Below are positions 1 through 64,000 of a DNA stretch of 64,000 bases, in pieces. Where the stretch lies: assembly GCA_003169695.1 (NCBI GenBank), contig PNAS01000017.1, positions 1 to 64,000 on the forward strand, in the 5' to 3' direction. The notes under the pieces were generated by a model, which was not told the DNA's origin, made no database searches, and saw nothing but the letters and a program-made list of their open reading frames with translations. The number at the start of each line of letters is the position of its first letter. The first letter of the stretch is position 1. The position numbers and the translations under genes are program-made. Source of the DNA: Spartobacteria bacterium. Lineage in GTDB: Bacteria > Verrucomicrobiota > Verrucomicrobiia > Chthoniobacterales > UBA10450.

Positions 1-99
1 ACACCAACGCCGACACCAACGCCAACGCCAACGCCGATACCGACCCCAACGCCGACCCCAACGCCGACACCTACGCCAACCCCAACGCCTACACCCACG
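1..99 (+). repeat. Low-complexity Pro-Thr codon tract
   Basis: Alternating proline and threonine codons (CCN ACN) run from base 1 to the first module. Similar tracts recur at about 670-735 and 1297-1371. They form flexible linkers in the protein and slippage- or recombination-prone DNA. This is an ordinary interdomain linker, not a CRISPR array. Confidence 0.85.
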
Positions 100-1638
100 T
101 GTGCGCCGGGTACCTTTAATTTCGAGGGAAATTCGGCGACATCAGGGACGGCGGGGAATATTCGAACGTTTACGGCCAACGGTGTGACGGTTAACGCGAG
201 CGGATTCGGCCGAAAGGACAGCACCGGCGCATGGAGCACAGCCTGGCTCGGCTCGTATTCCCATGGGTTAGGGGTTACCGATACCGCCGAGGGCGATGGT
301 TCGAATAATCAACACGTGGTGGACAACATTGGCGGCTACCATGACTACGTGTTGCTTGAGTTTTCCTCGCCGATCGTAGTGACTCAGGCGTTCCTTGACT
401 ACATTTACGCGGGTCACAGTGATATGTCAGTGTGGATCGGCACAAAGACTAACCCGATTGGCAATCACAACACCTTGAGCGACGCCTTTTTGACCAGCTT
501 GGGGACCCGAGAGGACAACAACACGACCAGCACCGCCTTTTCACGGTGGGCGGTCTTCAATGCCGTTAACAACGTGGGCAACGTGATTGTCATCGCGGCC
601 AGCACAAGTACCACCACTCCGGATGACGGGTTCAAGATTCACAATCTCGCCTTCTGTCAGGGTGGAGCGCCCACACCGACCCCAACGCCGACACCTACTC
701 CTACGCCAACCCCAACCCCAACTCCGACACCCACGTGTGCGCCGGGCACCTTCATTTTTGAGGGAAATTCGGCGCTATCAGGGACGGCGGGGAATATCCG
801 AACGTTTACGATCAACGGCGTGACCGTTAACGTGAGCGCGTTCGGCCGAGTGGACAGCAACGGCGCATGGACCAGTGCTTACCTCGGCTTGTATAGTGGG
901 GGGTTAGGGGTTACCGATTCCACCGAGGGCAATGGTGACAACGATCGGCACAAGGTGGACAACATCGGCGGCAGCAACAACTACGTGCTGTTTGAGTTTT
1001 CCTCCCCGGTCGTAGTGGATCAGGCATACCTGGACATCATTGGCGCCGACAGCGATATGTCAGCGTGGATCGGCACGAAAACTGATCCGTTCCACAACCA
1101 CCTGACCTTGACCGACGCCCTTTTGGCCAGCCTCGGAACTCGAGAGGACAACTTCACGAGCAGCAACGCCCCACGGTGGGCGGACATCAATGCCGCGCAA
1201 AAGGTGGGCAACGTGCTTGTCATCTCGGCCCTCGTAGGGGACACGACGCCCGAGGACGCGTTCAAGATTCACAAGCTCGCCTTCTGTCAGGGTGGAGCGC
1301 CAACCCCGACACCCACGCCGACACCTACTCCTACTCCTACCCCAACTCCGACACCAACTGCGACACCAACTTGCCCAACGATCACCGTGAATCCATCCAC
1401 GCTTCCGAGCGGGGACAAGAGCCATTCTTACAGCCAAACCATTACCGCGAGCGGCGGCAGCAGCCCGTACACCTTCACGGTTTCAAGTGGCAGCCTGCCT
1501 GCCGGACTGACCCTCTCTTCCGGGGGAACGCTTTGTGGAACGCCCACCGTCTACGGCACGTTTACTTTCACGATTCAGGCGAAAGACTGCCATCAGTGCA
1601 CCGGCAACCGAGCGTACAGTCTTGTCGTTACGCGTTAA
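1..1638 (+). CDS. Modular secreted/surface protein with PT-repeat linkers and Ig-like C-terminus (5' end outside window)
   Basis: The reading frame is open from base 1 and stops with TAA at 1636-1638, so the N-terminus lies left of the window. Seen order: a Pro-Thr linker (1-99), a module starting at Cys (100-663), a second PT linker (about 670-735), a second copy of the module (736-1296), a third PT linker (about 1297-1371), then an Ig-like domain of the putative-Ig (He_PIG) type. Each module carries GLGVTD, a VDNIGG block, an LLEFSSP/LFEFSSP strand and an SDMS-WIGT motif, and ends FCQGG. This pattern resembles exosortase-dependent surface proteins of the XDP type, but no PEP-CTERM anchor is present. 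The Ig-like end has LPAGLTLSS and GTPT, typical of cell-surface Ig folds. The likely role is an extracellular or cell-surface protein; ligand unknown. Confidence 0.75.
   Translation, partial: TPTPTPTPTPTPIPTPTPTPTPTPTPTPTPTPTCAPGTFNFEGNSATSGTAGNIRTFTANGVTVNASGFGRKDSTGAWSTAWLGSYSHGLGVTDTAEGDGSNNQHVVDNIGGYHDYVLLEFSSPIVVTQAFLDYIYAGHSDMSVWIGTKTNPIGNHNTLSDAFLTSLGTREDNNTTSTAFSRWAVFNAVNNVGNVIVIAASTSTTTPDDGFKIHNLAFCQGGAPTPTPTPTPTPTPTPTPTPTPTCAPGTFIFEGNSALSGTAGNIRTFTINGVTVNVSAFGRVDSNGAWTSAYLGLYSGGLGVTDSTEGNGDNDRHKVDNIGGSNNYVLFEFSSPVVVDQAYLDIIGADSDMSAWIGTKTDPFHNHLTLTDALLASLGTREDNFTSSNAPRWADINAAQKVGNVLVISALVGDTTPEDAFKIHKLAFCQGGAPTPTPTPTPTPTPTPTPTPTATPTCPTITVNPSTLPSGDKSHSYSQTITASGGSSPYTFTVSSGSLPAGLTLSSGGTLCGTPTVYGTFTFTIQAKDCHQCTGNRAYSLVVTR
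100..1296 (+). repeat. Tandem duplication of a ~636-bp coding module
   Basis: Bases 100-663 and 736-1296 encode two copies of the same domain. They are also very similar at the DNA level; for example the stretch after each initial Cys codon differs at only a few scattered positions. The period from Cys codon to Cys codon is 636 bp. Duplication probably arose by recombination between the flanking PT-codon tracts, and further copies may lie upstream of the window. Confidence 0.85.
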
Positions 1639-1757
1639 TATGACGCATAGACACAGGTCCGGTGGGGCGCGCCTTGATGCGCAATAACATCGCCCCGAAC
1701 ATTGGGACCGGAGGAACTCGGCGCCGCCCGGTTCATCGCCCTGTCGAATACGCTCGG

Positions 1758-1782
1758 ACTAACGTTGAATCTGAGCGTTAGT
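1758..1782. repeat. Short inverted repeat between genes
   Basis: Seven-base arms ACTAACG and CGTTAGT face each other across an 11-base loop in the 258-bp gap between the surface-protein gene and the MFS gene. No run of T follows, so it is not a convincing intrinsic terminator. I see no other feature in this gap. Confidence 0.35.
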
Positions 1783-1896
1783 TGACCTTTGCGGAGCGCT
1801 TGGAAGTTCGAGCCCTGCATCGCGCAATGATGCATTCCTCCGCTCGCTGCGATGTTGTTGGCTTCAGTCGCCTCATAGTTGATAGGTCATCCTGAG

Positions 1897-3492
1897 ATGG
1901 CCAACTTTTTCCCACAGCCGTGTGACGCAGGGGTCATTCGTTCAGGAGCGGCGGCTGCGCCTTGTCCGCTAGTTTCGGCTCGCTGGATTTTGGCAGCGAC
2001 TATCCTCGGCTCGAGCATGGCGTTCATCGACGGTACGGCCGTCAATGTGGCGCTTCCCTCATTGCAAGCGGATCTAAACGCCACTGTGATCGACGTGCAG
2101 TGGGTTGTTGAATCCTATTCGCTGCTCCTCAGCGCCTTTTTGCTGCTCGGAGGTTCTCTCGGAGATCACTACGGCCGGCGCCGGATTTTTCTCGTGGGCA
2201 TAATGCTTTTCGCTCTTGCATCTGTCTGGTGCGGTTTCGCACCGAGCGTCGGTCAATTAATCGTCGCGAGAGCATTTCAAGGACTGGGCGGCGCGCTGCT
2301 TGTACCCGGCAGCCTCGCCATCATCAGCAGCTCATTCCGCGAGGAAGAACGCGGGAAAGCGATTGGGACCTGGTCTGGATTTACCGCGATCACTGCAGCC
2401 ATCGGTCCGGTAATTGGCGGCTGGTTAATTGAGCACCATTCCTGGCGCGCTGTGTTTTTCATCAATGTTCCGCTCGCTCTTTTCGTAATCCCTATTTCAT
2501 GGTGGCACGTTCCGGAAAGCCGTGATTCGACGGCAAAAGAGGGATTGGACGCCTGGGGCGCAACGTTGATCACCTTGGCTCTGGGTTCGTTCGTCTATGG
2601 GTTGATTGAATCTTCCCGCTTGGGCTTCAGTCACCCCGCCGTGCTCACGACGCTCCTCGGTGGCAGCTTTCTTTTTCTCGTCTTTTTGGTCTTTGAAGCA
2701 CGTGCGCGGAATCCAATGCTGCCCCTCGCACTGTTTCACTCGCGAAATTTCAGCGGCGCCAATCTGCTGACTCTGCTCCTTTATGGCGCCCTTGGAGGGA
2801 CGCTGTTTTTCTTCCCGCTGAATCTCATTCAGGTGCAAGGTTACACGGCGACCGCGGCCGGCGCTGCCTTACTCCCATTTATTTTGACGATCTTTTTCCT
2901 CTCGCGCTGGGCCGGCGGGCTGGTGCATCGTTTCGGAGCGAAAATGCCCCTCGTTATTGGGCCGGTCATCGCCGGCGTTGGATTTGCTCTCTTTATCATC
3001 CCGGGTGTGGGAGGTAGTTATTGGCGGACGTTCTTTCCGGCCGTCACGGTCCTCGGTCTCGGCATGGCGACGAGCGTCGCTCCGTTGACCACCACAGTGA
3101 TGAACGCGGTCGCCGAAAAACGCGTCGGGATCGCGTCGGGAATCAACAACGCAGTTTCAAGAGCAGCGGGGCTGTTGGCAATCGCGGCACTCGGAATCGT
3201 GATGCTGCACGCCTTCAATCGTTCTCTCGACCGTCGCTTATCTGTCATCGGGCCGTCCGCAGAAGTGCTCCGATCCCTTGATAGCCAGCGGGCCAACATG
3301 GCCGCCGCGAAGTTACCGAAAGAGATCGAGCCGGCGACGAGCAGCTCGTTGCGACAGGCGATCAACGAATCTTTTGTGCAAGCTTTCCGTCAGGTGATGC
3401 TGATTGGCACCGTGCTTGCCTTTGCCAGTGCGCTCAGCGCTTGGGTGCTCATCGATGGCAAACAAAGAATGGCCCACATCGACGATGACTAA
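1897..3492 (+). CDS. DHA2-family MFS drug:H+ antiporter (EmrB/QacA type)
   Basis: An inner-membrane major facilitator predicted to export drugs or other organic compounds using the proton gradient. Length 531 residues with many hydrophobic segments fits the 14-TM DHA2 subfamily. Seen motifs: AFIDGTAVNVALP in TM1 (about 42-54), the loop 2-3 motif A GDHYGRRRIF (about 89-98), and the antiporter motif C region starting GPVIGGWL near residue 170, followed by SWRAVFFINVP, typical of DHA2 pumps. I chose the ATG at 1897; an in-frame TTG at 1879 would add six residues, and neither has a strong Shine-Dalgarno. No membrane-fusion partner is adjacent, so it probably works alone or with distant partners. 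Substrate cannot be read from sequence. Confidence 0.9.
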   Translation: MANFFPQPCDAGVIRSGAAAAPCPLVSARWILAATILGSSMAFIDGTAVNVALPSLQADLNATVIDVQWVVESYSLLLSAFLLLGGSLGDHYGRRRIFLVGIMLFALASVWCGFAPSVGQLIVARAFQGLGGALLVPGSLAIISSSFREEERGKAIGTWSGFTAITAAIGPVIGGWLIEHHSWRAVFFINVPLALFVIPISWWHVPESRDSTAKEGLDAWGATLITLALGSFVYGLIESSRLGFSHPAVLTTLLGGSFLFLVFLVFEARARNPMLPLALFHSRNFSGANLLTLLLYGALGGTLFFFPLNLIQVQGYTATAAGAALLPFILTIFFLSRWAGGLVHRFGAKMPLVIGPVIAGVGFALFIIPGVGGSYWRTFFPAVTVLGLGMATSVAPLTTTVMNAVAEKRVGIASGINNAVSRAAGLLAIAALGIVMLHAFNRSLDRRLSVIGPSAEVLRSLDSQRANMAAAKLPKEIEPATSSSLRQAINESFVQAFRQVMLIGTVLAFASALSAWVLIDGKQRMAHIDDD

Positions 3493-3504
3493 GTCTGAGC
3501 TTCG

Positions 3505-3521
3505 GCGCGCAATCAGCGCGC
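3505..3521. terminator. GC hairpin between convergent genes
   Basis: GCGCGC arms around an AATCA loop lie between the stop of the MFS gene and the convergent antiporter gene, overlapping the latter's stop codon. There is no T-run on either side, so termination is only suggested by position. Confidence 0.3.
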
Positions 3522-4820
3522 GATTTCGAGTTCGCCGGTAGCGTCTGTGTCGGGCTCGGGCATGGGTTGATGGACGCCGGTGCCGACGAGCCGCTCGAAA
3601 AGGGGTGATGCCATGAGCGTGGTAATGATCGCCATGATGACCAGCGTGGCGAAGAGCCCTTCCGAGATGATACCGCGCTGAAGGCCGATGTTGAGAATGA
3701 TCAACTCCATCAGACCACGTGCATTCATCAGCGTGCCGATGCCGAGCGCTTCGCGATTCCCAATGCCGGTAGCGCGCGCGGCCAGCCAGCAAGCGACGCC
3801 TTTACCCAGCACTGCCGCGACGAGCACCGCGCCGCACATCATCCAAAGGAATCCGGTATTGAGCAGGCCTATTTTCGTGTTCAAGCCAGAGTAGGTGAAG
3901 AAGAGCGGAAGCAACAACGCCACTGTGAGCGGCTGAATGCGCCCAATGATATCGCGCGCCACAACGCCGCGCGGCATTGCCGCACCCATAACGAATGCAC
4001 CGAAGACCGCATGCAACCCAATCAGATCAGTGAACCAGGCACCGAGCGTCATGAGCGCCAGCGCCACGGCGAGCCCGGCGTCGGTAAGCGCACCGCCTTT
4101 TATCAACCACCCTTTCGCCCTAACGAGGAGGGGCCGCACGATCAATAACGTGAAAGCCACGTAGACCGCACCGCCGCTGATGTTCACCAGCGCATGACTC
4201 CAGTTGTTTTCGAAGCTGGCCAGCACCACGGCGAGGAGACACCAGGCGGCCGCATCATTGATAGCACCTGCACCCAGCGCCACCGTCCCAATGGTGGTGC
4301 CGGTTAGCTTCTTGAAATGAATGATCCGCGCGAGCGTTGGAAATGCGGTGATGCACATCGAAGCGCCTACGAAGAGCATTGCCTCCATGAGCGAGGTTCT
4401 CTTTGGAAATAGTTCCGTGTCGTAAAAGAGAATCCAAGCAAGCCCGGCGCCCAACACGAAAGGTGCACAGATCCCGGCCACGGAAACCGCAATCGAGCTC
4501 TTCAATTTGCGCCGCACAAGGTCGAGGCGGAATTCCATTCCAACGACGAACATGTAAAGCGCCAGGCCCAGCTGCGCTGCGGGGAAGAGATAACTCTGCG
4601 TGTCGCGCATCTTCTGGGCGGTGTCCCATGGGAAAAGCCAATGCTGCGCCTCCGGCCAGAGCAGACCGAAAAGCGACGGCCCAAGCAGCACACCGGCCAA
4701 CATCTCCGCCACGACCGGTGGTTGGCCGCAACGCAGCGCGATGGCGCCCACCAGCCGGCAGAAGAGGATAATGACGGCGAGCTGGAGGAAAAACTGGGCG
4801 GCAAGATGCGCGTTGTTCAT
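3513..4820 (-). CDS. CPA2-family cation:proton antiporter (Na+/H+ exchanger domain)
   Basis: A 435-residue polytopic membrane protein of the monovalent cation:proton antiporter-2 type (KefB/NapA-like transmembrane domain). The whole length is hydrophobic helices, with an early PPVVAEMLAGVLLGPSLFG segment and a GAINDAAAW segment, which matches the ion-binding discontinuous-helix region with conserved Asp residues. There is no C-terminal TrkA-N nucleotide-binding domain, so it is shorter than KefB/KefC. Starts at ATG 4820, stops at 3513, and converges with the MFS gene. It probably helps pH or Na+/K+ homeostasis; the ion cannot be assigned. Confidence 0.88.
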   Translation of the reverse strand: MNNAHLAAQFFLQLAVIILFCRLVGAIALRCGQPPVVAEMLAGVLLGPSLFGLLWPEAQHWLFPWDTAQKMRDTQSYLFPAAQLGLALYMFVVGMEFRLDLVRRKLKSSIAVSVAGICAPFVLGAGLAWILFYDTELFPKRTSLMEAMLFVGASMCITAFPTLARIIHFKKLTGTTIGTVALGAGAINDAAAWCLLAVVLASFENNWSHALVNISGGAVYVAFTLLIVRPLLVRAKGWLIKGGALTDAGLAVALALMTLGAWFTDLIGLHAVFGAFVMGAAMPRGVVARDIIGRIQPLTVALLLPLFFTYSGLNTKIGLLNTGFLWMMCGAVLVAAVLGKGVACWLAARATGIGNREALGIGTLMNARGLMELIILNIGLQRGIISEGLFATLVIMAIITTLMASPLFERLVGTGVHQPMPEPDTDATGELEIAR

Positions 4821-4978
4821 TGGAGCAATTATGTGGCTTGCCTTCTACCGGCAGCGCCGATTGTAGCCTAATTGGACTGAATTACGCAACCCTCTTGTCT
4901 CCGCTTCCACCGGCCAGCCGGAGCACAGTAGGACAAGAGCCTTGCACCGGCGACAATGAGGCCGTTTGATGGACGAGC

Positions 4979-6634
4979 ATGCGAAAATTCAGTCCGGCCA
5001 TGGTCGCGGCGCTGCGTGGGTATCGGCGAGCCGACCTTTTTGCTGACCTTGGTGCGGGGCTGACTGTCGGGTTAATCGCCCTTCCTCTGGCGATTGGCTT
5101 TGGCATCGCATCGGGCGTCACCCCACAACAGGGACTTTGGACAGGAATCATCGCGAGCCTTGTGGTTGCGCTGCTGGGTGGCTCCCGGTTTCAAGTCGCG
5201 GGACCGACAGGGGCATTTGTGCCGGTCTTGTTCTCGGTGGTCGCGATGTATGGTTACGGCGGACTCGCCCTCGCCACGATGATGGCGGGCGTGATGCTGA
5301 TCCTTCTCGGCGCGTTGCGAATGGGAAAGCTGCTCAAGTTCTTCCCCTACCCGGTCGTGGCGGGGTTCACCAGCGGCATTGCCGTCATCATTTTTTGCGG
5401 GCAATTGAATGAATTTCTCGGGCTCGGTCTCAAAATGCCAGGACACGTCCCGCAGCAAATCGTCGCGCTCGCGAGCCGCCTGCACAGCATCAACTGGCAG
5501 GCGTTTGCCATCGGCGCGCTGACCCTCGCAATACTCTATGCGTGGCCACTCTTAACCAGGCGCGTGCCGGCGAGCATTGTCGCCGTGGTCGTGGCGACCG
5601 TGGTCGCGCACTTCGCCGGCTGGCCAATCGCGACGATCGACAGCCGCTTCGGCGGCATACCAGCAGGGCTGCCCGGTTTGCATTTTCCCACCGTGTCGCT
5701 CGAAGCGATGCGTGACTTGATGGGACCCGCCTTTACCATCGCCGCGCTTGGCGCCATCGAATCACTGCTCTCAGCCATGGTGGCCGACGGCATGACCGAT
5801 ACGCGCCACGACCCCAACCAGGAGCTGATGGCCCAGGGCATTGCGAATGTCCTTTGCCCGATCGCGGGTGGCATCCCCGCTACGGGAGCAATCGCGCGCA
5901 CGGCGGCGAACATTCGCACGGGAGCACGCACCCCAATCTCGGCAATCATCCACGCGCTGGTTCTTCTCACGGTGGTGTTTCTGGCCGCGCCGCTGGCCGG
6001 ATACATTCCACTGGCCGCGCTCAGCGCGATCCTCCTCACGGTCGCGCTGCGCATGGCTGAGCTGCACACCTTTATCGAGTTGTGGCGTGGACCGCGCGCG
6101 GATTTCGGAGTACTAGTCGCGGCTTTCTCGCTCACGGTCGTGTTCGATCTCACGATCGGCGTCGGCGCCGGTCTCATCATGGCGGTAGTTCTTTTCCTCC
6201 GGCAGATGGAGGAGGTAACGCACGTCCGCCTCGTGACCGCCGAAAGCGAAGACGCGGGGACCGGATCGCACAGCATCCGCGGCAAGGACATCCCGTCGGA
6301 CGTAATTCTTTATCGAATAGAAGGGCCGATGTTTTTTGCCGCCGCCGAAAAGCTCGACATGGCTTTGCGCGGCTCGGGCGGCAAGCCGCGTGTCGTGATC
6401 TTCCGGATGCGGAGCGTCCCGGCAATGGATGCCAGCGGCCTGCACGCATTCGAGGGCGCAATCGAAAAGCTGCGCCGCGACGGCATAGAGATCTTCCTCA
6501 CCGCCGTCCGGCCGCAACCGATGAAGGTCATGTTCGAAGCCGGTCTGGCCGAACGGGTCGGCCTCGATCGCTTTTGCGCCGACATCGATCAGGCGCTTGT
6601 CGCTGTGCGTGAGCTTCTATCGACTCGAATCTAA
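4979..6634 (+). CDS. SulP-family inorganic anion transporter with C-terminal STAS domain
   Basis: A 551-residue inner-membrane carrier of the SLC26/SulP family, which moves sulfate, bicarbonate or related anions. The N-terminal about 410 residues are membrane helices. Seen: an early helix with GLTVGLIALPLAIGFGIASG, the PVAGFTSGIAV segment, and a cytoplasmic STAS domain over roughly 435-545 with the DASGLHAFEG loop that resembles the anti-sigma-antagonist phosphorylation site. Start ATG at 4979 is preceded by a GGACGAG purine stretch. Neighbouring genes are other transporters on different strands, so no operon partner indicates the substrate. Confidence 0.9.
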   Translation: MRKFSPAMVAALRGYRRADLFADLGAGLTVGLIALPLAIGFGIASGVTPQQGLWTGIIASLVVALLGGSRFQVAGPTGAFVPVLFSVVAMYGYGGLALATMMAGVMLILLGALRMGKLLKFFPYPVVAGFTSGIAVIIFCGQLNEFLGLGLKMPGHVPQQIVALASRLHSINWQAFAIGALTLAILYAWPLLTRRVPASIVAVVVATVVAHFAGWPIATIDSRFGGIPAGLPGLHFPTVSLEAMRDLMGPAFTIAALGAIESLLSAMVADGMTDTRHDPNQELMAQGIANVLCPIAGGIPATGAIARTAANIRTGARTPISAIIHALVLLTVVFLAAPLAGYIPLAALSAILLTVALRMAELHTFIELWRGPRADFGVLVAAFSLTVVFDLTIGVGAGLIMAVVLFLRQMEEVTHVRLVTAESEDAGTGSHSIRGKDIPSDVILYRIEGPMFFAAAEKLDMALRGSGGKPRVVIFRMRSVPAMDASGLHAFEGAIEKLRRDGIEIFLTAVRPQPMKVMFEAGLAERVGLDRFCADIDQALVAVRELLSTRI

Positions 6635-6643
6635 GCCTGCGAA

Positions 6644-7075
6644 TCACTCAACGTTTGATGGTCCGCTGATACGCAACGCACGCCTGTCCTCGACCCGATA
6701 TCGAATCTTTACCGAAACATGCCGGTGGACTCGATAGGTAATCGAGACTTCGCGTGAATCGGCTGACCATCCGGCGTCAAACGCATCGGCCCCGGTATTA
6801 AGCGTATCCTTAATCTCTTCCAGTGGGCCGACCTTTTTCCCTGTCCGCGCGTCCATCAGGTAAACATGAAAGTGGTCGTAGCCGAGTTCACCTTCGCCGT
6901 CTGTGGCGATGGAGTACTGTCCGCTGGCGAGCATCCGTTATTAGCCACGACGTATTCATCCGGCTTGTGGGTGTAGTTTAAGGTTGCGTGAGCTGAGGGC
7001 GCCAGGCAGAAGCTGAACGTTAGAAAGCAATTACCGAGGGACGAAAGGCTTGCGATTCCGCAGCCTTTCCGTCAC
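6644..7075 (-). pseudogene. Frameshifted remnant of a small secreted protein
   Basis: An intact frame (ATG 6934 to stop 6644, 96 residues) has a TolB-like segment GWSADSREVSITYR but no signal peptide. Just upstream, in another minus-strand frame, lies a signal-peptide-like stretch (CFLTFSFCLAPSAHA) followed by ATLNYTHKPDEYVVANNG, which would lead naturally into the second frame around 6935. The signal-peptide frame has no ATG, GTG or TTG start; a GTG at 7075 is in the frame of the downstream part. The simplest reading is one exported protein broken by one or two indels. It could instead be an expressed 96-residue cytoplasmic protein. Confidence 0.5.
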
Positions 7076-7087
7076 AAAAACCCCCTA

Positions 7088-7990
7088 ATGGGAATACATG
7101 TCGCCCGGAACGGACAACAGCTGGGGCAATACTCGGTCGACGAGATCCAACGCAAGCTCGCCGATGGAACGCTTTCGCCAACAGACCTGGCCTGGCACGA
7201 AGGCGCCGCGGGATGGGCTCCGCTTTCCAGCATTGCCGGCGTGACAATGCCAGCGGGACCTGCGATGCCGATTTCTCCTCCGCCCGCGCCCTCCCCAGCG
7301 CCAAGCGCATATCCGCCGTCTCCCGCACAAAGCGGCGCGGGCGGCATCGCGCCTCAACCTGTCCAGAGTTACAAAGGGATGGCTATCGCCAGCTGGATCC
7401 TGCTCGGTCTCACCACGCTTTTATCGATCGTTCCGGTGCTTGGTTTCGCTGCCTGGTTTCTGGCCTTCATCGTTATTCCCGTGGCGTTCATCCTAGCGAT
7501 CGTAATTCTGACACGTGGCGGAAAGGCGCAGGGAATTCTCATTCTGATCACTTCCGTGGTCGTCCTGCCGGTGTTCATACTTGTCGCGTCGCTCGCGTCG
7601 ACTCTTATTCTGGGCGCTTCCGTAAGCGAGCGTGAGAAAACGCAGGTGAAGCTGATCGTGGAAAACCTGCGCACATTATCCAACGCCAAAGCGAAATGGA
7701 TCGCGCAAACAAAGGTAACGGATGGCACAAGGGTGACGGTGGCGGGGCTGACGGGTTACTTGGACGGCAAGGAGGTGAAATCGATCGTCGGCGAAATCTA
7801 TGACCCAAGGCCAGTAGGTCAGGAACCAACCGCGACACTGCCCGTGACGAAATCGCTCGGGAGCCATAAAAAGGGTGCGGTCCTTGCCGTCAGTGGATCC
7901 TCTCTGGCCGCAGACACAACGTCTTCGTCAGCAGATTTGGAAACAGAAGACGAAGCGCCTTCACCGACCGCAAGCCCCCAGAAGCTGTAG
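7088..7990 (+). CDS. GYF-domain membrane protein
   Basis: A 300-residue protein of unknown role. Residues 1-50 form a GYF_2-type domain (starting MGIHVARNGQQLGQYS, with LAWHEGAAGWAPL), a peptide-binding fold often fused to bacterial membrane proteins. A Pro/Ser/Ala-rich linker (about 56-90) follows, then two to three hydrophobic helices (about 97-180) of the kind found in DUF4190-like proteins. The C-terminal about 110 residues are soluble, with a charged coil and a Ser/Thr/Glu-rich tail. GYF domains bind proline-rich peptides, so the protein may recruit a partner or its own linker. ATG at 7088; transcribed alone. Confidence 0.75.
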   Translation: MGIHVARNGQQLGQYSVDEIQRKLADGTLSPTDLAWHEGAAGWAPLSSIAGVTMPAGPAMPISPPPAPSPAPSAYPPSPAQSGAGGIAPQPVQSYKGMAIASWILLGLTTLLSIVPVLGFAAWFLAFIVIPVAFILAIVILTRGGKAQGILILITSVVVLPVFILVASLASTLILGASVSEREKTQVKLIVENLRTLSNAKAKWIAQTKVTDGTRVTVAGLTGYLDGKEVKSIVGEIYDPRPVGQEPTATLPVTKSLGSHKKGAVLAVSGSSLAADTTSSSADLETEDEAPSPTASPQKL

Positions 7991-8588
<598 letters not shown>

Positions 8589-8772
8589 TTGAGTTTTCCT
8601 TTCTTGGGCTGGTGGATGCTGTAAGGGTGTGGCGCTTTTTCTTTGGCTTAGGGAGGGCCGGCAGTCGAGCACAGTGATGGGTCTTTAATTCATTTCGGGT
8701 GCCGCGCTTCAGCTGGTCTCCTTGGGCGGCTGCCGCTCTTGAAGTTGAAACGGCGACACGTTCTTAGAAGCT

Positions 8773-9654
8773 TTGAGTCCAGTGATTATTTTTCACGATC
8801 CGCACTGCATTAATTACTCCGCGCCCGGGCACCCAGAGCGGCCGGCGCGGATCACGTGCACTGTTCAGCTGCTGAAGGATCGGCACCCGGAGTGGGAATG
8901 GCGCGAGCCCCGGCTCGTTGATGAGACAACCGTCCTGCGCGCACATTCACGCAAGCATCTCGCTCAGATTCGCGACGCGACGCTCAATTTCGATGCGGAC
9001 ACGCCAGCTTATCCCGGGATCTTTGGACATGCCGCAAGGGCGGCGGGTGCGGCAGTGGACACGGCACGCGAGGCGATACGAGGGCGGCGCGCCTTCAGTT
9101 TGATGCGCCCACCGGGTCATCACGCGACGCGCGATCGCGCCATGGGGTTTTGTTATTTCAGCAACATCGCGCTCGCCACTCTCGATGCGCTCGCGCATGG
9201 CGCGGAGCGGGTGGCGATCTGGGATTTCGATGCGCACCATGGTAACGGGACCGAAGACATCGTCGCGAACAATCCGCGGATCGCGTTCGCCTCCATTCAC
9301 CAGTTTCCGGGCTATCCAGGAACCGGAACGCGCTCGTTTGACAACATTCACAATTTTCCGGTCGCACCGCGCACGCCGCGCTCGGTGCATGTCGCCGAGG
9401 TGCGCCGCGCGCTCGATCAGCTCGTGACATTCCAGCCCGACCTGCTCCTCGTTTCCGCGGGCTTCGATGCTTATGCGGGCGATCCGATCACCGGGATGAC
9501 ACTCGAACCGGAGGATTTCGCGACGTTCGGTGAGTGGCTCCGCGAAACGAATATTCCGGCGGGCGCGATTCTCGAAGGCGGTTACAGCGATGAATTACCG
9601 GAACTCATCGACGCCTTCTTGAGCAGGTGGATCGCGCGCTCCGTCGCGCGATGA
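8773..9654 (+). CDS. Histone deacetylase superfamily protein (arginase/deacetylase fold)
   Basis: A 293-residue zinc amidohydrolase of the HDAC/acetylpolyamine amidohydrolase superfamily. Bacterial members deacetylate acetylpolyamines or acetylated protein or small-molecule substrates. Seen motifs: HPERPARI near the N-terminus, PPGHHATRDRAMGFCYFSN with the catalytic His pair, DFDAHHGNGT carrying zinc-ligand Asp and His, and SAGFDAYAGDP carrying the second Asp ligand. The start is TTG 8773 (a GTG at 8782 is possible). The last nine codons (RWIARSVAR) and the stop region are supplied by a dispersed repeat (9625-9652), so the native C-terminus was probably overwritten. Substrate unknown. Confidence 0.88.
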   Translation: MSPVIIFHDPHCINYSAPGHPERPARITCTVQLLKDRHPEWEWREPRLVDETTVLRAHSRKHLAQIRDATLNFDADTPAYPGIFGHAARAAGAAVDTAREAIRGRRAFSLMRPPGHHATRDRAMGFCYFSNIALATLDALAHGAERVAIWDFDAHHGNGTEDIVANNPRIAFASIHQFPGYPGTGTRSFDNIHNFPVAPRTPRSVHVAEVRRALDQLVTFQPDLLLVSAGFDAYAGDPITGMTLEPEDFATFGEWLRETNIPAGAILEGGYSDELPELIDAFLSRWIARSVAR

Positions 9655-9715
9655 CAGGAAATGGCGGCGAAGCCGCGTCGAATTAGCATCGCGCGGCGGA
9701 GCGCTCGATCCACCT
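9625..9715. repeat. Inverted pair of a 28-bp repeat between convergent genes
   Basis: The left arm 9625-9652 and right arm 9688-9715 are reverse complements of each other apart from two positions. They enclose a 35-bp loop that contains its own small hairpin (GCGGC-GAA-GCCGC). The left arm encodes the end of the deacetylase, and the right arm supplies the TAG stop of the aldo/keto reductase. A third copy lies at 23201-23228. The transcript would fold into a very long stem, so it may act as a bidirectional terminator or stabiliser. Confidence 0.85.
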
Positions 9716-10676
9716 ACCGCAAAATCCCCGCGATTTTCTTCATCACCTCGTCGTCAAGTTTATCGACGAGCTCACCGGCTTTCATATTTTCCTTCACCTG
9801 CTTCGGCTTGGACGCGCCGGTGATCACACTGCTGACCTGGAGATTCTTCAAACACCAGGCGAGCCCGAGTCGCGGCAACGTCGCGCCTAGATCTTTCGCG
9901 ATCTTCGCCAGTTTTTTCACTTTCGACAGACGCTTTCGCGCTTCGGCCGTCTCGAACTGTTCGCGCAGCCACGCGTAATTTTTCAATGAGATCCGCGTGC
10001 CGCCCGGATCACCGTCGTTGTATTTCCCGGTCAGCAGTCCGGACGCAAGCGGCGACCAGATCGTGAGGCCAAGGCCGACCGTATCGTAGAGCGGCGCGAA
10101 TTCCTCTTCGACACGGTCGCGGTGAAACATATTGTATTGCGGCTGTTCCATCGTGGGCGGGACAAGCCGGAGCTCGCGCGCAATCCCGTGCGCCTCCGTG
10201 ATTTCCTTCGCGCTCCATTCCGAGGTGCCCCAGTAGAGCACCTTGCCCTGCGCGACGAGATCGCTCATTGCGCGTACCGTCTCTTCGATCGGCGTGTTCG
10301 GATCGGGCCGGTGGCAAAAATAGAGATCGAGATAATCGACGCGCAGCCGGCGCAAGGCCGCGTGACACGCCTCGATCACATGTTTACGGCTGAGCCCCTC
10401 CTGATTCGGGAGATCGCCGCCCCAGAAAACTTTGCTCGAAACAAGAAACGTATCCCTCCCCCAGCCCCGTCGTTTCAGGATCTTGCCCATCACGATTTCG
10501 GCTTTGCCGCTCGCGTAAGCCTCTGCGTTATCGAAAAAATTGACGCCCGAATCATAGGCGATGGTCATCAGTTTTTCCGCGGTCGCTTCGCTGATCTGCT
10601 GGGCAAAGGTTACCCAGGCGCCAAACGAAAGTTCACTCACCTGCAATCCCGACTTCCCGAGCCGTCGATATTTCAT
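9714..10676 (-). CDS. Aldo/keto reductase
   Basis: A 320-residue NAD(P)H-dependent oxidoreductase with a TIM-barrel, similar to the voltage-gated K+ channel beta-subunit/YghZ branch. The N-terminus MKYRRLGKSGLQVS is typical. Catalytic residues can be placed as Asp and Tyr in FFDNAEAYASGKAE, Lys in VSSKVFWG and His in LYFCHRPDP. The C-terminal cofactor-binding region contains SSVITGASKPKQVKEN. I chose ATG 10676 because homologues start there; ATG 10697 would add seven residues. The stop codon lies within a dispersed repeat. The physiological aldehyde or ketone substrate is unknown. Confidence 0.9.
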   Translation of the reverse strand: MKYRRLGKSGLQVSELSFGAWVTFAQQISEATAEKLMTIAYDSGVNFFDNAEAYASGKAEIVMGKILKRRGWGRDTFLVSSKVFWGGDLPNQEGLSRKHVIEACHAALRRLRVDYLDLYFCHRPDPNTPIEETVRAMSDLVAQGKVLYWGTSEWSAKEITEAHGIARELRLVPPTMEQPQYNMFHRDRVEEEFAPLYDTVGLGLTIWSPLASGLLTGKYNDGDPGGTRISLKNYAWLREQFETAEARKRLSKVKKLAKIAKDLGATLPRLGLAWCLKNLQVSSVITGASKPKQVKENMKAGELVDKLDDEVMKKIAGILR

Positions 10677-10778
10677 AGCTACATCACGAACTGCCATTCC
10701 CGGAGAAAAGACAAGTGCGAGAGAGCCAAAAACTTTTTTGGCAATCGGAAGTGTGGCGGTGAATAGTGGCCGCGTAAG

Positions 10779-10852
10779 CGGGCCGTAGCACAGCTTGGTA
10801 GTGCGCTTGAATGGGGTTCAAGAGGTCGCGGGTTCGAATCCCGCCGGCCCGA
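10779..10852 (+). tRNA. tRNA-Pro (anticodon GGG)
   Basis: A 74-nt cloverleaf: perfect 7-bp acceptor CGGGCCG/CGGCCCG, D stem GCAC/GTGC with AGCTTGGTA loop, anticodon stem CTTGA/TCAAG with loop ATGGGGT giving anticodon GGG (10813-10815), T stem GCGGG/CCCGC with TTCGAAT loop, discriminator A. The C1-G72 start is characteristic of bacterial tRNA-Pro. The 3' CCA is not encoded. Confidence 0.96.
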
Positions 10853-11203
10853 TCATGCTTAACGAACAGGCCACGCTGCCACTCGCGGACGAACTCGATG
10901 GCGCGGTTTGGCGCGATCTCACCCGATCCCCAGCTTGAATGCAGTGTCACGCAACGACATCTCGGTGCGGTCGGACGAACGCTCAGGCTGCCACGGGCTC
11001 GCTCCGACGAACGGCGAACATTCCAAAGCGACATCCACCCGACGGTTCAGAGCCGTAAATGTTTATGTGCGCGCAAAAAATCAAAGAACGGCAACGGGCC
11101 TCAGGAACTGTTCCGGCTGCTACACGCGGTAGCGACCAAAGTCATCGGAAGGGGTCGAACTGGAACCAAGAGGAAAGAAACCTAAATTCTGAAAGGCAAT
11201 TAT
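10853..11203. other. Gene-free stretch downstream of tRNA-Pro
   Basis: About 350 bp between the tRNA and a small secreted-protein gene. A 27-codon frame from ATG 10855 exists but has no supporting features. The last 20 bases hold a GAAAGG ribosome-binding site for the next gene. No integrase or attachment-site repeat is visible beside the tRNA. Confidence 0.45.
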
Positions 11204-11506
11204 ATGAGACTGATAAAATTCTTTGGCATCATCGGGATTTGCGTCGCGGCGCTCCCAATTCTTTTGGCGCAAACCAGCACGAAGCCTGGAACCACTAAGC
11301 CCAGTAACAACCCACCGAGCCTGCCCAGTAACAACCCGCCGAGCCTGTCCAATAACAATCCGCCGAGCGTACCCGGTAGCAACTTGGCGCCCGCGGGAAC
11401 ACCGCCGATCGTCACTCCTGCTCCGACCATTCCAAGTTCGAGCGCGTCAATCACGCCGGTTCCCACTCCGAGTGTAAGTCCATCGGCAACCTCTTCTCCA
11501 CGGTGA
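11204..11506 (+). CDS. Small secreted Pro/Asn/Ser-rich repeat protein
   Basis: A 100-residue protein. Residues 1-22 form a signal peptide (MRLIKFFGIIGICVAALPIL, cleaved near LLAQ). The mature part is low complexity: three short repeats of the type SNNPPSL, SNNPPSL, NNNPPSV followed by a Pro/Ser/Thr-rich tail. A GAAAGG ribosome-binding site lies about seven bases before the ATG. No cysteine, lipobox or known domain is present. It is probably an exported disordered peptide; function unknown. Confidence 0.65.
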   Translation: MRLIKFFGIIGICVAALPILLAQTSTKPGTTKPSNNPPSLPSNNPPSLSNNNPPSVPGSNLAPAGTPPIVTPAPTIPSSSASITPVPTPSVSPSATSSPR

Positions 11507-11662
11507 GCCCCGCGTGATCGGAGGAAAGGTTTGTGTCGTCTTGTCTAGTCTCGAAAAAATGCCGCTGGCGTCTTCCTCTCCCTCTTCCGCTTCTCTCTAA
11601 TCTGACCGCGCTTGCAGGGGCCGCGTTGCAACTGCCTGCCGGTGGCATTACCGTCCGCGCCT

Positions 11663-12787
11663 ATGTTGAGCGCTGGAATCGTCGGCCTGCCAAATGTAGG
11701 CAAATCGACGCTCTTTAACGCGGTCACCCGCACGAGAAAAGCGCAGGCTGCGAATTACCCGTTCTGCACAATCGATCCGAACCTCGGCGTCGTCACGGTT
11801 CCCGACGCCCGGCTCGAAACACTCTCGAAACTGTCGCACTCGCAAAAGATCATCCCGGCGGTGATCGAGTTTGTGGACATTGCCGGTTTGGTCAAAGGGG
11901 CGAGCGCGGGTGAAGGCCTCGGCAACCAATTCCTCAGCCACATCCGCGAAGTGAACGCGATCGTCCAGGTAGTCCGTTGCTTCGAAAACGCCGATATCCA
12001 TCACGTCAGCGGAACGATCGACCCGATCCGCGACATCGAGGTGATCAACACCGAGTTGGTCCTGGCTGATCTCGCTTCACTGCAGAAGCGGCACGATCGT
12101 CTGCAAAAGGAAGTCCGCGCCGGCTCGAAAACGGCGAGGGCGGAGGTCGCCGTCATCGACAAACTTCTTCCACACCTCGACGCCGGAAAACCGGCCATCA
12201 CATTCGAATTGACGGACGAGGAGAAAGCCGTCGCGCGCGACTTTTTCCTCCTTAGTTCAAAGCCCACGCTGTTCGCCTGCAACGTCGCCGAATCCGATCT
12301 CGTCGCAATTTCGCAAGAGCTGGAGACAAACGTCGCGTTGCAGCATGTGCGCGCGGTCCAGGAATACGCTCGGAACCACTTCGCCACCGAAGCGGTCGTT
12401 ATCAGCGCGCAGATCGAAAGTGAGCTGGTGGATTTGAGCGAAACCGAAGCGCAGGAATATCTGCGGGACCTCGGCGTCGCGGGCAGCGGCGTGAGCGCGC
12501 TCATTCGCGCTGTCTATCACCTGCTCGGCCTGCGCACTTACCTAACGACTGGTGAAAAGGAGACGCGCGCCTGGACGATCCGCGCCGGCGAAAAGGCGCC
12601 GGCTGCCGCGGGCGTGATCCATTCCGATTTCGAGCGCGGTTTCATCGCCGCCGAAACCGTCCATTTCGACGACCTGGTCTCGCTCGGTTCTTTTGCAAAG
12701 GCGCGTGAGTTCGGCAAACTGCGGATCGAAGGAAAGGATTACGTCGTGCGCGACGGCGACGTCGTCGAATTCCGCTTCAACGTCTGA
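11663..12787 (+). CDS. ychF: Redox-regulated ribosome-associated ATPase YchF
   Basis: A 374-residue OBG/HAS-superfamily P-loop ATPase of the YchF/OLA1 family, which binds ribosomes and takes part in translational and stress control. Seen: G1 GLPNVGKST at residues 7-15, G3 [10 protein letters not shown], and NVAE in place of the G4 NKxD, which explains ATP rather than GTP preference in this family. The C-terminal TGS domain includes [15 protein letters not shown] and a final [13 protein letters not shown] set the start at ATG 11663 because [13 protein letters not shown] matches the family N-terminus; 17 more in-frame residues upstream look non-native. Confidence 0.95.
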
Positions 12788-12793
12788 GCTGCC

Positions 12794-12846
12794 GTAGCAC
12801 AGCCATCCTGGTTGTGCGGCCAACAGGCTGGAAGCCTCTGCTGCTA
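12794..12846. repeat. REP-like imperfect palindrome between convergent genes
   Basis: The sequence starts GTAGCACAGCCATCCTGG and ends GGAAGCCTCTGCTGCTA, with an inner GTTGTGCGGCCAAC core. The arms are complementary with bulges. It separates ychF from the convergent zinc-ribbon gene and overlaps the latter's stop. It looks like a repetitive extragenic palindrome that may end both transcripts. Confidence 0.55.
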
Positions 12847-13545
12847 GGCCGCGTAGAGTATCCGGCCACACTGTTCGCAGCTGACGATCTCCTTGCCGTT
12901 CTTCACTCGGTGAGCCGTCTGCGTTGTTACTTTCATGTGACAACCGGTGCAAACTTCATGGTCGAGCGCAACGATGGCGGCGTCGCCTTTGCTTCCAAAG
13001 AGACGCTCGAACCTTCCGAGTAAGTCTTCATCAATTTTGCCGGCCAGCTCGGTTCGCTCGACCGTCAATTCGGTCAGGCGCGCATCGAGCGTTTTTCCCT
13101 TTTCTTCGAGATCGGCCATTTGGCGCGCGATCGACTCCCGCGACCCCGAAGCCTTCTTTTCCTCCGCGCTCACTTCGACTTTCAGCTTTTCAGCCTGATC
13201 CATCAGTTCGAGTTCCTGGTCTTCAATCAGCCGAATTTCCTTTTCGTAACGCTCAATCTCATTTCCCATCGCGCGGAATTCGTCATTCTTGCGCGTCTCA
13301 TATTGCTGGGTCTTCAAACGAGAAATGCTTTCCTGCCGCGTCCCCGCATCCAGCTCGAGCCTTTTGCGGTCCATCTCGAGATGCTGCGCTTTGTGCTTCA
13401 GCGCCGCGAGGGCAGCGACGTTGCCCGCCAGTTGCACCTCGAGATTCTGACGCTGCAACGGAAGGTTTTTTATCTCCGTCTGGATTTGTTTGATCTTTTG
13501 TTGCCGATCTTGAAGGACTAGCAACTGCTCCAGTTCCGCTTGCAC
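12844..13545 (-). CDS. Coiled-coil protein with C-terminal C4 zinc ribbon
   Basis: A 233-residue protein of the widespread bacterial 'C4-type zinc ribbon domain' family (CT398-like). Residues 1 to about 170 are a long charged coiled coil rich in Glu, Lys and Gln. The C-terminus has two CxxC knuckles: CTGC then, after a HRVKNGKEIV spacer, CEQC, ending GRILYAA. The chlamydial homologue was linked to sigma-54 and type III secretion, but a general function is not settled. Single gene converging on ychF. Confidence 0.85.
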   Translation of the reverse strand: MQAELEQLLVLQDRQQKIKQIQTEIKNLPLQRQNLEVQLAGNVAALAALKHKAQHLEMDRKRLELDAGTRQESISRLKTQQYETRKNDEFRAMGNEIERYEKEIRLIEDQELELMDQAEKLKVEVSAEEKKASGSRESIARQMADLEEKGKTLDARLTELTVERTELAGKIDEDLLGRFERLFGSKGDAAIVALDHEVCTGCHMKVTTQTAHRVKNGKEIVSCEQCGRILYAA

Positions 13546-13598
13546 GCGCGAATGTTATGGGCGGAGAGAAGCGTCGTCAATCGTCGGGAGTCAAGGAC

Positions 13599-13656
13599 CG
13601 GCGATCTCCAGATCGCCGTCAGGGAAACGGACGCTTTGGAGAGCGCCCCTCCTGCT
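13599..13656. repeat. Palindromic element at the nagZ-like 3' end
   Basis: Contains a perfect 9-bp-arm palindrome (CGGCGATCT-CC-AGATCGCCG) followed by GGACGCTTTGGAGAGCGCCCCTCC. Read on the minus strand, the layout (GCAGG, GGGCGCTCTCC, GCGTCCG, loop, CGG-GA-CT stem) matches the element inserted inside the same gene at 14133-14198. It abuts the gene's stop codon. Confidence 0.6.
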
Positions 13657-14815
13657 AATAGGTCTCAACCGGTGAGCGTTTCCCGTCTTCGGGGCTTCTC
13701 TTGCCGGCTTCTTCTTCGCCCAGCACCGCGACACGCAAATCCCATATGCCTCCGTCGATCTTCTTGAAGGCGGATTCCGAAAATGCATGCGGCGCCTGCA
13801 ACTTTGTTTTTGTGCGGGCAACACTCTCGAGGGCACGTTCGATCTGCGCCGGCGGCAGTTTGCCCAGCGTGCAATGAACTTCTTCGATCGACGGGACGCG
13901 GTGGCAAATCATTGCCAGATCGTTCCCGGCTTCGAGCGCGAGCCGAATAGTTTCCTCCAGCCCGTATTCATTCATGATGGCGCCCATATCGAGGTCGTCC
14001 GTCATGATCAGGCCGTCGAAGTGGAATTCGTCGCGCAGCAAATGCGTTACGACCTCCCGCGATAAGGAGGCGGGCCTTCTCACCGGGTTGAAGCACGGAT
14101 ACCAACCGTGACAAACCATCATGCAGTCGACCAGGCAGGGGCGGCTCTCCCCAGCCGTCCGATTATTCGACGGACGACTCGGAGAGTCGTCCCTGCCTAT
14201 GAAGGCGCGAAAGACCGCGAGCTCCTGCTCATTCAACTGCTCGCGCGAGCGTTCGATCTTGGGGAGACCATGATGAGCGTCAACAGTGGCGGCCGAGTAA
14301 CCGGGAAAGTGTTTGCCGCAGCTCAAAATCCCCTGCTCGCGCAAGGCGTCGTTGAACGCGCCAGCAAGTCCGACGACCTGTTCGGGGGTTTTGCCGTAAC
14401 AGCGACCGCGCAATGAATTATCGGCTTCATCGTCGAAGGAAATGTCGAGCACCGGACAGAGATCGAGATTGAAGCCGAAGATGCGCAGCAATTGACCGGT
14501 AATTTCCCCGTGGCGCCTAACAAGGGCAAGATCGTTTCGGTCGCGCAATTGCTGCGCATTTGGCGGCTCGTTCCCGATCAGCCTCAAGCGCGAAACGCGA
14601 CCGCCTTCCTGATCGATTGTGATGATGGGCTCGACTTCGCTGAGATCGCGCAGATCATCGATCAACTTACGGAGCTGCCGCGCGCTGTGAATGTTGCGGC
14701 CAAAAAGAATGAATCCGCCCGGTTGGACAAGATGAAATAATGCCGCGGTTTCCGAATCTAATTCGATCCCCGGAACTCCGGTAAGGATCAGTTGACCCAA
14801 GGAATCGCTCTTCAT
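13655..14815 (-). CDS. Glycoside hydrolase family 3 protein, NagZ-like beta-N-acetylhexosaminidase
   Basis: A 386-residue GH3 N-terminal-domain enzyme. NagZ members remove N-acetylglucosamine from anhydro-muropeptides during peptidoglycan recycling. Seen: PGGFILFGRN, IDQEGGRVSRL, the substrate loop KHFPGYSAATVDAHHGLP containing the catalytic Asp-His pair, and IMTDDLDMGAI containing the nucleophile Asp. Between RAFI and VDCMMVCHG, 22 extra residues (about 207-228, starting GRDDSPSRPS) are encoded by an in-frame 66-bp palindrome. The C-terminal tail beyond the barrel is unremarkable. If the insert forms a surface loop the enzyme may still be active. ATG start at 14815. Confidence 0.85.
   Translation of the reverse strand: MKSDSLGQLILTGVPGIELDSETAALFHLVQPGGFILFGRNIHSARQLRKLIDDLRDLSEVEPIITIDQEGGRVSRLRLIGNEPPNAQQLRDRNDLALVRRHGEITGQLLRIFGFNLDLCPVLDISFDDEADNSLRGRCYGKTPEQVVGLAGAFNDALREQGILSCGKHFPGYSAATVDAHHGLPKIERSREQLNEQELAVFRAFIGRDDSPSRPSNNRTAGESRPCLVDCMMVCHGWYPCFNPVRRPASLSREVVTHLLRDEFHFDGLIMTDDLDMGAIMNEYGLEETIRLALEAGNDLAMICHRVPSIEEVHCTLGKLPPAQIERALESVARTKTKLQAPHAFSESAFKKIDGGIWDLRVAVLGEEEAGKRSPEDGKRSPVETY
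14133..14198. repeat. 66-bp palindromic element inserted in frame inside a coding gene
   Basis: Arms beginning AGGCAGGGGCGGCTCTCC and ending GGAGAGTCGTCCCTGCCT pair across a short AT-rich centre near GATTATTCG. Its length is exactly 22 codons, so the host frame is kept. Removing the encoded residues restores normal family spacing between RAFI and the MMVCHG strand. A related element sits at the gene's 3' end (13599-13656). Confidence 0.85.
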
Positions 14816-14979
14816 ACCGTCAGACTAAGTTTCATGTCTACCGCCGGAAACAAAAAACGCCTAGCCATTGCGATCATCGTGCGCGGATTGAATTCTCGCC
14901 CGCCCGTTCTTTCGAGGCGCCGGTTCACCCAGGCGCAGCGACAGAGTGCCGTGACTACAGTGCCAAATAAAGGCTTCGC

Positions 14980-15549
14980 TTGAAAAAGATCGGCATCTTC
15001 GGTGGCACCTTCGATCCGATCCATCACGGCCACTTGATTCTGGCGCGCGATGCACTCGAAATGCTCGATCTCGAAACAGTCATCTTTATTCCGGCCGCCG
15101 CTTCGCCCCACAAATTGGATCAACAGCTCACGGCGCCCGATGTTCGTTTGGAAATGCTGCGTGCGGCGATCGAAAGCGAGCCTGGTTTTGGATTAGATCC
15201 AATGGAACTCCGGCGTACTTCGCCGTCCTATGCCGTCGACACAATCGAGGCGCTTCGCCGACGCGAGCCGGACGCGGAATTGTTCCATCTCATCGGAGAA
15301 GACAACGTCGACCGCCTCGGGACGTGGCACCGTTTTGCTGAACTCTCCGAAATGGTGCAGTTCGTCGTACTCGCTCGCAGCAAAGTGAAAACCGAATACC
15401 CATATCGCACGATTCGGCGACATCTGGATATTTCCGCGACGAATATCAGAAACAGGGTTGCCATGGGGCATTCCATTCGTTATCTCGTACCGCCGCCGGT
15501 CGAAAACATTATTCGAGACCGCCAGCTTTACAGGGAGCCTCAAAAATAA
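14980..15549 (+). CDS. nadD: Nicotinate-nucleotide adenylyltransferase
   Basis: Transfers AMP from ATP to nicotinate mononucleotide, giving deamido-NAD in NAD synthesis. The 189-residue protein has the nucleotidyltransferase signature GTFDPIHHGHL at residues 8-18 and the C-terminal SATNIRNR motif (the family's ISSTxIR). The start is TTG 14980, whose translation KKIGIFGGTFDP fits the family exactly. The stop TAA overlaps the proposed start of rsfS, the usual nadD-rsfS pair. Confidence 0.95.
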   Translation: MKKIGIFGGTFDPIHHGHLILARDALEMLDLETVIFIPAAASPHKLDQQLTAPDVRLEMLRAAIESEPGFGLDPMELRRTSPSYAVDTIEALRRREPDAELFHLIGEDNVDRLGTWHRFAELSEMVQFVVLARSKVKTEYPYRTIRRHLDISATNIRNRVAMGHSIRYLVPPPVENIIRDRQLYREPQK

Positions 15550-15908
15550 CCGCGGAAACCTTAGCCAAAACTTGCGCCGACCTCGCGGCGAATAAAAAAG
15601 CGGAGGATATCGTGGTCCTCGACCTGCAAGGAATTTCGACCTTTACCGATTTTTTCGTGATCTGCTCCGGCACGTCAGAACCGCACCTGAAAGCAATCGC
15701 CGGCGAAATCGAAGGCCGGCTCAAAGCCGATCAGGCTTTGCGCCCTATCTCGATCGACGGATTTCCGGCGAGCCAGTGGATCGTGCTCGATTACATGCAA
15801 GTCATCGTGCACGTTTTCCATCGCGAAAAACGCGAGTTCTACAGCCTGGAAGACTTGTGGGGAGACGCCCCGCTCCTGGCGTGGGAGCCGACCGAAGAGA
15901 AACGCTAA
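15546..15908 (+). CDS. rsfS: Ribosomal silencing factor RsfS
   Basis: Binds ribosomal protein L14 and blocks subunit joining under starvation. The conserved core KKAEDIVVLDLQG, FTDFFVICSGTSEPHL and WIVLDYMQVIVHVF is complete, and the total would be 120 residues. No ATG, GTG or TTG precedes KKAED in frame. The best start is an ATA at 15546 that overlaps the nadD stop (ATAA) and lies eight bases after a strong AGGGAG ribosome-binding site (15532-15537). The alternative GTG at 15612 would remove the first helix and most of KKAED. The call is firm; the start is inference. Confidence 0.9.
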   Translation: MTAETLAKTCADLAANKKAEDIVVLDLQGISTFTDFFVICSGTSEPHLKAIAGEIEGRLKADQALRPISIDGFPASQWIVLDYMQVIVHVFHREKREFYSLEDLWGDAPLLAWEPTEEKR

Positions 15909-15927
15909 AGTTCTCGCCACCGACCCG

Positions 15928-16734
15928 CTATTTTTTCTGCGGCGTAGCGGACGCCTTCGCTGCTGGTGTAGGGGGCGACGCAGCTGATGGGGTAGAAGGC
16001 GTCTTTCCTGACGAACCCGGGACTGGCGATGGCGGAGCGGCCTCCGGAGCCTTGATGCTGATCAGTTCCACTTCGAAAATCAGCGTCGAATTCGGACCAA
16101 TATCCTTGCCGACCGGACGCTCCCCGTACGCGAGAGCCGACGGAATAAAAAGCTGATATTTGGAACCGGGCTTCATCAGCTGCAACGCTTCGGTCCAGCC
16201 TTTGATGACGCGATTGACCGGGAAGGTCGCGGGTTCACCACGCTTGTACGAACTATCGAATTCAGTTCCATCCAGCAGCGTCCCCTTGTAATTGGTCACG
16301 ACCGTATCGGTCTCCTTCGGCGGCGCTCCCGTCCCTTCTTTCAGAACTTTGTACTGCAGCCCGCTGGCGGTCGTTTTCACTCCGTCCTTCTTTTTGTTTT
16401 CCGCGAGGAATTTTTCACCTTCGGCCGCATTTTTTTCCGCGGCCTCTTTGCTGGCCGCCGCTTGTTTTTCCATCATTTCTTTTTGGAGCGCGGTCATCGT
16501 TTCCTTGACCTGATCTTCAGTCAAAAGAGGTTTGGCGCCGCTGAGACCGTCTTTCAACCCCTTAAATAGCGTGTCGGCATTCACGTCCATTTTTCCTTTT
16601 TTCAAGGATGTGCCGAGCTCGAGGCCGATGCTGTAGCTCGCTTTGTCTTTTTGGTCTTTTAGTTCGGGTTTGTCCTGCGCTAAACCAATTGAGGCAACGA
16701 GGACTAAGGCGAGGCAAATGATAAGACGATTCAT
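15928..16734 (-). CDS. Secreted FKBP-type peptidyl-prolyl cis-trans isomerase
   Basis: A 268-residue periplasmic proline isomerase of the FkpA/Mip type. Residues 1-19 are a signal peptide (MNRLIICLALVLVASIG, cleaved after LAQ). Then an FKBP_N dimerisation helix region (about 25-130, with YSIGLELGTSLKKG), the FKBP catalytic domain (about 140-235, with VTNYKGTLLDGTEFDSS, VIKGWTEALQLM, IPSALAYGE and LIFEVELISI), and an Ala/Pro/Ser-rich tail. I set the start at ATG 16734 because the signal peptide begins there; a longer open frame upstream has no family match. Likely helps fold envelope proteins. Confidence 0.92.
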   Translation of the reverse strand: MNRLIICLALVLVASIGLAQDKPELKDQKDKASYSIGLELGTSLKKGKMDVNADTLFKGLKDGLSGAKPLLTEDQVKETMTALQKEMMEKQAAASKEAAEKNAAEGEKFLAENKKKDGVKTTASGLQYKVLKEGTGAPPKETDTVVTNYKGTLLDGTEFDSSYKRGEPATFPVNRVIKGWTEALQLMKPGSKYQLFIPSALAYGERPVGKDIGPNSTLIFEVELISIKAPEAAPPSPVPGSSGKTPSTPSAASPPTPAAKASATPQKK

Positions 16735-16849
16735 AAGAAAGATGGAGCCGGGCGCTGTTAGGATTTCTAGTCTGGGCGCCGCGGGAACTGCCACGCTAAT
16801 GAATAAAGTTCGATCGTCAAGCTGGGGCACGGGCCGGGGGTCGCGGAAA

Positions 16850-17650
16850 ATGACGGTCCTCGCGGCGCTTTTTCTCCTGGCTTCAACTATTGCCGGCACG
16901 GCAGCGATCAATCTCTCAGCGGCTGACACGCAACGCATTGGAAAAAGGATTTGGCAAAACGAGTGCAATGGAACTTTGGCCGGTCTAACTTCGTGGAATT
17001 CCGGGGAAAACTTCGCCTCACTCGGCATCGGTCACTTCATCTGGTACCCGAAGGGTCAGCGTGGACCGTTTGAGGAGAGTTTCCCAAAATTCCTGAGCTT
17101 TGCCGGCGAGAATCGGGCGGTTCTGCCAGTCTGGCTACAGCACCTCGCCGCCGGTGATTTTGTCGCCCCTGATTGTCCCTGGAATTCGCGGGCCGAATTC
17201 AATCAAGCAAGCCAGACGGTTCCGATGAAAGAACTGCGCCAATTCCTCGCGAGGACCGTTGATCTCCAGGCTGAGTTTCTCGTCGAACGTTTGCGAGAAG
17301 CGCTTCCAAAAATGCTCGCCGAAGCGGCCCCGTCCAGGCGAACGCAGGTGAGGCAGCAGTTCGACCGCCTGGCCGATTCGGCGATGGGATGTTACGCGCT
17401 GGTTGATTACGTGAACTTCAAAGGAGAAGGTGTTCTTGCGACCGAGCGATATGCGGGACAGGGTTGGGGTCTGTTACAAGTCCTCGAAGGAATGTCCCAG
17501 GAAAGCAGTGGTCGAGAAGCCGTGAAATACTTTGCTCAATCCGCGAAACAAATTCTGACCAATCGTGTTCGTAACTCGCCGCCCGAACGAAACGAATCGC
17601 GCTGGCTTCCGGGCTGGCTCAATCGAATCAACACTTACGTCCAAAGTTAA
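16850..17650 (+). CDS. Exported protein of unknown function with lysozyme-like motif
   Basis: A 266-residue protein with a signal peptide (TVLAALFLLASTIAGTAA). The early mature region has IWQNECNGTLAGLTSWN, then ENFASLGIGHFIWYP. The Glu followed by Thr and a [S/T]-x-GIGH block recalls the catalytic region of lysozyme-like folds, but I cannot confirm homology. Later regions (CPWNSRAEF, MGCYALVDYVNFKGEG, GWGLLQVLEGM) look like a conserved globular protein. Start ATG 16850 fits the signal peptide; ATG 16799 is possible. The stop is three bases before an L,D-transpeptidase gene, so the two are probably co-transcribed and act on cell wall. Confidence 0.7.
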   Translation: MTVLAALFLLASTIAGTAAINLSAADTQRIGKRIWQNECNGTLAGLTSWNSGENFASLGIGHFIWYPKGQRGPFEESFPKFLSFAGENRAVLPVWLQHLAAGDFVAPDCPWNSRAEFNQASQTVPMKELRQFLARTVDLQAEFLVERLREALPKMLAEAAPSRRTQVRQQFDRLADSAMGCYALVDYVNFKGEGVLATERYAGQGWGLLQVLEGMSQESSGREAVKYFAQSAKQILTNRVRNSPPERNESRWLPGWLNRINTYVQS

Positions 17651-17653
17651 CTT

Positions 17654-18298
17654 GTGACCTCGCCTCTCCTTCTCCCAACGGTTGCGACCGCCCTTATCCT
17701 GTTCGCTTGCGATACCGCTTTCGGCCAGTTGGCCCGGCAAAACCGTCCGAAGCCTTCGCCCGCCGCGTCGCCCAGCGCACCACTTAATCAACCGATGCGG
17801 AAAGCTTCGGATCTGATAAAAACCCAGCCACCAATGAGCACGAACGCGTCTGTGCTTCAGAGCGTCACACCAGATAGTGCGCACGTCCTCGTTTCAATCT
17901 CAAAACAGCGCGCCTACCTGATGACGGGCGATCAAATCGCGATCGACAGCCCGATTTCGTCCGGCAAACGTGGGCATACGTCCCCGACTGGGAAATTCAC
18001 GATTCTGGAAAAGGACAAGGACCATCACTCGAGCATTTACGGGGACTATAAAGACACACAGGGGCGGACGGTGCGCGGTGGCATAAGTGCGCACATCGAT
18101 TCAGCTCCGAGCGGCACCCATTTCGTCGGGGCGTCGATGAAATGGTTCATGCGTTTAACAGGAGAGGGCGTCGGAATGCACGTTGGGATTCTGCCGGGGT
18201 ATCCCGCATCACACGGCTGCATCCGCATGCCGGAGCCAGCCGCCGCACTCTTCTATTCGCACGTGAAGGTGGGAACGCCGGCTGTCGTCGAGCCGTAA
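17654..18298 (+). CDS. L,D-transpeptidase (YkuD domain), exported
   Basis: A 214-residue periplasmic cysteine transpeptidase that forms 3-3 peptidoglycan cross-links or attaches proteins to the wall. Starts at GTG 17654, three bases after the previous stop. N-terminal signal peptide (LLLPTVATALILFACDTAFG), a Pro/Ser linker, then the YkuD domain from about residue 77: VLVSISKQRAYLM, SSGKRGHTSPTGKF, MHVGILPGYPASHGCIRM. The SHGCIRM block contains catalytic His and Cys. Probably an operon with the upstream unknown exported protein. Confidence 0.92.
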   Translation: MTSPLLLPTVATALILFACDTAFGQLARQNRPKPSPAASPSAPLNQPMRKASDLIKTQPPMSTNASVLQSVTPDSAHVLVSISKQRAYLMTGDQIAIDSPISSGKRGHTSPTGKFTILEKDKDHHSSIYGDYKDTQGRTVRGGISAHIDSAPSGTHFVGASMKWFMRLTGEGVGMHVGILPGYPASHGCIRMPEPAAALFYSHVKVGTPAVVEP

Positions 18299-18340
18299 AG
18301 GAACCTCGGAGGCACGCCCGCTGTGGCATCCCAAGCTCAT

Positions 18341-18363
18341 GGGACGGACGGACGCGTCCCTCC
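18341..18363. repeat. Palindrome between convergent genes
   Basis: GGGACGGAC and GGACGCGTCCC form a near-palindrome with a perfect GGACGCGTCC core, in the 88-bp gap between the L,D-transpeptidase and cinA 3' ends. It resembles the other gene-end palindromes in this window but is not clearly the same family. There is no T-run. Confidence 0.4.
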
Positions 18364-18386
18364 AATCGCTGAATCGGAAAAAGCAT

Positions 18387-19622
18387 CTACGCCAGCAATG
18401 ATCGCCGCAGCATTTCCAAGGCAGCCTGCGTCGTCAGCTCCTTGAACGTTGGCCTGTCATCAGGAAATCCAAAACTTCTGACCTGCGTCGTAGCGCCATC
18501 GGCTGCCAACGCGACGAAGACGGTGCCAACCGGCTTTTCTTCCGTGCCGCCGCCGGGTCCCGCAATTCCGGTCGTTGCCAGGGCGAAGGTCGTGTTCGCT
18601 TGCTGCCTCGCGCCTTCTGCCATCGCTCGCGCTACGTTTACGCTCACCGCCCCGTGTGCCGAGATGAGGCGCGCATCGACGCCCAACATCCCCTCTTTGG
18701 CCTCGTTCGCATACGTGACGTATCCCGCCAAAAAGACAGTGGAGGCGCCCGGGACGTTCGTGATTCGATGAGCGAGAAAACCGCCGGTACACGATTCCGC
18801 CACCGCAAGCGTTTGCTTCCTTTCCATTAAAAGTTTTACGACGACCTCTTCAAGGCTTCCGCCGTCGCTGGAAAAAATCGACGCACCCAGCCCTGCCGTA
18901 ATGATCGCTTCCGCTTGATCAAGCGCCAAACGTTCGCCGATGATTCGCAGATCAACCTCTCCAGGCCGCGCGCAATAACCGAGTTCAATTCCGGCGATTT
19001 CGAGCAGGCGCTCCCCGATTGCTTCTTCAACGAGGGATTCGCCCATCCCCGCGATGCGATAAGTCCGGCGATCGGTCGCAGATTCTTGCGGAACAATATC
19101 ACGGAGGATCGGCAGGACCGAACTCTTAAACATTGGTTGCAACTCGCGCGGCGGGCCTGGCAGAAGAAATAGATGCGGCGATTTCTTCGTAGAAGCTGCG
19201 TTAGCGGCAAGATACAAGCCCGGGGCCGATCCGTTTTCATTCGGCAAGACAGTTGCGCCCTGCGGCACTTCGGCTTGTCGCGACGTGCGATCCGTCAGCC
19301 TGAAGCCGCGACGCGCAGCTCGAGTGGCGATCGTGGCCATGATTGCCGCATAGTGGTGCAATTTCAGTCCTAAGAATTCAGCCGTGATTTCCCGTGTGAC
19401 ATCGTCCGTGGTCGGCCCAAGACCACCGGTCACGAAAATGATATCAGCTTGCTCTGATGATTCGGCCAGGGCCGCGCGAATCGCGGGGCCATCGGGCACA
19501 GAGAGCTGCCGGTCGACGCGCAATCCGAGCGAAAAGATTTCCCGAGCGATGAAGGACAGGTGCGAATTAAGCACATCGCCGAGCAAGAGCTCTGTGCCAG
19601 TGTTGATGACGATCGTTTTCAT
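18387..19622 (-). CDS. cinA: CinA family protein (nicotinamide mononucleotide deamidase)
   Basis: A 411-residue two-domain protein. The N-terminal MoaB/MogA-like domain (1 to about 170) shows TGTELLLGD and FVTGGLGPTTDD. The C-terminal CinA domain (about 255-405) shows AESCTGGFLAHRITNVPG and TTGIAGPGGGTEEKPVG, the NMN amidohydrolase site that recycles NMN to nicotinate mononucleotide. It fits NAD salvage alongside nadD in the same window. ATG 19622. Confidence 0.93.
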   Translation of the reverse strand: MKTIVINTGTELLLGDVLNSHLSFIAREIFSLGLRVDRQLSVPDGPAIRAALAESSEQADIIFVTGGLGPTTDDVTREITAEFLGLKLHHYAAIMATIATRAARRGFRLTDRTSRQAEVPQGATVLPNENGSAPGLYLAANAASTKKSPHLFLLPGPPRELQPMFKSSVLPILRDIVPQESATDRRTYRIAGMGESLVEEAIGERLLEIAGIELGYCARPGEVDLRIIGERLALDQAEAIITAGLGASIFSSDGGSLEEVVVKLLMERKQTLAVAESCTGGFLAHRITNVPGASTVFLAGYVTYANEAKEGMLGVDARLISAHGAVSVNVARAMAEGARQQANTTFALATTGIAGPGGGTEEKPVGTVFVALAADGATTQVRSFGFPDDRPTFKELTTQAALEMLRRSLLA

Positions 19623-19644
19623 CGCGTGTGTCGCAGGGCCACGG

Positions 19645-19801
19645 TTTGAACGTCCAACGTCCGACGCTCAGCGTCCAACGTTCAACTTCAGAAGAGCTGC
19701 AATGCCTCCAACTCGGGTGTGCGTTGGGCCCAATTAATGCCTAGTTTCGGACAGGCGCGCCGGGTCCCACGTTGGACACTTAGACGTTGGACGTTCAGCG
19801 C
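19645..19801. repeat. Inverted pair of GTCCAACGT repeats
   Basis: The left arm (19645-19686) contains TTGAACGTCCAACGTCCGA and GCGTCCAACGTTCAAC. The right arm (19769-19801) contains the reverse complement, CACGTTGGACACTTAGACG then TTGGACGTTCAGC. The left arm is itself partly palindromic. The pair fills most of the gap between clpX (ends 19815) and cinA (starts 19622), both minus strand. No gene is evident inside. Confidence 0.6.
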
Positions 19802-19814
19802 GAAGCGGTCACTC

Positions 19815-21095
19815 TCAAGCCGCTTTGTCCTGCTTCTTGATACGAATGAGTGGTGGTTTCTTCCCTTCGACCACCGCACGATTGATCGTCACCTCGGCGA
19901 TGTCCTCGCGACTAGGAATTTCGTACATGATTTCGAGCATGATCCGCTCGAGCATGGAACGTAGAGCGCGAGCGCCCGTGCCTTTCGTCACAGCTTGAGC
20001 CGCGAGCGCTTTCAAAGCACCCTTGGTCACGCTAAGGTCAACACCCTCCATCGAGAAGAGTTTAGTGTACTGCTTGATCATCGCATTCTTCGTATCCGTC
20101 AAAATGGCGACCAACTCATCCTCAGTAAGAGCATCGAGGGCGCTGAGAACTGGCAGTCGCCCGATGAATTCCGGGATCATGCCGAAGCTAAGCAAATCTT
20201 CCGGCTCAACATGCCGCACGGCTTCCCTCGCAAGCGCTGCTTCGACTTCCAGTGTTGGGCTGTTGAAGCCCATCGTCCGCTGACCGATGCGCTTCTGCAC
20301 GATCTTGTCGAGCCCGACAAAAGCGCCACCACAGATGAAGAGAATTTTCTCAGTGTTGACCTGGATGTATTCCTGGTGCGGGTGCTTCCGGCCGCCTTGT
20401 GGCGGGACGTTGCACGTGCTGCCTTCGAGAATCTTTAGCAGCGCCTGTTGCACGCCTTCGCCCGAAACGTCGCGTGTGATGCTGACGTTGTCAGTTTTGC
20501 GACCAATCTTGTCGATCTCGTCGATGTAAACGATCCCAATCTCGGCGCGTTTGACGTCGTAGTCGGCATTCTGGAGCAAACGAAGGATAATGTTCTCCAC
20601 ATCTTCCCCCACGTAGCCCGCTTCGGTCAGCGTCGTTGCATCCGCGATGCAAAAGGGTACGTCGAGAATTTTAGCAAGAGTTTTCGCAAGCAGCGTTTTG
20701 CCGGATCCCGTCGGCCCGATAAGAAGAATGTTGCTCTTCTCGATTTCGACGTCGGCGAATGGATCGGGCTGAAAAGCCGCGGACGTGTCGACCGGAGTGG
20801 CGCTTTGCAGGACGCGCTTAAAATGATTATGGACGGCGACCGAGAGCGTCTTCTTCGCGATGTCCTGGCCGATGACATACTGGTCGAGAGAGTGCCGAAT
20901 GTCGGCCGGTTTTGGAACACGAATCGTCGACGATTGCCGGCGCGCGTCCTCATTTAATTCCTTATCGAGGATGCTTTTGCAGACGTTGATGCAACTGTCG
21001 CAAATGTAGACGCCGGGACCGGCGATGAGCTTGCGCACCTCCGCGTGGCTCTTGCCACAAAAGGAGCACATTGTGAGGTTGGAGGCGCGGGCCAT
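19815..21095 (-). CDS. clpX: ATP-dependent Clp protease ATP-binding subunit ClpX
   Basis: AAA+ unfoldase that recognises tagged proteins and threads them into ClpP. The 426-residue protein has the N-terminal C4 zinc-binding domain (CSFCGKS then CDSCINVC), Walker A GPTGSGKT, Walker [12 protein letters not shown], an [18 protein letters not shown]-like segment (here [11 protein letters not shown]), and the ClpP-contact IGF-type loop region, here IGQRTMGF. C-terminal small AAA domain complete. It lies 24 bp after clpP, giving the order tig-clpP-clpX. Confidence 0.97.
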
Positions 21096-21119
21096 ATTAC
21101 CGCCTTAGAAAAGCAGTTC

Positions 21120-21815
21120 TTATTCCTCGATCTTACGGGGCAATGCGGCCTCCGCGATCGCTGTTGAACCCTCCGGAGTGGCGCCATCCAGCAGCTTCGC
21201 TTCCTTGCGCGACTTGATCACTTCGTCCACGAGCCCATACGCCTTTGCCTCCGCCGCGGTCATGTAGTAATCGCGATCTGAGTCCAAACGAACCTGATCC
21301 TCTGTTTTGCCGGTGTGCTGGGAGATAATTTTGATCAGGCGCTTCTTGAGCTTGAACATGTATTCCACCTGCCGCTCGACGTCGCTCGCCTGCCCCTGCG
21401 CACCACCGGAAACCTGATGGATCATGATGTCGGAGTTCGGGAGCGCGAATCGCTTACCTTTCGTCCCCGCGCAAAGCAGGACCGCGCCCATGCTGGCCGC
21501 CATGCCGAGGCAATAGGTGGTTACGTCGCAAGTGAGGAACTGCATCGTGTCGTAGATCGCCAGTCCGGCGGTCACCGAGCCGCCCGGCGAATTGACGTAG
21601 ATGCTGATGTCTTTCTTGCCGTCTTCCATTTGCAGAAAAAGCAACTGAGCGATGACCAGGTTCGCGATGTGGTCGTCAATCGGCGTGCCGATAAAAACGA
21701 TCCGGTCTTTTAGCAAGCGGGAGTAGATGTCATAGCTCCGCTCGCCGCGGCCGGTCTGTTCGACCACCATCGGGATGAGGACGGACTGAGAGAAGTTTTT
21801 CTTCGCTGCGATCAT
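21120..21815 (-). CDS. clpP: ATP-dependent Clp protease proteolytic subunit ClpP
   Basis: Serine protease that forms the tetradecameric degradation chamber. 231 residues. Catalytic Ser in [11 protein letters not shown], His in SDIMIHQ, Asp in the [14 protein letters not shown] block. The start at ATG 21815 ([15 protein letters not shown]) lies four bases after the tig stop, so the two are probably translationally coupled. A longer frame upstream would run into tig. The C-terminal tail after KSRKEAK is about 25 residues longer than in E. coli ClpP and looks disordered. Confidence 0.97.
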
Positions 21816-21819
21816 GATT

Positions 21820-23160
21820 TTATTCCGGCGGAGCGCTGATCGGCGCCGGTTGTGAAGTCGTTCCGACGATAACATTTTCCTTCAAAAAATCAAGAGTTTT
21901 GCCCAACAGAATCTCTTCGGCGAGGCCGTTTATGCGGTCGTTTTCTTCGAATTCTTTGCGCATTTTTTCCACGGAAACATTGTAATGTGCCGCTTGTTCG
22001 CGAATGCCGTTATCGATCTCTTCCCGTGTCACTTGGATCTTCTCGCGTTCGGCGATTCTATGGAGAATAAAGTTCGTCTTCAAACGGTGCGCCGCGAGCG
22101 ACCCGGCGCCTTCGATCAACTCCTTTTCTTTGCCCTTGAGCAGATCATCGGTCACGCCCCGTTCCCGATTGCGATGCACAAGCTCATTCAGCGCCCGACG
22201 CGTTTCGTTCTTCAGGAGGCTGGGCGGCAGATCGAAGCTGATGTGCTCGTGCAGGAACTTCACGACTTGCGCTTCCTGGGCTCGCCCGACCTCGTGCTCC
22301 TTCTCGCGCTCAAGATTATGCTCAATCGTATGACGCAAATCGGCGAGAGTTTTGTCTGGCAGCAGCGTGGCTGCGAACGCGTCGTCCAGCGTCGGGAGAA
22401 CCTTCTGTTTGATTTCGTTCAGCGTAACCGCGTAATCCGCCTTCTTGCCCGCCAGGTCCGGCACGGGGAAATCCGTCGGAAACACGACCTGCAAGCTGCG
22501 GGTGTCACCGGCCTTCATTCCGATAATTTGCTCGCAAAACTGCGGCAGAAAATTTTCCGGAGCCGAATGCAGCCAGAATTTTTTCCCGCCGTGCAGGTTC
22601 TTGCTCGCCTCCGGGATGATCTCGCTAATCGGAATCCCGTCGATCGCCCCCGTGAAATCGATCACGGCAAAATCCCCCATCGCCAGTTCGCGGTCAGTCA
22701 CATCTGTGAAATCAGCGGCTTGATCGCGCAAACGCTCGAGCGCGGCCTCGACCTCCGCTTCGGTCACGGTCGTTGCCGGCAGGTGCACCGGAATGTTTTT
22801 GTATTCAGGAAGCTCGAACTCCGGGGCGGTCACGACCGTCGCGCGAAAACGCATCGATCGATCATCGCCAAACTCCACGTCGCCGAGATCGGTCAGGGAA
22901 ACGACACGCAGCTTCTTCTCCGCGATCGCCTCGTGGTAGCTCTTCGAAACCAGAGCCTTCGTCAGCTCGTCCTGAATTTCCTTGCGGAACTTCTTTTCGA
23001 TGACCTGGCGGGGCGCTTTGCCAGCGCGATAGCCTGGGATCCGAGCATGACGCGAGTAGTTGCTCGCGATGGAATCCCACTCCTTTCGAACCTCCTCCGG
23101 TGGTAGTTCGATCCGAAGCGTCGCCAGGCCCTGCGGCTGATTTTCAACCTCCACTTTCAT
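21820..23160 (-). CDS. tig: Trigger factor
   Basis: Ribosome-associated chaperone and prolyl isomerase meeting nascent chains. 446 residues: ribosome-binding N-domain (1 to about 115) with the [19 protein letters not shown] signature, FKBP domain with [15 protein letters not shown], and a helical C-domain. ATG 23160 gives [11 protein letters not shown]; thirteen extra codons upstream are probably not translated. First gene of tig-clpP-clpX. The C-terminus is Pro/Ala-rich ([11 protein letters not shown]). Confidence 0.96.
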
Positions 23161-23200
23161 TTGCGCAGCGACGTTACGGGCGAGGTGCGTGATGCGCAAT

Positions 23201-23228
23201 AGGTGGATCGCGCGCTCCGTCGCGCGAT
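23201..23228. repeat. Third copy of the 28-bp dispersed repeat
   Basis: AGGTGGATCGCGCGCTCCGT continues into CGCGCGAT, identical to the arm at 9625-9652. It lies between tig (starts 23160, minus) and the hutI stop at 23233, again at a gene end. Here it is single rather than paired. Confidence 0.85.
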
Positions 23229-23232
23229 TGAC

Positions 23233-24477
23233 CTAAAACACTCGCTCTCCGCGCACGTAGACGGAATGCGTCTGGGGCACTCCGAAGTAATAGGCGAGCT
23301 CACGATAATCTGCGCAATCGAAGAGCGCGAAGTTAGCGAACTTGCCGGCTTCCAGGGAGCCGATCTTGTCGCCGCGTTTCAAGCTGTAGGCGGCATTAAT
23401 CGTTGCCGCCGTCACCCCTTCCGCGAGCGCCATTTTCATCTGCGTGGCAGCAAGCGACAACACCATCTGCATGGACGGTGTCGGGGAAGACCCGGGATTG
23501 AAATCGGTGGCAATCACAACTGCTAGTCCAGCCTCAATCATTTCGCGAGCATGAGGATAACCAGTCTTGCCTAACGAGTAAACCGAGCCCGGCAGCAACA
23601 CGGGCTGCACCCCAGCGCGTTTCATCGCGGCGATACCCGGCGCCTCGGTCTGCTCAAGATGATCAGCGGTCACCGCGCCTAATTCCGCCGCCAGTTCCGC
23701 TCCCCCACCGTTTGTCAGCTGGTCGGCGTGCATTCTGATACCCATGCCACGCTCTTTGGCCTCGCTCAGGATTTTGCGAGATGTCTGAACGTCGAAGTAG
23801 CCGTGCTCGCAAAAAACATCGCAAAACTCGGCAAGCCGCTCATCGGCGATCCGCGGAAGCATCTCATCGATTACCAAACTAACGTAACGATCTGGCGCGG
23901 ACTGGAAATCCTCCGGGATCGCGTGGGCTCCCAGGAAGGTCGGAACAAACTCAACCGGAGTTTCCTTGTTCAATCGCCGCACAACCCGCAAAATTTTGAT
24001 CTCGTCTTCGACCGAGAGTCCGTACCCGGACTTCGCTTCGACCGTCGTCGTGCCGCAGCGAATAAACCACTCCGCATGCTTGATAGCATGCGCCAGCAAT
24101 TGGTCCTCAGTTGCCGCCCGCGTCTTGCGGACGGTGGAGCGAATCCCGCCTCCGCCCGCCGCGATTTCCTCGTAAGTCGCGCCTCTCGCCCGCATCTCGA
24201 ATTCATCCACACGATTCCCCGCAAAGACAGGATGCGCGTGCGCGTCAACGAATCCGGGCAGGACCACGCGACCAGTCGCGTCGATGACTTCCGCATCGCC
24301 CGATATTTGCCTTTCGATCACGTTCGATGGGCCTGTGACGACGATCGCGCCACCACACATCAGCATTCCGCCGTCTGGTATGATTGCCAGATCACCAAGC
24401 TCAGCGCCGACCCGTGGCCGTGCCGGACCGGCGAGTGTAACGAGTTGCGAGGCGTGGAGAACCGCGAGCGTTTTCAA
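23233..24477 (-). CDS. hutI: Imidazolonepropionase
   Basis: Hydrolyses 4-imidazolone-5-propionate to N-formimino-glutamate, the third step of histidine degradation. 414 residues, amidohydrolase TIM barrel. Metal-binding [13 protein letters not shown] near residue 80, [10 protein letters not shown], a later [14 protein letters not shown] segment, and [13 protein letters not shown] near the C-terminal metal Asp. Last gene of the hut operon; 80 bp separate it from ftcD. Confidence 0.96.
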
Positions 24478-24557
24478 ATTTTCAGCCTACTTGAGACCCG
24501 AAGCACCACGAGAAGAAGCGGCCTGGTACGCTAGACGAAGGACAAGTCAACGTTCCC

Positions 24558-26243
24558 TTAACCCATCTTGCTTTCAACAATCTGACTAATCTTCTTAAAC
24601 TCCGAGGCGGATTCGGCGCTGATTCTCTGAACCTTTTCCTGGAGAGATGATTTCAGCTTTTCATCCTTCAGGCCGGCCAAATTAATTCGGACATTCAATG
24701 CCGCCCCGTCGATGCAAGCGCGCAAGGCAAGAACGCCGACCCCGACGTCAGAAATCGAAGCAGGGTTACCCTTTTCGGCCATTTCAGCGAGGAGTTGGTA
24801 GGATTTGCAGGCGGTTTCCATGACTCGCAGCGGAATTTCCGCCGCATATTTGTTTGCCAGCTCTATTGCGGCTGAGCGGGCCGCTTTTTCTTCTGCTGAC
24901 TCCTTGGGTAAGGCAAATGCATCCATCACCTTGTTAAAGGCAGCCGTGTCTTCGTCCACCAGAAAGAGCAACTCATCCTTCAATTGCTGCGCCTTGACCG
25001 CCCAGCCACTGAAATAACCAAGTTTCTCCTCCCAGCCGCGTTTTCCAGCGGAGAGATTGGCTACCATCCCTCCAAGAGAAATACCCAGGGCACCCATCAA
25101 AGCCGCGACAGAACCACCACCAGGCGCCGGAGAATCACTCAGGGTCTCATTGCAGAACTGGCGCAGGTCCATTTTCAAAAGCGATTTTTTTGAAACGGAT
25201 TCCATTTTTAGTTCGATGATCTTTTCTTTTGGATCGAACGGTTTCAACTCATTTAATCCCATTGAGCGGATTGCAATATCAATGAGTTCCTCCTCAGAAG
25301 CGCCTTCCGACCATTGCTGTTTCCGGAGAAAGTATTTTCCCGCCTCCACTAAACATTTCTTCGGAAGCATGCCCACGACTTCCGATCCTGTAACCCGCAA
25401 GCCTCGTTTGCTGGCGGACTCGCTACAGGCATCAAAGGCAGCGTGCAGGGGTGTTTCTTCAATGTTGGTTAGGTTCATCGAAACCTGGGCGATTCCATAT
25501 TCTTCCACATACCACCCAATGGCTTTCACGTGTTTCAACAATCCGGGAACACGGACAGGTTCTCCGTTTGCATCGAGCACAGGTTTCCCTCGCGGCGTGC
25601 CGTCGTCCGTTTTGACCCTGCCATTTTCTCTTACATCAAAAGCGACCGACGTGGCCCGTCGCACCGCCTTGGTGTTCAGATTCAAATTGTAGGCGACCAA
25701 GAATTCCCGCGCGCCAATCACCGTCGCGCCTGACTTCTCGCTGAATACTGAAGGCCCGAAATCCGGCTTCCACGCGGCTTCTTTCATTTTCTCGAAAAAG
25801 CCTTCGTATTCTCCGGAACGTATGATCGAGAGATTTGAGCGGGACTGATCCTTCGCTGCTCGTTCGTAGAGAAAGACTGGAATCTTCAGCTCCTCGCCGA
25901 CGCGCAGGCCCAACTGGTGTGCACAGGCAATTGCTTCTTCCCAACTCACGTTGCTCACCGGAATAAAAGGGCAGACATCCGTGGCGCCCATGCGGGGATG
26001 GGCACCCTTATGTTTCCGCATGTCTATGAGCTCCGCAGCTTTTTGAATTCCACGGAAGGCGGCTTCCACCGCAGCTTCCGGACTGCCAGCAAAGGTGACT
26101 ACTGTGCGGTTGGTGCTGGCCCCAGGATCTACGTTGAGCAGGGAGATTCCGTCCACCGATTCAATCGCGGCAGTGATCTGTCGGATGATCTCCAGGTCAC
26201 GGCCTTCAGAAAAGTTGGGTACGCATTCGATGAGTTTTTGCAT
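24558..26243 (-). CDS. ftcD: Glutamate formimidoyltransferase / formiminotetrahydrofolate cyclodeaminase
   Basis: A bifunctional enzyme of 561 residues. The N-terminal transferase (1 to about 330) moves the formimino group from formiminoglutamate to tetrahydrofolate: MQKLIECVPNFSEGRD, HKGAHPRMGATDVCPF. The C-terminal cyclodeaminase (about 370-561) releases ammonia and makes methenyl-THF: DSPAPGGGSVAALMGALG. I chose ATG 26243 because the family begins MxKLIECVPNFSEG. The fused form is known from animals and Bacteroidota. By eye the base composition is less GC-rich than hutU and hutH, which suggests separate acquisition. Confidence 0.95.
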   Translation of the reverse strand: MQKLIECVPNFSEGRDLEIIRQITAAIESVDGISLLNVDPGASTNRTVVTFAGSPEAAVEAAFRGIQKAAELIDMRKHKGAHPRMGATDVCPFIPVSNVSWEEAIACAHQLGLRVGEELKIPVFLYERAAKDQSRSNLSIIRSGEYEGFFEKMKEAAWKPDFGPSVFSEKSGATVIGAREFLVAYNLNLNTKAVRRATSVAFDVRENGRVKTDDGTPRGKPVLDANGEPVRVPGLLKHVKAIGWYVEEYGIAQVSMNLTNIEETPLHAAFDACSESASKRGLRVTGSEVVGMLPKKCLVEAGKYFLRKQQWSEGASEEELIDIAIRSMGLNELKPFDPKEKIIELKMESVSKKSLLKMDLRQFCNETLSDSPAPGGGSVAALMGALGISLGGMVANLSAGKRGWEEKLGYFSGWAVKAQQLKDELLFLVDEDTAAFNKVMDAFALPKESAEEKAARSAAIELANKYAAEIPLRVMETACKSYQLLAEMAEKGNPASISDVGVGVLALRACIDGAALNVRINLAGLKDEKLKSSLQEKVQRISAESASEFKKISQIVESKMG

Positions 26244-26266
26244 GGTGTTCCGGACCGTCTCGCCTT

Positions 26267-27934
26267 TCAATCGCGCGCTCTTGGCTCCATCGGGATCCTA
26301 ATGTCGTGCGCCTCCGCAAAACCGATCGCGCGAGAATATCCGGCGTCCGCGTGACGCAGAACGCCCATGCCGGGGTCGCTCATTAGAACCCGCTCGAGCC
26401 GGCGTTTCGCGCTGTCTGTTCCGTCGGCCACGATGACCATTCCGGCGTGCTGGGAATAGCCGATGCCGACACCGCCTCCGTTGTGAATTGAAATCCAGGA
26501 AGCCCCCGCTGCCGTATTGACGAGCGCGTTGAGAAACGCCCAATCCGCGATCGCGTCGCTGCCATCGAGCATGCCTTCGGTTTCGCGAAACGGCGAAGCG
26601 ACCGAACCGGTGTCGAGATGATCGCGGCCGATGACGATGGGCGCTTTGATTTCGCCGCGCTTCACCAGATCGTTCATGGCGATGCCAAACCCGGCACGGT
26701 CGCCATAGCCTAGCCAGCAGATGCGTGCCGGCAGACCTTGGAATTGGATTCGCTCTTTCGCCAGTTTCATCCAACGCTTGAGCGTTTCGTTCTCCGGAAA
26801 AAGTTCGAGAGCGAGTTGATCGGTCCGCGCGATGTCTTGCGGATCACCGCTCAACGCGACCCAGCGAAACGGTCCTTTTCCTTCGCAAAAAAGCGGTCGG
26901 ATGTATTCGGGAACGAAGCCGGGAATGTTGAACGCGTTTTCGACTCCGGCCTTTTTTGCCTGCGTCCGAAGATTGTTCCCGTAATCGAAGGTAATCGCGC
27001 CGCGCTTTTGCAACGCGAGCATCGCCTCGACGTGCACCCCCATCGATCGCATCGAGCGCTCGATGTATTCGTCCGGATTTTTCGCGCGCAACTGTAGCGC
27101 TTCCGCAAACGCCATTTCGTTCGGGACGTAGCCGTTGAGCGCATCGTGCGCGCTGGTTTGATCAGTGAGAATATCGGGAACGACACCGCCCTTCACCATC
27201 TCAGGTAATACATCCGCACAATTGCCGACCAAGCCGACCGATACCGGCTCCTTCTTCCTTCGCGCTTGCTCGATCAGCGCAAGCGCTTCGTCGAGAGACG
27301 TTGCGATCTTATCGCAATAGCCGCTCGTCAATCGCTTCTCGATCCGCGTGCGATCGACCTCGATGCCGAGAAAAAGCGCACCGTTCATGGTGGCGGCGAG
27401 CGGCTGTGCTCCGCCCATGCCTCCGAGTCCACCGGTGACGACAAATTTTCCCGCGAGCGATCCGCCGAAATGTTTCCGGCCGGCTTCCGCGAAAGTCTCA
27501 AACGTTCCTTGCACGATTCCCTGGCTGCCAATGTAAATCCACGAGCCGGCCGTCATCTGGCCGTACATGGTGAGTCCCAGTCGCTCGAGCCGATTGAATT
27601 CCGCGTAGTTCGACCAGTGGCCGACGAGATTGGAATTCGCGATCAAGACGCGTGGCGCCTCATCGTGTGTGCGAAAAACGCCGACGGGTTTGCCGGATTG
27701 GACGAGCAATGTCTCGTCGTTCTCCAGTGCGCGAAGCGATCGCACAATCGCGTCAAACGCCTCCCAGCTCCGTGCCGCCCGGCCGGTCCCACCGTAAACG
27801 ATCAGGTTGTCCGGATTTTCCGCCACGTCGGGATCGAGATTGTTCATCAACATCCGGAGCGCAGCCTCCTGATGCCAGCCCTTGCAGCTTTTCTCAGGGC
27901 CACGAGGCGCGCGGATCACTCGTTTCGAGCTCAT
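26267..27934 (-). CDS. hutU: Urocanate hydratase
   Basis: Converts urocanate to imidazolonepropionate using tightly bound NAD+ as electrophile. 555 residues, usual length. Seen: [19 protein letters not shown], the NAD-binding [11 protein letters not shown], and [19 protein letters not shown] near the C-terminus with the conserved active-site region. Its ATG overlaps the hutH stop by four bases (ATGA), indicating coupling. Second gene of hutH-hutU-ftcD-hutI. Confidence 0.97.
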
Positions 27935-29451
27935 ATCTTTTCGGTCTCGCTATCGAACTCACCGTTGCGAATCGCCGCCGCCACGCGCTCGATATCGAGC
28001 GACAGGGAACGATCCTCATTCACCGCGGGCGAAATGGAGCGGACCCGTTCGTAAGCCCGCTCAACGCCGACGCCGCCTTTCAAAGGCCGCCGAAACTCGA
28101 GCGCTTCGGCGCCGGAGAGAAGCTCGATCGCGATCAAGTACTCTGCATTTTCGACGATCGTGCGCAACTTCAGCGCCGCCGTCATTCCCATCGAGACGTG
28201 ATCTTCCTTCCCGCCCGAGGTCGGCAAATTGTCCACGCTGGCGGGGTGCGCCAGAACTTTGGCTTCGTTTAATAACGAGACAGAGGCGACGTGCAAAATC
28301 ATGAAACCGGAATGTGTCCCCGCGTGCGGGGCGAGAAATGGCGGCAACCCCTCGCTCAAATCCGGGTTCACGAGCCGATCGGTGCGCCGTTCACTGATAC
28401 TCATCAAGTCGGTCAACGCGATTGCGGCGTAGTCGAGAGCGAGTGCAAGCGGGGCGCCGTGAAAATTCCCGCCGGAGAGAACATCCCCAGTCTCAGCAAA
28501 GACGAGCGGATTATCGGTCGCTGATCCCGACTCGATCTCGAAGACATTTTCGCAATGGGCCAGCGCGCCGCGAATCGCGCCGTGGACCTGCGGCATGCAG
28601 CGCAAACTATACGCGTCCTGAACGCGCGGATCGCCGGCGAGATGGGATTGCCTGATCTCACTATCGCGCAGCAGGTAACACAAATGTTCCGCCACCGCCT
28701 GTTGGCCGGGATGCGGACGCGCATTATGAATCCGCGGATCAAAGGCCGTCGGCGTTCCTTTCAGCGCTTCCAAGCTCATCGCCCCGGCAACATCTGCGAT
28801 GCGCGAGAGGCGTTTCGTGCGCAGCAACGCCAGTCCGCCCACCGCATGCATCGCCTGCGTTCCGTTCAAGAGTGCGAGCCCCTCTTTCGCTTCCAAGGCA
28901 ACAGGGCGTAGCCCGGCCTTGTTGAGCGCTTCTAGACTCGGCATACGCGCGCCGCCGTAGAACGCTTCGCCTTCACCGATGAGCGTCAACGCAAGGTGCG
29001 CCAGCGGCGCCAGATCCCCGCTTGCGCCGACGGAACCCTTTTCCGGTATGAGCGGATGGACGCCCCGGTTGAGCAGCTCGCACAACAGTTCGATGACTTC
29101 CAAGCGGATTCCACTTAGTCCGAGCGTGAGCACGTTGGCTCGAAGCAATATCATCGCGCGCACTTCCGGGACGGAGAGCGGCCTGCCGATGCCGCAAGCG
29201 TGACTGCGAACAAGATTCAATTGTAGTTGGCGAAGTTCTCCCGCGGGGATCTGGACGTCGGCTAGTTTGCCGAAACCGGTGCTGACTCCGTAAACCACCC
29301 CGCCCCGCGCAACGATTTCTTCGACGACTTTTCGTGAGTCTTGAATCCGCGCGTGGGCCGAAGGCGCGACCTCGATCGGGAAATCGCCGAGCGCCACGGT
29401 CGCGATTTCCGGGAGCGACAATGGTTGGCCGGCCAGCTGCATCATCCGCAT
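27931..29451 (-). CDS. hutH: Histidine ammonia-lyase
   Basis: Removes ammonia from histidine to give urocanate, the first step of the pathway. The Ala-Ser-Gly that cyclises into the MIO electrophile is in [15 protein letters not shown]. Also [12 protein letters not shown] near the N-terminus and [16 protein letters not shown] start it at ATG 29451 (M28 of the longest frame); ATG codons at 29445 and 29442 are equally possible, since the family begins near QPLSLPEIA. First gene of the operon; transcription probably begins between here and the terminator at 29529-29571. Confidence 0.96.
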
Positions 29452-29528
29452 CTTATTAGAGATGGTTTCGCGAAACAACAAGAGCCGTTGTAGACACGAC
29501 GCTTTTGTCGCCGCCCTCGCCGAAAAGA

Positions 29529-29571
29529 CCAAAAAAAAGCCAGGCCGATAAGCCGACCTGGCCTTTTTGGT
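29529..29571 (-). terminator. Intrinsic terminator after the small lipoprotein gene
   Basis: On the minus strand a stem built from GGCCAGG/CCTGGC arms is followed by eight T residues. It lies 35 bases after the stop of the 39-residue lipoprotein gene and before hutH. A5/T5 flanks make it usable on the plus strand too. Confidence 0.8.
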
Positions 29572-29605
29572 TAAAAGCTATCCGCAGGCGGACAACTGGA
29601 TGCGG

Positions 29606-29725
29606 TTATTTCGAATATGTCGAACTCGTGGTGGTGGCCGGCGCCTCTTTTTTCTGAGCACAAGCCCCCAAACTTAACGCACTGGCCGCGACGGCCACTA
29701 TCATTATTGCTTTGAAAATTTTCAC
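29606..29725 (-). CDS. 39-residue lipoprotein
   Basis: GTG start at 29725 with a perfect AGGAGG ribosome-binding site about ten bases upstream. The product has a basic start and hydrophobic stretch (MKIFKAIMIVAVAASALSLG) followed by the lipobox LGAC, then a short mature tail AQKKEAPATTTSSTYSK. Signal peptidase II would leave an 18-residue lipid-anchored peptide. Its size and layout recall entericidin-type small lipoproteins, but no sequence match is claimed. A strong terminator follows, so it is its own transcript. Confidence 0.8.
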   Translation of the reverse strand: MKIFKAIMIVAVAASALSLGACAQKKEAPATTTSSTYSK

Positions 29726-29831
29726 TTAATATTTCGCCTCCTTTCCGTGCAGGTTGCTGCCGTCATTTAGGCAGTTACGACCAGTCGCGCAACGCTTTTC
29801 TCGACTTTTTTCTGAGGCCGCTTCCCGTGGT

Positions 29832-30296
29832 CTAGGCCTTGATCGCCACTGGAGTGTCTACCTCAACGAGCTCGAAAAGCTCCAGCAAATCGGTCTTTCT
29901 CATCCGGATACAACCATGGCTGGCCGGTTCTCCAATGCTTTCTTCATGGTTCGTTCCGTGAATGTAGATGAAGCGCTCGCGCGTGTTCGCGTTCTCGGGA
30001 TCGAGGCCGTCCAGCCAGAGGATGCGCGTCATGACCAGATCCTCGTCCCGCATGAGTTTTTTCGTCACCTTCACGCGCCGGCGGTTTTTGAACACGGTTC
30101 CCAACGGCGTTCCGTCGCCAACCTTTTCCGCGATGCGGAATCTGCCGGTCGGCGTTTTCATGCTCCCCTCTTCCGTCCCGAGACCAAATCGGGAAGTCGA
30201 AACTGGGTACGTCCCCAACTCTTTCTGTCCTGATTTCAACGTGAGCCGCTGCTCGCGCACCGAAATGTGGATCTTTGCCTGCGCGCTTTTCTTCAT
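29832..30296 (-). CDS. L,D-transpeptidase (YkuD domain), short form
   Basis: A 154-residue YkuD-domain protein starting MKKSAQAKIHISVREQRL. It contains SMKTPTGRF near residue 46, a YIHGTNHEE segment and the catalytic block EPASHGCIRMRKTDL. No signal peptide is visible from ATG 30296, so export is unclear; the longer in-frame upstream region lies antisense to asd and is not credible. The genomic partner is asd, divergently transcribed from 30321. It is the second L,D-transpeptidase in the window. Confidence 0.88.
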   Translation of the reverse strand: MKKSAQAKIHISVREQRLTLKSGQKELGTYPVSTSRFGLGTEEGSMKTPTGRFRIAEKVGDGTPLGTVFKNRRRVKVTKKLMRDEDLVMTRILWLDGLDPENANTRERFIYIHGTNHEESIGEPASHGCIRMRKTDLLELFELVEVDTPVAIKA

Positions 30297-30320
30297 TTGA
30301 GACTGGCAGTAGGATGCGCC

Positions 30321-31325
30321 GTGCCGAAAACGAGAAGCTATCACATCGCCGTTGTCGGCGCGACCGGAGCAGTGGGCGCGGAGCTGCTCGGTGTCCTCGA
30401 ACGCCGGGGATTTCCGGTCGAACGGCTGCTTCCTTTGTCTTCCAGCCGTTCGGCCGGAAAGATTGTTTCGTTTCGAAATAATGAAATTGCCGCGGAGGAG
30501 CTTTCCTCCGCATCGTTTGAGGGCATCGATCTCGCGTTCTTCAGCGCCGGCGGCGATACCTCGCGGCGTTACGCGCCGGTCGCGCGCGCGGCTGGCGCGA
30601 TTGTGATCGATAATTCGTCCGTCTTCCGGATGGAGCCCGATGTCCCGCTCGTGATTCCAGAAATAAATGGCGAAGACATTCAGCAGCATTCCGGACTGAT
30701 CGCGAATCCAAATTGCACCACCGCAGTCGCGCTCATGGCGCTCTATCCGTTGCACAGGGCATTTGGCGTTCGGCGTGTTTTTGCGGCGAGTTATCAAGCC
30801 GTTTCCGGTAGCGGTGCGCGCGCGATCAGCGAACTGAGATCCCAAGTCGAAGCGGCCGCCGGAAAACAAACGTCGGTGGCCAAAGTCTATCCCCATCCGA
30901 TCGCGTTCAACGTTTTTCCGCATGTCGATTCCTTTTTGCCGAGCGGCTATACGAAAGAAGAAATGAAAATGCAGAACGAGGGCCGCCGGATCATGCATCT
31001 GCCGCAATTCCGCGCCTCGGTCACTTGTGTCCGCGTCCCGGTTTACCGTGCCCATTCGGTGGCGGTCAGTGCGGAATTCGAACGTCCCGTTTCTGTCGCG
31101 GAAGCGCATGAAGCCCTGGCCAAAGCGCCCGGGGTCGAGTTGGTCGATGAGCCGCAAAAAAACAGTTATCCCATGCCGCTCTACACGGCCGGCAAAGACA
31201 ATTGCGAAGTCGGCCGCGTTCGGCTGGATTGCGCCCTTGTGAACGGCCTTTCGTTTTGGGTTTCGGGCGATCAGCTGCTCAAGGGCGCGGCGCTCAATGC
31301 GGTCCAGATCGCCGAACTACTTTAG
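30321..31325 (+). CDS. asd: Aspartate-semialdehyde dehydrogenase
   Basis: Reduces aspartyl phosphate to aspartate semialdehyde, the branch point to lysine/diaminopimelate, methionine and threonine. 334 residues. Rossmann motif VVGATGAVGAELL, catalytic Cys in IANPNCTT, and GRRIMHLP-region residues of the active site. Starts at GTG 30321 with AGGA nine bases upstream. The divergent L,D-transpeptidase shares its upstream region. Confidence 0.95.
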   Translation: MPKTRSYHIAVVGATGAVGAELLGVLERRGFPVERLLPLSSSRSAGKIVSFRNNEIAAEELSSASFEGIDLAFFSAGGDTSRRYAPVARAAGAIVIDNSSVFRMEPDVPLVIPEINGEDIQQHSGLIANPNCTTAVALMALYPLHRAFGVRRVFAASYQAVSGSGARAISELRSQVEAAAGKQTSVAKVYPHPIAFNVFPHVDSFLPSGYTKEEMKMQNEGRRIMHLPQFRASVTCVRVPVYRAHSVAVSAEFERPVSVAEAHEALAKAPGVELVDEPQKNSYPMPLYTAGKDNCEVGRVRLDCALVNGLSFWVSGDQLLKGAALNAVQIAELL

Positions 31326-31330
31326 AGAAA

Positions 31331-31353
31331 CGGCCCCAGATTTTTCCGGGGCC
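31331..31353 (+). terminator. Hairpin after asd
   Basis: CGGCCCC and GGGGCCG arms enclose a loop with a T-run, six bases after the asd stop and before the convergent DUF6600 gene. The downstream T-tract is weak (CTCAATTTC), so termination is likely but not certain. Confidence 0.55.
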
Positions 31354-31375
31354 GCTCAATTTCAAATCGCGTTCC

Positions 31376-32974
31376 TTACGACCCAGGCGACGGCGATGGC
31401 TCGGTTGTCTTTTTGTCCGGGCCTCGTTTACTGCGGGGGGCTTCCGTCTTCACCGGTCCATTCGCTGCCGGGCCGGGAGGGGGCGCAACCCGCTCCGGCG
31501 GCACCGGGTGCTTGGGCGGAGCGTCAGGCGGTGCTTCGCGGTTCGGCGGCGCGGGAGTCACTCCACGAGGTTCGTCTTTGGGTTTGCGGGGCACCTTGTC
31601 GTTCAGCGCGTCGCTCGGTTGACGTGGAGTGGCAGGCGCCATCTCGGTGCGTTTGTCTTTGACCCCTTTATCACGCGTTGGCGACGCATTGGGGGGCGTG
31701 CCTTCCGTCACATTCGCCCCTGGTGAAGGAGCAGTGATCGGCGGGGAAATTCGCTGACGGTCATCGCTGGGCTTGTTACGGGTCGGGGCTGGGCTCTTGC
31801 CTGGCGCAATCGATGAAGAAGGACTACCAGCCGCCGTCGGCTTTTCGCCTCGCTCATTCTTGTGTTTTCCGGGAGGAGTCAACGCCGGACCGGCGGACGC
31901 GGCGGGAGCCGCACCGGCCGCCGGCTTGGCCGAAACCGCCGGGCTCGCAGCCGTAGCGGGCGTTGTGCCGGGCGCCGGCGGTGCTGGAGAAGCACTCGCT
32001 GGACTCTGTGCCGTTTCCGCGTTTTCGCGAGGCTTGATGGTCGGCGGAGGGATGTTCTTGGGATTTTCGCTCTTCATCTTTTGCTTCAGTTCCGCTTGAG
32101 CTTTCGGATCGGAGACGCCACTCCATCCATGTTCGAATGTCGGCTTTGCGATTTTTTCCTTCACCATCTTCGGGGCGATCGGCTTGGAAGGCTTCTGGAA
32201 TGTGAGCGGAGCTGCAATGATAAGTTTGTCACCCTGCACTCTGGTCAGACCTTTCGATCTAACGGCAACGCTCAGATCGACGTTGGCCTCGTGCTCAAGT
32301 GTCATGCGCCTGATCGGCCGCGTCGAGTATCGGCTCAGGGTATTGTAATCCGGCCCGTAATTATAAACGGTCGAATTAGTGTAAGTAATGTTGGTCACGT
32401 TAACCGTATTGGAGATGTAGGTGATGTTCAGATTCGGTTGAACAATCCGGTCACGCAGGACTGGCTCGCCGATGTAGCGCACATCAACGAAGTTGTAAGA
32501 GTCTGGTCCGATATCGAAGTCCACGTCCACCTGCCCGCTGATCGGGCGGTTATCGGACTCCACTTCGCCACCGCCCCGCGGCGGGAGCGGGGCCCAACCG
32601 ACATAGTCGCCGCCCGTGCGCCAGGAGACCCAGGCCGGGCCCCATTCGCGCCCTGGCACCCAAAACCAGCCGCGATCGCGCAAGCGCGTCCAACGCCCGT
32701 AATGGTAGGTAGCCCATCCAAAATCTTCGTTGGAGACCCAGGTCCAACCGACATCGGTGTAGGCCCAATAGCCATCCGAGTACGGCCGCCAACTGGAATT
32801 GCTCGCAATACTTGGCTGCCAGCAGTAGCCGTAATCGGCCACCTCGACCCAGCTTCCGTCGGAGCTCAGGTTATCGTAGAAAAAATCGACCGATACATCG
32901 GTTTGGGCTTCCGCCTGCCTCATGGCCGGCAGAACGAGCACCAATATCGTTACCGCAAGAAGTATTCGTTTCAT
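31376..32974 (-). CDS. Secreted DUF6600-type Trp/Gly-rich protein with long Pro-rich tail
   Basis: A 532-residue exported protein. Signal peptide 1-23 (MKRILLAVTILVLVLPAMRQ). Residues about 30-135 are packed with aromatic repeats of the DUF6600 family: GSWVEVADYGYCWQP, GYWAYTDVGWTW, YHYGRWTRL, GWFWVPGREWGPAWVSWR, VGWAPLPP. A middle Asn/Thr-rich beta region follows. From about residue 290 the sequence is a Pro/Ala/Ser/Lys-rich disordered tail. Such proteins are common in Verrucomicrobiota and related soil phyla; the function is unknown, perhaps envelope-associated. Converges with asd. Confidence 0.8.
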   Translation of the reverse strand: MKRILLAVTILVLVLPAMRQAEAQTDVSVDFFYDNLSSDGSWVEVADYGYCWQPSIASNSSWRPYSDGYWAYTDVGWTWVSNEDFGWATYHYGRWTRLRDRGWFWVPGREWGPAWVSWRTGGDYVGWAPLPPRGGGEVESDNRPISGQVDVDFDIGPDSYNFVDVRYIGEPVLRDRIVQPNLNITYISNTVNVTNITYTNSTVYNYGPDYNTLSRYSTRPIRRMTLEHEANVDLSVAVRSKGLTRVQGDKLIIAAPLTFQKPSKPIAPKMVKEKIAKPTFEHGWSGVSDPKAQAELKQKMKSENPKNIPPPTIKPRENAETAQSPASASPAPPAPGTTPATAASPAVSAKPAAGAAPAASAGPALTPPGKHKNERGEKPTAAGSPSSSIAPGKSPAPTRNKPSDDRQRISPPITAPSPGANVTEGTPPNASPTRDKGVKDKRTEMAPATPRQPSDALNDKVPRKPKDEPRGVTPAPPNREAPPDAPPKHPVPPERVAPPPGPAANGPVKTEAPRSKRGPDKKTTEPSPSPGS

Positions 32975-33104
32975 AAGTTGAGTAGTGATTAAGGGCTTAG
33001 ACCTTCGCGCTCCGGCGATTATTCACCCGATATAGATCGGAGGCCGCGCGCCCGGTGCGTGTTCGCCGCCGAAAGCCCCCAAGGGTTAATTAGGGCCCTT
33101 CTGG

Positions 33105-34625
33105 CTACTTGGGACGCAAGACGACGAACGAACGGGTGCGATGCCGGCAAACTGAGAGCACCTGTGTCTCGTTTGGATCGAGTGAACTGACAATCCTCTT
33201 GTATTCGGCCACCGAAGTGACGGGTTGTTGATTGACCTCTTCGATCACGTCCCCGGTGCGCAGCTCGCTTTCTTCGTCATTCACTTTTGTCACCATCACA
33301 CCCCGGACGCTTTTCGGAAGATCGAGGCGGCGCGCCATATCCTGAGTTAGCTCGCCGACCTCGATCGAGCCGAACGCCCCGGCTTCATCGGGCTGATCTT
33401 CGGGTTCCTCCGCGGGGGTCTGCCGTCTGGACGGTGTAGGCGACTCACGAGGATTGATGCGCGTGGTTTTATAATCAACAGGCTGTTCCTTGATCGCCGT
33501 CGTCAATTTGAAGGTTTTGCCGTTCCGCGTTACTTCGACCTCCACCTTCTTGTTCAATTCGACCTGCGAAATAAAAGTGCGCAGTTCCTTGAAGGTTTTC
33601 ACTTCGTGCCCATTGAACTTCCGAATCACGTCGCCCTTCCTCATTTGCGCTTCATCCGCCGGCGAATCGGGAACGACGTCGTCGACTACCACTCCGTCGG
33701 TCTCCTTGGCTCCCGGACCAACGTTGCGTGACAGGATGCCGAGATACCCGCGAATAATACGTCCGTTTTTCAATAAGCTCTCCAAGGCGGTCCGGACGGA
33801 ATTCGAAGGAATCGCGAAGCCGATTCCCTGCGACCCACCACTCTTCGAAATGATCGCGGTGTTGATCCCGATGATCTCACCGCGGAGATTCACCAGCGGA
33901 CCGCCGCTGTTCCCGGGATTGATTGCGGCGTTGGTTTGCAAATAATCACCGAAACCATCGACACGATTCGGGCGCCCTTTTGAGCTGATGATTCCATCAG
34001 TCACCGTTTCCTCGAACCCAAACGGATTTCCGATTGCGAGAACGAAGTCACCAGCCTGGACGGAATCTGAGTCTCCAAACTTGAGCGATTTGAGGCCAGG
34101 CTCATCGATTTTCAAAACGGCGAGATCCACAGTTGCATCCGCACCCACGAGCCGCGCCTTTTTCGTCCGGCCATCGCTCAATAGCACTTCGATCTGGTCC
34201 ACTTGATCGATCACATGATTGTTCGTGATAATGTGGCCTTCAGCAGAAACGATCACACCTGAACCCAGGGAATTCTGCACCATCTCCTCTTCGTCCTGGT
34301 TACGGAATTGACGAGGGTTGCGGTTATAAAACTCGGAGGGATCGAGCCCGTAACTCCGGCGAGGACTCACCACTTTCTTCGAGGTCTTCACGCTTACCAC
34401 CGCGGGCAGTATGCTGCTGACAAGCGCGCGCCGTTCCCTATTCAGGTTCTCCAGGCCCACGACCTCCTTCGGATCGACGCTGGCAGCCGTCGAGAGGGTG
34501 TATTTATCCGCAGTGGTTTGCGCGAGAAACTTTAGGCCGCCGTGCTTGAGACGGTAGTCATAAAGCCCGGCGATCGCGGCACTAACAAGCAAAACGAAGA
34601 GGAGAAATTTAAGTAGATTTTTCAT
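33105..34625 (-). CDS. DegP/DegQ-type periplasmic serine protease with two PDZ domains
   Basis: A 506-residue HtrA-family trypsin-like protease for envelope protein quality control. N-terminal membrane/signal segment (1-22). Catalytic triad: His in ITNNHVIDQ, Asp in TVDLAVLKID, Ser in NPGNSGGPL. PDZ1 follows at about 290-385 (PDSPADEAQMRKGDVIRKFN), then a Pro/Glu-rich linker and PDZ2 at about 425-500 (ESELRTGDVIEEVN). Its ATG overlaps the recG stop by one base, so it is the last gene of a recJ-recG-protease operon. Confidence 0.93.
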   Translation of the reverse strand: MKNLLKFLLFVLLVSAAIAGLYDYRLKHGGLKFLAQTTADKYTLSTAASVDPKEVVGLENLNRERRALVSSILPAVVSVKTSKKVVSPRRSYGLDPSEFYNRNPRQFRNQDEEEMVQNSLGSGVIVSAEGHIITNNHVIDQVDQIEVLLSDGRTKKARLVGADATVDLAVLKIDEPGLKSLKFGDSDSVQAGDFVLAIGNPFGFEETVTDGIISSKGRPNRVDGFGDYLQTNAAINPGNSGGPLVNLRGEIIGINTAIISKSGGSQGIGFAIPSNSVRTALESLLKNGRIIRGYLGILSRNVGPGAKETDGVVVDDVVPDSPADEAQMRKGDVIRKFNGHEVKTFKELRTFISQVELNKKVEVEVTRNGKTFKLTTAIKEQPVDYKTTRINPRESPTPSRRQTPAEEPEDQPDEAGAFGSIEVGELTQDMARRLDLPKSVRGVMVTKVNDEESELRTGDVIEEVNQQPVTSVAEYKRIVSSLDPNETQVLSVCRHRTRSFVVLRPK

Positions 34626-36685
34626 TAGCTAACGTTCGAGAAGGTACGTCCCCGTTCTTCGACAATCAATCTCCGAAAACGTTGATTGTCCGATGCCTCA
34701 AGGTCTGGATCGGCCTCCAAAATCGCAATGGCGGCAGCCCGCGCTTCCCTCATGATCCGCACGTCTGTCTTTAGATTGCCCAATTTTAGCGCAGGCAAAC
34801 CGCTCTGCGCGGTCCCCAAGAGATCGCCTGGACCGCGCATGTTCCAGTCCGCCTCCGCGATTTCAAATCCGTCGCTGATCTTTTCGAGAACGCCAAGTTT
34901 CGCCACTGTCTCGGGTGATTTTTCCGCGCTCAAAAGAATGCAGTACGATTTGTGCTCGCCCCGGCCAATCCGGCCTCGGAGCTGATGCAGTTGGGCCAGC
35001 CCGAAACGCTCCGCATTCTCGATCAACATGATGGTGGCATTGGGAACGTCGACCCCCACTTCGATCACGGTCGTGCTGATGAGCACACTGGTTTCCCCTC
35101 GCCGGAACCGGTCCATGATCGCTTGTTTTTCCGGGCCGGGGATGCGGCCGTGCAATAACTCACAGCGAAAGGGCCGCAACCGGTCGCACCACGTTTCGAA
35201 CTCCGCCGCGGCCGCCTTGACATCGAGTTTCTCGCTCTCGTCGATCAATGGATAAACGATGTACGCCTGGCGGCCCGCTTCGAGCCGTTCGCGCATGAAG
35301 GAGAGCACCTCGCCGAGTTTCGATTGGTCCCGAACAGCCGTGATAATTTTCCCCCTATTCGACGGCATCTCGTCGATCACCGACACATCGAGATCGCCGT
35401 AAACGGTCATGGTAAGCGTGCGCGGAATCGGCGTGGCCGTCATGACAAGAACATCCGGCGCCGGCTCGCGCGCCGTCAGCCGAGCACGCTGTGACACGCC
35501 GAACTTGTGCTGCTCGTCGATTACGGCGAGGCCAAGATTGTCGAACGAAACACCCTCGTATAACAACGCATGCGTCCCGATGAGAATATCCGGCCTTTCA
35601 TCGCCGGAGACGAGCGGGAGAAAACTTTCCTCCTGACGGTCGGCCGTCCGAAGCGAAATCTTGATTCTGAGTGGCTCAAGCCAACGGCATAGGACGGCGT
35701 AATGCTGCTCGGCCAGGATTTGAGTTGGCGCCATGAGCGCGGCTTGGAAGCCACCTTCCGCTGCGAGCAGCATTGCCGCGATTGCTACAACAGTCTTGCC
35801 GGAACCAACATCGCCTTGCAGTAAGCGGTTCATCGGCCGGTTGGCTGCGAGGTCACGACGGAGCTCGTCGATCACGCGCACTTGTGCGTTCGTCAAATCG
35901 AACGGCAAACCTCGCAGAAACCTCTCAAGTAAGACGCCAGCGCCGCAATGCGCTTGGCCGCTACGGGACGCAGCTGCAGATCGTCGCGCCGCGATCAACA
36001 TCTGCATCGCAAAGAACTCGGAGAAGACGAGATGCTCGCGCGCAGGGATAAGATCGGCCTGGCTGGTCGGAAAATGGATTTGCCGCAACGCAGTGATCCG
36101 CTCTCCAAGATCGACGCCATGCGGCAAGAGCGTCTCGACCGAGTCTTCGTCAAGACTTTCGAGGGCCCGGTAAGTCAATCCGCGAAACGTCCTCTGCGAA
36201 AGCCCCTCGGTTGCCGGATAAATCGGAGTGATGCGACGGAAATGCACCGAAATTTCCTCGTCGTTCTCGATCACCTCGAATTCGGGATGTTCCAGGCAAA
36301 GGCGCTGCCCACGCAAACGCGGTTTGCCGAAGACGACGAGACGCTGACCAGTCGCGATCATTTTCTGCACGTAATGCAAATTAAACCACCGCAGCACGAG
36401 CGGCTGGCTGAGCGCGTTCGCGTCCGATTCCTGCAATGTAGCTTCAAAGATCTTTTTCCAGCCCCCGAAGCGACGGAGCTGGGTTTTTACGACTTCGCCA
36501 CAAAGGCAAATCGGGACATCGCTTTCTTCGCGTGGAAATCCGGCGAACTCGCGCCGGTCTTCATGCCGGCGGGGAAAATGGGTCACCAGATCTTCGACCG
36601 TCTCAATGCCGAGCCGACGCAGGGCCGTCAGCTTGGGGCGCGGAATCCAGTCCAGTTCGCTGAGCGCTTGCGAGAGTTGGATCAT
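34625..36685 (-). CDS. recG: ATP-dependent DNA helicase RecG
   Basis: Branch-migration helicase that processes stalled forks and Holliday junctions. 686 residues: N-terminal wedge/OB region, then helicase domains with Walker A LQGDVGSGKT, a DEQH box (VIDEQHKFGVSQR), TATPIPRTLTM, and a helicase-C domain with ISTTVIEVGVDVPNA and QLRGRIGRGEHKS. Overlaps recJ by four bases and the protease gene by one. Confidence 0.96.
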   Translation of the reverse strand: MIQLSQALSELDWIPRPKLTALRRLGIETVEDLVTHFPRRHEDRREFAGFPREESDVPICLCGEVVKTQLRRFGGWKKIFEATLQESDANALSQPLVLRWFNLHYVQKMIATGQRLVVFGKPRLRGQRLCLEHPEFEVIENDEEISVHFRRITPIYPATEGLSQRTFRGLTYRALESLDEDSVETLLPHGVDLGERITALRQIHFPTSQADLIPAREHLVFSEFFAMQMLIAARRSAAASRSGQAHCGAGVLLERFLRGLPFDLTNAQVRVIDELRRDLAANRPMNRLLQGDVGSGKTVVAIAAMLLAAEGGFQAALMAPTQILAEQHYAVLCRWLEPLRIKISLRTADRQEESFLPLVSGDERPDILIGTHALLYEGVSFDNLGLAVIDEQHKFGVSQRARLTAREPAPDVLVMTATPIPRTLTMTVYGDLDVSVIDEMPSNRGKIITAVRDQSKLGEVLSFMRERLEAGRQAYIVYPLIDESEKLDVKAAAAEFETWCDRLRPFRCELLHGRIPGPEKQAIMDRFRRGETSVLISTTVIEVGVDVPNATIMLIENAERFGLAQLHQLRGRIGRGEHKSYCILLSAEKSPETVAKLGVLEKISDGFEIAEADWNMRGPGDLLGTAQSGLPALKLGNLKTDVRIMREARAAAIAILEADPDLEASDNQRFRRLIVEERGRTFSNVS

Positions 36686-38385
36686 GCGATGGGCGCCGAC
36701 TCGCGCAGCGCCTCAACGTGAATCTGCAGCCGCGTTTCACCTTCGTACTCATCCGCGTTCAGCCGAAAAGCCATGTCCCATGGAGATGACGGCAAAGGCG
36801 AGGAAGCGCCATCAAAAAAAATCGCGCGACGAAAATGGTTCTTTTGGCGCAAGCGAAGAACAAGATGTTTGTCCTTCAGGATCTGAGGCGCGACGGTCGG
36901 CTCGACAGCGCGTGCGAAAAATATCGGTTGGCGATTGCCGTTGCCAAACGGTTGCAGCACCTGGTGCCAGCGAAGCAACTCGGCGTTCAGTTCGGAGAAA
37001 GTGAGTTCATGGTCGAGATGCAAACGAGGCTGTAAATTCTCGTCCGAAAGGAGTTCACGCGCCGCCTTTTGGAAGGCATCGGCAAACGCTGGGAAGTTTT
37101 CCTCCCGCACAGTCAGGCCGGCGGCCATCTCGTGGCCACCAAATTTTTCCAGCCATTTTTCACAACGGCCGAGCGCTTCTACAAATGAGAAGCCCTCGAT
37201 GCCGCGACCGCTTCCTTTTCCAAGGCCAGTGGAATCGAAGCCGACCACCACTGTGGGCCGATGGTACTCTCGCGCCAACCGCGAAGCGACAATTCCCAGA
37301 ACGCCAGGATGCCAATCACGCGCGCCAATAACTACGGCAGCATCGCGCGCAGGATTGAAGATCTTTCCCAACTCTTCCTCGGCCTCGCCGCAGATCTTTT
37401 TCTCAACGCCCTGTCGTTCCCGATTCTGCGCATCGAGTAGCGCCGCCAGCTCTGTCGCTTCCGTTTCATCCCGGGTGAGCAAAAGCTGCAAGGCCTTTTC
37501 CGCCGTTGCGAGTCGTCCCGCTGCATTGAGACGCGGGCCAAGACGGAAACCGATATCTCCAGCGGCGACCGGCGCACGCACAGCGGAGACCTCCATCAAT
37601 TTCCGAATGCCCGGGCGACTGGATCGCGCAATTTCAATGATGCCACGCTGAACGAAGATGCGATTTTCGTCCTGCAACGGGACGATGTCTGCCACCGTCC
37701 CAAGCGCGACCAGATCGAGGTTCGCCTTCAAGTCGAACTCCGGCGCTGGTCGTGTCTTGAGCAACGCGTGACAAAGTTTAAAAGCAATGCCGGCGCTGCA
37801 AAGGTAATGGAACGCGCAACCGATTTCGGCTTTCGGATTCACCACGGCCACACAATCGGGCAACGCGGATTTCGGTTCGTGGTGGTCGAGAACGATGACA
37901 TCGACCCCGCGGTGTTTCAGGTCGGCGATCTCTGCGAGGGAGGACGTGCCGCAATCGACCGCGACCAAGAGCTGCGGGTGATGTTGCTCTCGACAGCGAT
38001 CAACGCTCTCCCGGCTCATGCCGTAGCCCTCCTCCATCCGCAGCGGCAAGAATAATTCCGGGACAGCGCCGTAGCCGTGCAGCATTTCGGCGAGCAGCGC
38101 GAGAGAGGTCACGCCGTCGACATCGTAATCGCCAAAAAGCACGATCCGTTCACGGTTATCAATCGCACATAAAATCCGGGTCACCGCCGCGGCCATGTTC
38201 GGCAAGAGGAATGGATCGCTCAAGGAACTGAGGCGCGGCTGCAGAAAAGCGTTCACTTCATCCGCATTGGTGAAGCCTTTCCTCTTCAGCAACTCAGCGA
38301 TACAAGGCAGGCCGCAAATTTCCGGCCACGCAATACTAGCATTTGGTTTGTCTTCAGCCGGCGCGATGATCCAGCGTCTGTGCAC
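36682..38385 (-). CDS. recJ: Single-stranded-DNA-specific exonuclease RecJ
   Basis: 5'-3' ssDNA exonuclease for recombination and mismatch repair. 567 residues. DHH-family motifs: FGDYDVDGVTSLAL, AVDCGTSS, VLDHHEPK, and the DHHA1 region with GSGRGIEGFSFVEALGRC and KFGGHEMAAGL. C-terminal OB fold. GTG start at 38385. First gene of the recJ-recG-protease operon. Confidence 0.96.
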   Translation of the reverse strand: MHRRWIIAPAEDKPNASIAWPEICGLPCIAELLKRKGFTNADEVNAFLQPRLSSLSDPFLLPNMAAAVTRILCAIDNRERIVLFGDYDVDGVTSLALLAEMLHGYGAVPELFLPLRMEEGYGMSRESVDRCREQHHPQLLVAVDCGTSSLAEIADLKHRGVDVIVLDHHEPKSALPDCVAVVNPKAEIGCAFHYLCSAGIAFKLCHALLKTRPAPEFDLKANLDLVALGTVADIVPLQDENRIFVQRGIIEIARSSRPGIRKLMEVSAVRAPVAAGDIGFRLGPRLNAAGRLATAEKALQLLLTRDETEATELAALLDAQNRERQGVEKKICGEAEEELGKIFNPARDAAVVIGARDWHPGVLGIVASRLAREYHRPTVVVGFDSTGLGKGSGRGIEGFSFVEALGRCEKWLEKFGGHEMAAGLTVREENFPAFADAFQKAARELLSDENLQPRLHLDHELTFSELNAELLRWHQVLQPFGNGNRQPIFFARAVEPTVAPQILKDKHLVLRLRQKNHFRRAIFFDGASSPLPSSPWDMAFRLNADEYEGETRLQIHVEALRESAPIA

Positions 38386-38473
38386 GAATCAGATTATTTG
38401 CGCGATGGTTCTGTGGCAAGGCCCGCCGGCTTTTGTCCTGGAGCGGCACTCTACGAGCACCGAAAGCGGACTG

Positions 38474-39250
38474 CTACAATGCCAACGTCGGGTCGGGCAG
38501 CAGAATTCCATGCTTTTCGCATAGTTTTCGAAACAGCGAGAGACCCTCCCTTTCCGGCTGCCTGAAATGGTACGTCAGACATTCACGGAAATAATATGCG
38601 CAAAACTCAGGACTAAATTCTTTTCCTGCGGTGATGACTGCATCGAGGTTCCGCAAATTGTTATCGCGACAAGCGCGGAGACGGTCGGCGATCGGTTTCG
38701 GAGAGGCGACCTCGGGCCGGATGAGCCAGAGCGCATAAACAAACGGCAGGTGGGTGATCTTCTCCCATTCCTCTCCCAAGTCCCAGAAGCGCAGCGCCGC
38801 CGCACTCCGTTCCCGAAAACGGATGGCTTGATCGCCGATGAAGAACTTCGCGAGTCGCGGCGTGACAGCTCGCTGGATTAACGGAGTCCTTGCCACCAAT
38901 TTCGGAGTGAATCCGGCTTCGGCCAGAAGACAACGCAGCAAGTTGACCGCCGTCTGTGAGGCCGGGTCGACTTCGATCTCGTCGATCTCGCCGAGTTCTC
39001 CGGCGTGTGCCAGGAAGACGCTGTAGACCCGCCCATGCGAAGACACACAAACGTCATCGACCAGGATATAGATCGGGTTCCGAAGAAATTCGAAACTCGA
39101 GACGAGCGCGACCTCCAATGTGCCCTCGGCAAGCTGTTGGCAGAGCTTACTCGGATGATCGAATACGACCTCGCCAGGCCATCCGTGAATGAGCGGGCGA
39201 GCGTTGAGATACTTAACGCAACCGATCCGGATCAGGTCGGCGGCAGACAC
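38474..39250 (-). CDS. mqnA: Chorismate dehydratase (menaquinone via futalosine)
   Basis: Dehydrates chorismate to 3-enolpyruvyl-benzoate, the first committed step of the futalosine menaquinone route. 258 residues with a periplasmic-binding-protein-like fold. The family N-terminus IRIGCVKYLNARPL is clear, with VALVSSFEFLRNP and a later GDQAIRFRE. Begins four bases after mqnE, so the two form an operon. Confidence 0.93.
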   Translation of the reverse strand: MSAADLIRIGCVKYLNARPLIHGWPGEVVFDHPSKLCQQLAEGTLEVALVSSFEFLRNPIYILVDDVCVSSHGRVYSVFLAHAGELGEIDEIEVDPASQTAVNLLRCLLAEAGFTPKLVARTPLIQRAVTPRLAKFFIGDQAIRFRERSAAALRFWDLGEEWEKITHLPFVYALWLIRPEVASPKPIADRLRACRDNNLRNLDAVITAGKEFSPEFCAYYFRECLTYHFRQPEREGLSLFRKLCEKHGILLPDPTLAL

Positions 39251-39253
39251 ACG

Positions 39254-40438
39254 TTACGCGCAAACGAGCTCAGACTCTACTGCCGGCGGAGCGCTCTCGA
39301 CGGCTGGGTGCCGCCGCAAATGCCGGTAATAGCTGTCCCGCTGGATCGGTTCTCGACCAGCTTCACGGATGGCGTGCTCGAGCGTCGCCACCGTTAGTTC
39401 CTGGGGAGTCTTTGCGCCGGCCATGTGGAAAATTCTTTCTTCGATGATCGTGCCGTGCAGGTCGTCCACTCCGTAGCTGAGAGAAACCTGGGCCAACGGC
39501 AGGCCCATTGAAACCCAATAGGCGGTGAGGTGATCGAAGTTATCCAGATAAATTCGACTGACCGCGAGGTTTCGAAGCTGCTCAACCGCCGACGCGTGTT
39601 TCACGTGCGCGAGAACGGTTGTTTGCGGCTCGAAGGCAAACGGGACAAATCCGGTAAATCCCCTCGTTTCATCCTGCAATTCCCGGAGCTGCCTCAGGTG
39701 ATCCACCCGCTGTTCGAGGGTCTCGATATGTCCATACAGCATGGTGCACGTGCTGCGGCCGCCCATCTGGTGCCACGTCCGATGGACCTCCAGCCATTCC
39801 TCCGCGCTCTCCTTGCCACGGCATAACTCATCGCGCACTTCGGCATCGAAGATCTCCGCGCCACCGCCGGTGAGAGCGCCCAGACCCGCATCGCGCAGAA
39901 CCGCGAGCGTGTCCGCGATTGACAATTTGAAAATCCGCTGCGCCAAATGCCGGATTTCGATCGCCGTGAAGGCTTTGATAATGAGGTTCAGGTCGAGAGC
40001 ATGTAACCGTTGCAGCAGCGTGAGATACCAGTCCTTTTTCAGCGTAGGATGCAAACCGCCGACCATGTGAACCTCTGTGATCCCGACGGCGAGCGACTCC
40101 TGGACCGCAGCCACAATGTCGTCAATCGAGCGTTCGAAGGCATGAGCGTCGCGCTTCTTCGCCGCGAACGCACAAAACTGGCAGGAAAGAATGCAGACAT
40201 TGGAATAATTGATGTAGCGATTCAGGATGTAAGTCGCCACGTTTCCGTTCTTCTGCTCGCGGAGCGTGCTCGCCATGACTCCCAGCGCATTGAGATCGTT
40301 GGAATGGTATAGTTGAAGCGCTTCGGCATCTGAGATGCGCTGCCGGTTGTCTACCTTCTCGGCGATGGGTTGAAGGTCGATTGGAATAAGAGATAGATTC
40401 ATCGAGACATTGGCACGCTGCGGATTTTTCGAACTCAT
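39254..40438 (-). CDS. mqnE: Aminofutalosine synthase (radical SAM)
   Basis: Radical SAM enzyme that joins 3-enolpyruvyl-benzoate to S-adenosylmethionine to make aminofutalosine. The CxxxCxxC cluster site is CILSCQFCAF. The MqnE rather than MqnC assignment rests on EVHMVGGLHP, IIKAFTAIEI, GGGAEIFDAEVR and TMLYGHIET. I set ATG 40438 after a GGGAG ribosome-binding site, giving 394 residues; ATG 40402 would be shorter. The C-terminus has a duplicated AVES-APP-AVES tail. MqnB, MqnC and MqnD are not in the window. Confidence 0.93.
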   Translation of the reverse strand: MSSKNPQRANVSMNLSLIPIDLQPIAEKVDNRQRISDAEALQLYHSNDLNALGVMASTLREQKNGNVATYILNRYINYSNVCILSCQFCAFAAKKRDAHAFERSIDDIVAAVQESLAVGITEVHMVGGLHPTLKKDWYLTLLQRLHALDLNLIIKAFTAIEIRHLAQRIFKLSIADTLAVLRDAGLGALTGGGAEIFDAEVRDELCRGKESAEEWLEVHRTWHQMGGRSTCTMLYGHIETLEQRVDHLRQLRELQDETRGFTGFVPFAFEPQTTVLAHVKHASAVEQLRNLAVSRIYLDNFDHLTAYWVSMGLPLAQVSLSYGVDDLHGTIIEERIFHMAGAKTPQELTVATLEHAIREAGREPIQRDSYYRHLRRHPAVESAPPAVESELVCA

Positions 40439-40573
40439 GATGCACATACTCCCGTCCCGTTGCAAACGAAAGCGCCGGAGAAAATGCCCGCGAATAGCGA
40501 CAGCACGAAACCTTCCCGGTTCTGCCGGGTTGATCATGTAACCGGGGCTTCGGTCGGCACGTCTATCTTCACA

Positions 40574-41179
40574 ATGTCCCGCAATGAACCGAGCCCGGCG
40601 GGAACTTCCGATGAGGACGCCAAAGACGTGCGGTTGATGCAGCTCGTCAGCGCCGGGGAGACAGTCGCATTCGAGGAACTTGTGGAGCGGCATCAGCGAC
40701 TGGTGGCGGGAACTGTTGCCCGGATGCTAGGGAGCAATTCGGACGTCGAAGACATCGCTCAACAGGTGTTCGTGCGGGTTTGGAGAAGTGCCAAACGCTA
40801 TGTCCCGCGAGCGAAGTTCACGACGTGGCTGCTGAAAATCACCCGCAATCTGGTTTTCAACGAATTGCGGCGGCGATCTCGCCACGCGCAACTGCCGCTT
40901 CAAGTCGAGTCGGAGGACGAACAGCGGCCGATAAAAGATGAGCGCGCCATGGCGCCAGATGCGGCGTTGCTCGAGCAGGAATTGCGACACGCGATCGAGG
41001 CCGCCATCGCACAGTTACCCGAAAACCAACGAATGGCGGTGGTGCTGCGTCGCTATGGTGAGCTCAGTTATGAGGAAATAGCGGAAGTCCTTGATCAGTC
41101 CGTGCCCGCCGTAAAGAGCCTTCTTTTTCGCGCCCGCGCCGAACTGCGGACCCACTTGAACCGATATCTGGCGAATTAG
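40574..41179 (+). CDS. ECF-type RNA polymerase sigma factor
   Basis: A 201-residue sigma-70 family protein with only regions 2 and 4. Region 2 shows VEDIAQQVFVRVWRSAKRY and TWLLKITRNLVFNELRRR. Region 4 shows LPENQRMAVVLRRYGELSY then EEIAEVLDQSVPAVKSLLFRAR, the DNA-binding helix-turn-helix. ATG 40574 (MSRNEPSPAG); a TTG at 40460 would extend into the mqnE upstream region. No anti-sigma factor gene is adjacent, so its regulator is unknown. Confidence 0.9.
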   Translation: MSRNEPSPAGTSDEDAKDVRLMQLVSAGETVAFEELVERHQRLVAGTVARMLGSNSDVEDIAQQVFVRVWRSAKRYVPRAKFTTWLLKITRNLVFNELRRRSRHAQLPLQVESEDEQRPIKDERAMAPDAALLEQELRHAIEAAIAQLPENQRMAVVLRRYGELSYEEIAEVLDQSVPAVKSLLFRARAELRTHLNRYLAN

Positions 41180-41200
41180 CCCCCGGCCAAGAAAACAAAG

Positions 41201-41236
41201 AGGGCGGACCTCTCGCGAGAATCCGCCCCCTCTCAA
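41201..41236. terminator. Stem-loop between sigma factor and secretin 3' ends
   Basis: AGAGGGCGGA and TCCGCCCCCTCT arms with a small bulge surround a CTCTCGCGAGAA loop. It lies between convergent genes and lacks a T-run, so a termination role is by position only. Confidence 0.4.
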
Positions 41237-41255
41237 CCCCACATTCTCTCGTTGC

Positions 41256-43277
41256 TTAAAGGTCTCGATCCTTGGCGGTGCTCATGAACTGCACCTTGTC
41301 CGTCGTGCTCGTTGTAGTTGTCGAATCCCTCGCCGGAGCCGGCGGAATGCCCGGTTTCGGGTAGGCCGCGGCGTTCTGGCGATTCGAAGTTGGCACGAGC
41401 CGCACTGCACCCTTGGCGTTATTTCTCCAGCCGTTCGGATCCGCGTATTCCTCACCGGAATGGTGCAAACCACTGACCTGGTCTTCCAAGCCCGTGCCGT
41501 AATGCTGGTCGATGATTGTAGGCGTAACGAACACAAGCAGGTTTCGCTTTACCCGAATATTGCTTCGGCTCTGAAATAAATACCCGAGGATAGGCACGTC
41601 GCCCACGACCGGAACCTTGGTGCGGGACTTTGTAACTTCATCCTGCATCAAACCCCCAATCGCGAGCGTGTCTCCGCTCTTGATCAAGACGTTCGAATCG
41701 AGCGAACGAGTATCAATGACTGGACTCGTGACGGTCGAACCTTGAAATGTGAACGTTGCATCGCTCACTTTGTTGCTGATGATCGGCTTCACCGCCAGCG
41801 TAACAAAGTTTTCTTTGTTGACGGATGGCCGCACTAGAAGGGTGTTGCCGAATGTCTTATCCTGAAAGCCATTGAACACTGATTGGGCTGTTTGTGCATC
41901 GAAAGAAAGCGTAGGAACCGGCTGAGCGCGAACAATCTCAATTTTTGCCGGCATATTATCTGCCGTGACAACGCGCGGATTCGCAAGAAATTCAGCGTCG
42001 GAATCCTCGTTCAAGGCCTGCAACGTGAGATTCATTTGCGGCACCGAGAGGATGGCAAATTGGCTGCCAAGCGCTCCGAATCCATGCGACACGTCACGTA
42101 GAAAGTTTATGGGAGGGTCCACCGCAGCCGGCAGTGTGCCGACATTCGTGCCTTGGACTGGAATTCCGTTCGCGTCGAGCCGAGGAATCAGTGTCGGGGG
42201 GGCTCCGCCCACACCGGGAATTACGGTCTGAGCGTCCACAAGTTTGTTCGTTCCGAGCGTTGATCCGCCGAAGTTAAAGTTTTTTGGGTTGGAGGCTGAT
42301 CCGACCACGCCACCCCAGTTGATCCCGTAAGCTTGCTGTGGGTTCGCGCTTACCTCCACCAAACGCGCTTCGATCATGACCTGCTTGGTCGGTTTATCAA
42401 TCTGAACTAAAAGTTTGCGGATGTTGTCGATGTTGCTGCGCGTCTCGCGGTAAAAAACAGTGTTCGTGCGAAAATCAAACTGCGGATCAACTCCACTCTG
42501 TAGTTGGCTTTTGATTAGCTTGAACAATTCCGTGTTGGTAGTCATCGAGGAGGCTGCACTCATACTGCTACTTACTCCCGCCGTGGTGCCGGTGGTGCTC
42601 GTGGTCGCCATTAACTTTTCGCCCTGGGGCGTTGCAGGTATCGCGACCTGCGCATAGCTGAATTGATAGCTGTCGCTTTCTGTTGGTTCCTTCTCACGCT
42701 CCGCGGGCGTCTTCACGTAGTAAACATTGTCAATTTTGTCCATGAAGAGTCCCTTGGCCTTCACGATAATCTCAATCGCCTGGAGAGCGGTGACGTCTTC
42801 CAATCGCATCGTAACCGCACTATCCTTAGGCAATTGGTCGGTCACGACCATGTTGATCTTCGACTGGCGGGCTAGGAGCCGGAGGACCTGGCCGACATCG
42901 TCGCCTTGAAATTCACGAACGCCGACTCCGCCGTTGTCTGTTGCGCTGTCGGCTTCAGCTGGTTCGGAAGTCGTCGATGTGGTCGTGGAAGTGGTGGAGC
43001 TTTTCGTCGAAGTGGTCGGTGGTGGGGCGGCATTGATCGTGGACGCTTGCACGAGCGTGAGCGGGGAATTATCGCTTGTCTTGGCGGACGGGGCTGCCGG
43101 CAGCGCGGGAGAGGTGGCCGGTTTTGCCTGGGAATCCGCGGATGGAGCTGTCTGGAGAGTGCCGGCAGCAAGGAGTTTCGAAGCCGGTGTTGGAGAGCCG
43201 ATCTGCGCTTCGGAAAGGGTAATGGCACCGAGCAATGCCGCTGTCCCGCAGATAAAGTGTTTGAAATGATTGAACAT
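41256..43277 (-). CDS. Secretin (type II/III secretion or type IV pilus outer-membrane channel)
   Basis: A 673-residue GspD/PilQ-family protein. Signal peptide 1-24 (MFNHFKHFICGTAALLGAIT). A Ser/Thr/Pro-rich region (about 50-110) precedes an N0/STN-like domain (FQGDDVGQVLRLLARQSKIN, then VTMRLEDVTALQAIEII). A secretin N-domain follows (VEVSANPQQAYGINWGG nearby). The C-terminal secretin domain has VPVVGDVPILGYLFQSRS and RNLLVFVTPTIID. The C-terminus is Thr/Ser-rich. No other pilus or secretion genes lie in the window, so the system it serves is unknown. Confidence 0.9.
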   Translation of the reverse strand: MFNHFKHFICGTAALLGAITLSEAQIGSPTPASKLLAAGTLQTAPSADSQAKPATSPALPAAPSAKTSDNSPLTLVQASTINAAPPPTTSTKSSTTSTTTSTTSEPAEADSATDNGGVGVREFQGDDVGQVLRLLARQSKINMVVTDQLPKDSAVTMRLEDVTALQAIEIIVKAKGLFMDKIDNVYYVKTPAEREKEPTESDSYQFSYAQVAIPATPQGEKLMATTSTTGTTAGVSSSMSAASSMTTNTELFKLIKSQLQSGVDPQFDFRTNTVFYRETRSNIDNIRKLLVQIDKPTKQVMIEARLVEVSANPQQAYGINWGGVVGSASNPKNFNFGGSTLGTNKLVDAQTVIPGVGGAPPTLIPRLDANGIPVQGTNVGTLPAAVDPPINFLRDVSHGFGALGSQFAILSVPQMNLTLQALNEDSDAEFLANPRVVTADNMPAKIEIVRAQPVPTLSFDAQTAQSVFNGFQDKTFGNTLLVRPSVNKENFVTLAVKPIISNKVSDATFTFQGSTVTSPVIDTRSLDSNVLIKSGDTLAIGGLMQDEVTKSRTKVPVVGDVPILGYLFQSRSNIRVKRNLLVFVTPTIIDQHYGTGLEDQVSGLHHSGEEYADPNGWRNNAKGAVRLVPTSNRQNAAAYPKPGIPPAPARDSTTTTSTTDKVQFMSTAKDRDL

Positions 43278-43649
43278 AAATATGAATGGGAAGTTGAAGA
43301 GTGCGGAAGCGGTTAAAGCAGGAAGCAGACCAGCCCCGGAGTTCGGGGAAGCGACATCCTGGAATTGGAAGAAACCGTCTCCGGCCTGGGAAACCGCGAC
43401 CGGAATGGCCGCTGGGAGGCCTCGCGCTGCTACGAAAAACGCACGCAGAAGCTCGTAGGCGCCGCGTCCGGCGAAGATTCAACGCCCGTCGTGAAGTCGA
43501 TCCCGAAAGGACGAACGACTTTCGCTGCGCCGGCCACGTTTGCCAGCGTTAGTCCGTCGGTAACAACTACCCGCAGTCGACGATGCGTTTTGGCCAAACT
43601 TCCGGATTTCCCAGGGAAATATCCGGCGGCGTCCGGCTCAAAGTTCTTG
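43278..43649. other. Gap between secretin and Anbu genes
   Basis: 372 bp without an intact gene. It contains a possible trpF remnant (43430-43600 region) and otherwise no recognised feature. Confidence 0.45.
43430..43640 (-). pseudogene. Possible remnant of phosphoribosylanthranilate isomerase (trpF)
   Basis: A minus-strand frame reads RVVVTDGLTLANVAGAAKVV then RPFGIDFTTGVESSPDA, which resembles the C-terminal phosphate-binding strands of TrpF (family pattern LAGGLTPENV...RPxGVDVSSGVE). The frame has no start of its own: it opens inside the 3' end of the neighbouring protease gene. The rest of the barrel is absent. If real it is a gene fragment; chance similarity is possible. Confidence 0.4.
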
Positions 43650-44420
43650 CTAGGCAGCGGTGGCGAACCCGAGCGCCGGCTTGCTGAAATCGGGCGCCGG
43701 CATCTCATTAACGAGCTTCACGATGCCGTCCTGCCATCTCTGTCCGATTTCCAGGAGATAGGGGTCGTCTTCACCAAGATGCGACCGGAGCTTTGCCTGA
43801 AGCGAATCTTTCTCATAACAGAGGATGTCGATGGGCGGCCCTACCGCCACATTGCTTTTCATCGTCGCATCGATTGAGATGATGCCAACCTTCACGGCAT
43901 CGGCCAGGTTCGTCTCGTAGCTAAAACCGCGATCCAGGATCGGCTTGCCGTATTTCCGTTCGCCGATCTGCAAAAAGGGGCAATCGCGCGTAGCGTGAAT
44001 GCTATTGCCTTGGGGATAGACCAAGTGCACTTCGGGCGCGAAACCCGCAATCTGACCGCCTACGATCAGGTGGATATTAAAATCGAAACCGTCGGCCTCG
44101 AGTGCCGCGCGATCCCTTTTCTCCACCTCCCGCACTTTCGATCCGACATAACGAACCGTTTCGTAGAGAGTCTGCCGGTTGGTGAGTTGATCGCGGCCCG
44201 GGTCGCTTCCACCGAGGTGCAGATCCTCGTCGATCGATGCGATCGTGGCCTGCGTGAGAGAAAGATTGCCGGAGCTGAGGATGCAAATGACGCGGTCGCC
44301 CGGTTTCTCATAGATCCGCATCTTGCTGCACATCGTGATGTTATCCATCCCCGCGCTGGTGCGCGAGTCGGACAAAAAGACCGCGCCGGCGCGGCAAAGC
44401 ATCCCGAGGCAATAAGTCAC
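43650..44420 (-). CDS. Proteasome-type protease (Anbu-like Ntn hydrolase)
   Basis: A 256-residue protein of the bacterial proteasome-homologue family COG3484 (Anbu). The start GTG 44420 puts threonine at position 2 (M-TYCLGML), the Ntn nucleophile after Met removal. Also seen: VFLSDSRTSAGMDNI, ILSSGNLSLTQATI, LIVGGQIAG, and the C-terminal KYGKPILDR and DATMKSN. The start overlaps the stop of the upstream holin-family gene by four bases (GTGA), so the two are translationally coupled. The usual proteobacterial Anbu partners (circularly permuted ATP-grasp, alpha-E, transglutaminase) are absent here. Confidence 0.9.
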   Translation of the reverse strand: MTYCLGMLCRAGAVFLSDSRTSAGMDNITMCSKMRIYEKPGDRVICILSSGNLSLTQATIASIDEDLHLGGSDPGRDQLTNRQTLYETVRYVGSKVREVEKRDRAALEADGFDFNIHLIVGGQIAGFAPEVHLVYPQGNSIHATRDCPFLQIGERKYGKPILDRGFSYETNLADAVKVGIISIDATMKSNVAVGPPIDILCYEKDSLQAKLRSHLGEDDPYLLEIGQRWQDGIVKLVNEMPAPDFSKPALGFATAA

Positions 44421-44848
44421 TTGCGTCCGCCTTCCGAAGTTTCGATCACGCGACCTTCCACACGCCGGATCTGAGTGTGATGCGTGAGGATGTGCACCCG
44501 CCCATCGCTTCCCCGAAAGAAAGCGCTCAACATCCAACTGATGATGCCGATGAGAATCGCGCCCCAAAACGCGCTGCCGAAACCATCCACATGAAATCCC
44601 ATAACCATGCTCGGCACCCAAAAAAGCATTAGAGCGTTGATGACCAAAATGAAAAATCCAAGCGTCACCAAAATCAACGGTGCGCTCAAAACCAACAACA
44701 CAGGGCGCACGAATGCATTTAGGATGCCAAGCAACAGCGCCGCACCGATTAGCGCCCCCGCCGTGTCATATCGTATGCCGCTGATGAACGCCGGCGCGAC
44801 CATCACGGCCACGGTTGTGATCATCCAGCGGAAAACAAAGTGTCGCAT
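44417..44848 (-). CDS. Phage holin family (DUF360-like) membrane protein
   Basis: A 143-residue protein with four hydrophobic segments: FRWMITTVAVMVAPAF, AGALIGAALLLGILNAFVRP, a following segment beginning VLSAPLILVTLGFF and WGAILIGIISWMLSAFF. This is the widespread 'phage holin family'/DUF360 group, which in most bacteria is a chromosomal membrane protein of unknown role, not a phage gene. ATG 44848 fits the first helix. A soluble C-terminal tail (RVHILTHHTQIRR) precedes the stop that overlaps the Anbu gene. Confidence 0.85.
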   Translation of the reverse strand: MRHFVFRWMITTVAVMVAPAFISGIRYDTAGALIGAALLLGILNAFVRPVLLVLSAPLILVTLGFFILVINALMLFWVPSMVMGFHVDGFGSAFWGAILIGIISWMLSAFFRGSDGRVHILTHHTQIRRVEGRVIETSEGGRK

Positions 44849-44955
44849 GGCTGAACGGTACTCGAAATTTCGCTCTTCACGCAACCGGTTTGCAAAATTC
44901 GCTTGCAACACCGGCCTCGTCAGTAGATTTGGCACTCAATCGGAGACAGCAAGAC

Positions 44956-45315
44956 GTGGCCAGAAAATCCAAAATCGAAACAGAAAAGCAAGCGGACCAA
45001 AAAGGGTCGGTACCGACCGCTCGCGGTGCCGACGGCAGCGTGGGAGCAGAACCGAAAGCAATTGGCGCGCCACCGAAGCCCAAGCGAAAAAAGGCGACGC
45101 CGCAGCAGAAAACCGTTCGAGCGATCAAGCCGGCTACTCCGAAAAATGCTTCGTCGTCCGGCTCGATCCGCGAACCGTCCGATGAAGAAATCCGGATTCG
45201 CGCATATTTTATCGCGGTGCGGCGGAGTGAGCTTTCCCTGCAAGGTGACTCCGCGCACGACTGGATCGAAGCAAGGCGACAGCTGGTTGAGGAAGCTAAT
45301 CGCACGGCCTCATAG
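44956..45315 (+). CDS. DUF2934-domain protein
   Basis: A 119-residue protein: a Lys/Ala/Pro-rich disordered N-terminus (about 1-75) followed by a DUF2934 domain (about 78-115) with PSDEEIRIRAYFIAVRR and DSAHDWIEARRQLVEE. DUF2934 proteins are small, common in soil bacteria, and of unknown function. The GTG start at 44956 has GGAGA nine bases upstream; a longer TTG start at 44890 is possible. It diverges from the holin-family gene. Confidence 0.8.
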   Translation: MARKSKIETEKQADQKGSVPTARGADGSVGAEPKAIGAPPKPKRKKATPQQKTVRAIKPATPKNASSSGSIREPSDEEIRIRAYFIAVRRSELSLQGDSAHDWIEARRQLVEEANRTAS

Positions 45316-45317
45316 AA

Positions 45318-45761
45318 TCACAGCGACCAAAGCGTGGCCCTGGCGCTGACGGTGGATTCGATTCCCGGCAGACATTCCTTCACTTTTTCGATTAACCGAT
45401 TGATCACGAACGGTTTCGCGACCAGCCCGCGCACGCCGGCTTCCTTCAATAGTTCCTGCGCGCGTTTCTCATCGCCTCGCCCTGTCACAAGCAGCAGCGG
45501 AGGCACGATGCGTGGCGGTTCAGCATGGTTGTAGACCTTCCCGATGAGGAAGAACAGCATCGCGCCATCGATCATCGGCATCGAGAAATCAAAGATCAGC
45601 AGGTCGTAGGTTTTGGTCAGCGCAAGCTCGAAGCCATATTCAGGCTTTGGAGAAGTATCCACCTCGCAATGCAAAAACGACGTGAGGGCTTCCCGGATCA
45701 ATCGCGTGAGCCCGACATCGTCGTCTACGACCAGAATTTTTTTCACGGAGCCACTGCCCAT
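45318..45761 (-). CDS. Single-domain response regulator (receiver domain)
   Basis: A 147-residue CheY-like receiver with no output domain. Acidic pocket in ILVVDDDVG, phospho-acceptor Asp in DLLIFDFSMPMIDG, Thr in LLLVTGRGDE and Lys in GLVAKPF. Start ATG 45761; a longer frame upstream overlaps nothing useful. The partner kinase is not in the window. It converges with the DUF2934 gene and is divergent from the small gene at 45807. Confidence 0.9.
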   Translation of the reverse strand: MGSGSVKKILVVDDDVGLTRLIREALTSFLHCEVDTSPKPEYGFELALTKTYDLLIFDFSMPMIDGAMLFFLIGKVYNHAEPPRIVPPLLLVTGRGDEKRAQELLKEAGVRGLVAKPFVINRLIEKVKECLPGIESTVSARATLWSL

Positions 45762-45806
45762 GAATGGACGCTTGCGCAAAAGCGCATAGCGTTTCAAGCT
45801 TTTCCG

Positions 45807-46031
45807 ATGCAAATCTTGGCAGAGCTAGCCGAAGCCTTGCGCGAGCGTCTGGAGATTATCGGGGACGAAGAAAGCCGCCGCGATCCGCTTCACCACACCG
45901 AACGGCTAAGAGAAATCTCGGAAAGGATCGATCTGATCGAGCATCGATTGCCTCCAACAATCGATCCGCAGTTGCGGCATTTTCTCCAGCGCCGCAGTTA
46001 CAGCAAAGCGCTCGAGCTGCTTGCGACGTAG
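45807..46031 (+). CDS. Small helical protein of unknown function
   Basis: A 74-residue protein beginning MQILAELAEALRERLEII and ending in QRRSYSKALELLAT. It is predicted all-helical and charged, with no signal peptide or cysteine. It converges with rpsD only six bases away. The short length and lack of a recognised domain lower confidence, but amino-acid composition is protein-like. Confidence 0.5.
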   Translation: MQILAELAEALRERLEIIGDEESRRDPLHHTERLREISERIDLIEHRLPPTIDPQLRHFLQRRSYSKALELLAT

Positions 46032-46037
46032 CGGCGC

Positions 46038-46649
46038 TTAGCGCGAATACAGTTCGACGATCAACTGCTCGTTGACCATCGGCTGCATTTCGTCCCGCGT
46101 TGGGATACGCGAGACTTTGCCGCTGAGCGCATCACGGTTTGCTACGAGCCAATCCGGGACCGGCGCGATTTGCGTGAGCTCGAGGTTGCGCAACGCCAGT
46201 TGACGCGACTTCGGCTTGTCTTTCACGGTGACTTCGTCGCCCGCTTTGACGTTATAGGAAGCGATGTTCACGTTTCGACCGTTCACCTGGACGTGGCCGT
46301 GTGAAACCAATTGCCGCGCCGCACTGCGCGTATTGGCGAGGCCGAGGCGGAAAACCACGTTATCGAGACGCGTTTCCAAAAGCTGGAGCAACGTTTCACC
46401 GGTGACGCCACGCTTGCGCAAGGCCGACTGAAAGATCCGGCGAAATTGTTTTTCGAGCAGGCCGTACTGGTAACGAAGTTTCTGCTTCTCGCCTAACGCG
46501 ATCGCATAATCGCTTTGCTTTCGGCGCGAGCCTTTCGGCCCATGCATGCCGGGCGGATAATTTTTCCGCTCGAGCGCTTTCGATGGTCCAAAGAGCGGCA
46601 CACCATAGCGGCGGCTGACTTTGGTTTTTGGTCCGGTGTATCTGCCCAT
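46038..46649 (-). CDS. rpsD: 30S ribosomal protein S4
   Basis: Primary 16S rRNA-binding protein and translational regulator. 203 residues: MGRYTGPKTKVSRRYG, and the S4 RNA-binding domain with LDNVVFRLGLANTRSAARQL and HVQVNGRNVNI. The N-terminus has no CxxC zinc site, so it is the cysteine-free form. Last gene of the alpha-type group; rpoA and rplQ do not follow. Confidence 0.97.
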   Translation of the reverse strand: MGRYTGPKTKVSRRYGVPLFGPSKALERKNYPPGMHGPKGSRRKQSDYAIALGEKQKLRYQYGLLEKQFRRIFQSALRKRGVTGETLLQLLETRLDNVVFRLGLANTRSAARQLVSHGHVQVNGRNVNIASYNVKAGDEVTVKDKPKSRQLALRNLELTQIAPVPDWLVANRDALSGKVSRIPTRDEMQPMVNEQLIVELYSR

Positions 46650-46670
46650 GAAGAGTTGAGAGTTAAGCGA

Positions 46671-47360
46671 TCAAACGCGTCGCTGTTTTGGTGGACGGCA
46701 ACCGTTGTGTGGAACTGGCGTCACGTCGCGGATCACGGTGAGGTCGAGCCCGATGGCTTGCAACGCTCGCACGGCCGACTCGCGGCCTGCGCCTGGTCCC
46801 CGCACGAGGACCTCCACTTCTTTCAACCCATGACCCATCGCCTGACGCGATGCGTCCTGCGCGACCATCTGCGCTGCGTAAGCGGTGCTCTTGCGTGAAC
46901 CCTTGAATCCGACCTTGCCCGCGCTTGACCAGCCGATCACGTTCCCCTTCAGGTCGGTGATGGTCACGATCGTGTTATTAAAAGTTGAGAGCACGTGCGC
47001 GATGCCGGTATGGACGTTTTTGCTCCCTTTCGCCTTGATGATTTTGGGCTTCTCGACGTCATCCGGGTTGAGAGAAAGGTTCTCCTTGGGCGCCTCGACA
47101 GCGGGAGCTTCCTCTTTTTTCGCCCTGGCCGGTTTCTTCGCCGGCTTGGCAGCTGGCTCAGCGGCAGCGCTCACAGGCGCGGGAGCTGCGATCGCGGCTT
47201 CATCAGGCGCTGCCGTTGGCGATTCCGAAACTGGAGACAAAACCTCCGCCGCAGACGTCTCCGCCGTATCTTCTGCGGCCTTTACTCTGGAAGTCTTGGC
47301 TTTGGGCTTGTCAGCGCTCTCCGGTTTGGCGGGTTTCCTTTTTTCTTCTGACTCTGCCAT
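46671..47360 (-). CDS. rpsK: 30S ribosomal protein S11 with long N-terminal extension
   Basis: The conserved S11 core begins near residue 105 ([18 protein letters not shown], later [17 protein letters not shown], and the C-terminus [18 protein letters not shown]). Before it are about 100 residues rich in Lys, Ala, Glu and Pro with no fold, making 229 residues rather than the usual near 130. Position in rpmJ-rpsM-rpsK-rpsD is normal. S11 lies at the platform near the mRNA exit, so the extension would be solvent-exposed. Confidence 0.96.
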
Positions 47361-47379
47361 AGGTGAATCCTAAAGTGTG

Positions 47380-47775
47380 CTAAACCTTGCCGGCTTTCGC
47401 GTCCTTGTTGCGGATGACGCCGACCGTCTTGCGCGGACCTTTGCGTGTGCGCGCGTTGGTGGAGGTGCGCTGGCCCCGCACGGGCAGACCGCGGCGATGC
47501 CGGATTCCGCGATAACAATTGATCGCCTGGAGGCGCTTCAGGTTACTCTGCAATTCACGGCGGAGATCGCCTTCAATCAGCATCTTGTTGCCCGTGATTG
47601 TCTGAATGATCTCGTTGATTTGATGCGGCGTCAGGTCCTTCGCGCGCAGGTTCGGATCGATATTGGTCTGTTCCAAAACGCGCTTCGCTGTGCTCGGTCC
47701 GATCCCGTAAATGTAGGTCAGAGACGCTTCGATACGTTTATCGGCCGGAATCTCAACTCCTAATAGTCTTGGCAT
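47380..47775 (-). CDS. rpsM: 30S ribosomal protein S13
   Basis: Head protein at the subunit bridge. 131 residues: [33 protein letters not shown], and the C-terminal [19 protein letters not shown]. Follows rpmJ at 42 bp and precedes rpsK. Confidence 0.97.
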
Positions 47776-47817
47776 AACAAATTGTTAAATCACTAATTCA
47801 TTAAGTCGCTAGATACC

Positions 47818-47931
47818 TCACCCCTGCCGCTGCTTGTGCCGGGGGTTCTTGCAGATCACGCGGACAACATTCTTCCGCTTCACGATTTTGCACGCTTCAC
47901 AAAGTCTTTTTACTGATGGTCGCACTTTCAT
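47818..47931 (-). CDS. rpmJ: 50S ribosomal protein L36
   Basis: A 37-residue protein: [20 protein letters not shown] then [17 protein letters not shown]. The zinc ligands (CEAC, a third Cys and the His) are all present, so it is the zinc-binding form. First gene after the infA terminator, starting the alpha-type operon. Confidence 0.95.
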
Positions 47932-47952
47932 AACTCACAGATTCGGCGAGAC

Positions 47953-47980
47953 GAAAAACGCGGAGATCGGCTCCGCGTTG
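47953..47980 (-). terminator. Intrinsic terminator after infA
   Basis: Perfect 9-bp stem AACGCGGAG/CTCCGCGTT with ATCGG loop, followed on the minus strand by a T-run (TTTTTCGT). It starts immediately after the infA stop and separates the spc group from rpmJ-rpsM-rpsK-rpsD. Confidence 0.85.
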
Positions 47981-48199
47981 TCACTTCTGGCGATACGTAA
48001 TCCGCCCCTTCGACAAATCGTAGGGGGAAACCTCTAGCATAACTTTATCGCCTGGCAAGATACGAATGAAATGCAGGCGCATTTTGCCCGAAATATGGGC
48101 CAGGACGTTATGACCATTTGGCAACTCCACGCGGAACATCGTATTGGGCAAAAGCTCGACAACTTTGCCTTCTACTTCAATTGCGTCTTTCCGCGCCAT
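47981..48199 (-). CDS. infA: Translation initiation factor IF-1
   Basis: A 72-residue OB-fold protein that blocks the ribosomal A site during initiation. [20 protein letters not shown], then [20 protein letters not shown] and [10 protein letters not shown] start it at ATG 48199, which lies inside the 3' end of map (28-bp overlap), so translation is probably coupled. Last gene before an intrinsic terminator. Confidence 0.96.
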
Positions 48200-48948
48200 G
48201 TCAGGATTTCCGGCTCGTTCTTCGTGATCAAGATCGTGTGTTCGAAATGCGCGGACGGCATGCCGTCCGCCGTGCAAACGGTCCAGCCATCATCGCGTAA
48301 TCTGACGGAAGCAGCCCCGGAATTAATCATCGGTTCTATCGCGAGCGTCATGCCGGCCTTCAATTTCGGGCCGCTCCCACGCTTTCCGTAATTCGGCACT
48401 TGAGGTTCTTCGTGCAGCTTCCGGCCGACTCCGTGCCCAACAAACTCGCGGACAACGCTGAACCCATCGCGCACCGCGATCTCTTCGATCGCCGCGCAGA
48501 CGTCGCCGAGCCGCACTCCTTCGCACGCGGTTTCGATCGCGCGGCGCAATGCAATTTCCGTCACCCGCAACAATCGCTCCGTGCGCTCATCAATCATCCC
48601 GACCGGAACAGTCGACGCCGTGTCACCCACCCAGCCATCTTCGATTACGCCGATATCGAGCTTCACAATGTCTCCGTATTGAATCCGCCGCGCGCTGCCG
48701 ATCCCGTGCACGATCTCGTCATTCAGCGAGATGCAAATGTTCCCAGGGAACACCCGGTGTCCGATCCGATACCCGAGAAATGCACTGCGCACGCCGGCTT
48801 CCTGCATGAAATCGGCCGCAGCCTGGTCCACTTCCTTCGTCGAAATCCCGGGTCGGATCAGTTCGCTCACGCGATCAAGAATCTCGCTGGCCGTACGGCA
48901 AGCCTGCCGCATTTTCTCAATCTCTTTTGCGCTCTTGATCGGAATCAT
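48172..48948 (-). CDS. map: Methionine aminopeptidase, type I
   Basis: Removes N-terminal Met from new proteins. 258 residues, pita-bread metallopeptidase. Metal ligands in [18 protein letters not shown] (two Asp), the [15 protein letters not shown] His, and TLAIEPMI Glu. Overlaps adk by four bases and infA by 28. Confidence 0.96.
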
Positions 48949-49598
48949 GCCGCTTGCTCTATGAGACGTGAGATATCTCCGAAGACGGCTTCCCGGTCGC
49001 GATTTCCATCGATTTTTCGAAGCGTCCCGGCTTTCTCGTACAAGGCGGCGAGCGGCTGAGTCTTCGCCTCAAATTCCTCCAATCGTTTTTTCAACACCTC
49101 GGCATCGTCGTCGTTACGCCTAACGAGTGGACCATCGCAATAAGGACATATCGGGCGTTCGGCGAAAGTCGCGCTGCTCAGACTAGTCGTGAAGCCACAA
49201 CCCTGACATTGTAGCCGGCTCGCTATCCGGCCACTGACGGTTTGCTGGGAGACATCGAGCCAGATTGCCAGATCGAGTGGCGTCCGATGACGATTGAGAA
49301 TGCTCTGCAGGCTTTCCGCCTGCGGAATCGTGCGAGGGAAGCCATCGAAAACAAACCCATGGCCACCGTGTAGTCGAAGCCAGTCTTCGATGAGTTCAAC
49401 AATAATCTTGTCGGAAACCAGTCCACCATGCTGCGTCGTGCCAGCCGTCTCCAATCCGAGCGGCGTCCCCAGATCTCGTTCGCGACGCAAAATGGCGCCG
49501 GGCGAAGTCACCGGAATACCGAATTGCCGCGTGATCATTTCGGCCTGAGTTCCCTTTCCGGAACCCGGCGCACCCAAAAGCACCAATCGTCTTTTCAC
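48945..49598 (-). CDS. adk: Adenylate kinase with zinc-binding LID
   Basis: Interconverts ATP + AMP and 2 ADP. 217 residues. P-loop LLGAPGSGKGTQAE, VFDGFPRTIPQAE, and a LID carrying two CxxC pairs (CQGCGF and CPYC), the zinc-stabilised form. The GTG start at 49598 directly abuts the secY stop. The usual neighbour order secY-adk-map-infA is kept. Confidence 0.95.
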   Translation of the reverse strand: MKRRLVLLGAPGSGKGTQAEMITRQFGIPVTSPGAILRRERDLGTPLGLETAGTTQHGGLVSDKIIVELIEDWLRLHGGHGFVFDGFPRTIPQAESLQSILNRHRTPLDLAIWLDVSQQTVSGRIASRLQCQGCGFTTSLSSATFAERPICPYCDGPLVRRNDDDAEVLKKRLEEFEAKTQPLAALYEKAGTLRKIDGNRDREAVFGDISRLIEQAA

Positions 49599-51107
49599 TT
49601 AGTGCCCGTAGAGAAAAATCGCCACACCGCCAATGACGAGTATGGCGATGGCTACATAGAGCCACATCAGAGTGCTGCCGCGCGCCGCCTCGCCCCGGGC
49701 GTAGCTGGCGCGATCGAAACGGGCGCCACGGATCCGGCCCTTGCGCAGAAATCCGTCGTAATGCCGCTGGATAAGGTGTGTTTCCACTTGTCGCATCGTG
49801 TCGAGTATCACACCCACGATAATCAATAGACTGGTGCCGCCGAAAAACTGCGCCGTAATCACCGGGACATGCATCCCCTGGCTGAGAAGACTCGGCAAAA
49901 TAGCGATCATCGTGAGGAAAATGGCGCCCGCAAAAGTCAGCCTGGTCATCGTGTAATCGAGAAAATCCGCCGTCGGTTTCCCCGGACGAACACCGGGAAT
50001 GTAGCCCCCGTATTTCTTGAGATCGTCCGCGATCTGCGCCGGCTGGAATTGTGTGGCCACCCAGAAATAACTGAAAAAGAAAATCATCGCCGCCAGGACA
50101 ACATAGTGCAGCCAGCCGGTGGAAAGCATGTCGGAGATCATCTTTGCCGTCCGGCTGTTCTTGAAAGCAACGCTCACGATCGTTGTGGGAAATAGCAGGA
50201 GCGCCCACGCGAAAATGATCGGCATCACGCCAGCGTAATTCACCTTGAGCGGCATGTATTGCGTCTGGCCGCCGTACATTTTCCGGCCCACCACACGCTT
50301 CGCATATTGCACGGTTATTTTTCTCACACCTTGAGTGACCGCGATCACAGCGGCGATCACGATAAACAAGAAAGCGACCATCAGGACGAGAATCGCGGGA
50401 TTGACCTGACTCGTGCCGGTCTCAGCCGATGGCACGAATGTCTTCCACGCTTGCGCAAGCGCCGCGGGCAGGCGCGCCACAATGCCGACTGTGATAATCA
50501 ACGAGATACCATTCCCGATTCCTCGCTCCGTGATTTGATCGCCGAGCCACATCAAAAATAGCGTTCCTGTAGTGAGAGACAGCACTGTGACGATGCGGAA
50601 GGTCATGCCCAGATCTTCCACGAGCGGGATTCCTAATTTCGATATCGTCTCGGTGATTCCCGGCAACATCGTGTGGTACGATTCGGGATGCTGGAATGAA
50701 ACTGCGAGCAGATAAGCCTGCACAAGGCAAAGCCCCACAGTCGCGTACCGCGTGAATTGCATGATCTTCTGGCGCCCGCCATCTTCTTTGGCCAGCCGGC
50801 CGAGCTGCGGAATGACCGCCGTCAACAATTGCAACATGATCGACGCGCTGATGTAAGGCATGATCCCGAGCGAAAAAATCGCGCAGTTTTCGAGCGCGCC
50901 GCCGCTGAACAAATTGAACAAGGCCGCGACATTGCCGCCCTGATTTTCCGTGAGCGAAGTGCGGAACCACTCCTGGATTACCGCCTGGTTGACGCCCGGC
51001 GTAGTGATCGCAGCGCCGAGACGCACGATCACGATCACCGCGAGCGTGAACAGGATGCGCCGACGCAGCTCCGGTATCTTAACCGTGTTTAAGAACGCCG
51101 AAACCAT
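49599..51107 (-). CDS. secY: Preprotein translocase subunit SecY
   Basis: Central channel of the Sec translocon. 502 residues, about ten membrane helices; signatures GIMPYISASIMLQLL and GIGNGISLIIT are both present. Slightly longer than the usual 430-450, with extra sequence in the cytoplasmic loops and N-terminus. Follows rplO by 31 bp and precedes adk. Confidence 0.97.
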   Translation of the reverse strand: MVSAFLNTVKIPELRRRILFTLAVIVIVRLGAAITTPGVNQAVIQEWFRTSLTENQGGNVAALFNLFSGGALENCAIFSLGIMPYISASIMLQLLTAVIPQLGRLAKEDGGRQKIMQFTRYATVGLCLVQAYLLAVSFQHPESYHTMLPGITETISKLGIPLVEDLGMTFRIVTVLSLTTGTLFLMWLGDQITERGIGNGISLIITVGIVARLPAALAQAWKTFVPSAETGTSQVNPAILVLMVAFLFIVIAAVIAVTQGVRKITVQYAKRVVGRKMYGGQTQYMPLKVNYAGVMPIIFAWALLLFPTTIVSVAFKNSRTAKMISDMLSTGWLHYVVLAAMIFFFSYFWVATQFQPAQIADDLKKYGGYIPGVRPGKPTADFLDYTMTRLTFAGAIFLTMIAILPSLLSQGMHVPVITAQFFGGTSLLIIVGVILDTMRQVETHLIQRHYDGFLRKGRIRGARFDRASYARGEAARGSTLMWLYVAIAILVIGGVAIFLYGH

Positions 51108-51138
51108 CGACTAGGATTTCGTGATCACCCGGAGAAGG

Positions 51139-51756
51139 CTAGCTCTTTCCCGGTGATGTCTTCTTCGACGCGGCCTTGGCTGGCGCTTTCTTTTTCGAAG
51201 ATGGTTTTTTCGTCGCAGCCTTCACTTTTGAAACAGCCTTCGCCTCAGGCTCGGATGCGTCGGCCGCTGGCGGCTCTTGGGTGACGCGAGGACCGTGCGC
51301 GGCAGGCTTTTCTCGCATTGTCACAGTGCCACCCGCCTTCTCGATTTTCTCACGGGCGGAGGCACTAACCTTATCAGCCTCGACCGTGAGACCGTGCTTC
51401 AATTCGCCGCCGCCGAGAATCTTCAGTCCAGCTCCGTGACCGCGAATCAAATGCGAATCGCGCAACAGTTGCTCGTTCACGACGGTGCCTTCCTTGAAAA
51501 CACTCAGGTCGCTCAGATTCACGATTGCGTAATTCTTATGAAAGGCCGCATTATTGAAACCACGTTTCGGCAAGCGTCGAATCAGTGGCATCTGGCCGCC
51601 TTCGAACCCGAGACGAAGGCTGCCGCCGGAGCGCGCCTTTTGCCCTTTGTGGCCCTTGCCACTTGTCTTGCCGTGACCGGAGCTTTCGCCACAACCAAGC
51701 CGCTTCACGCGATGCCTCGAACCCGGCCGCGGCCGCATATTATGCAGCCGGATCAT
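51139..51756 (-). CDS. rplO: 50S ribosomal protein L15 with C-terminal tail
   Basis: Core L15: [54 protein letters not shown]. The normal core ends near residue 150; about 55 further residues are Lys/Ala/Ser-rich, ending in TSPGKS. Overlaps rpsE by four bases. rpmD (L30), normally between rpsE and rplO, is absent. Confidence 0.96.
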
Positions 51757-52307
51757 GATTGCTCGGCCTTCCCGTCGTTCAGGCGAATACCGCGCACCTT
51801 CAAAATTTCATCACGCCGGCGCAGAGAGCGCAACGCCTCTATCGTCGCCTTGACCACATTCGAGTGATTGCTGGAACCAAGCGACTTCGCGAGCACGTCG
51901 CGAATACCGACCGCTTCCACAACCGCGCGAACACCGCCGCCCGCGATCACGCCTGTCCCCGGAGATGCGGGACGAAGCAGAACGCGCCCGCCGCCAAACT
52001 CGCCAATGGTCTCATGCGGGATTGTATTTTCGTGCAGCGACATTTTCTCCATCGATTTGCGCGCTGCTTCGGACGCTTTGCGGATCGCCTCGGCGACTTC
52101 ATTCGCTTTCCCAAAGCCAACGCCGACTTTGCCATCGTGATCGCCCGCGACAATCAAGGCGCTGAAGCTGAAACGCCGGCCGCCTTTGACGACCTTCGCG
52201 CAACGATTGATGAACACCACCTTCTCGGTGGTGTCCCCTCTCGCCGCTGAGCTTTTGTCTGTCTGGCGTTCTTGCCGTCTGCCGCCGCCGCTGTGTGGTT
52301 GTGCCAT
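51753..52307 (-). CDS. rpsE: 30S ribosomal protein S5
   Basis: 184 residues. [36 protein letters not shown], and [20 protein letters not shown] are the S5 double-stranded-RNA-binding and fidelity regions. A short Gln/Gly/Lys-rich N-terminus precedes the fold. Six bp after rplR; overlaps rplO. Confidence 0.97.
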
Positions 52308-52313
52308 GATGTT

Positions 52314-52679
52314 CTAAAACTTGAGTCCCCCTTCGCGCGCCGCGTCCGCGAGAGCTTTCACTTTTCCGTGATAAAGAAAGCCGCCGCGGTCGAAGATGAC
52401 TTTGTCGACTTTCTTGGAGAGCAGGCGTTCGGCAATTGCCTTGCCGACTTTTTCCGCGGACGCGCGATTCGCTCCCGCCTTTGATTTGCCGACGACCTTC
52501 TCCTCCGTGGTCGCGGCTGCGGCCAGTGTGCGCCCGGCATCGTCGTCGATGACCTGCGCATAAACATGCTTGCCCGAAAAATGAACGGCGAGCCGCGGAC
52601 GCTCCGCGGTGCCGCTGACGCGTTTCCTGATCCGCGTGTGAATGCGGTGCCGGATTTCCTTACGATCGCTGGCGGCCAT
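52314..52679 (-). CDS. rplR: 50S ribosomal protein L18
   Basis: 5S rRNA-binding protein, 121 residues. [39 protein letters not shown] and [18 protein letters not shown] at the C-terminus. Two bp after rplF. Confidence 0.97.
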
Positions 52680-52681
52680 AA

Positions 52682-53221
52682 CTATTGAACGGTCTTGCCT
52701 TCCTTGCGGCGAACGATTTCGCCCGCGTAACGCACACCTTTGCCCTTGTAAGGCTCGGGCGGATAAAACCTGCGGATATCCGCAGCGACCTGGCCCACGA
52801 GCTTTTTGTCGATCCCCTGAATGTTGATCTTTGTGGTGTCGGTGACCGTGATTTTGATTTCCTTGGGAATTGGAAACAGAATCGGATGAGATTTTCCGAG
52901 GCTCAAATTCAGAATGGAACCCTGCACCGCAGCCTTGAAACCCACGCCTTCGATCTCGAGCTGCTTAGTGAAACCTTCGCTGACGCCCAGCACCATGTTG
53001 TGGACGAGGCTGCGCGACAGGCCATGCAGCGCTTTCACACTGCGCGTTTCGGCTTCGCGAACGATCGAGACGCGATTGTCCTGGACGCTCCCCTTGATGC
53101 TGTGGGGCAGGTTCCAGCTCAACTTGCCTTTCGGACCTTCCACGGCGACGGCGCCATCGGCTCCGATGTTCACCTTCACTTTCGCGGGAATCTCGACGGC
53201 TTTATTTCCAATGCGTGACAT
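52682..53221 (-). CDS. rplF: 50S ribosomal protein L6
   Basis: 179 residues: [30 protein letters not shown], and the C-terminal [21 protein letters not shown] signature. Binds near the factor-binding site of 23S rRNA. In usual spc order after rpsH. Confidence 0.97.
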
Positions 53222-53236
53222 AACGTTAAGACGCGC

Positions 53237-53635
53237 TTACCAGACGTAAGCCAGCAGCTCACCCCCCACGTTTTGTTTTTTCGCTTCGCGTCCGGAGAGG
53301 ATGCCGCGCGGCGTGGAAAGAATCGACACGCCCATTCCCCCCAGCACGCGAGGAATTTCTTGTGCGCCAACGTAACGGCGCAAACCCGGACGGCTGACGC
53401 GTTTCAAGCCAGTGATCGCACTCGTGCGGTTCGCGATCTTGTTCGTGATTTTGATCCGCGGGTGTGCCGCTTCGGTATCCACCGAGTAATCAGTGATGTA
53501 GCCCTCGTCCTTCAAAATGCGCACGATCTCCGCTTTGATTTTGGAATACGGAACAAACATTTCGGTCTTCTGCGCGGTCGCGGCATTACGCACGCGCGCG
53601 AGAAGGTCGGCAATAGGATCTGTAACTGTGCTCAT
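53237..53635 (-). CDS. rpsH: 30S ribosomal protein S8
   Basis: 132 residues: STVTDPIADLLARVRNA, and C-terminal GVSILSTPRGILSGREAK. Primary 16S binder and a regulator of spc operons in other bacteria. rpsN (S14), normally just upstream, is missing: only 8 bp separate it from rplE. Confidence 0.97.
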   Translation of the reverse strand: MSTVTDPIADLLARVRNAATAQKTEMFVPYSKIKAEIVRILKDEGYITDYSVDTEAAHPRIKITNKIANRTSAITGLKRVSRPGLRRYVGAQEIPRVLGGMGVSILSTPRGILSGREAKKQNVGGELLAYVW

Positions 53636-53643
53636 GAAAATTA

Positions 53644-54219
53644 TTAGGCCGGCTGGGGCGCGGCGGGCTTTTTCGCCCGGTCGCTGAACGGCATTCCCAT
53701 TTCGCTCAAGAGCGATTTTGCTTCTTCGTTCGTCCGCGCGGTGGTGACGATGGTAACATCAAATCCGATGTTGCGCTTGATTTTATCGAGCTCAACCTCG
53801 GGGAAAATCGCCTGGTCGGAAACCCCCAGCGTGTAGTTGCCGTGGCCGTCGAAACCTTTCGGCGAGACACCGCGAAAATCGCGGATGCGCGGCAGTGAGG
53901 CCTTGATCAAGCGCTCAAGGAATTCGTACATGTGCTCGCCACGCAGCGTAACTTTCGCGCCGATCGCCTGTGCCTGGCGGAGCTTGAAATTCGCGATGCT
54001 CTTCTTCGCTCGAGTCTCGGAAGGTTTCTGACCGCTAATCAAGGCCAGCTCGGCCTTCGCGTCTTCGAGCGCCTGTTTCACATCCGACTGCGAACCGACC
54101 GAAGTATTTATCACCACCTTCTCGACCTTCGGGACCTGGTGCGGGTTTTTATAGCCGTGCTGTTTCTGCAAGGCCGGCATGACGCGGTCTTTGTAATCCT
54201 GATAAAATTCGTTCTTCAT
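53644..54219 (-). CDS. rplE: 50S ribosomal protein L5
   Basis: 5S rRNA-contacting protein, 191 residues. VPKVEKVVINTSVGSQSDVK, RDFRGVSPKGFDGHGNYTLG and NIGFDVTIVTTARTNEEAK. A short Ala/Pro tail ends PQPA. Confidence 0.97.
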   Translation of the reverse strand: MKNEFYQDYKDRVMPALQKQHGYKNPHQVPKVEKVVINTSVGSQSDVKQALEDAKAELALISGQKPSETRAKKSIANFKLRQAQAIGAKVTLRGEHMYEFLERLIKASLPRIRDFRGVSPKGFDGHGNYTLGVSDQAIFPEVELDKIKRNIGFDVTIVTTARTNEEAKSLLSEMGMPFSDRAKKPAAPQPA

Positions 54220-54222
54220 GGG

Positions 54223-54552
54223 CTAGGCCTTTTCCTTCTCTTTTGTGGCTTTGCTCTTGGCGGTCTTCTCTTTCGTGGCCTTTTTCTTCGCGCCCTTTTC
54301 CTTCGCCGCGCGCTCGCCGCGTTCGAGAACCTTCACATTCGAGATGTGAATAGGACCTTCGCGCTCTGCGATTTTCCCTTGCGGATTATCCTGCGATTTC
54401 TTCAGGTGCCGCTTGATCATCCGGACGCCTTCGATCAGCACGCGCTGTTTGCGCGCGATCACTTCGAGCACCTTGCCCGAGGAACCCTTGAAGTTCCCGG
54501 AGATGACTTCGACGTTGTCGCCTTTTCGGACGTGCAGCTTGATGCGGTTCAT
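54223..54552 (-). CDS. rplX: 50S ribosomal protein L24 with Lys-rich tail
   Basis: KOW-motif assembly protein: [20 protein letters not shown], then [15 protein letters not shown]. The last about 32 of 109 residues are an alternating Lys/Ala/Glu tail ([20 protein letters not shown]). Overlaps rplN by four bases. Confidence 0.96.
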
Positions 54553-54917
54553 AAAACTTCCGGGGCGAGCGAGACAATTTTCATAAAATTGCGCTCACGC
54601 AACTCGCGCGCGACCGGCCCGAAAATACGGGTGCCACGCGGATTCAAATCCTTATCAATGATGACGATGGCGTTGTTATCAAAACGGAGGACTGAACCGT
54701 CTCCACGCTTGATCGGCTGCCGTGTGCGCACGAGGACCGCCCGGACGACTTCGCCTTTCTTAACGGTGCCCGTGGCGCTGGCTTCCTTGACGTTCGCAAC
54801 AATCACGTCACCAATCCCGGCCGACCGCGCAGTTCCTTTGCCGATCACCCCAATCATCGTCGCCATGCGGGCGCCACTGTTATCGGCCACGTCGAGTCTG
54901 GATCTTAGGTAAACCAT
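54549..54917 (-). CDS. rplN: 50S ribosomal protein L14
   Basis: 122 residues, the canonical length, starting [18 protein letters not shown]; also [18 protein letters not shown] and [14 protein letters not shown]. Start ATG 54917; the longer frame upstream has no match. L14 is the docking site for RsfS, also encoded in this window. Confidence 0.97.
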
Positions 54918-54940
54918 ACAATCTCCCTCTCTTCTTCCTC

Positions 54941-55249
54941 TTACTTCTGCACGACTTCCACCAATCGCCACCGTTTCAATTTGCTCAGTGGCCGCGTCTC
55001 CATGATCCGGACGGTGTCGCCGGCCTTGGCCTGGTTCTCTTCATCGTGCGCGTAAAATTTTCTCATCTGCTTCACGATCTTGCCGAATTTGGCGTGGGGC
55101 ACGCGCGTGACGGTGCGGACGACGATGGTCTTGTTCATCCCGCTCGAAATCACCTCGCCCGTGCGTGTTTTACGCGCGCCGCGGCTTGATGCCGGAATTG
55201 CCTCCGCCGGTGCTGTCATCCCGCTTTGTGGATCGTTTGCTTCTGCCAT
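54941..55249 (-). CDS. rpsQ: 30S ribosomal protein S17
   Basis: OB-fold 16S-binding protein. The core starts at [19 protein letters not shown], with [19 protein letters not shown] at the end. About 25 extra N-terminal residues ([19 protein letters not shown]) are disordered, giving 102 residues. ATG 55249. Confidence 0.96.
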
Positions 55250-55253
55250 AAAA

Positions 55254-55457
55254 TTATTTTGTTTCCGCCTTGGCGGCACGTTGTGAGAGAACCGTTTCAA
55301 TGCGGGCCACTTCCCGGCGCAGAAGCCGCAATCGGCTCGGTTGTTCCAGCTGCCCGCTCTGCTGCTGCAAGCGCAGGTGGAGACTTTCCTGACGCAAATC
55401 TCGTTTCTTCGTCAGCAACTCGTCAGAACTCATCTCCGATATTTCTTGGAATTTCAT
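55254..55457 (-). CDS. rpmC: 50S ribosomal protein L29
   Basis: 67 residues, two-helix protein at the peptide exit: [35 protein letters not shown]. It is the binding platform for trigger factor and SRP near the exit. Confidence 0.95.
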
Positions 55458-55463
55458 AACTCG

Positions 55464-55889
55464 TTAGGCCACCGCCATATGGTGCCGGGTCAGAAACTTT
55501 GTCCGCACTGGCAATTTGTCCGCCGCGAGGCGAAGCGACTCGCGCGCCACCGACTCGGTCACGCCGTCCAGCTCAAATAAGATGTTGCCTGGCTTGACCG
55601 TTGCGACCCAATATTCCGGCTGGCCTTTCCCCTTGCCCATTCGGGTTTCCGGAGGGCGCGAGGTCACGGACTTGTCCGGAAAAATGCGGATCCAAAGTTT
55701 GCCCTTGCGTTTCATGCTGCGAGTCAGCGCAACACGCGCAGCTTCGATCTGCGTGTTGGTAATCCAGGCGCGCTCGAGTGTCTGCAAACCGAACTCGCCG
55801 AAATCAATTCGCAGATTGCGTGATGCCGTCCCCTTGCGACTACCCCGCTGGGTTTTCCGGTACTTCACGCGTTTTGGCATTAGTGGCAT
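55464..55889 (-). CDS. rplP: 50S ribosomal protein L16
   Basis: 141 residues: [19 protein letters not shown], and [20 protein letters not shown] with [14 protein letters not shown]. An AGGAGACC site seven bases before ATG 55889 supports that start over ATG 55880. Confidence 0.97.
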
Positions 55890-55908
55890 AACGGTCTCCT
55901 AAAAAATT

Positions 55909-56589
55909 CTAAACTTCGGCTGGCTCCGGCGGTGGGGGCAGGACGGCGGGCATCTCGGCAGCCGGTTCTTCTTTCTTACACAACCAGCACTTCACGCCGA
56001 TCTTGCCATACACGGTGTTTGCTTCAGCAAATCCGTAATCAATGGGAGTGCGCAGCGTGTGCAGCGGAACTTTCCCTTCGCGATACCACTCCGAGCGAGA
56101 GATTTCCGCGCCGTTCAATCGACCCGAACTGCGCAACCGGATTCCCTGCGCGCCGAAATCCATCGCCACCTGTACCGCCTTCTTCATCGCGCGGCGATAA
56201 GCAATACGGCGCTCGATCTGCAGCGCCACGTTTTCCGCGACGAGCTGGGCGTCAAGCTCTGGCGTTTTGATTTCCTGAATGTCGATCTTGATCTGTTTGC
56301 CTTGCGCCATCTTCGAGATCTCTTCGGTCATCTTCTCGATCTCCGCGCCTTTGCGGCCAATCACGATACCCGGTCGTGCCGTATAGATGGTCACGCGAAT
56401 GCTGTTCCAGGCGCGCTCGATCACGATCTTCGAGACCGCGGCGAACTGCAGCTTCTTCTTCACGTAATTGCGAATCTTGAGATCGCTGTGGAGGAACGCC
56501 GGCATCTCCTGCGGTGAGGCGTACCACTTCGAACGCCAGTCATGGTTGACCGCGAGACGAAAACCAATCGGATTAACTTTTTGTCCCAT
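55909..56589 (-). CDS. rpsC: 30S ribosomal protein S3
   Basis: 226 residues: [22 protein letters not shown] domain [18 protein letters not shown], and S3-[21 protein letters not shown]. Short Pro-rich end (PPPPEPAEV). Forms the mRNA entry site with S4 and S5. Confidence 0.97.
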
Positions 56590-56592
56590 AAA

Positions 56593-57096
56593 TTATTTCT
56601 TCGCTTTCGTCTTCACCTCTTCATTCGCCGTCTCCGATTTCTCCGTGTTCGCCTCCGATTTTGTCTCGGATTTCTCCCCGTGTTTCGGCTCGCCCTTTTT
56701 TCTTTCGCTCGTCTTCTTCGATTTTTTCTTCTGCCCCTTTTTCTTGTCGCGTGTCTTGATCTCGATCTCGTCGGTCAAAATGATTCGGATGTGGCTGCTC
56801 CGCTTCAGAATCCGGCTGCCACTTCCGCGAGCACGTGGCATCATGCGCTTCATGGTCGGTCCCTCACCCACGGTCGCCTCTTTCACGACCAGACCATCCA
56901 CGCGGAGGTTCGCGTTGTTCTCTGCGTTTGCGACCGCGCTCTTCAGCGTTTTGGAGATGAAGCCGGCCGCCTTCTTCGGGCTGAACGCGACGAGATCGAG
57001 CGCTGCCGACACCGGCAGGCCCTGAATCGCACGGGTGACTTCGCGCACCTTGAAAGGCGAAATCTTCGCATATCGATATGTCGAGCTAACTTGCAT
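56593..57096 (-). CDS. rplV: 50S ribosomal protein L22 with charged tail
   Basis: The L22 core (YAKISPFKVREVTRAIQGLP, later MMPRARGSGSRILKRSSHI) is followed by about 50 residues rich in Lys, Glu and Ser, giving 167 residues against about 110 usually. The core loop lines the exit tunnel; the tail would be at the surface. Separated from rpsS by an unrelated gene. Confidence 0.96.
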   Translation of the reverse strand: MQVSSTYRYAKISPFKVREVTRAIQGLPVSAALDLVAFSPKKAAGFISKTLKSAVANAENNANLRVDGLVVKEATVGEGPTMKRMMPRARGSGSRILKRSSHIRIILTDEIEIKTRDKKKGQKKKSKKTSERKKGEPKHGEKSETKSEANTEKSETANEEVKTKAKK

Positions 57097-57104
57097 TTAT
57101 TTTC

Positions 57105-57872
57105 CTATTTCAAACTCACATTTTGGCGGGCATCCGCCTGGAGGCGGTCACCCACTATAATTTTTCTAGAACCCATTTCTTGAATCACTGCGCCGCAAAT
57201 TCTCTGGCGCACATCCACTACTCGGAGCGTGGCGATCAATTTATCCGCCCGCATCACTCGCATCGGCATTCCTATCTTCACTCCCTGCTTTTCCCCGATA
57301 CTGCCGACCACCAGCGACCACTCTTCCTTGACGCTAATCACCCTGCCATCCATCAACGTCGCCGTCTCCCCCGGGGAGTTCTGTGACTTCGCGGCCAGCT
57401 CCCTCGAGCCCCGCAACTGCGCCTCCACCTCCATTCTCGCCTGTGCCTCGCCTCCCGTAGAGGTCTTGAGCAGATGCAAAATTGCCTCGCTCAACCCCAA
57501 CATCTGGTCGCGGTATTGCTCCCGTTCCTTCTGCATCAAGCGCAGATCGGAAACCGCGCTCAGCAAACGCTGCTCGACCTTCGCCCGATCCTTGTTCGCC
57601 GATTCGAGCCCGAGCGCTTCCAAGCGCAATTGCAAGTCCGAATATTTTCGGCGAAAAACTTCCGCCTCCACATTCGATGCTGCCAGGCCGTCGGTCAATG
57701 TCTTGACCGACTCGCGAGCGAGCGAAAGCTGCGTCCGCAGCTCCTCGTTTTGCGAGAGAATAGCCGCGGCGGTCACTTTCGTAACCGCGTTTTCAATTTT
57801 GGATTCTGACAAAGAACTATTTCCCTCTGCCGCCAGCACTCGAGCCAGCGTGATACAGCCCACTAAAATCAT
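57105..57872 (-). CDS. Exported coiled-coil protein embedded in the S10 operon
   Basis: A 255-residue protein from ATG 57872 with a signal peptide (ILVGCITLARVLAA), then a long heptad-like coiled coil (about 35-145, for example NEELRTQLSLARESVKTLTD), and a C-terminal beta domain (about 175-245) with GRVISVKEEWSLVVGSIGEK, GVKIGMPMRVMRADKLIATL and IIVGDRLQ. The beta domain layout recalls MreC/FlgT-like barrels, but I cannot name a family. It lies 8 bp before rplV and 93 bp after rpsS on the same strand, so it is probably co-transcribed. It has no obvious ribosomal function. Confidence 0.8.
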   Translation of the reverse strand: MILVGCITLARVLAAEGNSSLSESKIENAVTKVTAAAILSQNEELRTQLSLARESVKTLTDGLAASNVEAEVFRRKYSDLQLRLEALGLESANKDRAKVEQRLLSAVSDLRLMQKEREQYRDQMLGLSEAILHLLKTSTGGEAQARMEVEAQLRGSRELAAKSQNSPGETATLMDGRVISVKEEWSLVVGSIGEKQGVKIGMPMRVMRADKLIATLRVVDVRQRICGAVIQEMGSRKIIVGDRLQADARQNVSLK

Positions 57873-57929
57873 TGCAGATTTCAGAACGCAGATTGCAGAA
57901 TGTCGTCGCGCGTTCGCCGCCACTCTTTC

Positions 57930-57964
57930 CAATCTGAAATCTTCAATCTTCAATCTGAAATCGC
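57930..57964. repeat. Short direct repeats beside the inserted gene
   Basis: CAATCTGAAATC, TTCAATCTT and CAATCTGAAATC alternate in tandem, with related GCAGATTTCAG and GCAGATTGCAGAA words at 57874-57896. The tract lies upstream of the embedded gene, just after rpsS. Such AT-richer repeats are unusual next to ribosomal genes. Confidence 0.55.
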
Positions 57965-57965
57965 A

Positions 57966-58244
57966 TTATTTCGTCACCTTTGCGGTGTGCGAACCGTGCT
58001 TCTTAAAGATACGCGTCGGCGAAAATTCACCGAGCTTATGACCGACCATGTTCTCGGTTACAAACACCGAAATAAAGGTCTTCCCGTTGTGGACCATGAA
58101 GGTGTGACCGACAAAATCGGGCGTGACCATCGAGCGGCGCGCCCAAGTCTTCAGGGGTTTCTTGATGCCCGACGTATTCATCTGGTCGATTTTCTCGAGA
58201 AGATGCGGCGCAACGAATGGTCCTTTTTTTAAAGATCTAGCCAT
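57966..58244 (-). CDS. rpsS: 30S ribosomal protein S19
   Basis: 92 residues: [40 protein letters not shown], and [18 protein letters not shown]. Canonical length. Followed by a 93-bp gap and an unrelated gene before rplV, where rplV would normally follow directly. Confidence 0.97.
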
Positions 58245-58253
58245 AAATCAAAA

Positions 58254-59093
58254 TTACTTTTTGCGTCGGTCTTGCATAATAAAGCGATCGCTCGGCTTGT
58301 GCTTTGCGCGTGTCTTGAAGCCCTTGGCTAGCTGGCCCCAGGGACTAACAGGGTGGTGGCGTCCGCCACCTCCCTTCGATTTACCCTGGCCGCCTCCCAT
58401 CGGGTGATCGATCGGATTCATGGCCATGCCGCGCACGTGCGAACGCCGGCCTCGCCAACGCGTGCGACCAGCCTTGCCGCTCGCCACGTTCATGTGATCG
58501 ACATTGCCGACCTGGCCGATCGTCGCGAAACAGCTCTCGTGAATCCGGCGAATTTCGCCCGACGGAAGCTTCACCAGCGCGTAACCGGCTTCACGGTTGC
58601 TGAGCGTCGCCTGTTGTCCCGCGCTGCGCGCGATCTGGCCGCCGCGGCCTGGAGCGATCTCAATGTTATGAATGCTGGCACCGAGCGGGATCGTGCTGAG
58701 CGGCAGCGAATTTCCGAGATCGGGCGTGGCCTCATTCCCCGACATGACTTTCGCGCCCACCGTCAACCCGTCCGGAGCGAGAATGTAGCTCATCTCGCCG
58801 TCCGCGTACCTAATAAGAGCGATGCGCGCCGAGCGATTCGGATCGTATTCAATCCCGGTCACTTCGGCAGCGACGCCGTGTTTCCGGCGCTTGAAATCAA
58901 CCTTGCGGTATTTCTGTTTATGTCCGCCGCCGATGTGCCGCGCGGTCAGCCGGCCAGTGTTGTTGCGGCCACCGGTTCTCTTCTTTACCTCGACGAGACT
59001 CTTATGCGGCTTCGCCTTCGTGATCTCGGTAAAAGCCGGAAGCGACTTGAACCGAAGCGAGGGAGTAAGCGGACGAAAACTCTTGAGAGCCAT
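58254..59093 (-). CDS. rplB: 50S ribosomal protein L2
   Basis: 279 residues, usual size. [20 protein letters not shown], and the catalytic-centre region [20 protein letters not shown] with the conserved His essential to peptidyl transfer. Nine bp before rpsS. Confidence 0.98.
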
Positions 59094-59099
59094 AACCAG

Positions 59100-59384
59100 T
59101 TATACCAGGTCGATCTTCTCGCCTTCCTTCAGCGTCACGATTGCCTTTTTCCAATGCGGCTTGCGGCCGAAATCGGCCCGGCGTTCGCGCTTTTTCTTTC
59201 CAGCGTAGTTGCACGTGTTCACAGCCACGACCTTCTTGTGGAACAGTTTCTCGATCGCCTGCTTGATCTGAATCTTGTTCGCACGCGGCGAGACCCGGAA
59301 AACGTATTTGTTCAGCTTCTCGCTGAGCAGCGATGCCTTTTCCGTCAGCTGAACGGTCTGAATGAGGTCGTATGGCTCGTTCAT
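59100..59384 (-). CDS. rplW: 50S ribosomal protein L23
   Basis: 94 residues: QTVQLTEKASLLSEKLNKYV, NKIQIKQAIEKLFHKKVVAV, GRKPHWKKAIVTLKEGE. Docks trigger factor at the tunnel exit. Overlaps rplD by four bases. Confidence 0.97.
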   Translation of the reverse strand: MNEPYDLIQTVQLTEKASLLSEKLNKYVFRVSPRANKIQIKQAIEKLFHKKVVAVNTCNYAGKKKRERRADFGRKPHWKKAIVTLKEGEKIDLV

Positions 59385-59995
59385 TCCCGATTCATCCTTT
59401 CGGCCAGATGTTCCAACGCCGAGGGCGTGACTAAAATCTTATCGAAGGCGAGCAACTGCTCCGCGTTCACATTCGCGGCTGTCGCGAGCAAGACTGGCTT
59501 CACATTCCGGGCGGATCTGTAAGTGTTGTCGTCGAACGAGTCAGACAGGATCAAAACTTTCCGCGCGTCCGTTTGCTTTTTCAGGAGAGCGACAAACGAT
59601 TTCGTCTTGAACTCGGTGACGGTGAACTTATCAACGGTCAACACGTCGCCAGCTTTGATTCGTTCGCTCAGCGCTTTCTGGAAGGCGAGACGCTTCGTTG
59701 TCTTGGAAACCTTCTTCGAATAATCGCGCGGCTTCGGTCCGAAAACGACACCACCGCCACGCCAAATCGGTGACGATTTATATCCGGCACGGGCGCGGCC
59801 TGTTCCCTTTTGCCGCCACGGTTTGGCGCCGGAAAGATTAACGTCGGCTTTCGACTTCGTATTCGCCGAACCGGAACGACGCGCCGCGCGCATCGCCACG
59901 ACTGCGTCGTGGAGCGCCTGGGTCCCGCGTCCATTCTCGATCAACTCGATCTTGGCTTCCTTCGCGGCTTCTGCTGTTAGGACTTTTGCGCTCAT
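59381..59995 (-). CDS. rplD: 50S ribosomal protein L4
   Basis: 204 residues. LSGAKPWRQKGTGRARAGYK and GGVVFGPKPRDYSKKVSKTT form the tunnel loop; the C-terminal helical part is complete. In other bacteria L4 also represses its own operon; no such leader is visible here. Overlaps rplC and rplW by four bases. Confidence 0.97.
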   Translation of the reverse strand: MSAKVLTAEAAKEAKIELIENGRGTQALHDAVVAMRAARRSGSANTKSKADVNLSGAKPWRQKGTGRARAGYKSSPIWRGGGVVFGPKPRDYSKKVSKTTKRLAFQKALSERIKAGDVLTVDKFTVTEFKTKSFVALLKKQTDARKVLILSDSFDDNTYRSARNVKPVLLATAANVNAEQLLAFDKILVTPSALEHLAERMNRE

Positions 59996-60645
59996 TTACT
60001 CTTGGCTGCTTCTCCCGCGGGTTTTTTGATGGCAGGCCGGATGACGACGTAGCTCCCGTTCGATCCAGGCACAGCGCCGCTGATCAAAATTACTTTTTCT
60101 GTCTCCCGCACCTGCATCACACGCAGGTTCTGCACGGTTACGCGCTCGTCACCCATGTGACCGGCCATACCCATGTTTTTCCAAATACGGCCAGGTGTGG
60201 AGCGATTGCCGACCGCACCATTGCGGCGGTGGGTTTTCGAACCGTGCGCTGCGCCCTGGCCCTGGAAGTTGTGCTTCGTCATAACGCCCTGGAAGCCTTT
60301 GCCCTTCGAGCGACCGATCACATCGACCCAATCGCCCGGCTGAAACTGAGTGACGCTCAAATCGAGGTCCCCCTCAGGCGCGTCAGCATCGAGGCGAAAC
60401 TCCTTCATCAATTTTTTTGGCTCGGATCCAACCTTCTTGAATTCGCCGCGCAGTGGCTTCGTCACGCGGGATTCTTTTTGCACGCCGAATCCGACTTTGA
60501 TCGCGCAGTAACCATCATTCTCCGCCGTGACCCGGCGCAATAACACGTTATCGCCCGCTGCAATCACGGTCACCGGACGCAATCTGCCGTTCGCGTCGTA
60601 AACGCTGGTCATGCCGATTTTTTGTCCTAATAAACCGATGCTCAT
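59992..60645 (-). CDS. rplC: 50S ribosomal protein L3
   Basis: 217 residues: SIGLLGQKIGMTSVYDANGR, KGKGFQGVMTKHNFQGQGAA, and GNRSTPGRIWKNMGMAGHMG. Thirty-five bp after rpsJ. Confidence 0.97.
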   Translation of the reverse strand: MSIGLLGQKIGMTSVYDANGRLRPVTVIAAGDNVLLRRVTAENDGYCAIKVGFGVQKESRVTKPLRGEFKKVGSEPKKLMKEFRLDADAPEGDLDLSVTQFQPGDWVDVIGRSKGKGFQGVMTKHNFQGQGAAHGSKTHRRNGAVGNRSTPGRIWKNMGMAGHMGDERVTVQNLRVMQVRETEKVILISGAVPGSNGSYVVIRPAIKKPAGEAAKSK

Positions 60646-60680
60646 GATCGTGGGTTTGCAAATTGCTCGAAGCTAGACCG

Positions 60681-60992
60681 CTAAATCTTAATCGTAATGT
60701 CCACGCCCGCCGGTAGGTTCAGCTTCTTCAGCTCGTCGACCGTTTTTGCGGTCGGCTCGATGATGTCGAGCAGGCGTTTGTGTGTGCGAATTTCAAATTG
60801 GTCCATCGACTTCTTGTCGACGTGAGGGGAGCGGTTCACCGTAAATTTTTCGATCAAGGTCGGCAGCGGAATCGGTCCCGCCACACGCGCGCCGGTGCGC
60901 TTCGCCGTCTCCACGATGTCGATCGCGGATTGATCGAGCATGCGGTGGTCGAACGCCTTCAAGCGAATGCGGATTCGTTGGCCGTTCGTCAT
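60681..60992 (-). CDS. rpsJ: 30S ribosomal protein S10
   Basis: 103 residues: [40 protein letters not shown], and [18 protein letters not shown]. Overlaps fusA by four bases (ATGA), so str and S10 operons are joined with no tuf gene between. Confidence 0.98.
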
Positions 60993-63166
60993 TTAGTATC
61001 CCTCTGATCCAGAACAGCCGCGACAAGCTGCTGCGGCACTTGTTCGAAATGAGATGGCTCCATCGAGTAACTCGAACGGCCCTTTGAAAGCGAGCGGATC
61101 GCGGTGGCGTAGCCGAACATTTCCGCCAGCGGCACTTCCGCCTGGACGGCTGTAAGATTGCCCTTCGATTCGATCGCGCCGATTTTGCCGCGGCGGCGGT
61201 TTAGATCGCCGAGAATGTCGCCCTGATATTCTTCGGGCGTCATGTTTTCCACCTTCATGATCGGTTCCAGCAGGACAGGCTTCGCCTTTTTAAAAGCGTC
61301 TTTCACCGCGAAAATCGCAGCGAGCTTGAACGCGAGCTCGTTCGAATCGACGTCGTGATATGAGCCGTCGACGATATCGATATGCGCGTCGATCACCTGG
61401 TAACCGCCAACGACGCCATTGAGCACTGCTTCTTCAATGCCCTTCTTGCAGGCCGGGATGTATTCCTTCGGAATATTCCCGCCCACGACCTTGTTCTCGA
61501 TCGTGATGCCTTTGCCACGCTCGTTCGGATGCGTCTTGATAATGACGTGGCCGTATTGACCTCGACCACCGGACTGTTTGATCAGCTTGCCTTCGCCATC
61601 GGCCGGAGCGGTGATCGTCTCGCGATACGCGATCTGCGGCTTGCCCGCGTTCGCGTCCACTTTGAACTCGCGGAACATGCGATCGCGAATGATTTCCAAG
61701 TGCAGTTCGCCCATGCCGGCGATGATTGTCTGGCCGGTGTCTTCGTGCGTGAAGACCTTGAAAGTTGGATCTTCCTCGGACAACCGCTGCAAAGCGACCC
61801 CCATTTTTTCCTGGTCCTGTTTGGTCTTTGGCTCGATCGCCATCGAGATAACCGGGTCAGGGAACGACGGGGGCTCGAGCAAGATCGGATGGTCCTCGTC
61901 GCAGAGCGTATCACCTGTCGTGATGTTCCTAATCCCCACGATCGCGGCGATGTCGCCGGAGTAGCAGGTATCGATGTCTTCCCGTTTGTCGGCCTGAATC
62001 TGAATCAACCGGCTGATGCGCTCACGCTTGTTCGTGCGCGGATTGTAAACCGTGTCGCCCTTGGAAAGCGTGCCGGAATAAACACGGAAGAAAACCAATT
62101 TGCCGACGAATGGATCGCTCCAAAGTTTGAAAGCCAGCGAGCAGAACGTGCCGTTGTCGTCCGTCGGTGCCTCAATCTTCTCGTGCGTGTCCGGCTCCAT
62201 TCCCACGGCGGGAGGAATGTCCAACGGGCCTGGCAAATAATCGATGACCGCATCGACCAGGTATTGAACGCCCTTGTTCTTGAAAGCAGAACCGCCCACT
62301 ACCGGGACAAATTTGTTTGCCATCGTCTGCCGGCGGATTCCAGCTTTCAACAGTTCCGGCGTGATCGGCTTTTCTTCGAGGAAAAGCATGCCGACTTCAT
62401 CGTCAAGATCCGAAATCGCCGTGACAAGATCGTTGTACGCCTTGTCAACGATCGCCTTGTGCTCTTCCGGAACGTCAGTGATCTCGTAAACCGAGCCCTG
62501 GTCGTCGCTGTCGGAATAGATGATCGCCTTCTTATTAATAACGTCGAGCTGGCCCTTGAGATAATCTTCTTTCCCGAGCGGGAGGAGAACGGGCCAGACG
62601 TTCGCGCCCAGTTTCTTCCGCATCGAGTCGATCGACATCTCGAAGTCGGCCCCGACGCGGTCCATCTTATTAATGAAGGCGATGCGCGGGACGTTGTATT
62701 TGTTCGCCTGACGCCAGACGGTTTCCGATTGTGGCTGCACGCCGGCCACGGCGTCGAAAACGGCGATCGCACCATCGAGGACGCGCAGCGAGCGTTCGAC
62801 TTCCGCGGTGAAATCGACGTGGCCTGGTGTGTCGATAATGTTCACCCGCATCTTGATGCCTTCGAAAGTCTTGAAGACACCCGGCTCCGGCTTCTGCATC
62901 CATGCGCAGGTCGTTGCCGCCGATGTGATCGTGATGCCGCGCTCGCGTTCCTGTTCCATCCAGTCAGTCACGGTTGTGCCTTCGTGCACCTCGCCGATCT
63001 TGTGGATCATGCCGGTGTAGAAAAGAATGCGCTCGGTCAGCGTCGTCTTGCCCGCGTCGATGTGCGCCGCGATCCCGATGTTTCGCGTTCGCTCGAGCGG
63101 ATACTTCCGATCCGGCGAATTCGGATTCGACGGGGCCGCGGATTTTTGTTCGAGCGTGGCAGGCAT
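60989..63166 (-). CDS. fusA: Elongation factor G
   Basis: GTPase that drives translocation and, with RRF, ribosome recycling. 725 residues: G1 [15 protein letters not shown], the switch region [18 protein letters not shown]3 [17 protein letters not shown]4 NKMDR, and C-terminal domain IV/V sequence [19 protein letters not shown]. Slightly longer at the N-terminus than E. coli EF-G. Fourteen bp after rpsG; no tuf follows. Confidence 0.98.
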
Positions 63167-63180
63167 GAGAGGAAAAATGG

Positions 63181-63654
63181 TTACCAGCGGAAATGGGCAA
63201 AGGCGCGATTGGCTTGCGCCATCTTGTGGGTGTCGTCGCGTTTCTTGATCGCGTTGCCCTGACCGGCAGCGGCGTCTTTCAATTCAGCGGCGAGCGCTTC
63301 CGCCATCGGCATGCCGCGACGGTTATCGGCGTATTGCACAATCCAGCGCATCGCGAGAGAAACCTGACGCGCCGGCGTGACTTCCATCGGCACTTGGTAA
63401 GTGGCGCCACCGACGCGGCGCGATTTCACTTCCAGACGCGGACGCACATTTTCCAGCGCCTTGTTTACGATCTCGAGTGGATCAACCGCGTCCGAGCCTT
63501 CGCGCGATTTATCGATTGCGGTGTAAACGATCCGTTCCGCGAGCGATTTCTTGCCCCGTTTCATCACGGTGGAAATGAGGCGCGCGACCGCAGGACTGCC
63601 GTAACGCGAGTCGAGCTTCTCCTCTTTTTTGTAAACTTTCCGCCGACGAGACAT
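63181..63654 (-). CDS. rpsG: 30S ribosomal protein S7
   Basis: 157 residues: [40 protein letters not shown], and [15 protein letters not shown]. Head assembly initiator; lies between rpsL and fusA as usual. Confidence 0.98.
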
Positions 63655-63689
63655 TTGGTTCTGTTTCCGTAATTATTAGCAAGCTGAAA

Positions 63690-64000
63690 TTATTTCTTCG
63701 GTTTCGCGCCTTCTTTTGCCGTCGCATCGCCTCCCGATTTCGGACGCTTCGCTCCGTATTTCGAACGGCTGCGACGGCGCCCGTCAACGCCGAGGCTATC
63801 GAGCGTTCCCCGCACAATGTGGTAGCGCACGCCCGGCAAATCCTTCACGCGTCCGCCTCGCACGAGCACAATTGAATGCTCCTGGAGATTGTGTCCTTCG
63901 CCGGGAATGTAGGCAATCACTTCCTGGCCATTCGTCAACCGCACTTTTGCCACTTTTCGTAGAGCAGAATTCGGCTTCTTCGGTGTGCGCGTCATCACCT
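63690..64000 (-). CDS. rpsL: 30S ribosomal protein S12 (5' end outside window)
   Basis: The frame is open to the right edge: the visible part begins near [20 protein letters not shown], and the conserved first about 30 residues lie beyond 64000. Also [20 protein letters not shown] and the decoding-site [20 protein letters not shown]. After the normal C-terminus there is a Lys-rich tail ([17 protein letters not shown]). First gene of the str operon. Confidence 0.96.

Follow-up and report, generated by a model that had tools for sequence, protein, structure and literature searches.

The closest described relatives of the element considered here are the GTAG REPs, which, in the accessible portion of PMC3733652, are characterised by a short stem, by an organisation mostly as head-to-head dimers and by many copies, some of them within genes. 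According to the same portion, over half of the in-gene REP inserts code for 20-30 aa, the GTAG count is highest in Opitutus terrae, a verrucomicrobium with REPs inside genes, and the targets include uvrA, with the suggestion that the REPs sit in flexible loops or linkers; in one case, recB of two Xanthomonas, the REPs differ at roughly one position. For some GTAG REP families GYAG variants of the tag have been described. Another such system is that of the Rickettsia palindromic elements (RPEs), of which RPE-4, RPE-6 and RPE-7 are, in the available sections of PMC3767692, in-frame palindromes in solvent-exposed parts of proteins, with pheT and uvrC among the genes. In those sections different RPE groups are found at the same locus of Rickettsia orthologues, and the authors named two origins, a hot spot or a common ancestor insertion, leaning to the latter; since all orthologues examined there carry inserted DNA at those sites, gain is not separable from inheritance. 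The REPIN/RAYT systems treated in PMC8266576, as far as its accessible text goes, add the enzymes, those of IS200/IS605 type picking their sites by short guide pairing.

The locus described here lies in the window, by which we mean the whole stretch of 64,000 nucleotides that was analysed, and belongs to a Verrucomicrobiota genome that is Chthoniobacterales-like. Its element, assigned to a family we call A, shares with the GTAG REP dimers, as partly accessible in PMC3733652, the tag as conserved in the family, the stem, the head-to-head dimers and the dispersal; whereas the REPs that this source reports in other genes of one class occupy different sites, here a loop is shared by at least two unrelated families in all five genes followed. 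The preliminary description likened the element to Rickettsia palindromes, which holds as an analogy, since RPEs behave alike and likewise insert in frame in a conserved protein, the site here being a predicted disordered loop; as to kind, however, tag, dimer architecture and dispersal fit a GTAG REP. From the RPEs, which were compared by description only (in part from PMC3767692), the element appears to differ in the conserved tag of its family, GTAG against CGTC, and differs in having bare sister alleles and dispersed source families. With REPIN/RAYT, as far as PMC8266576 is accessible, it shares the inverted-REP dimers and the presence of RAYT-like genes in the genome, here without a RAYT beside family A. 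In-frame REPs and same-locus Rickettsia elements are thus already known; what is added are the bare sister alleles, which help to separate recurrent insertion from one old insertion. A literature search on REPs in Verrucomicrobia or Udaeobacter and on recurrent sites, judged from its listings and with most subscription journals outside its range, gave no account of the pattern beyond PMC3733652 and PMC3767692.

The palindrome in the nagZ-like gene

The features of the locus are the following.

13655..14815, minus strand: nagZ-like gene of a GH3 beta-N-acetylhexosaminidase, an uninterrupted frame of 386 aa with its stop codon within the span
14132..14200, minus strand: codons of residues 206-228, the lengthened nagZ loop, with 3 codons here in bare relatives
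14133..14198, minus strand: REP dimer of family A, head-to-head, REPIN-like, in frame (66-bp inverted repeat, fold, matches to pattern and covariance model)
14171..14198, minus strand: first REP arm, AGGCAGGGACGACTCTCCGAGTCGTCCG, with a 9-bp stem, a 3-nt loop and GCAG replacing the tag GTAG
14133..14161, plus strand: second REP arm, inverted, more decayed (20.1 bits, E 0.0016 over the window)
13599..13653, minus strand: possible decayed REP dimer just past the nagZ stop codon (11.4 bits, E 0.54 over the window)

The 386-aa product matches the GH3 Pfam model (E 8.8e-54) and reaches 181.5 bits against NCBIfam NF003740, below the cut-off of 207; K168, H169, F170, P171, D179 and H181, which we take to be the NagZ catalytic motif, are among the invariant columns in an alignment of 49 homologues. 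Its predicted structure (mean pLDDT 86.5) has the NagZ fold, with Amuc_2109 of Akkermansia as the top solved structure match and the NagZ proteins of Vibrio, Salmonella, Burkholderia and Pseudomonas within the best 50. Among named genomes, those whose nagZ genes are most similar come from metagenome-assembled Spartobacteria, Chthoniobacterales and Verrucomicrobia. Outside the loop, dN/dS values of 0.060 and 0.075 against two bare relatives (G003 and G002) and of 0.082 against G007 point to purifying selection on the gene.

Within this intact frame the palindrome is present as originally described, its arms (14133-14150 and 14181-14198) being 18 nt each and 89% complementary, and the folds of the two strands reach z values of -5.0 and -7.3, equalled by none of 200 shuffles on either strand. 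The first arm scores 43.9 bits (E 2.3e-10 over the window), the arm itself belonging to the set from which the model was built, and the tag reads GCAG at both dimer ends. An RNA family as the identity of the element was rejected, Rfam giving no match up to E 1 over 13500-14400. The best explanation is a non-autonomous REP dimer inserted in nagZ and translated as protein sequence. Between the helix-end residue F205 and V229 there are 23 residues (206-228) as against 3 in bare alleles, so that the removal of 22 residues, said in the preliminary description to restore the family spacing, leaves it near-normal, the net gain being 20 codons and not 22. The insert is predicted to be disordered, lying between helix 198-206 and strand 231-234, with residues 209-224 at pLDDT <50. 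The relative supposed to lie at the gene's 3' end, 13599-13653, resembles a decayed dimer but falls short on its E value, and its folds (z -1.2 and -1.1) likewise fail; it was not retained.

Family A and the Y1 genes of this genome

Searched with a pattern derived from the earliest family A matches, up to 2 mismatches being allowed, the genome yields 58 arm matches, against 3 for the reversed pattern; after four matches without a hairpin were dropped, the remainder, grouped by eye, gave 34 loci, of which 29 were taken as two-armed, with lengths of 62-121 bp. Other copies had been anticipated, as had a mobile-looking hairpin that stays translatable, and both expectations are borne out by these 34 loci and by the in-frame reading in nagZ. 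With 150 of 2987 candidates scored, the covariance model returns at least 65 matches whose E value is no higher than 1. In the consensus arm, AGGTAGGGACGnnTCTCCGAnnCGTCCG, the T of the tag is present at 46 of the 58 dimer ends, which makes GTAG the conserved tag. In a set of 30 distinct arms selected among the matches, 91.5% of the alignment cells of the stem are paired, and changes on both sides of the stem occur in 32 cells, where shuffles give 8.8 and none of 500 reaches as many; six of the nine stem pairs have changed on both sides, a number equalled in 36 of 500 shuffles. The stem is under a pairing constraint, with compensatory changes. The flanks of the 58 ends carry only a two-base signal, C at -1 (42/58) before A (49/58), and a universal target motif was rejected, there being nothing past this C-A at the element edge.

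It had also been proposed to count how many copies keep a length divisible by three. The proportion among two-armed elements (11 of 29) equals chance, and element length was dropped as a criterion; the frame is preserved through the net change per site. Nor did the preliminary description foresee that only four of the 34 loci were placed inside genes, namely nagZ, uvrA and pheT, by homologue alignment, and the linker of a TPR protein, by eye; the other 30, for which no coding homology on both sides was shown, were assessed from how the open frames are arranged. In the lolA-like, trpD and cystathionine-gamma-synthase-like genes a family A copy stands before the matched domain or where it begins, and the LMF1-type gene of this genome is a fifth coding case, with a repeat of family D. 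Cover by an open frame alone was abandoned as an in-gene criterion: 14 of 22 elements in the G007 stretches examined and 6 of 20 in those of G019 lie in open frames of at least 120 aa, many of them without known homology.

The genome encodes three Y1 transposase proteins, which score 82.4, 74.6 and 49.2 against NF047646 (REP-associated transposase), the first over and the others under the cut-off of 80. No family A repeats stand beside the three genes in the flanks examined, 75 to 1428 nt per side, and neither of the two RAYT-like proteins (L008 and L010) adjoins such repeats in the DNA examined. Three palindromes with a GTGG tag (AGGTGGAACGCGTTG...), spaced at about 155 bp, lie just upstream of the L010 gene, and some 1.2 kb off stands a GTAG-tagged hairpin of different sequence. 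Separately, the C-terminal stretch of the Y1 transposase at L009:865-1878 matches DnaA (TIGR00362, E 3.7e-7, far below the model's cut-off). In the window itself an identical 22-nt palindrome follows AGGTGG at 9631-9652 and 23207-23228, and these copies perhaps represent a second, GTGG-tagged REP family.

The nagZ loop and four further loops in relatives

The 37 family genomes, less one without a match (G018) and two cut before the loop (G006 and G035), leave 34 in which the nagZ loop is readable; many are incomplete MAGs, and the family letters were assigned by eye. Family A is found in five (G000, G012, G019, G024, G036), family B in three (G020, G030, G032), family C in two (G007, G023) and a short, possibly decayed insert in four (G005, G010, G028, G034), while the remaining 20 are bare, with exactly three residues from the helix-end residue to VDSMM or similar. 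The orthologue alignment called for in the preliminary description accordingly lacks the 22-residue stretch in many rows, 74 aligned rows, outgroups too, being bare with exactly 3 loop residues. Named genomes add B inserts in L105, L106, L107, L109 (whose row duplicates L107) and L115, and one of unclear kind in L117. The re-use of one loop by unrelated families had not been foreseen, the three being unlike in stem, loop and spacer; within one genus, at one nucleotide, G000 carries A, G007 carries C, and G001, G002, G003 and G004 are bare. The tag begins exactly 3 nt past the helix-end F codon in 10 of 10 family genomes and in L105, L106, L107, L115 and L117.

In at least nine of the 10 insert-bearing genomes, among the matches listed, the insert's own family occurs elsewhere in the genome: A in all five of its hosts, B in G020, G030 and G032, and for G007 an identical copy of the C arm. 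Of the named genomes with B inserts, G059 (L106) and G060 (L107) also have B elsewhere, while for G023, L105, L115 and L117 the matches listed include no further copy. Decayed inserts fold weakly (z -0.9 in G019, +0.3 in G024, +1.1 in G028 and +0.4 in G034). V or I precedes VD in inserted alleles of several clades, a position that is mostly charged or polar in bare alleles. In G012 and G036 (L077 and L076) a second palindrome is seemingly nested, in frame, in the loop of the first REP. By direct reading, family B in the form of G030, G059 and G060 would, if flipped, place a TGA in the nagZ frame.

Four other genes were followed, with UvrA, PheT and ArgJ over their NCBIfam cut-offs and LMF1 over its Pfam cut-off, and in every one of the five, nagZ included, two or more unrelated families share the loop, with bare alleles between. 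As a single genome had been the starting point for each of nagZ, uvrA, pheT and argJ, their selection did not presuppose recurrence; the LMF1-type gene had been noticed in two genomes. In the pheT linker, 35 genomes are readable (G027 gave no match and in G030 the loop is absent), with A in 2, C in 3, F in 8, G in 3, H in 2, I in 1 and none in 16. Judged by eye, A, C and part of F begin at one start point, there being at least two overall; at the first, the translation of the A and F arms gives VGTPLR and VGQPLR, against TGKKLR or TQKPLR in bare alleles, a likeness which, by eye, we read as possible selection among frames and variants. Five pheT loci with flagged stops were checked, of which four have the stop just upstream of the start codon and the fifth has none. 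In uvrA, with G024 excluded for an N in the loop, the 36 readable loops hold A in 4, C in 1, F in 2, other longer inserts in 13 and short loops in 16; nine of the 13 (G002, G003, G006, G011, G016, G018, G032, G033 and G035) are NAQRPTSN-like and derive from a short CAACGTT-type repeat, apparently a small repeat of another class that shares this loop. For the LMF1-type gene and argJ the best 30 loci per gene were used. The former gave 27 readable loops, some with half elements (C 5, D 3, J 5, other palindromes 6, none or unclassified 8), the C insert of G005 differing in frame and place from those of G007 and G019; argJ, with the loops of G004 and G006 left out, gave 12, with D in G002 and G007 and an unrelated palindrome in G017.

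In four of the loops the density of near-perfect hairpins is about 8 to 23 times that in the remainder of the genes, and in argJ 1.8 times. Per kb, the loop and the rest have 5.3 and 0.51 in nagZ, 4.1 and 0.48 in uvrA, 10.1 and 0.44 in pheT, 5.1 and 0.58 in the LMF1-type gene and 1.6 and 0.89 in argJ, the detector having missed some loops labelled by eye (such as the family A insert in uvrA of G000) and counted G005 and G016 uvrA, which are not labelled REP. Dispersal was seen for families A to D; F, G and J occur almost only at these loops in the DNA examined. The frame of the tag was discarded as evidence, since an open gene cannot read it as TAG; only the choice between the two other frames is informative, nagZ using one for 8 of 8 matched REP tags and pheT the other for 10 of 10, while the LMF1-type gene divides 4 to 1.

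On trees built with the loops excluded, inserts and bare loops alternate. In a FastTree phylogeny of 92 nagZ rows, rooted on seven, inserted rows stand beside bare ones in the pairings L082 with L136, L115 with L128, L106 with L114 and L080/L081 with L086, and recognisable REPs require 10 events if only gains are allowed. A three-gene tree of 45 rows, made by a quick method with several forks open and long outgroup branches flagged, gives as the fewest family changes 9 for nagZ (38 rows with a state), 13 for uvrA (44) and 14 for pheT (30), the last counted without G006, G013, G015, G017 and G033, so that one F and one H row are missing.

Probable recurrent insertion and its alternatives

Sequence comparison directly shows the identity of the repeats, the dispersal of families A to D, the open gene with its conserved residues, the in-frame reading, a loop predicted to be disordered, the bare alleles and the differing families at the same loop in different genomes. 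The most probable reading, though with appreciable room for doubt, is that REP insertion is frequent, that insertions in coding sequence are mostly lost, and that a small number of permissive loops are occupied anew by the family active at the time. A RAYT transposase of the Y1/HUH class, as has been proposed for other GTAG REPs, would act on single-stranded hairpins and move the REPs; most insertions in coding sequence would disappear, and the nagZ helix-strand loop, the pheT linker and the uvrA, argJ and LMF1-type loops, tolerating roughly 8 to 30 extra residues, would be struck repeatedly. The protein would then filter the survivors, the tag being unreadable as an in-frame TAG and the peptide having to suit its neighbours.

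Against recolonisation of permissive loops stands the start nucleotide and frame in nagZ, which are more uniform than tolerance alone predicts. Glycine is favoured at helix ends, and the single start nucleotide may reflect a target preference, shared descent or a Gly wanted at the helix end, just as V or I before VD could be due to shared descent or to a structural echo. The lack of a RAYT beside family A in the flanks examined, the occurrence of F, G and J almost only at these loops in the DNA examined, labels given by eye, the small enrichment in argJ and the incomplete MAGs likewise weigh against it.

The shared junction would follow naturally if each loop had received one old insertion, which was inherited and then repeatedly deleted or rewritten, by recombination or transposase-driven exchange among REP families with common GGTAGGG...CCCTACC ends. 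Such a history, which we consider unlikely, would account for the identical 5' junction of all recognisable nagZ inserts, the common start of A, C and part of F in pheT (by eye) and the V or I common to many inserted nagZ alleles, and a common origin is what the authors of PMC3767692, in its accessible part, favoured for RPE-4/6/7. It is opposed by the bare nagZ alleles of exactly 3 residues, alike in outgroups (74 rows), by the 18 losses that a single gain entails as against 10 gains, by the differing frame and place of the LMF1-type C insert of G005 and by the second start point in pheT.

A further, rather improbable account holds that the transposase prefers the DNA of these loops, recurrence then stemming from target choice and not from protein tolerance. 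Three families at the same nagZ nucleotide would fit it, as would the short guide pairing of IS200/IS605-type enzymes (PMC8266576, in part), but by eye nagZ, pheT and uvrA have no evident motif in common to the left of the insertion, the alignment of 74 bare nagZ loops reveals nothing more than codon conservation, and the 58 family A ends bear only their C-A. It seems highly improbable that the inserts persist through a benefit of the peptide or of the mRNA hairpin, such as pausing translation or serving as a regulatory loop. In favour of this, both of the two differences between the nagZ inserts of G012 and G036 are synonymous, yet two sites are too few for inferring selection, the peptides vary by family and many close relatives lack the insert.

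Beyond the recolonisation of tolerant loops by active families, we raise, as a speculation with little probability, that permissive loops are re-usable docking sites, where a RAYT-like enzyme excises one REP precisely and sets another at the same nucleotide; were this true, several parasitic hairpin families would keep rewriting the same housekeeping-protein loops over evolutionary time. Whether such loci are hot spots or the relics of one old insertion was named as an open question for Rickettsia (PMC3767692, accessible part), and the present group, where empty alleles and several unrelated families are available across dozens of genomes, makes it testable by comparison. It is as if certain protein loops served as safe landing pads for unrelated palindromes, such that mobile-looking DNA would repeatedly supply conserved proteins, for instance those of pheT and uvrA, with new sequence in their loops, and the recurrent inserts may provide a natural map of insertion tolerance.
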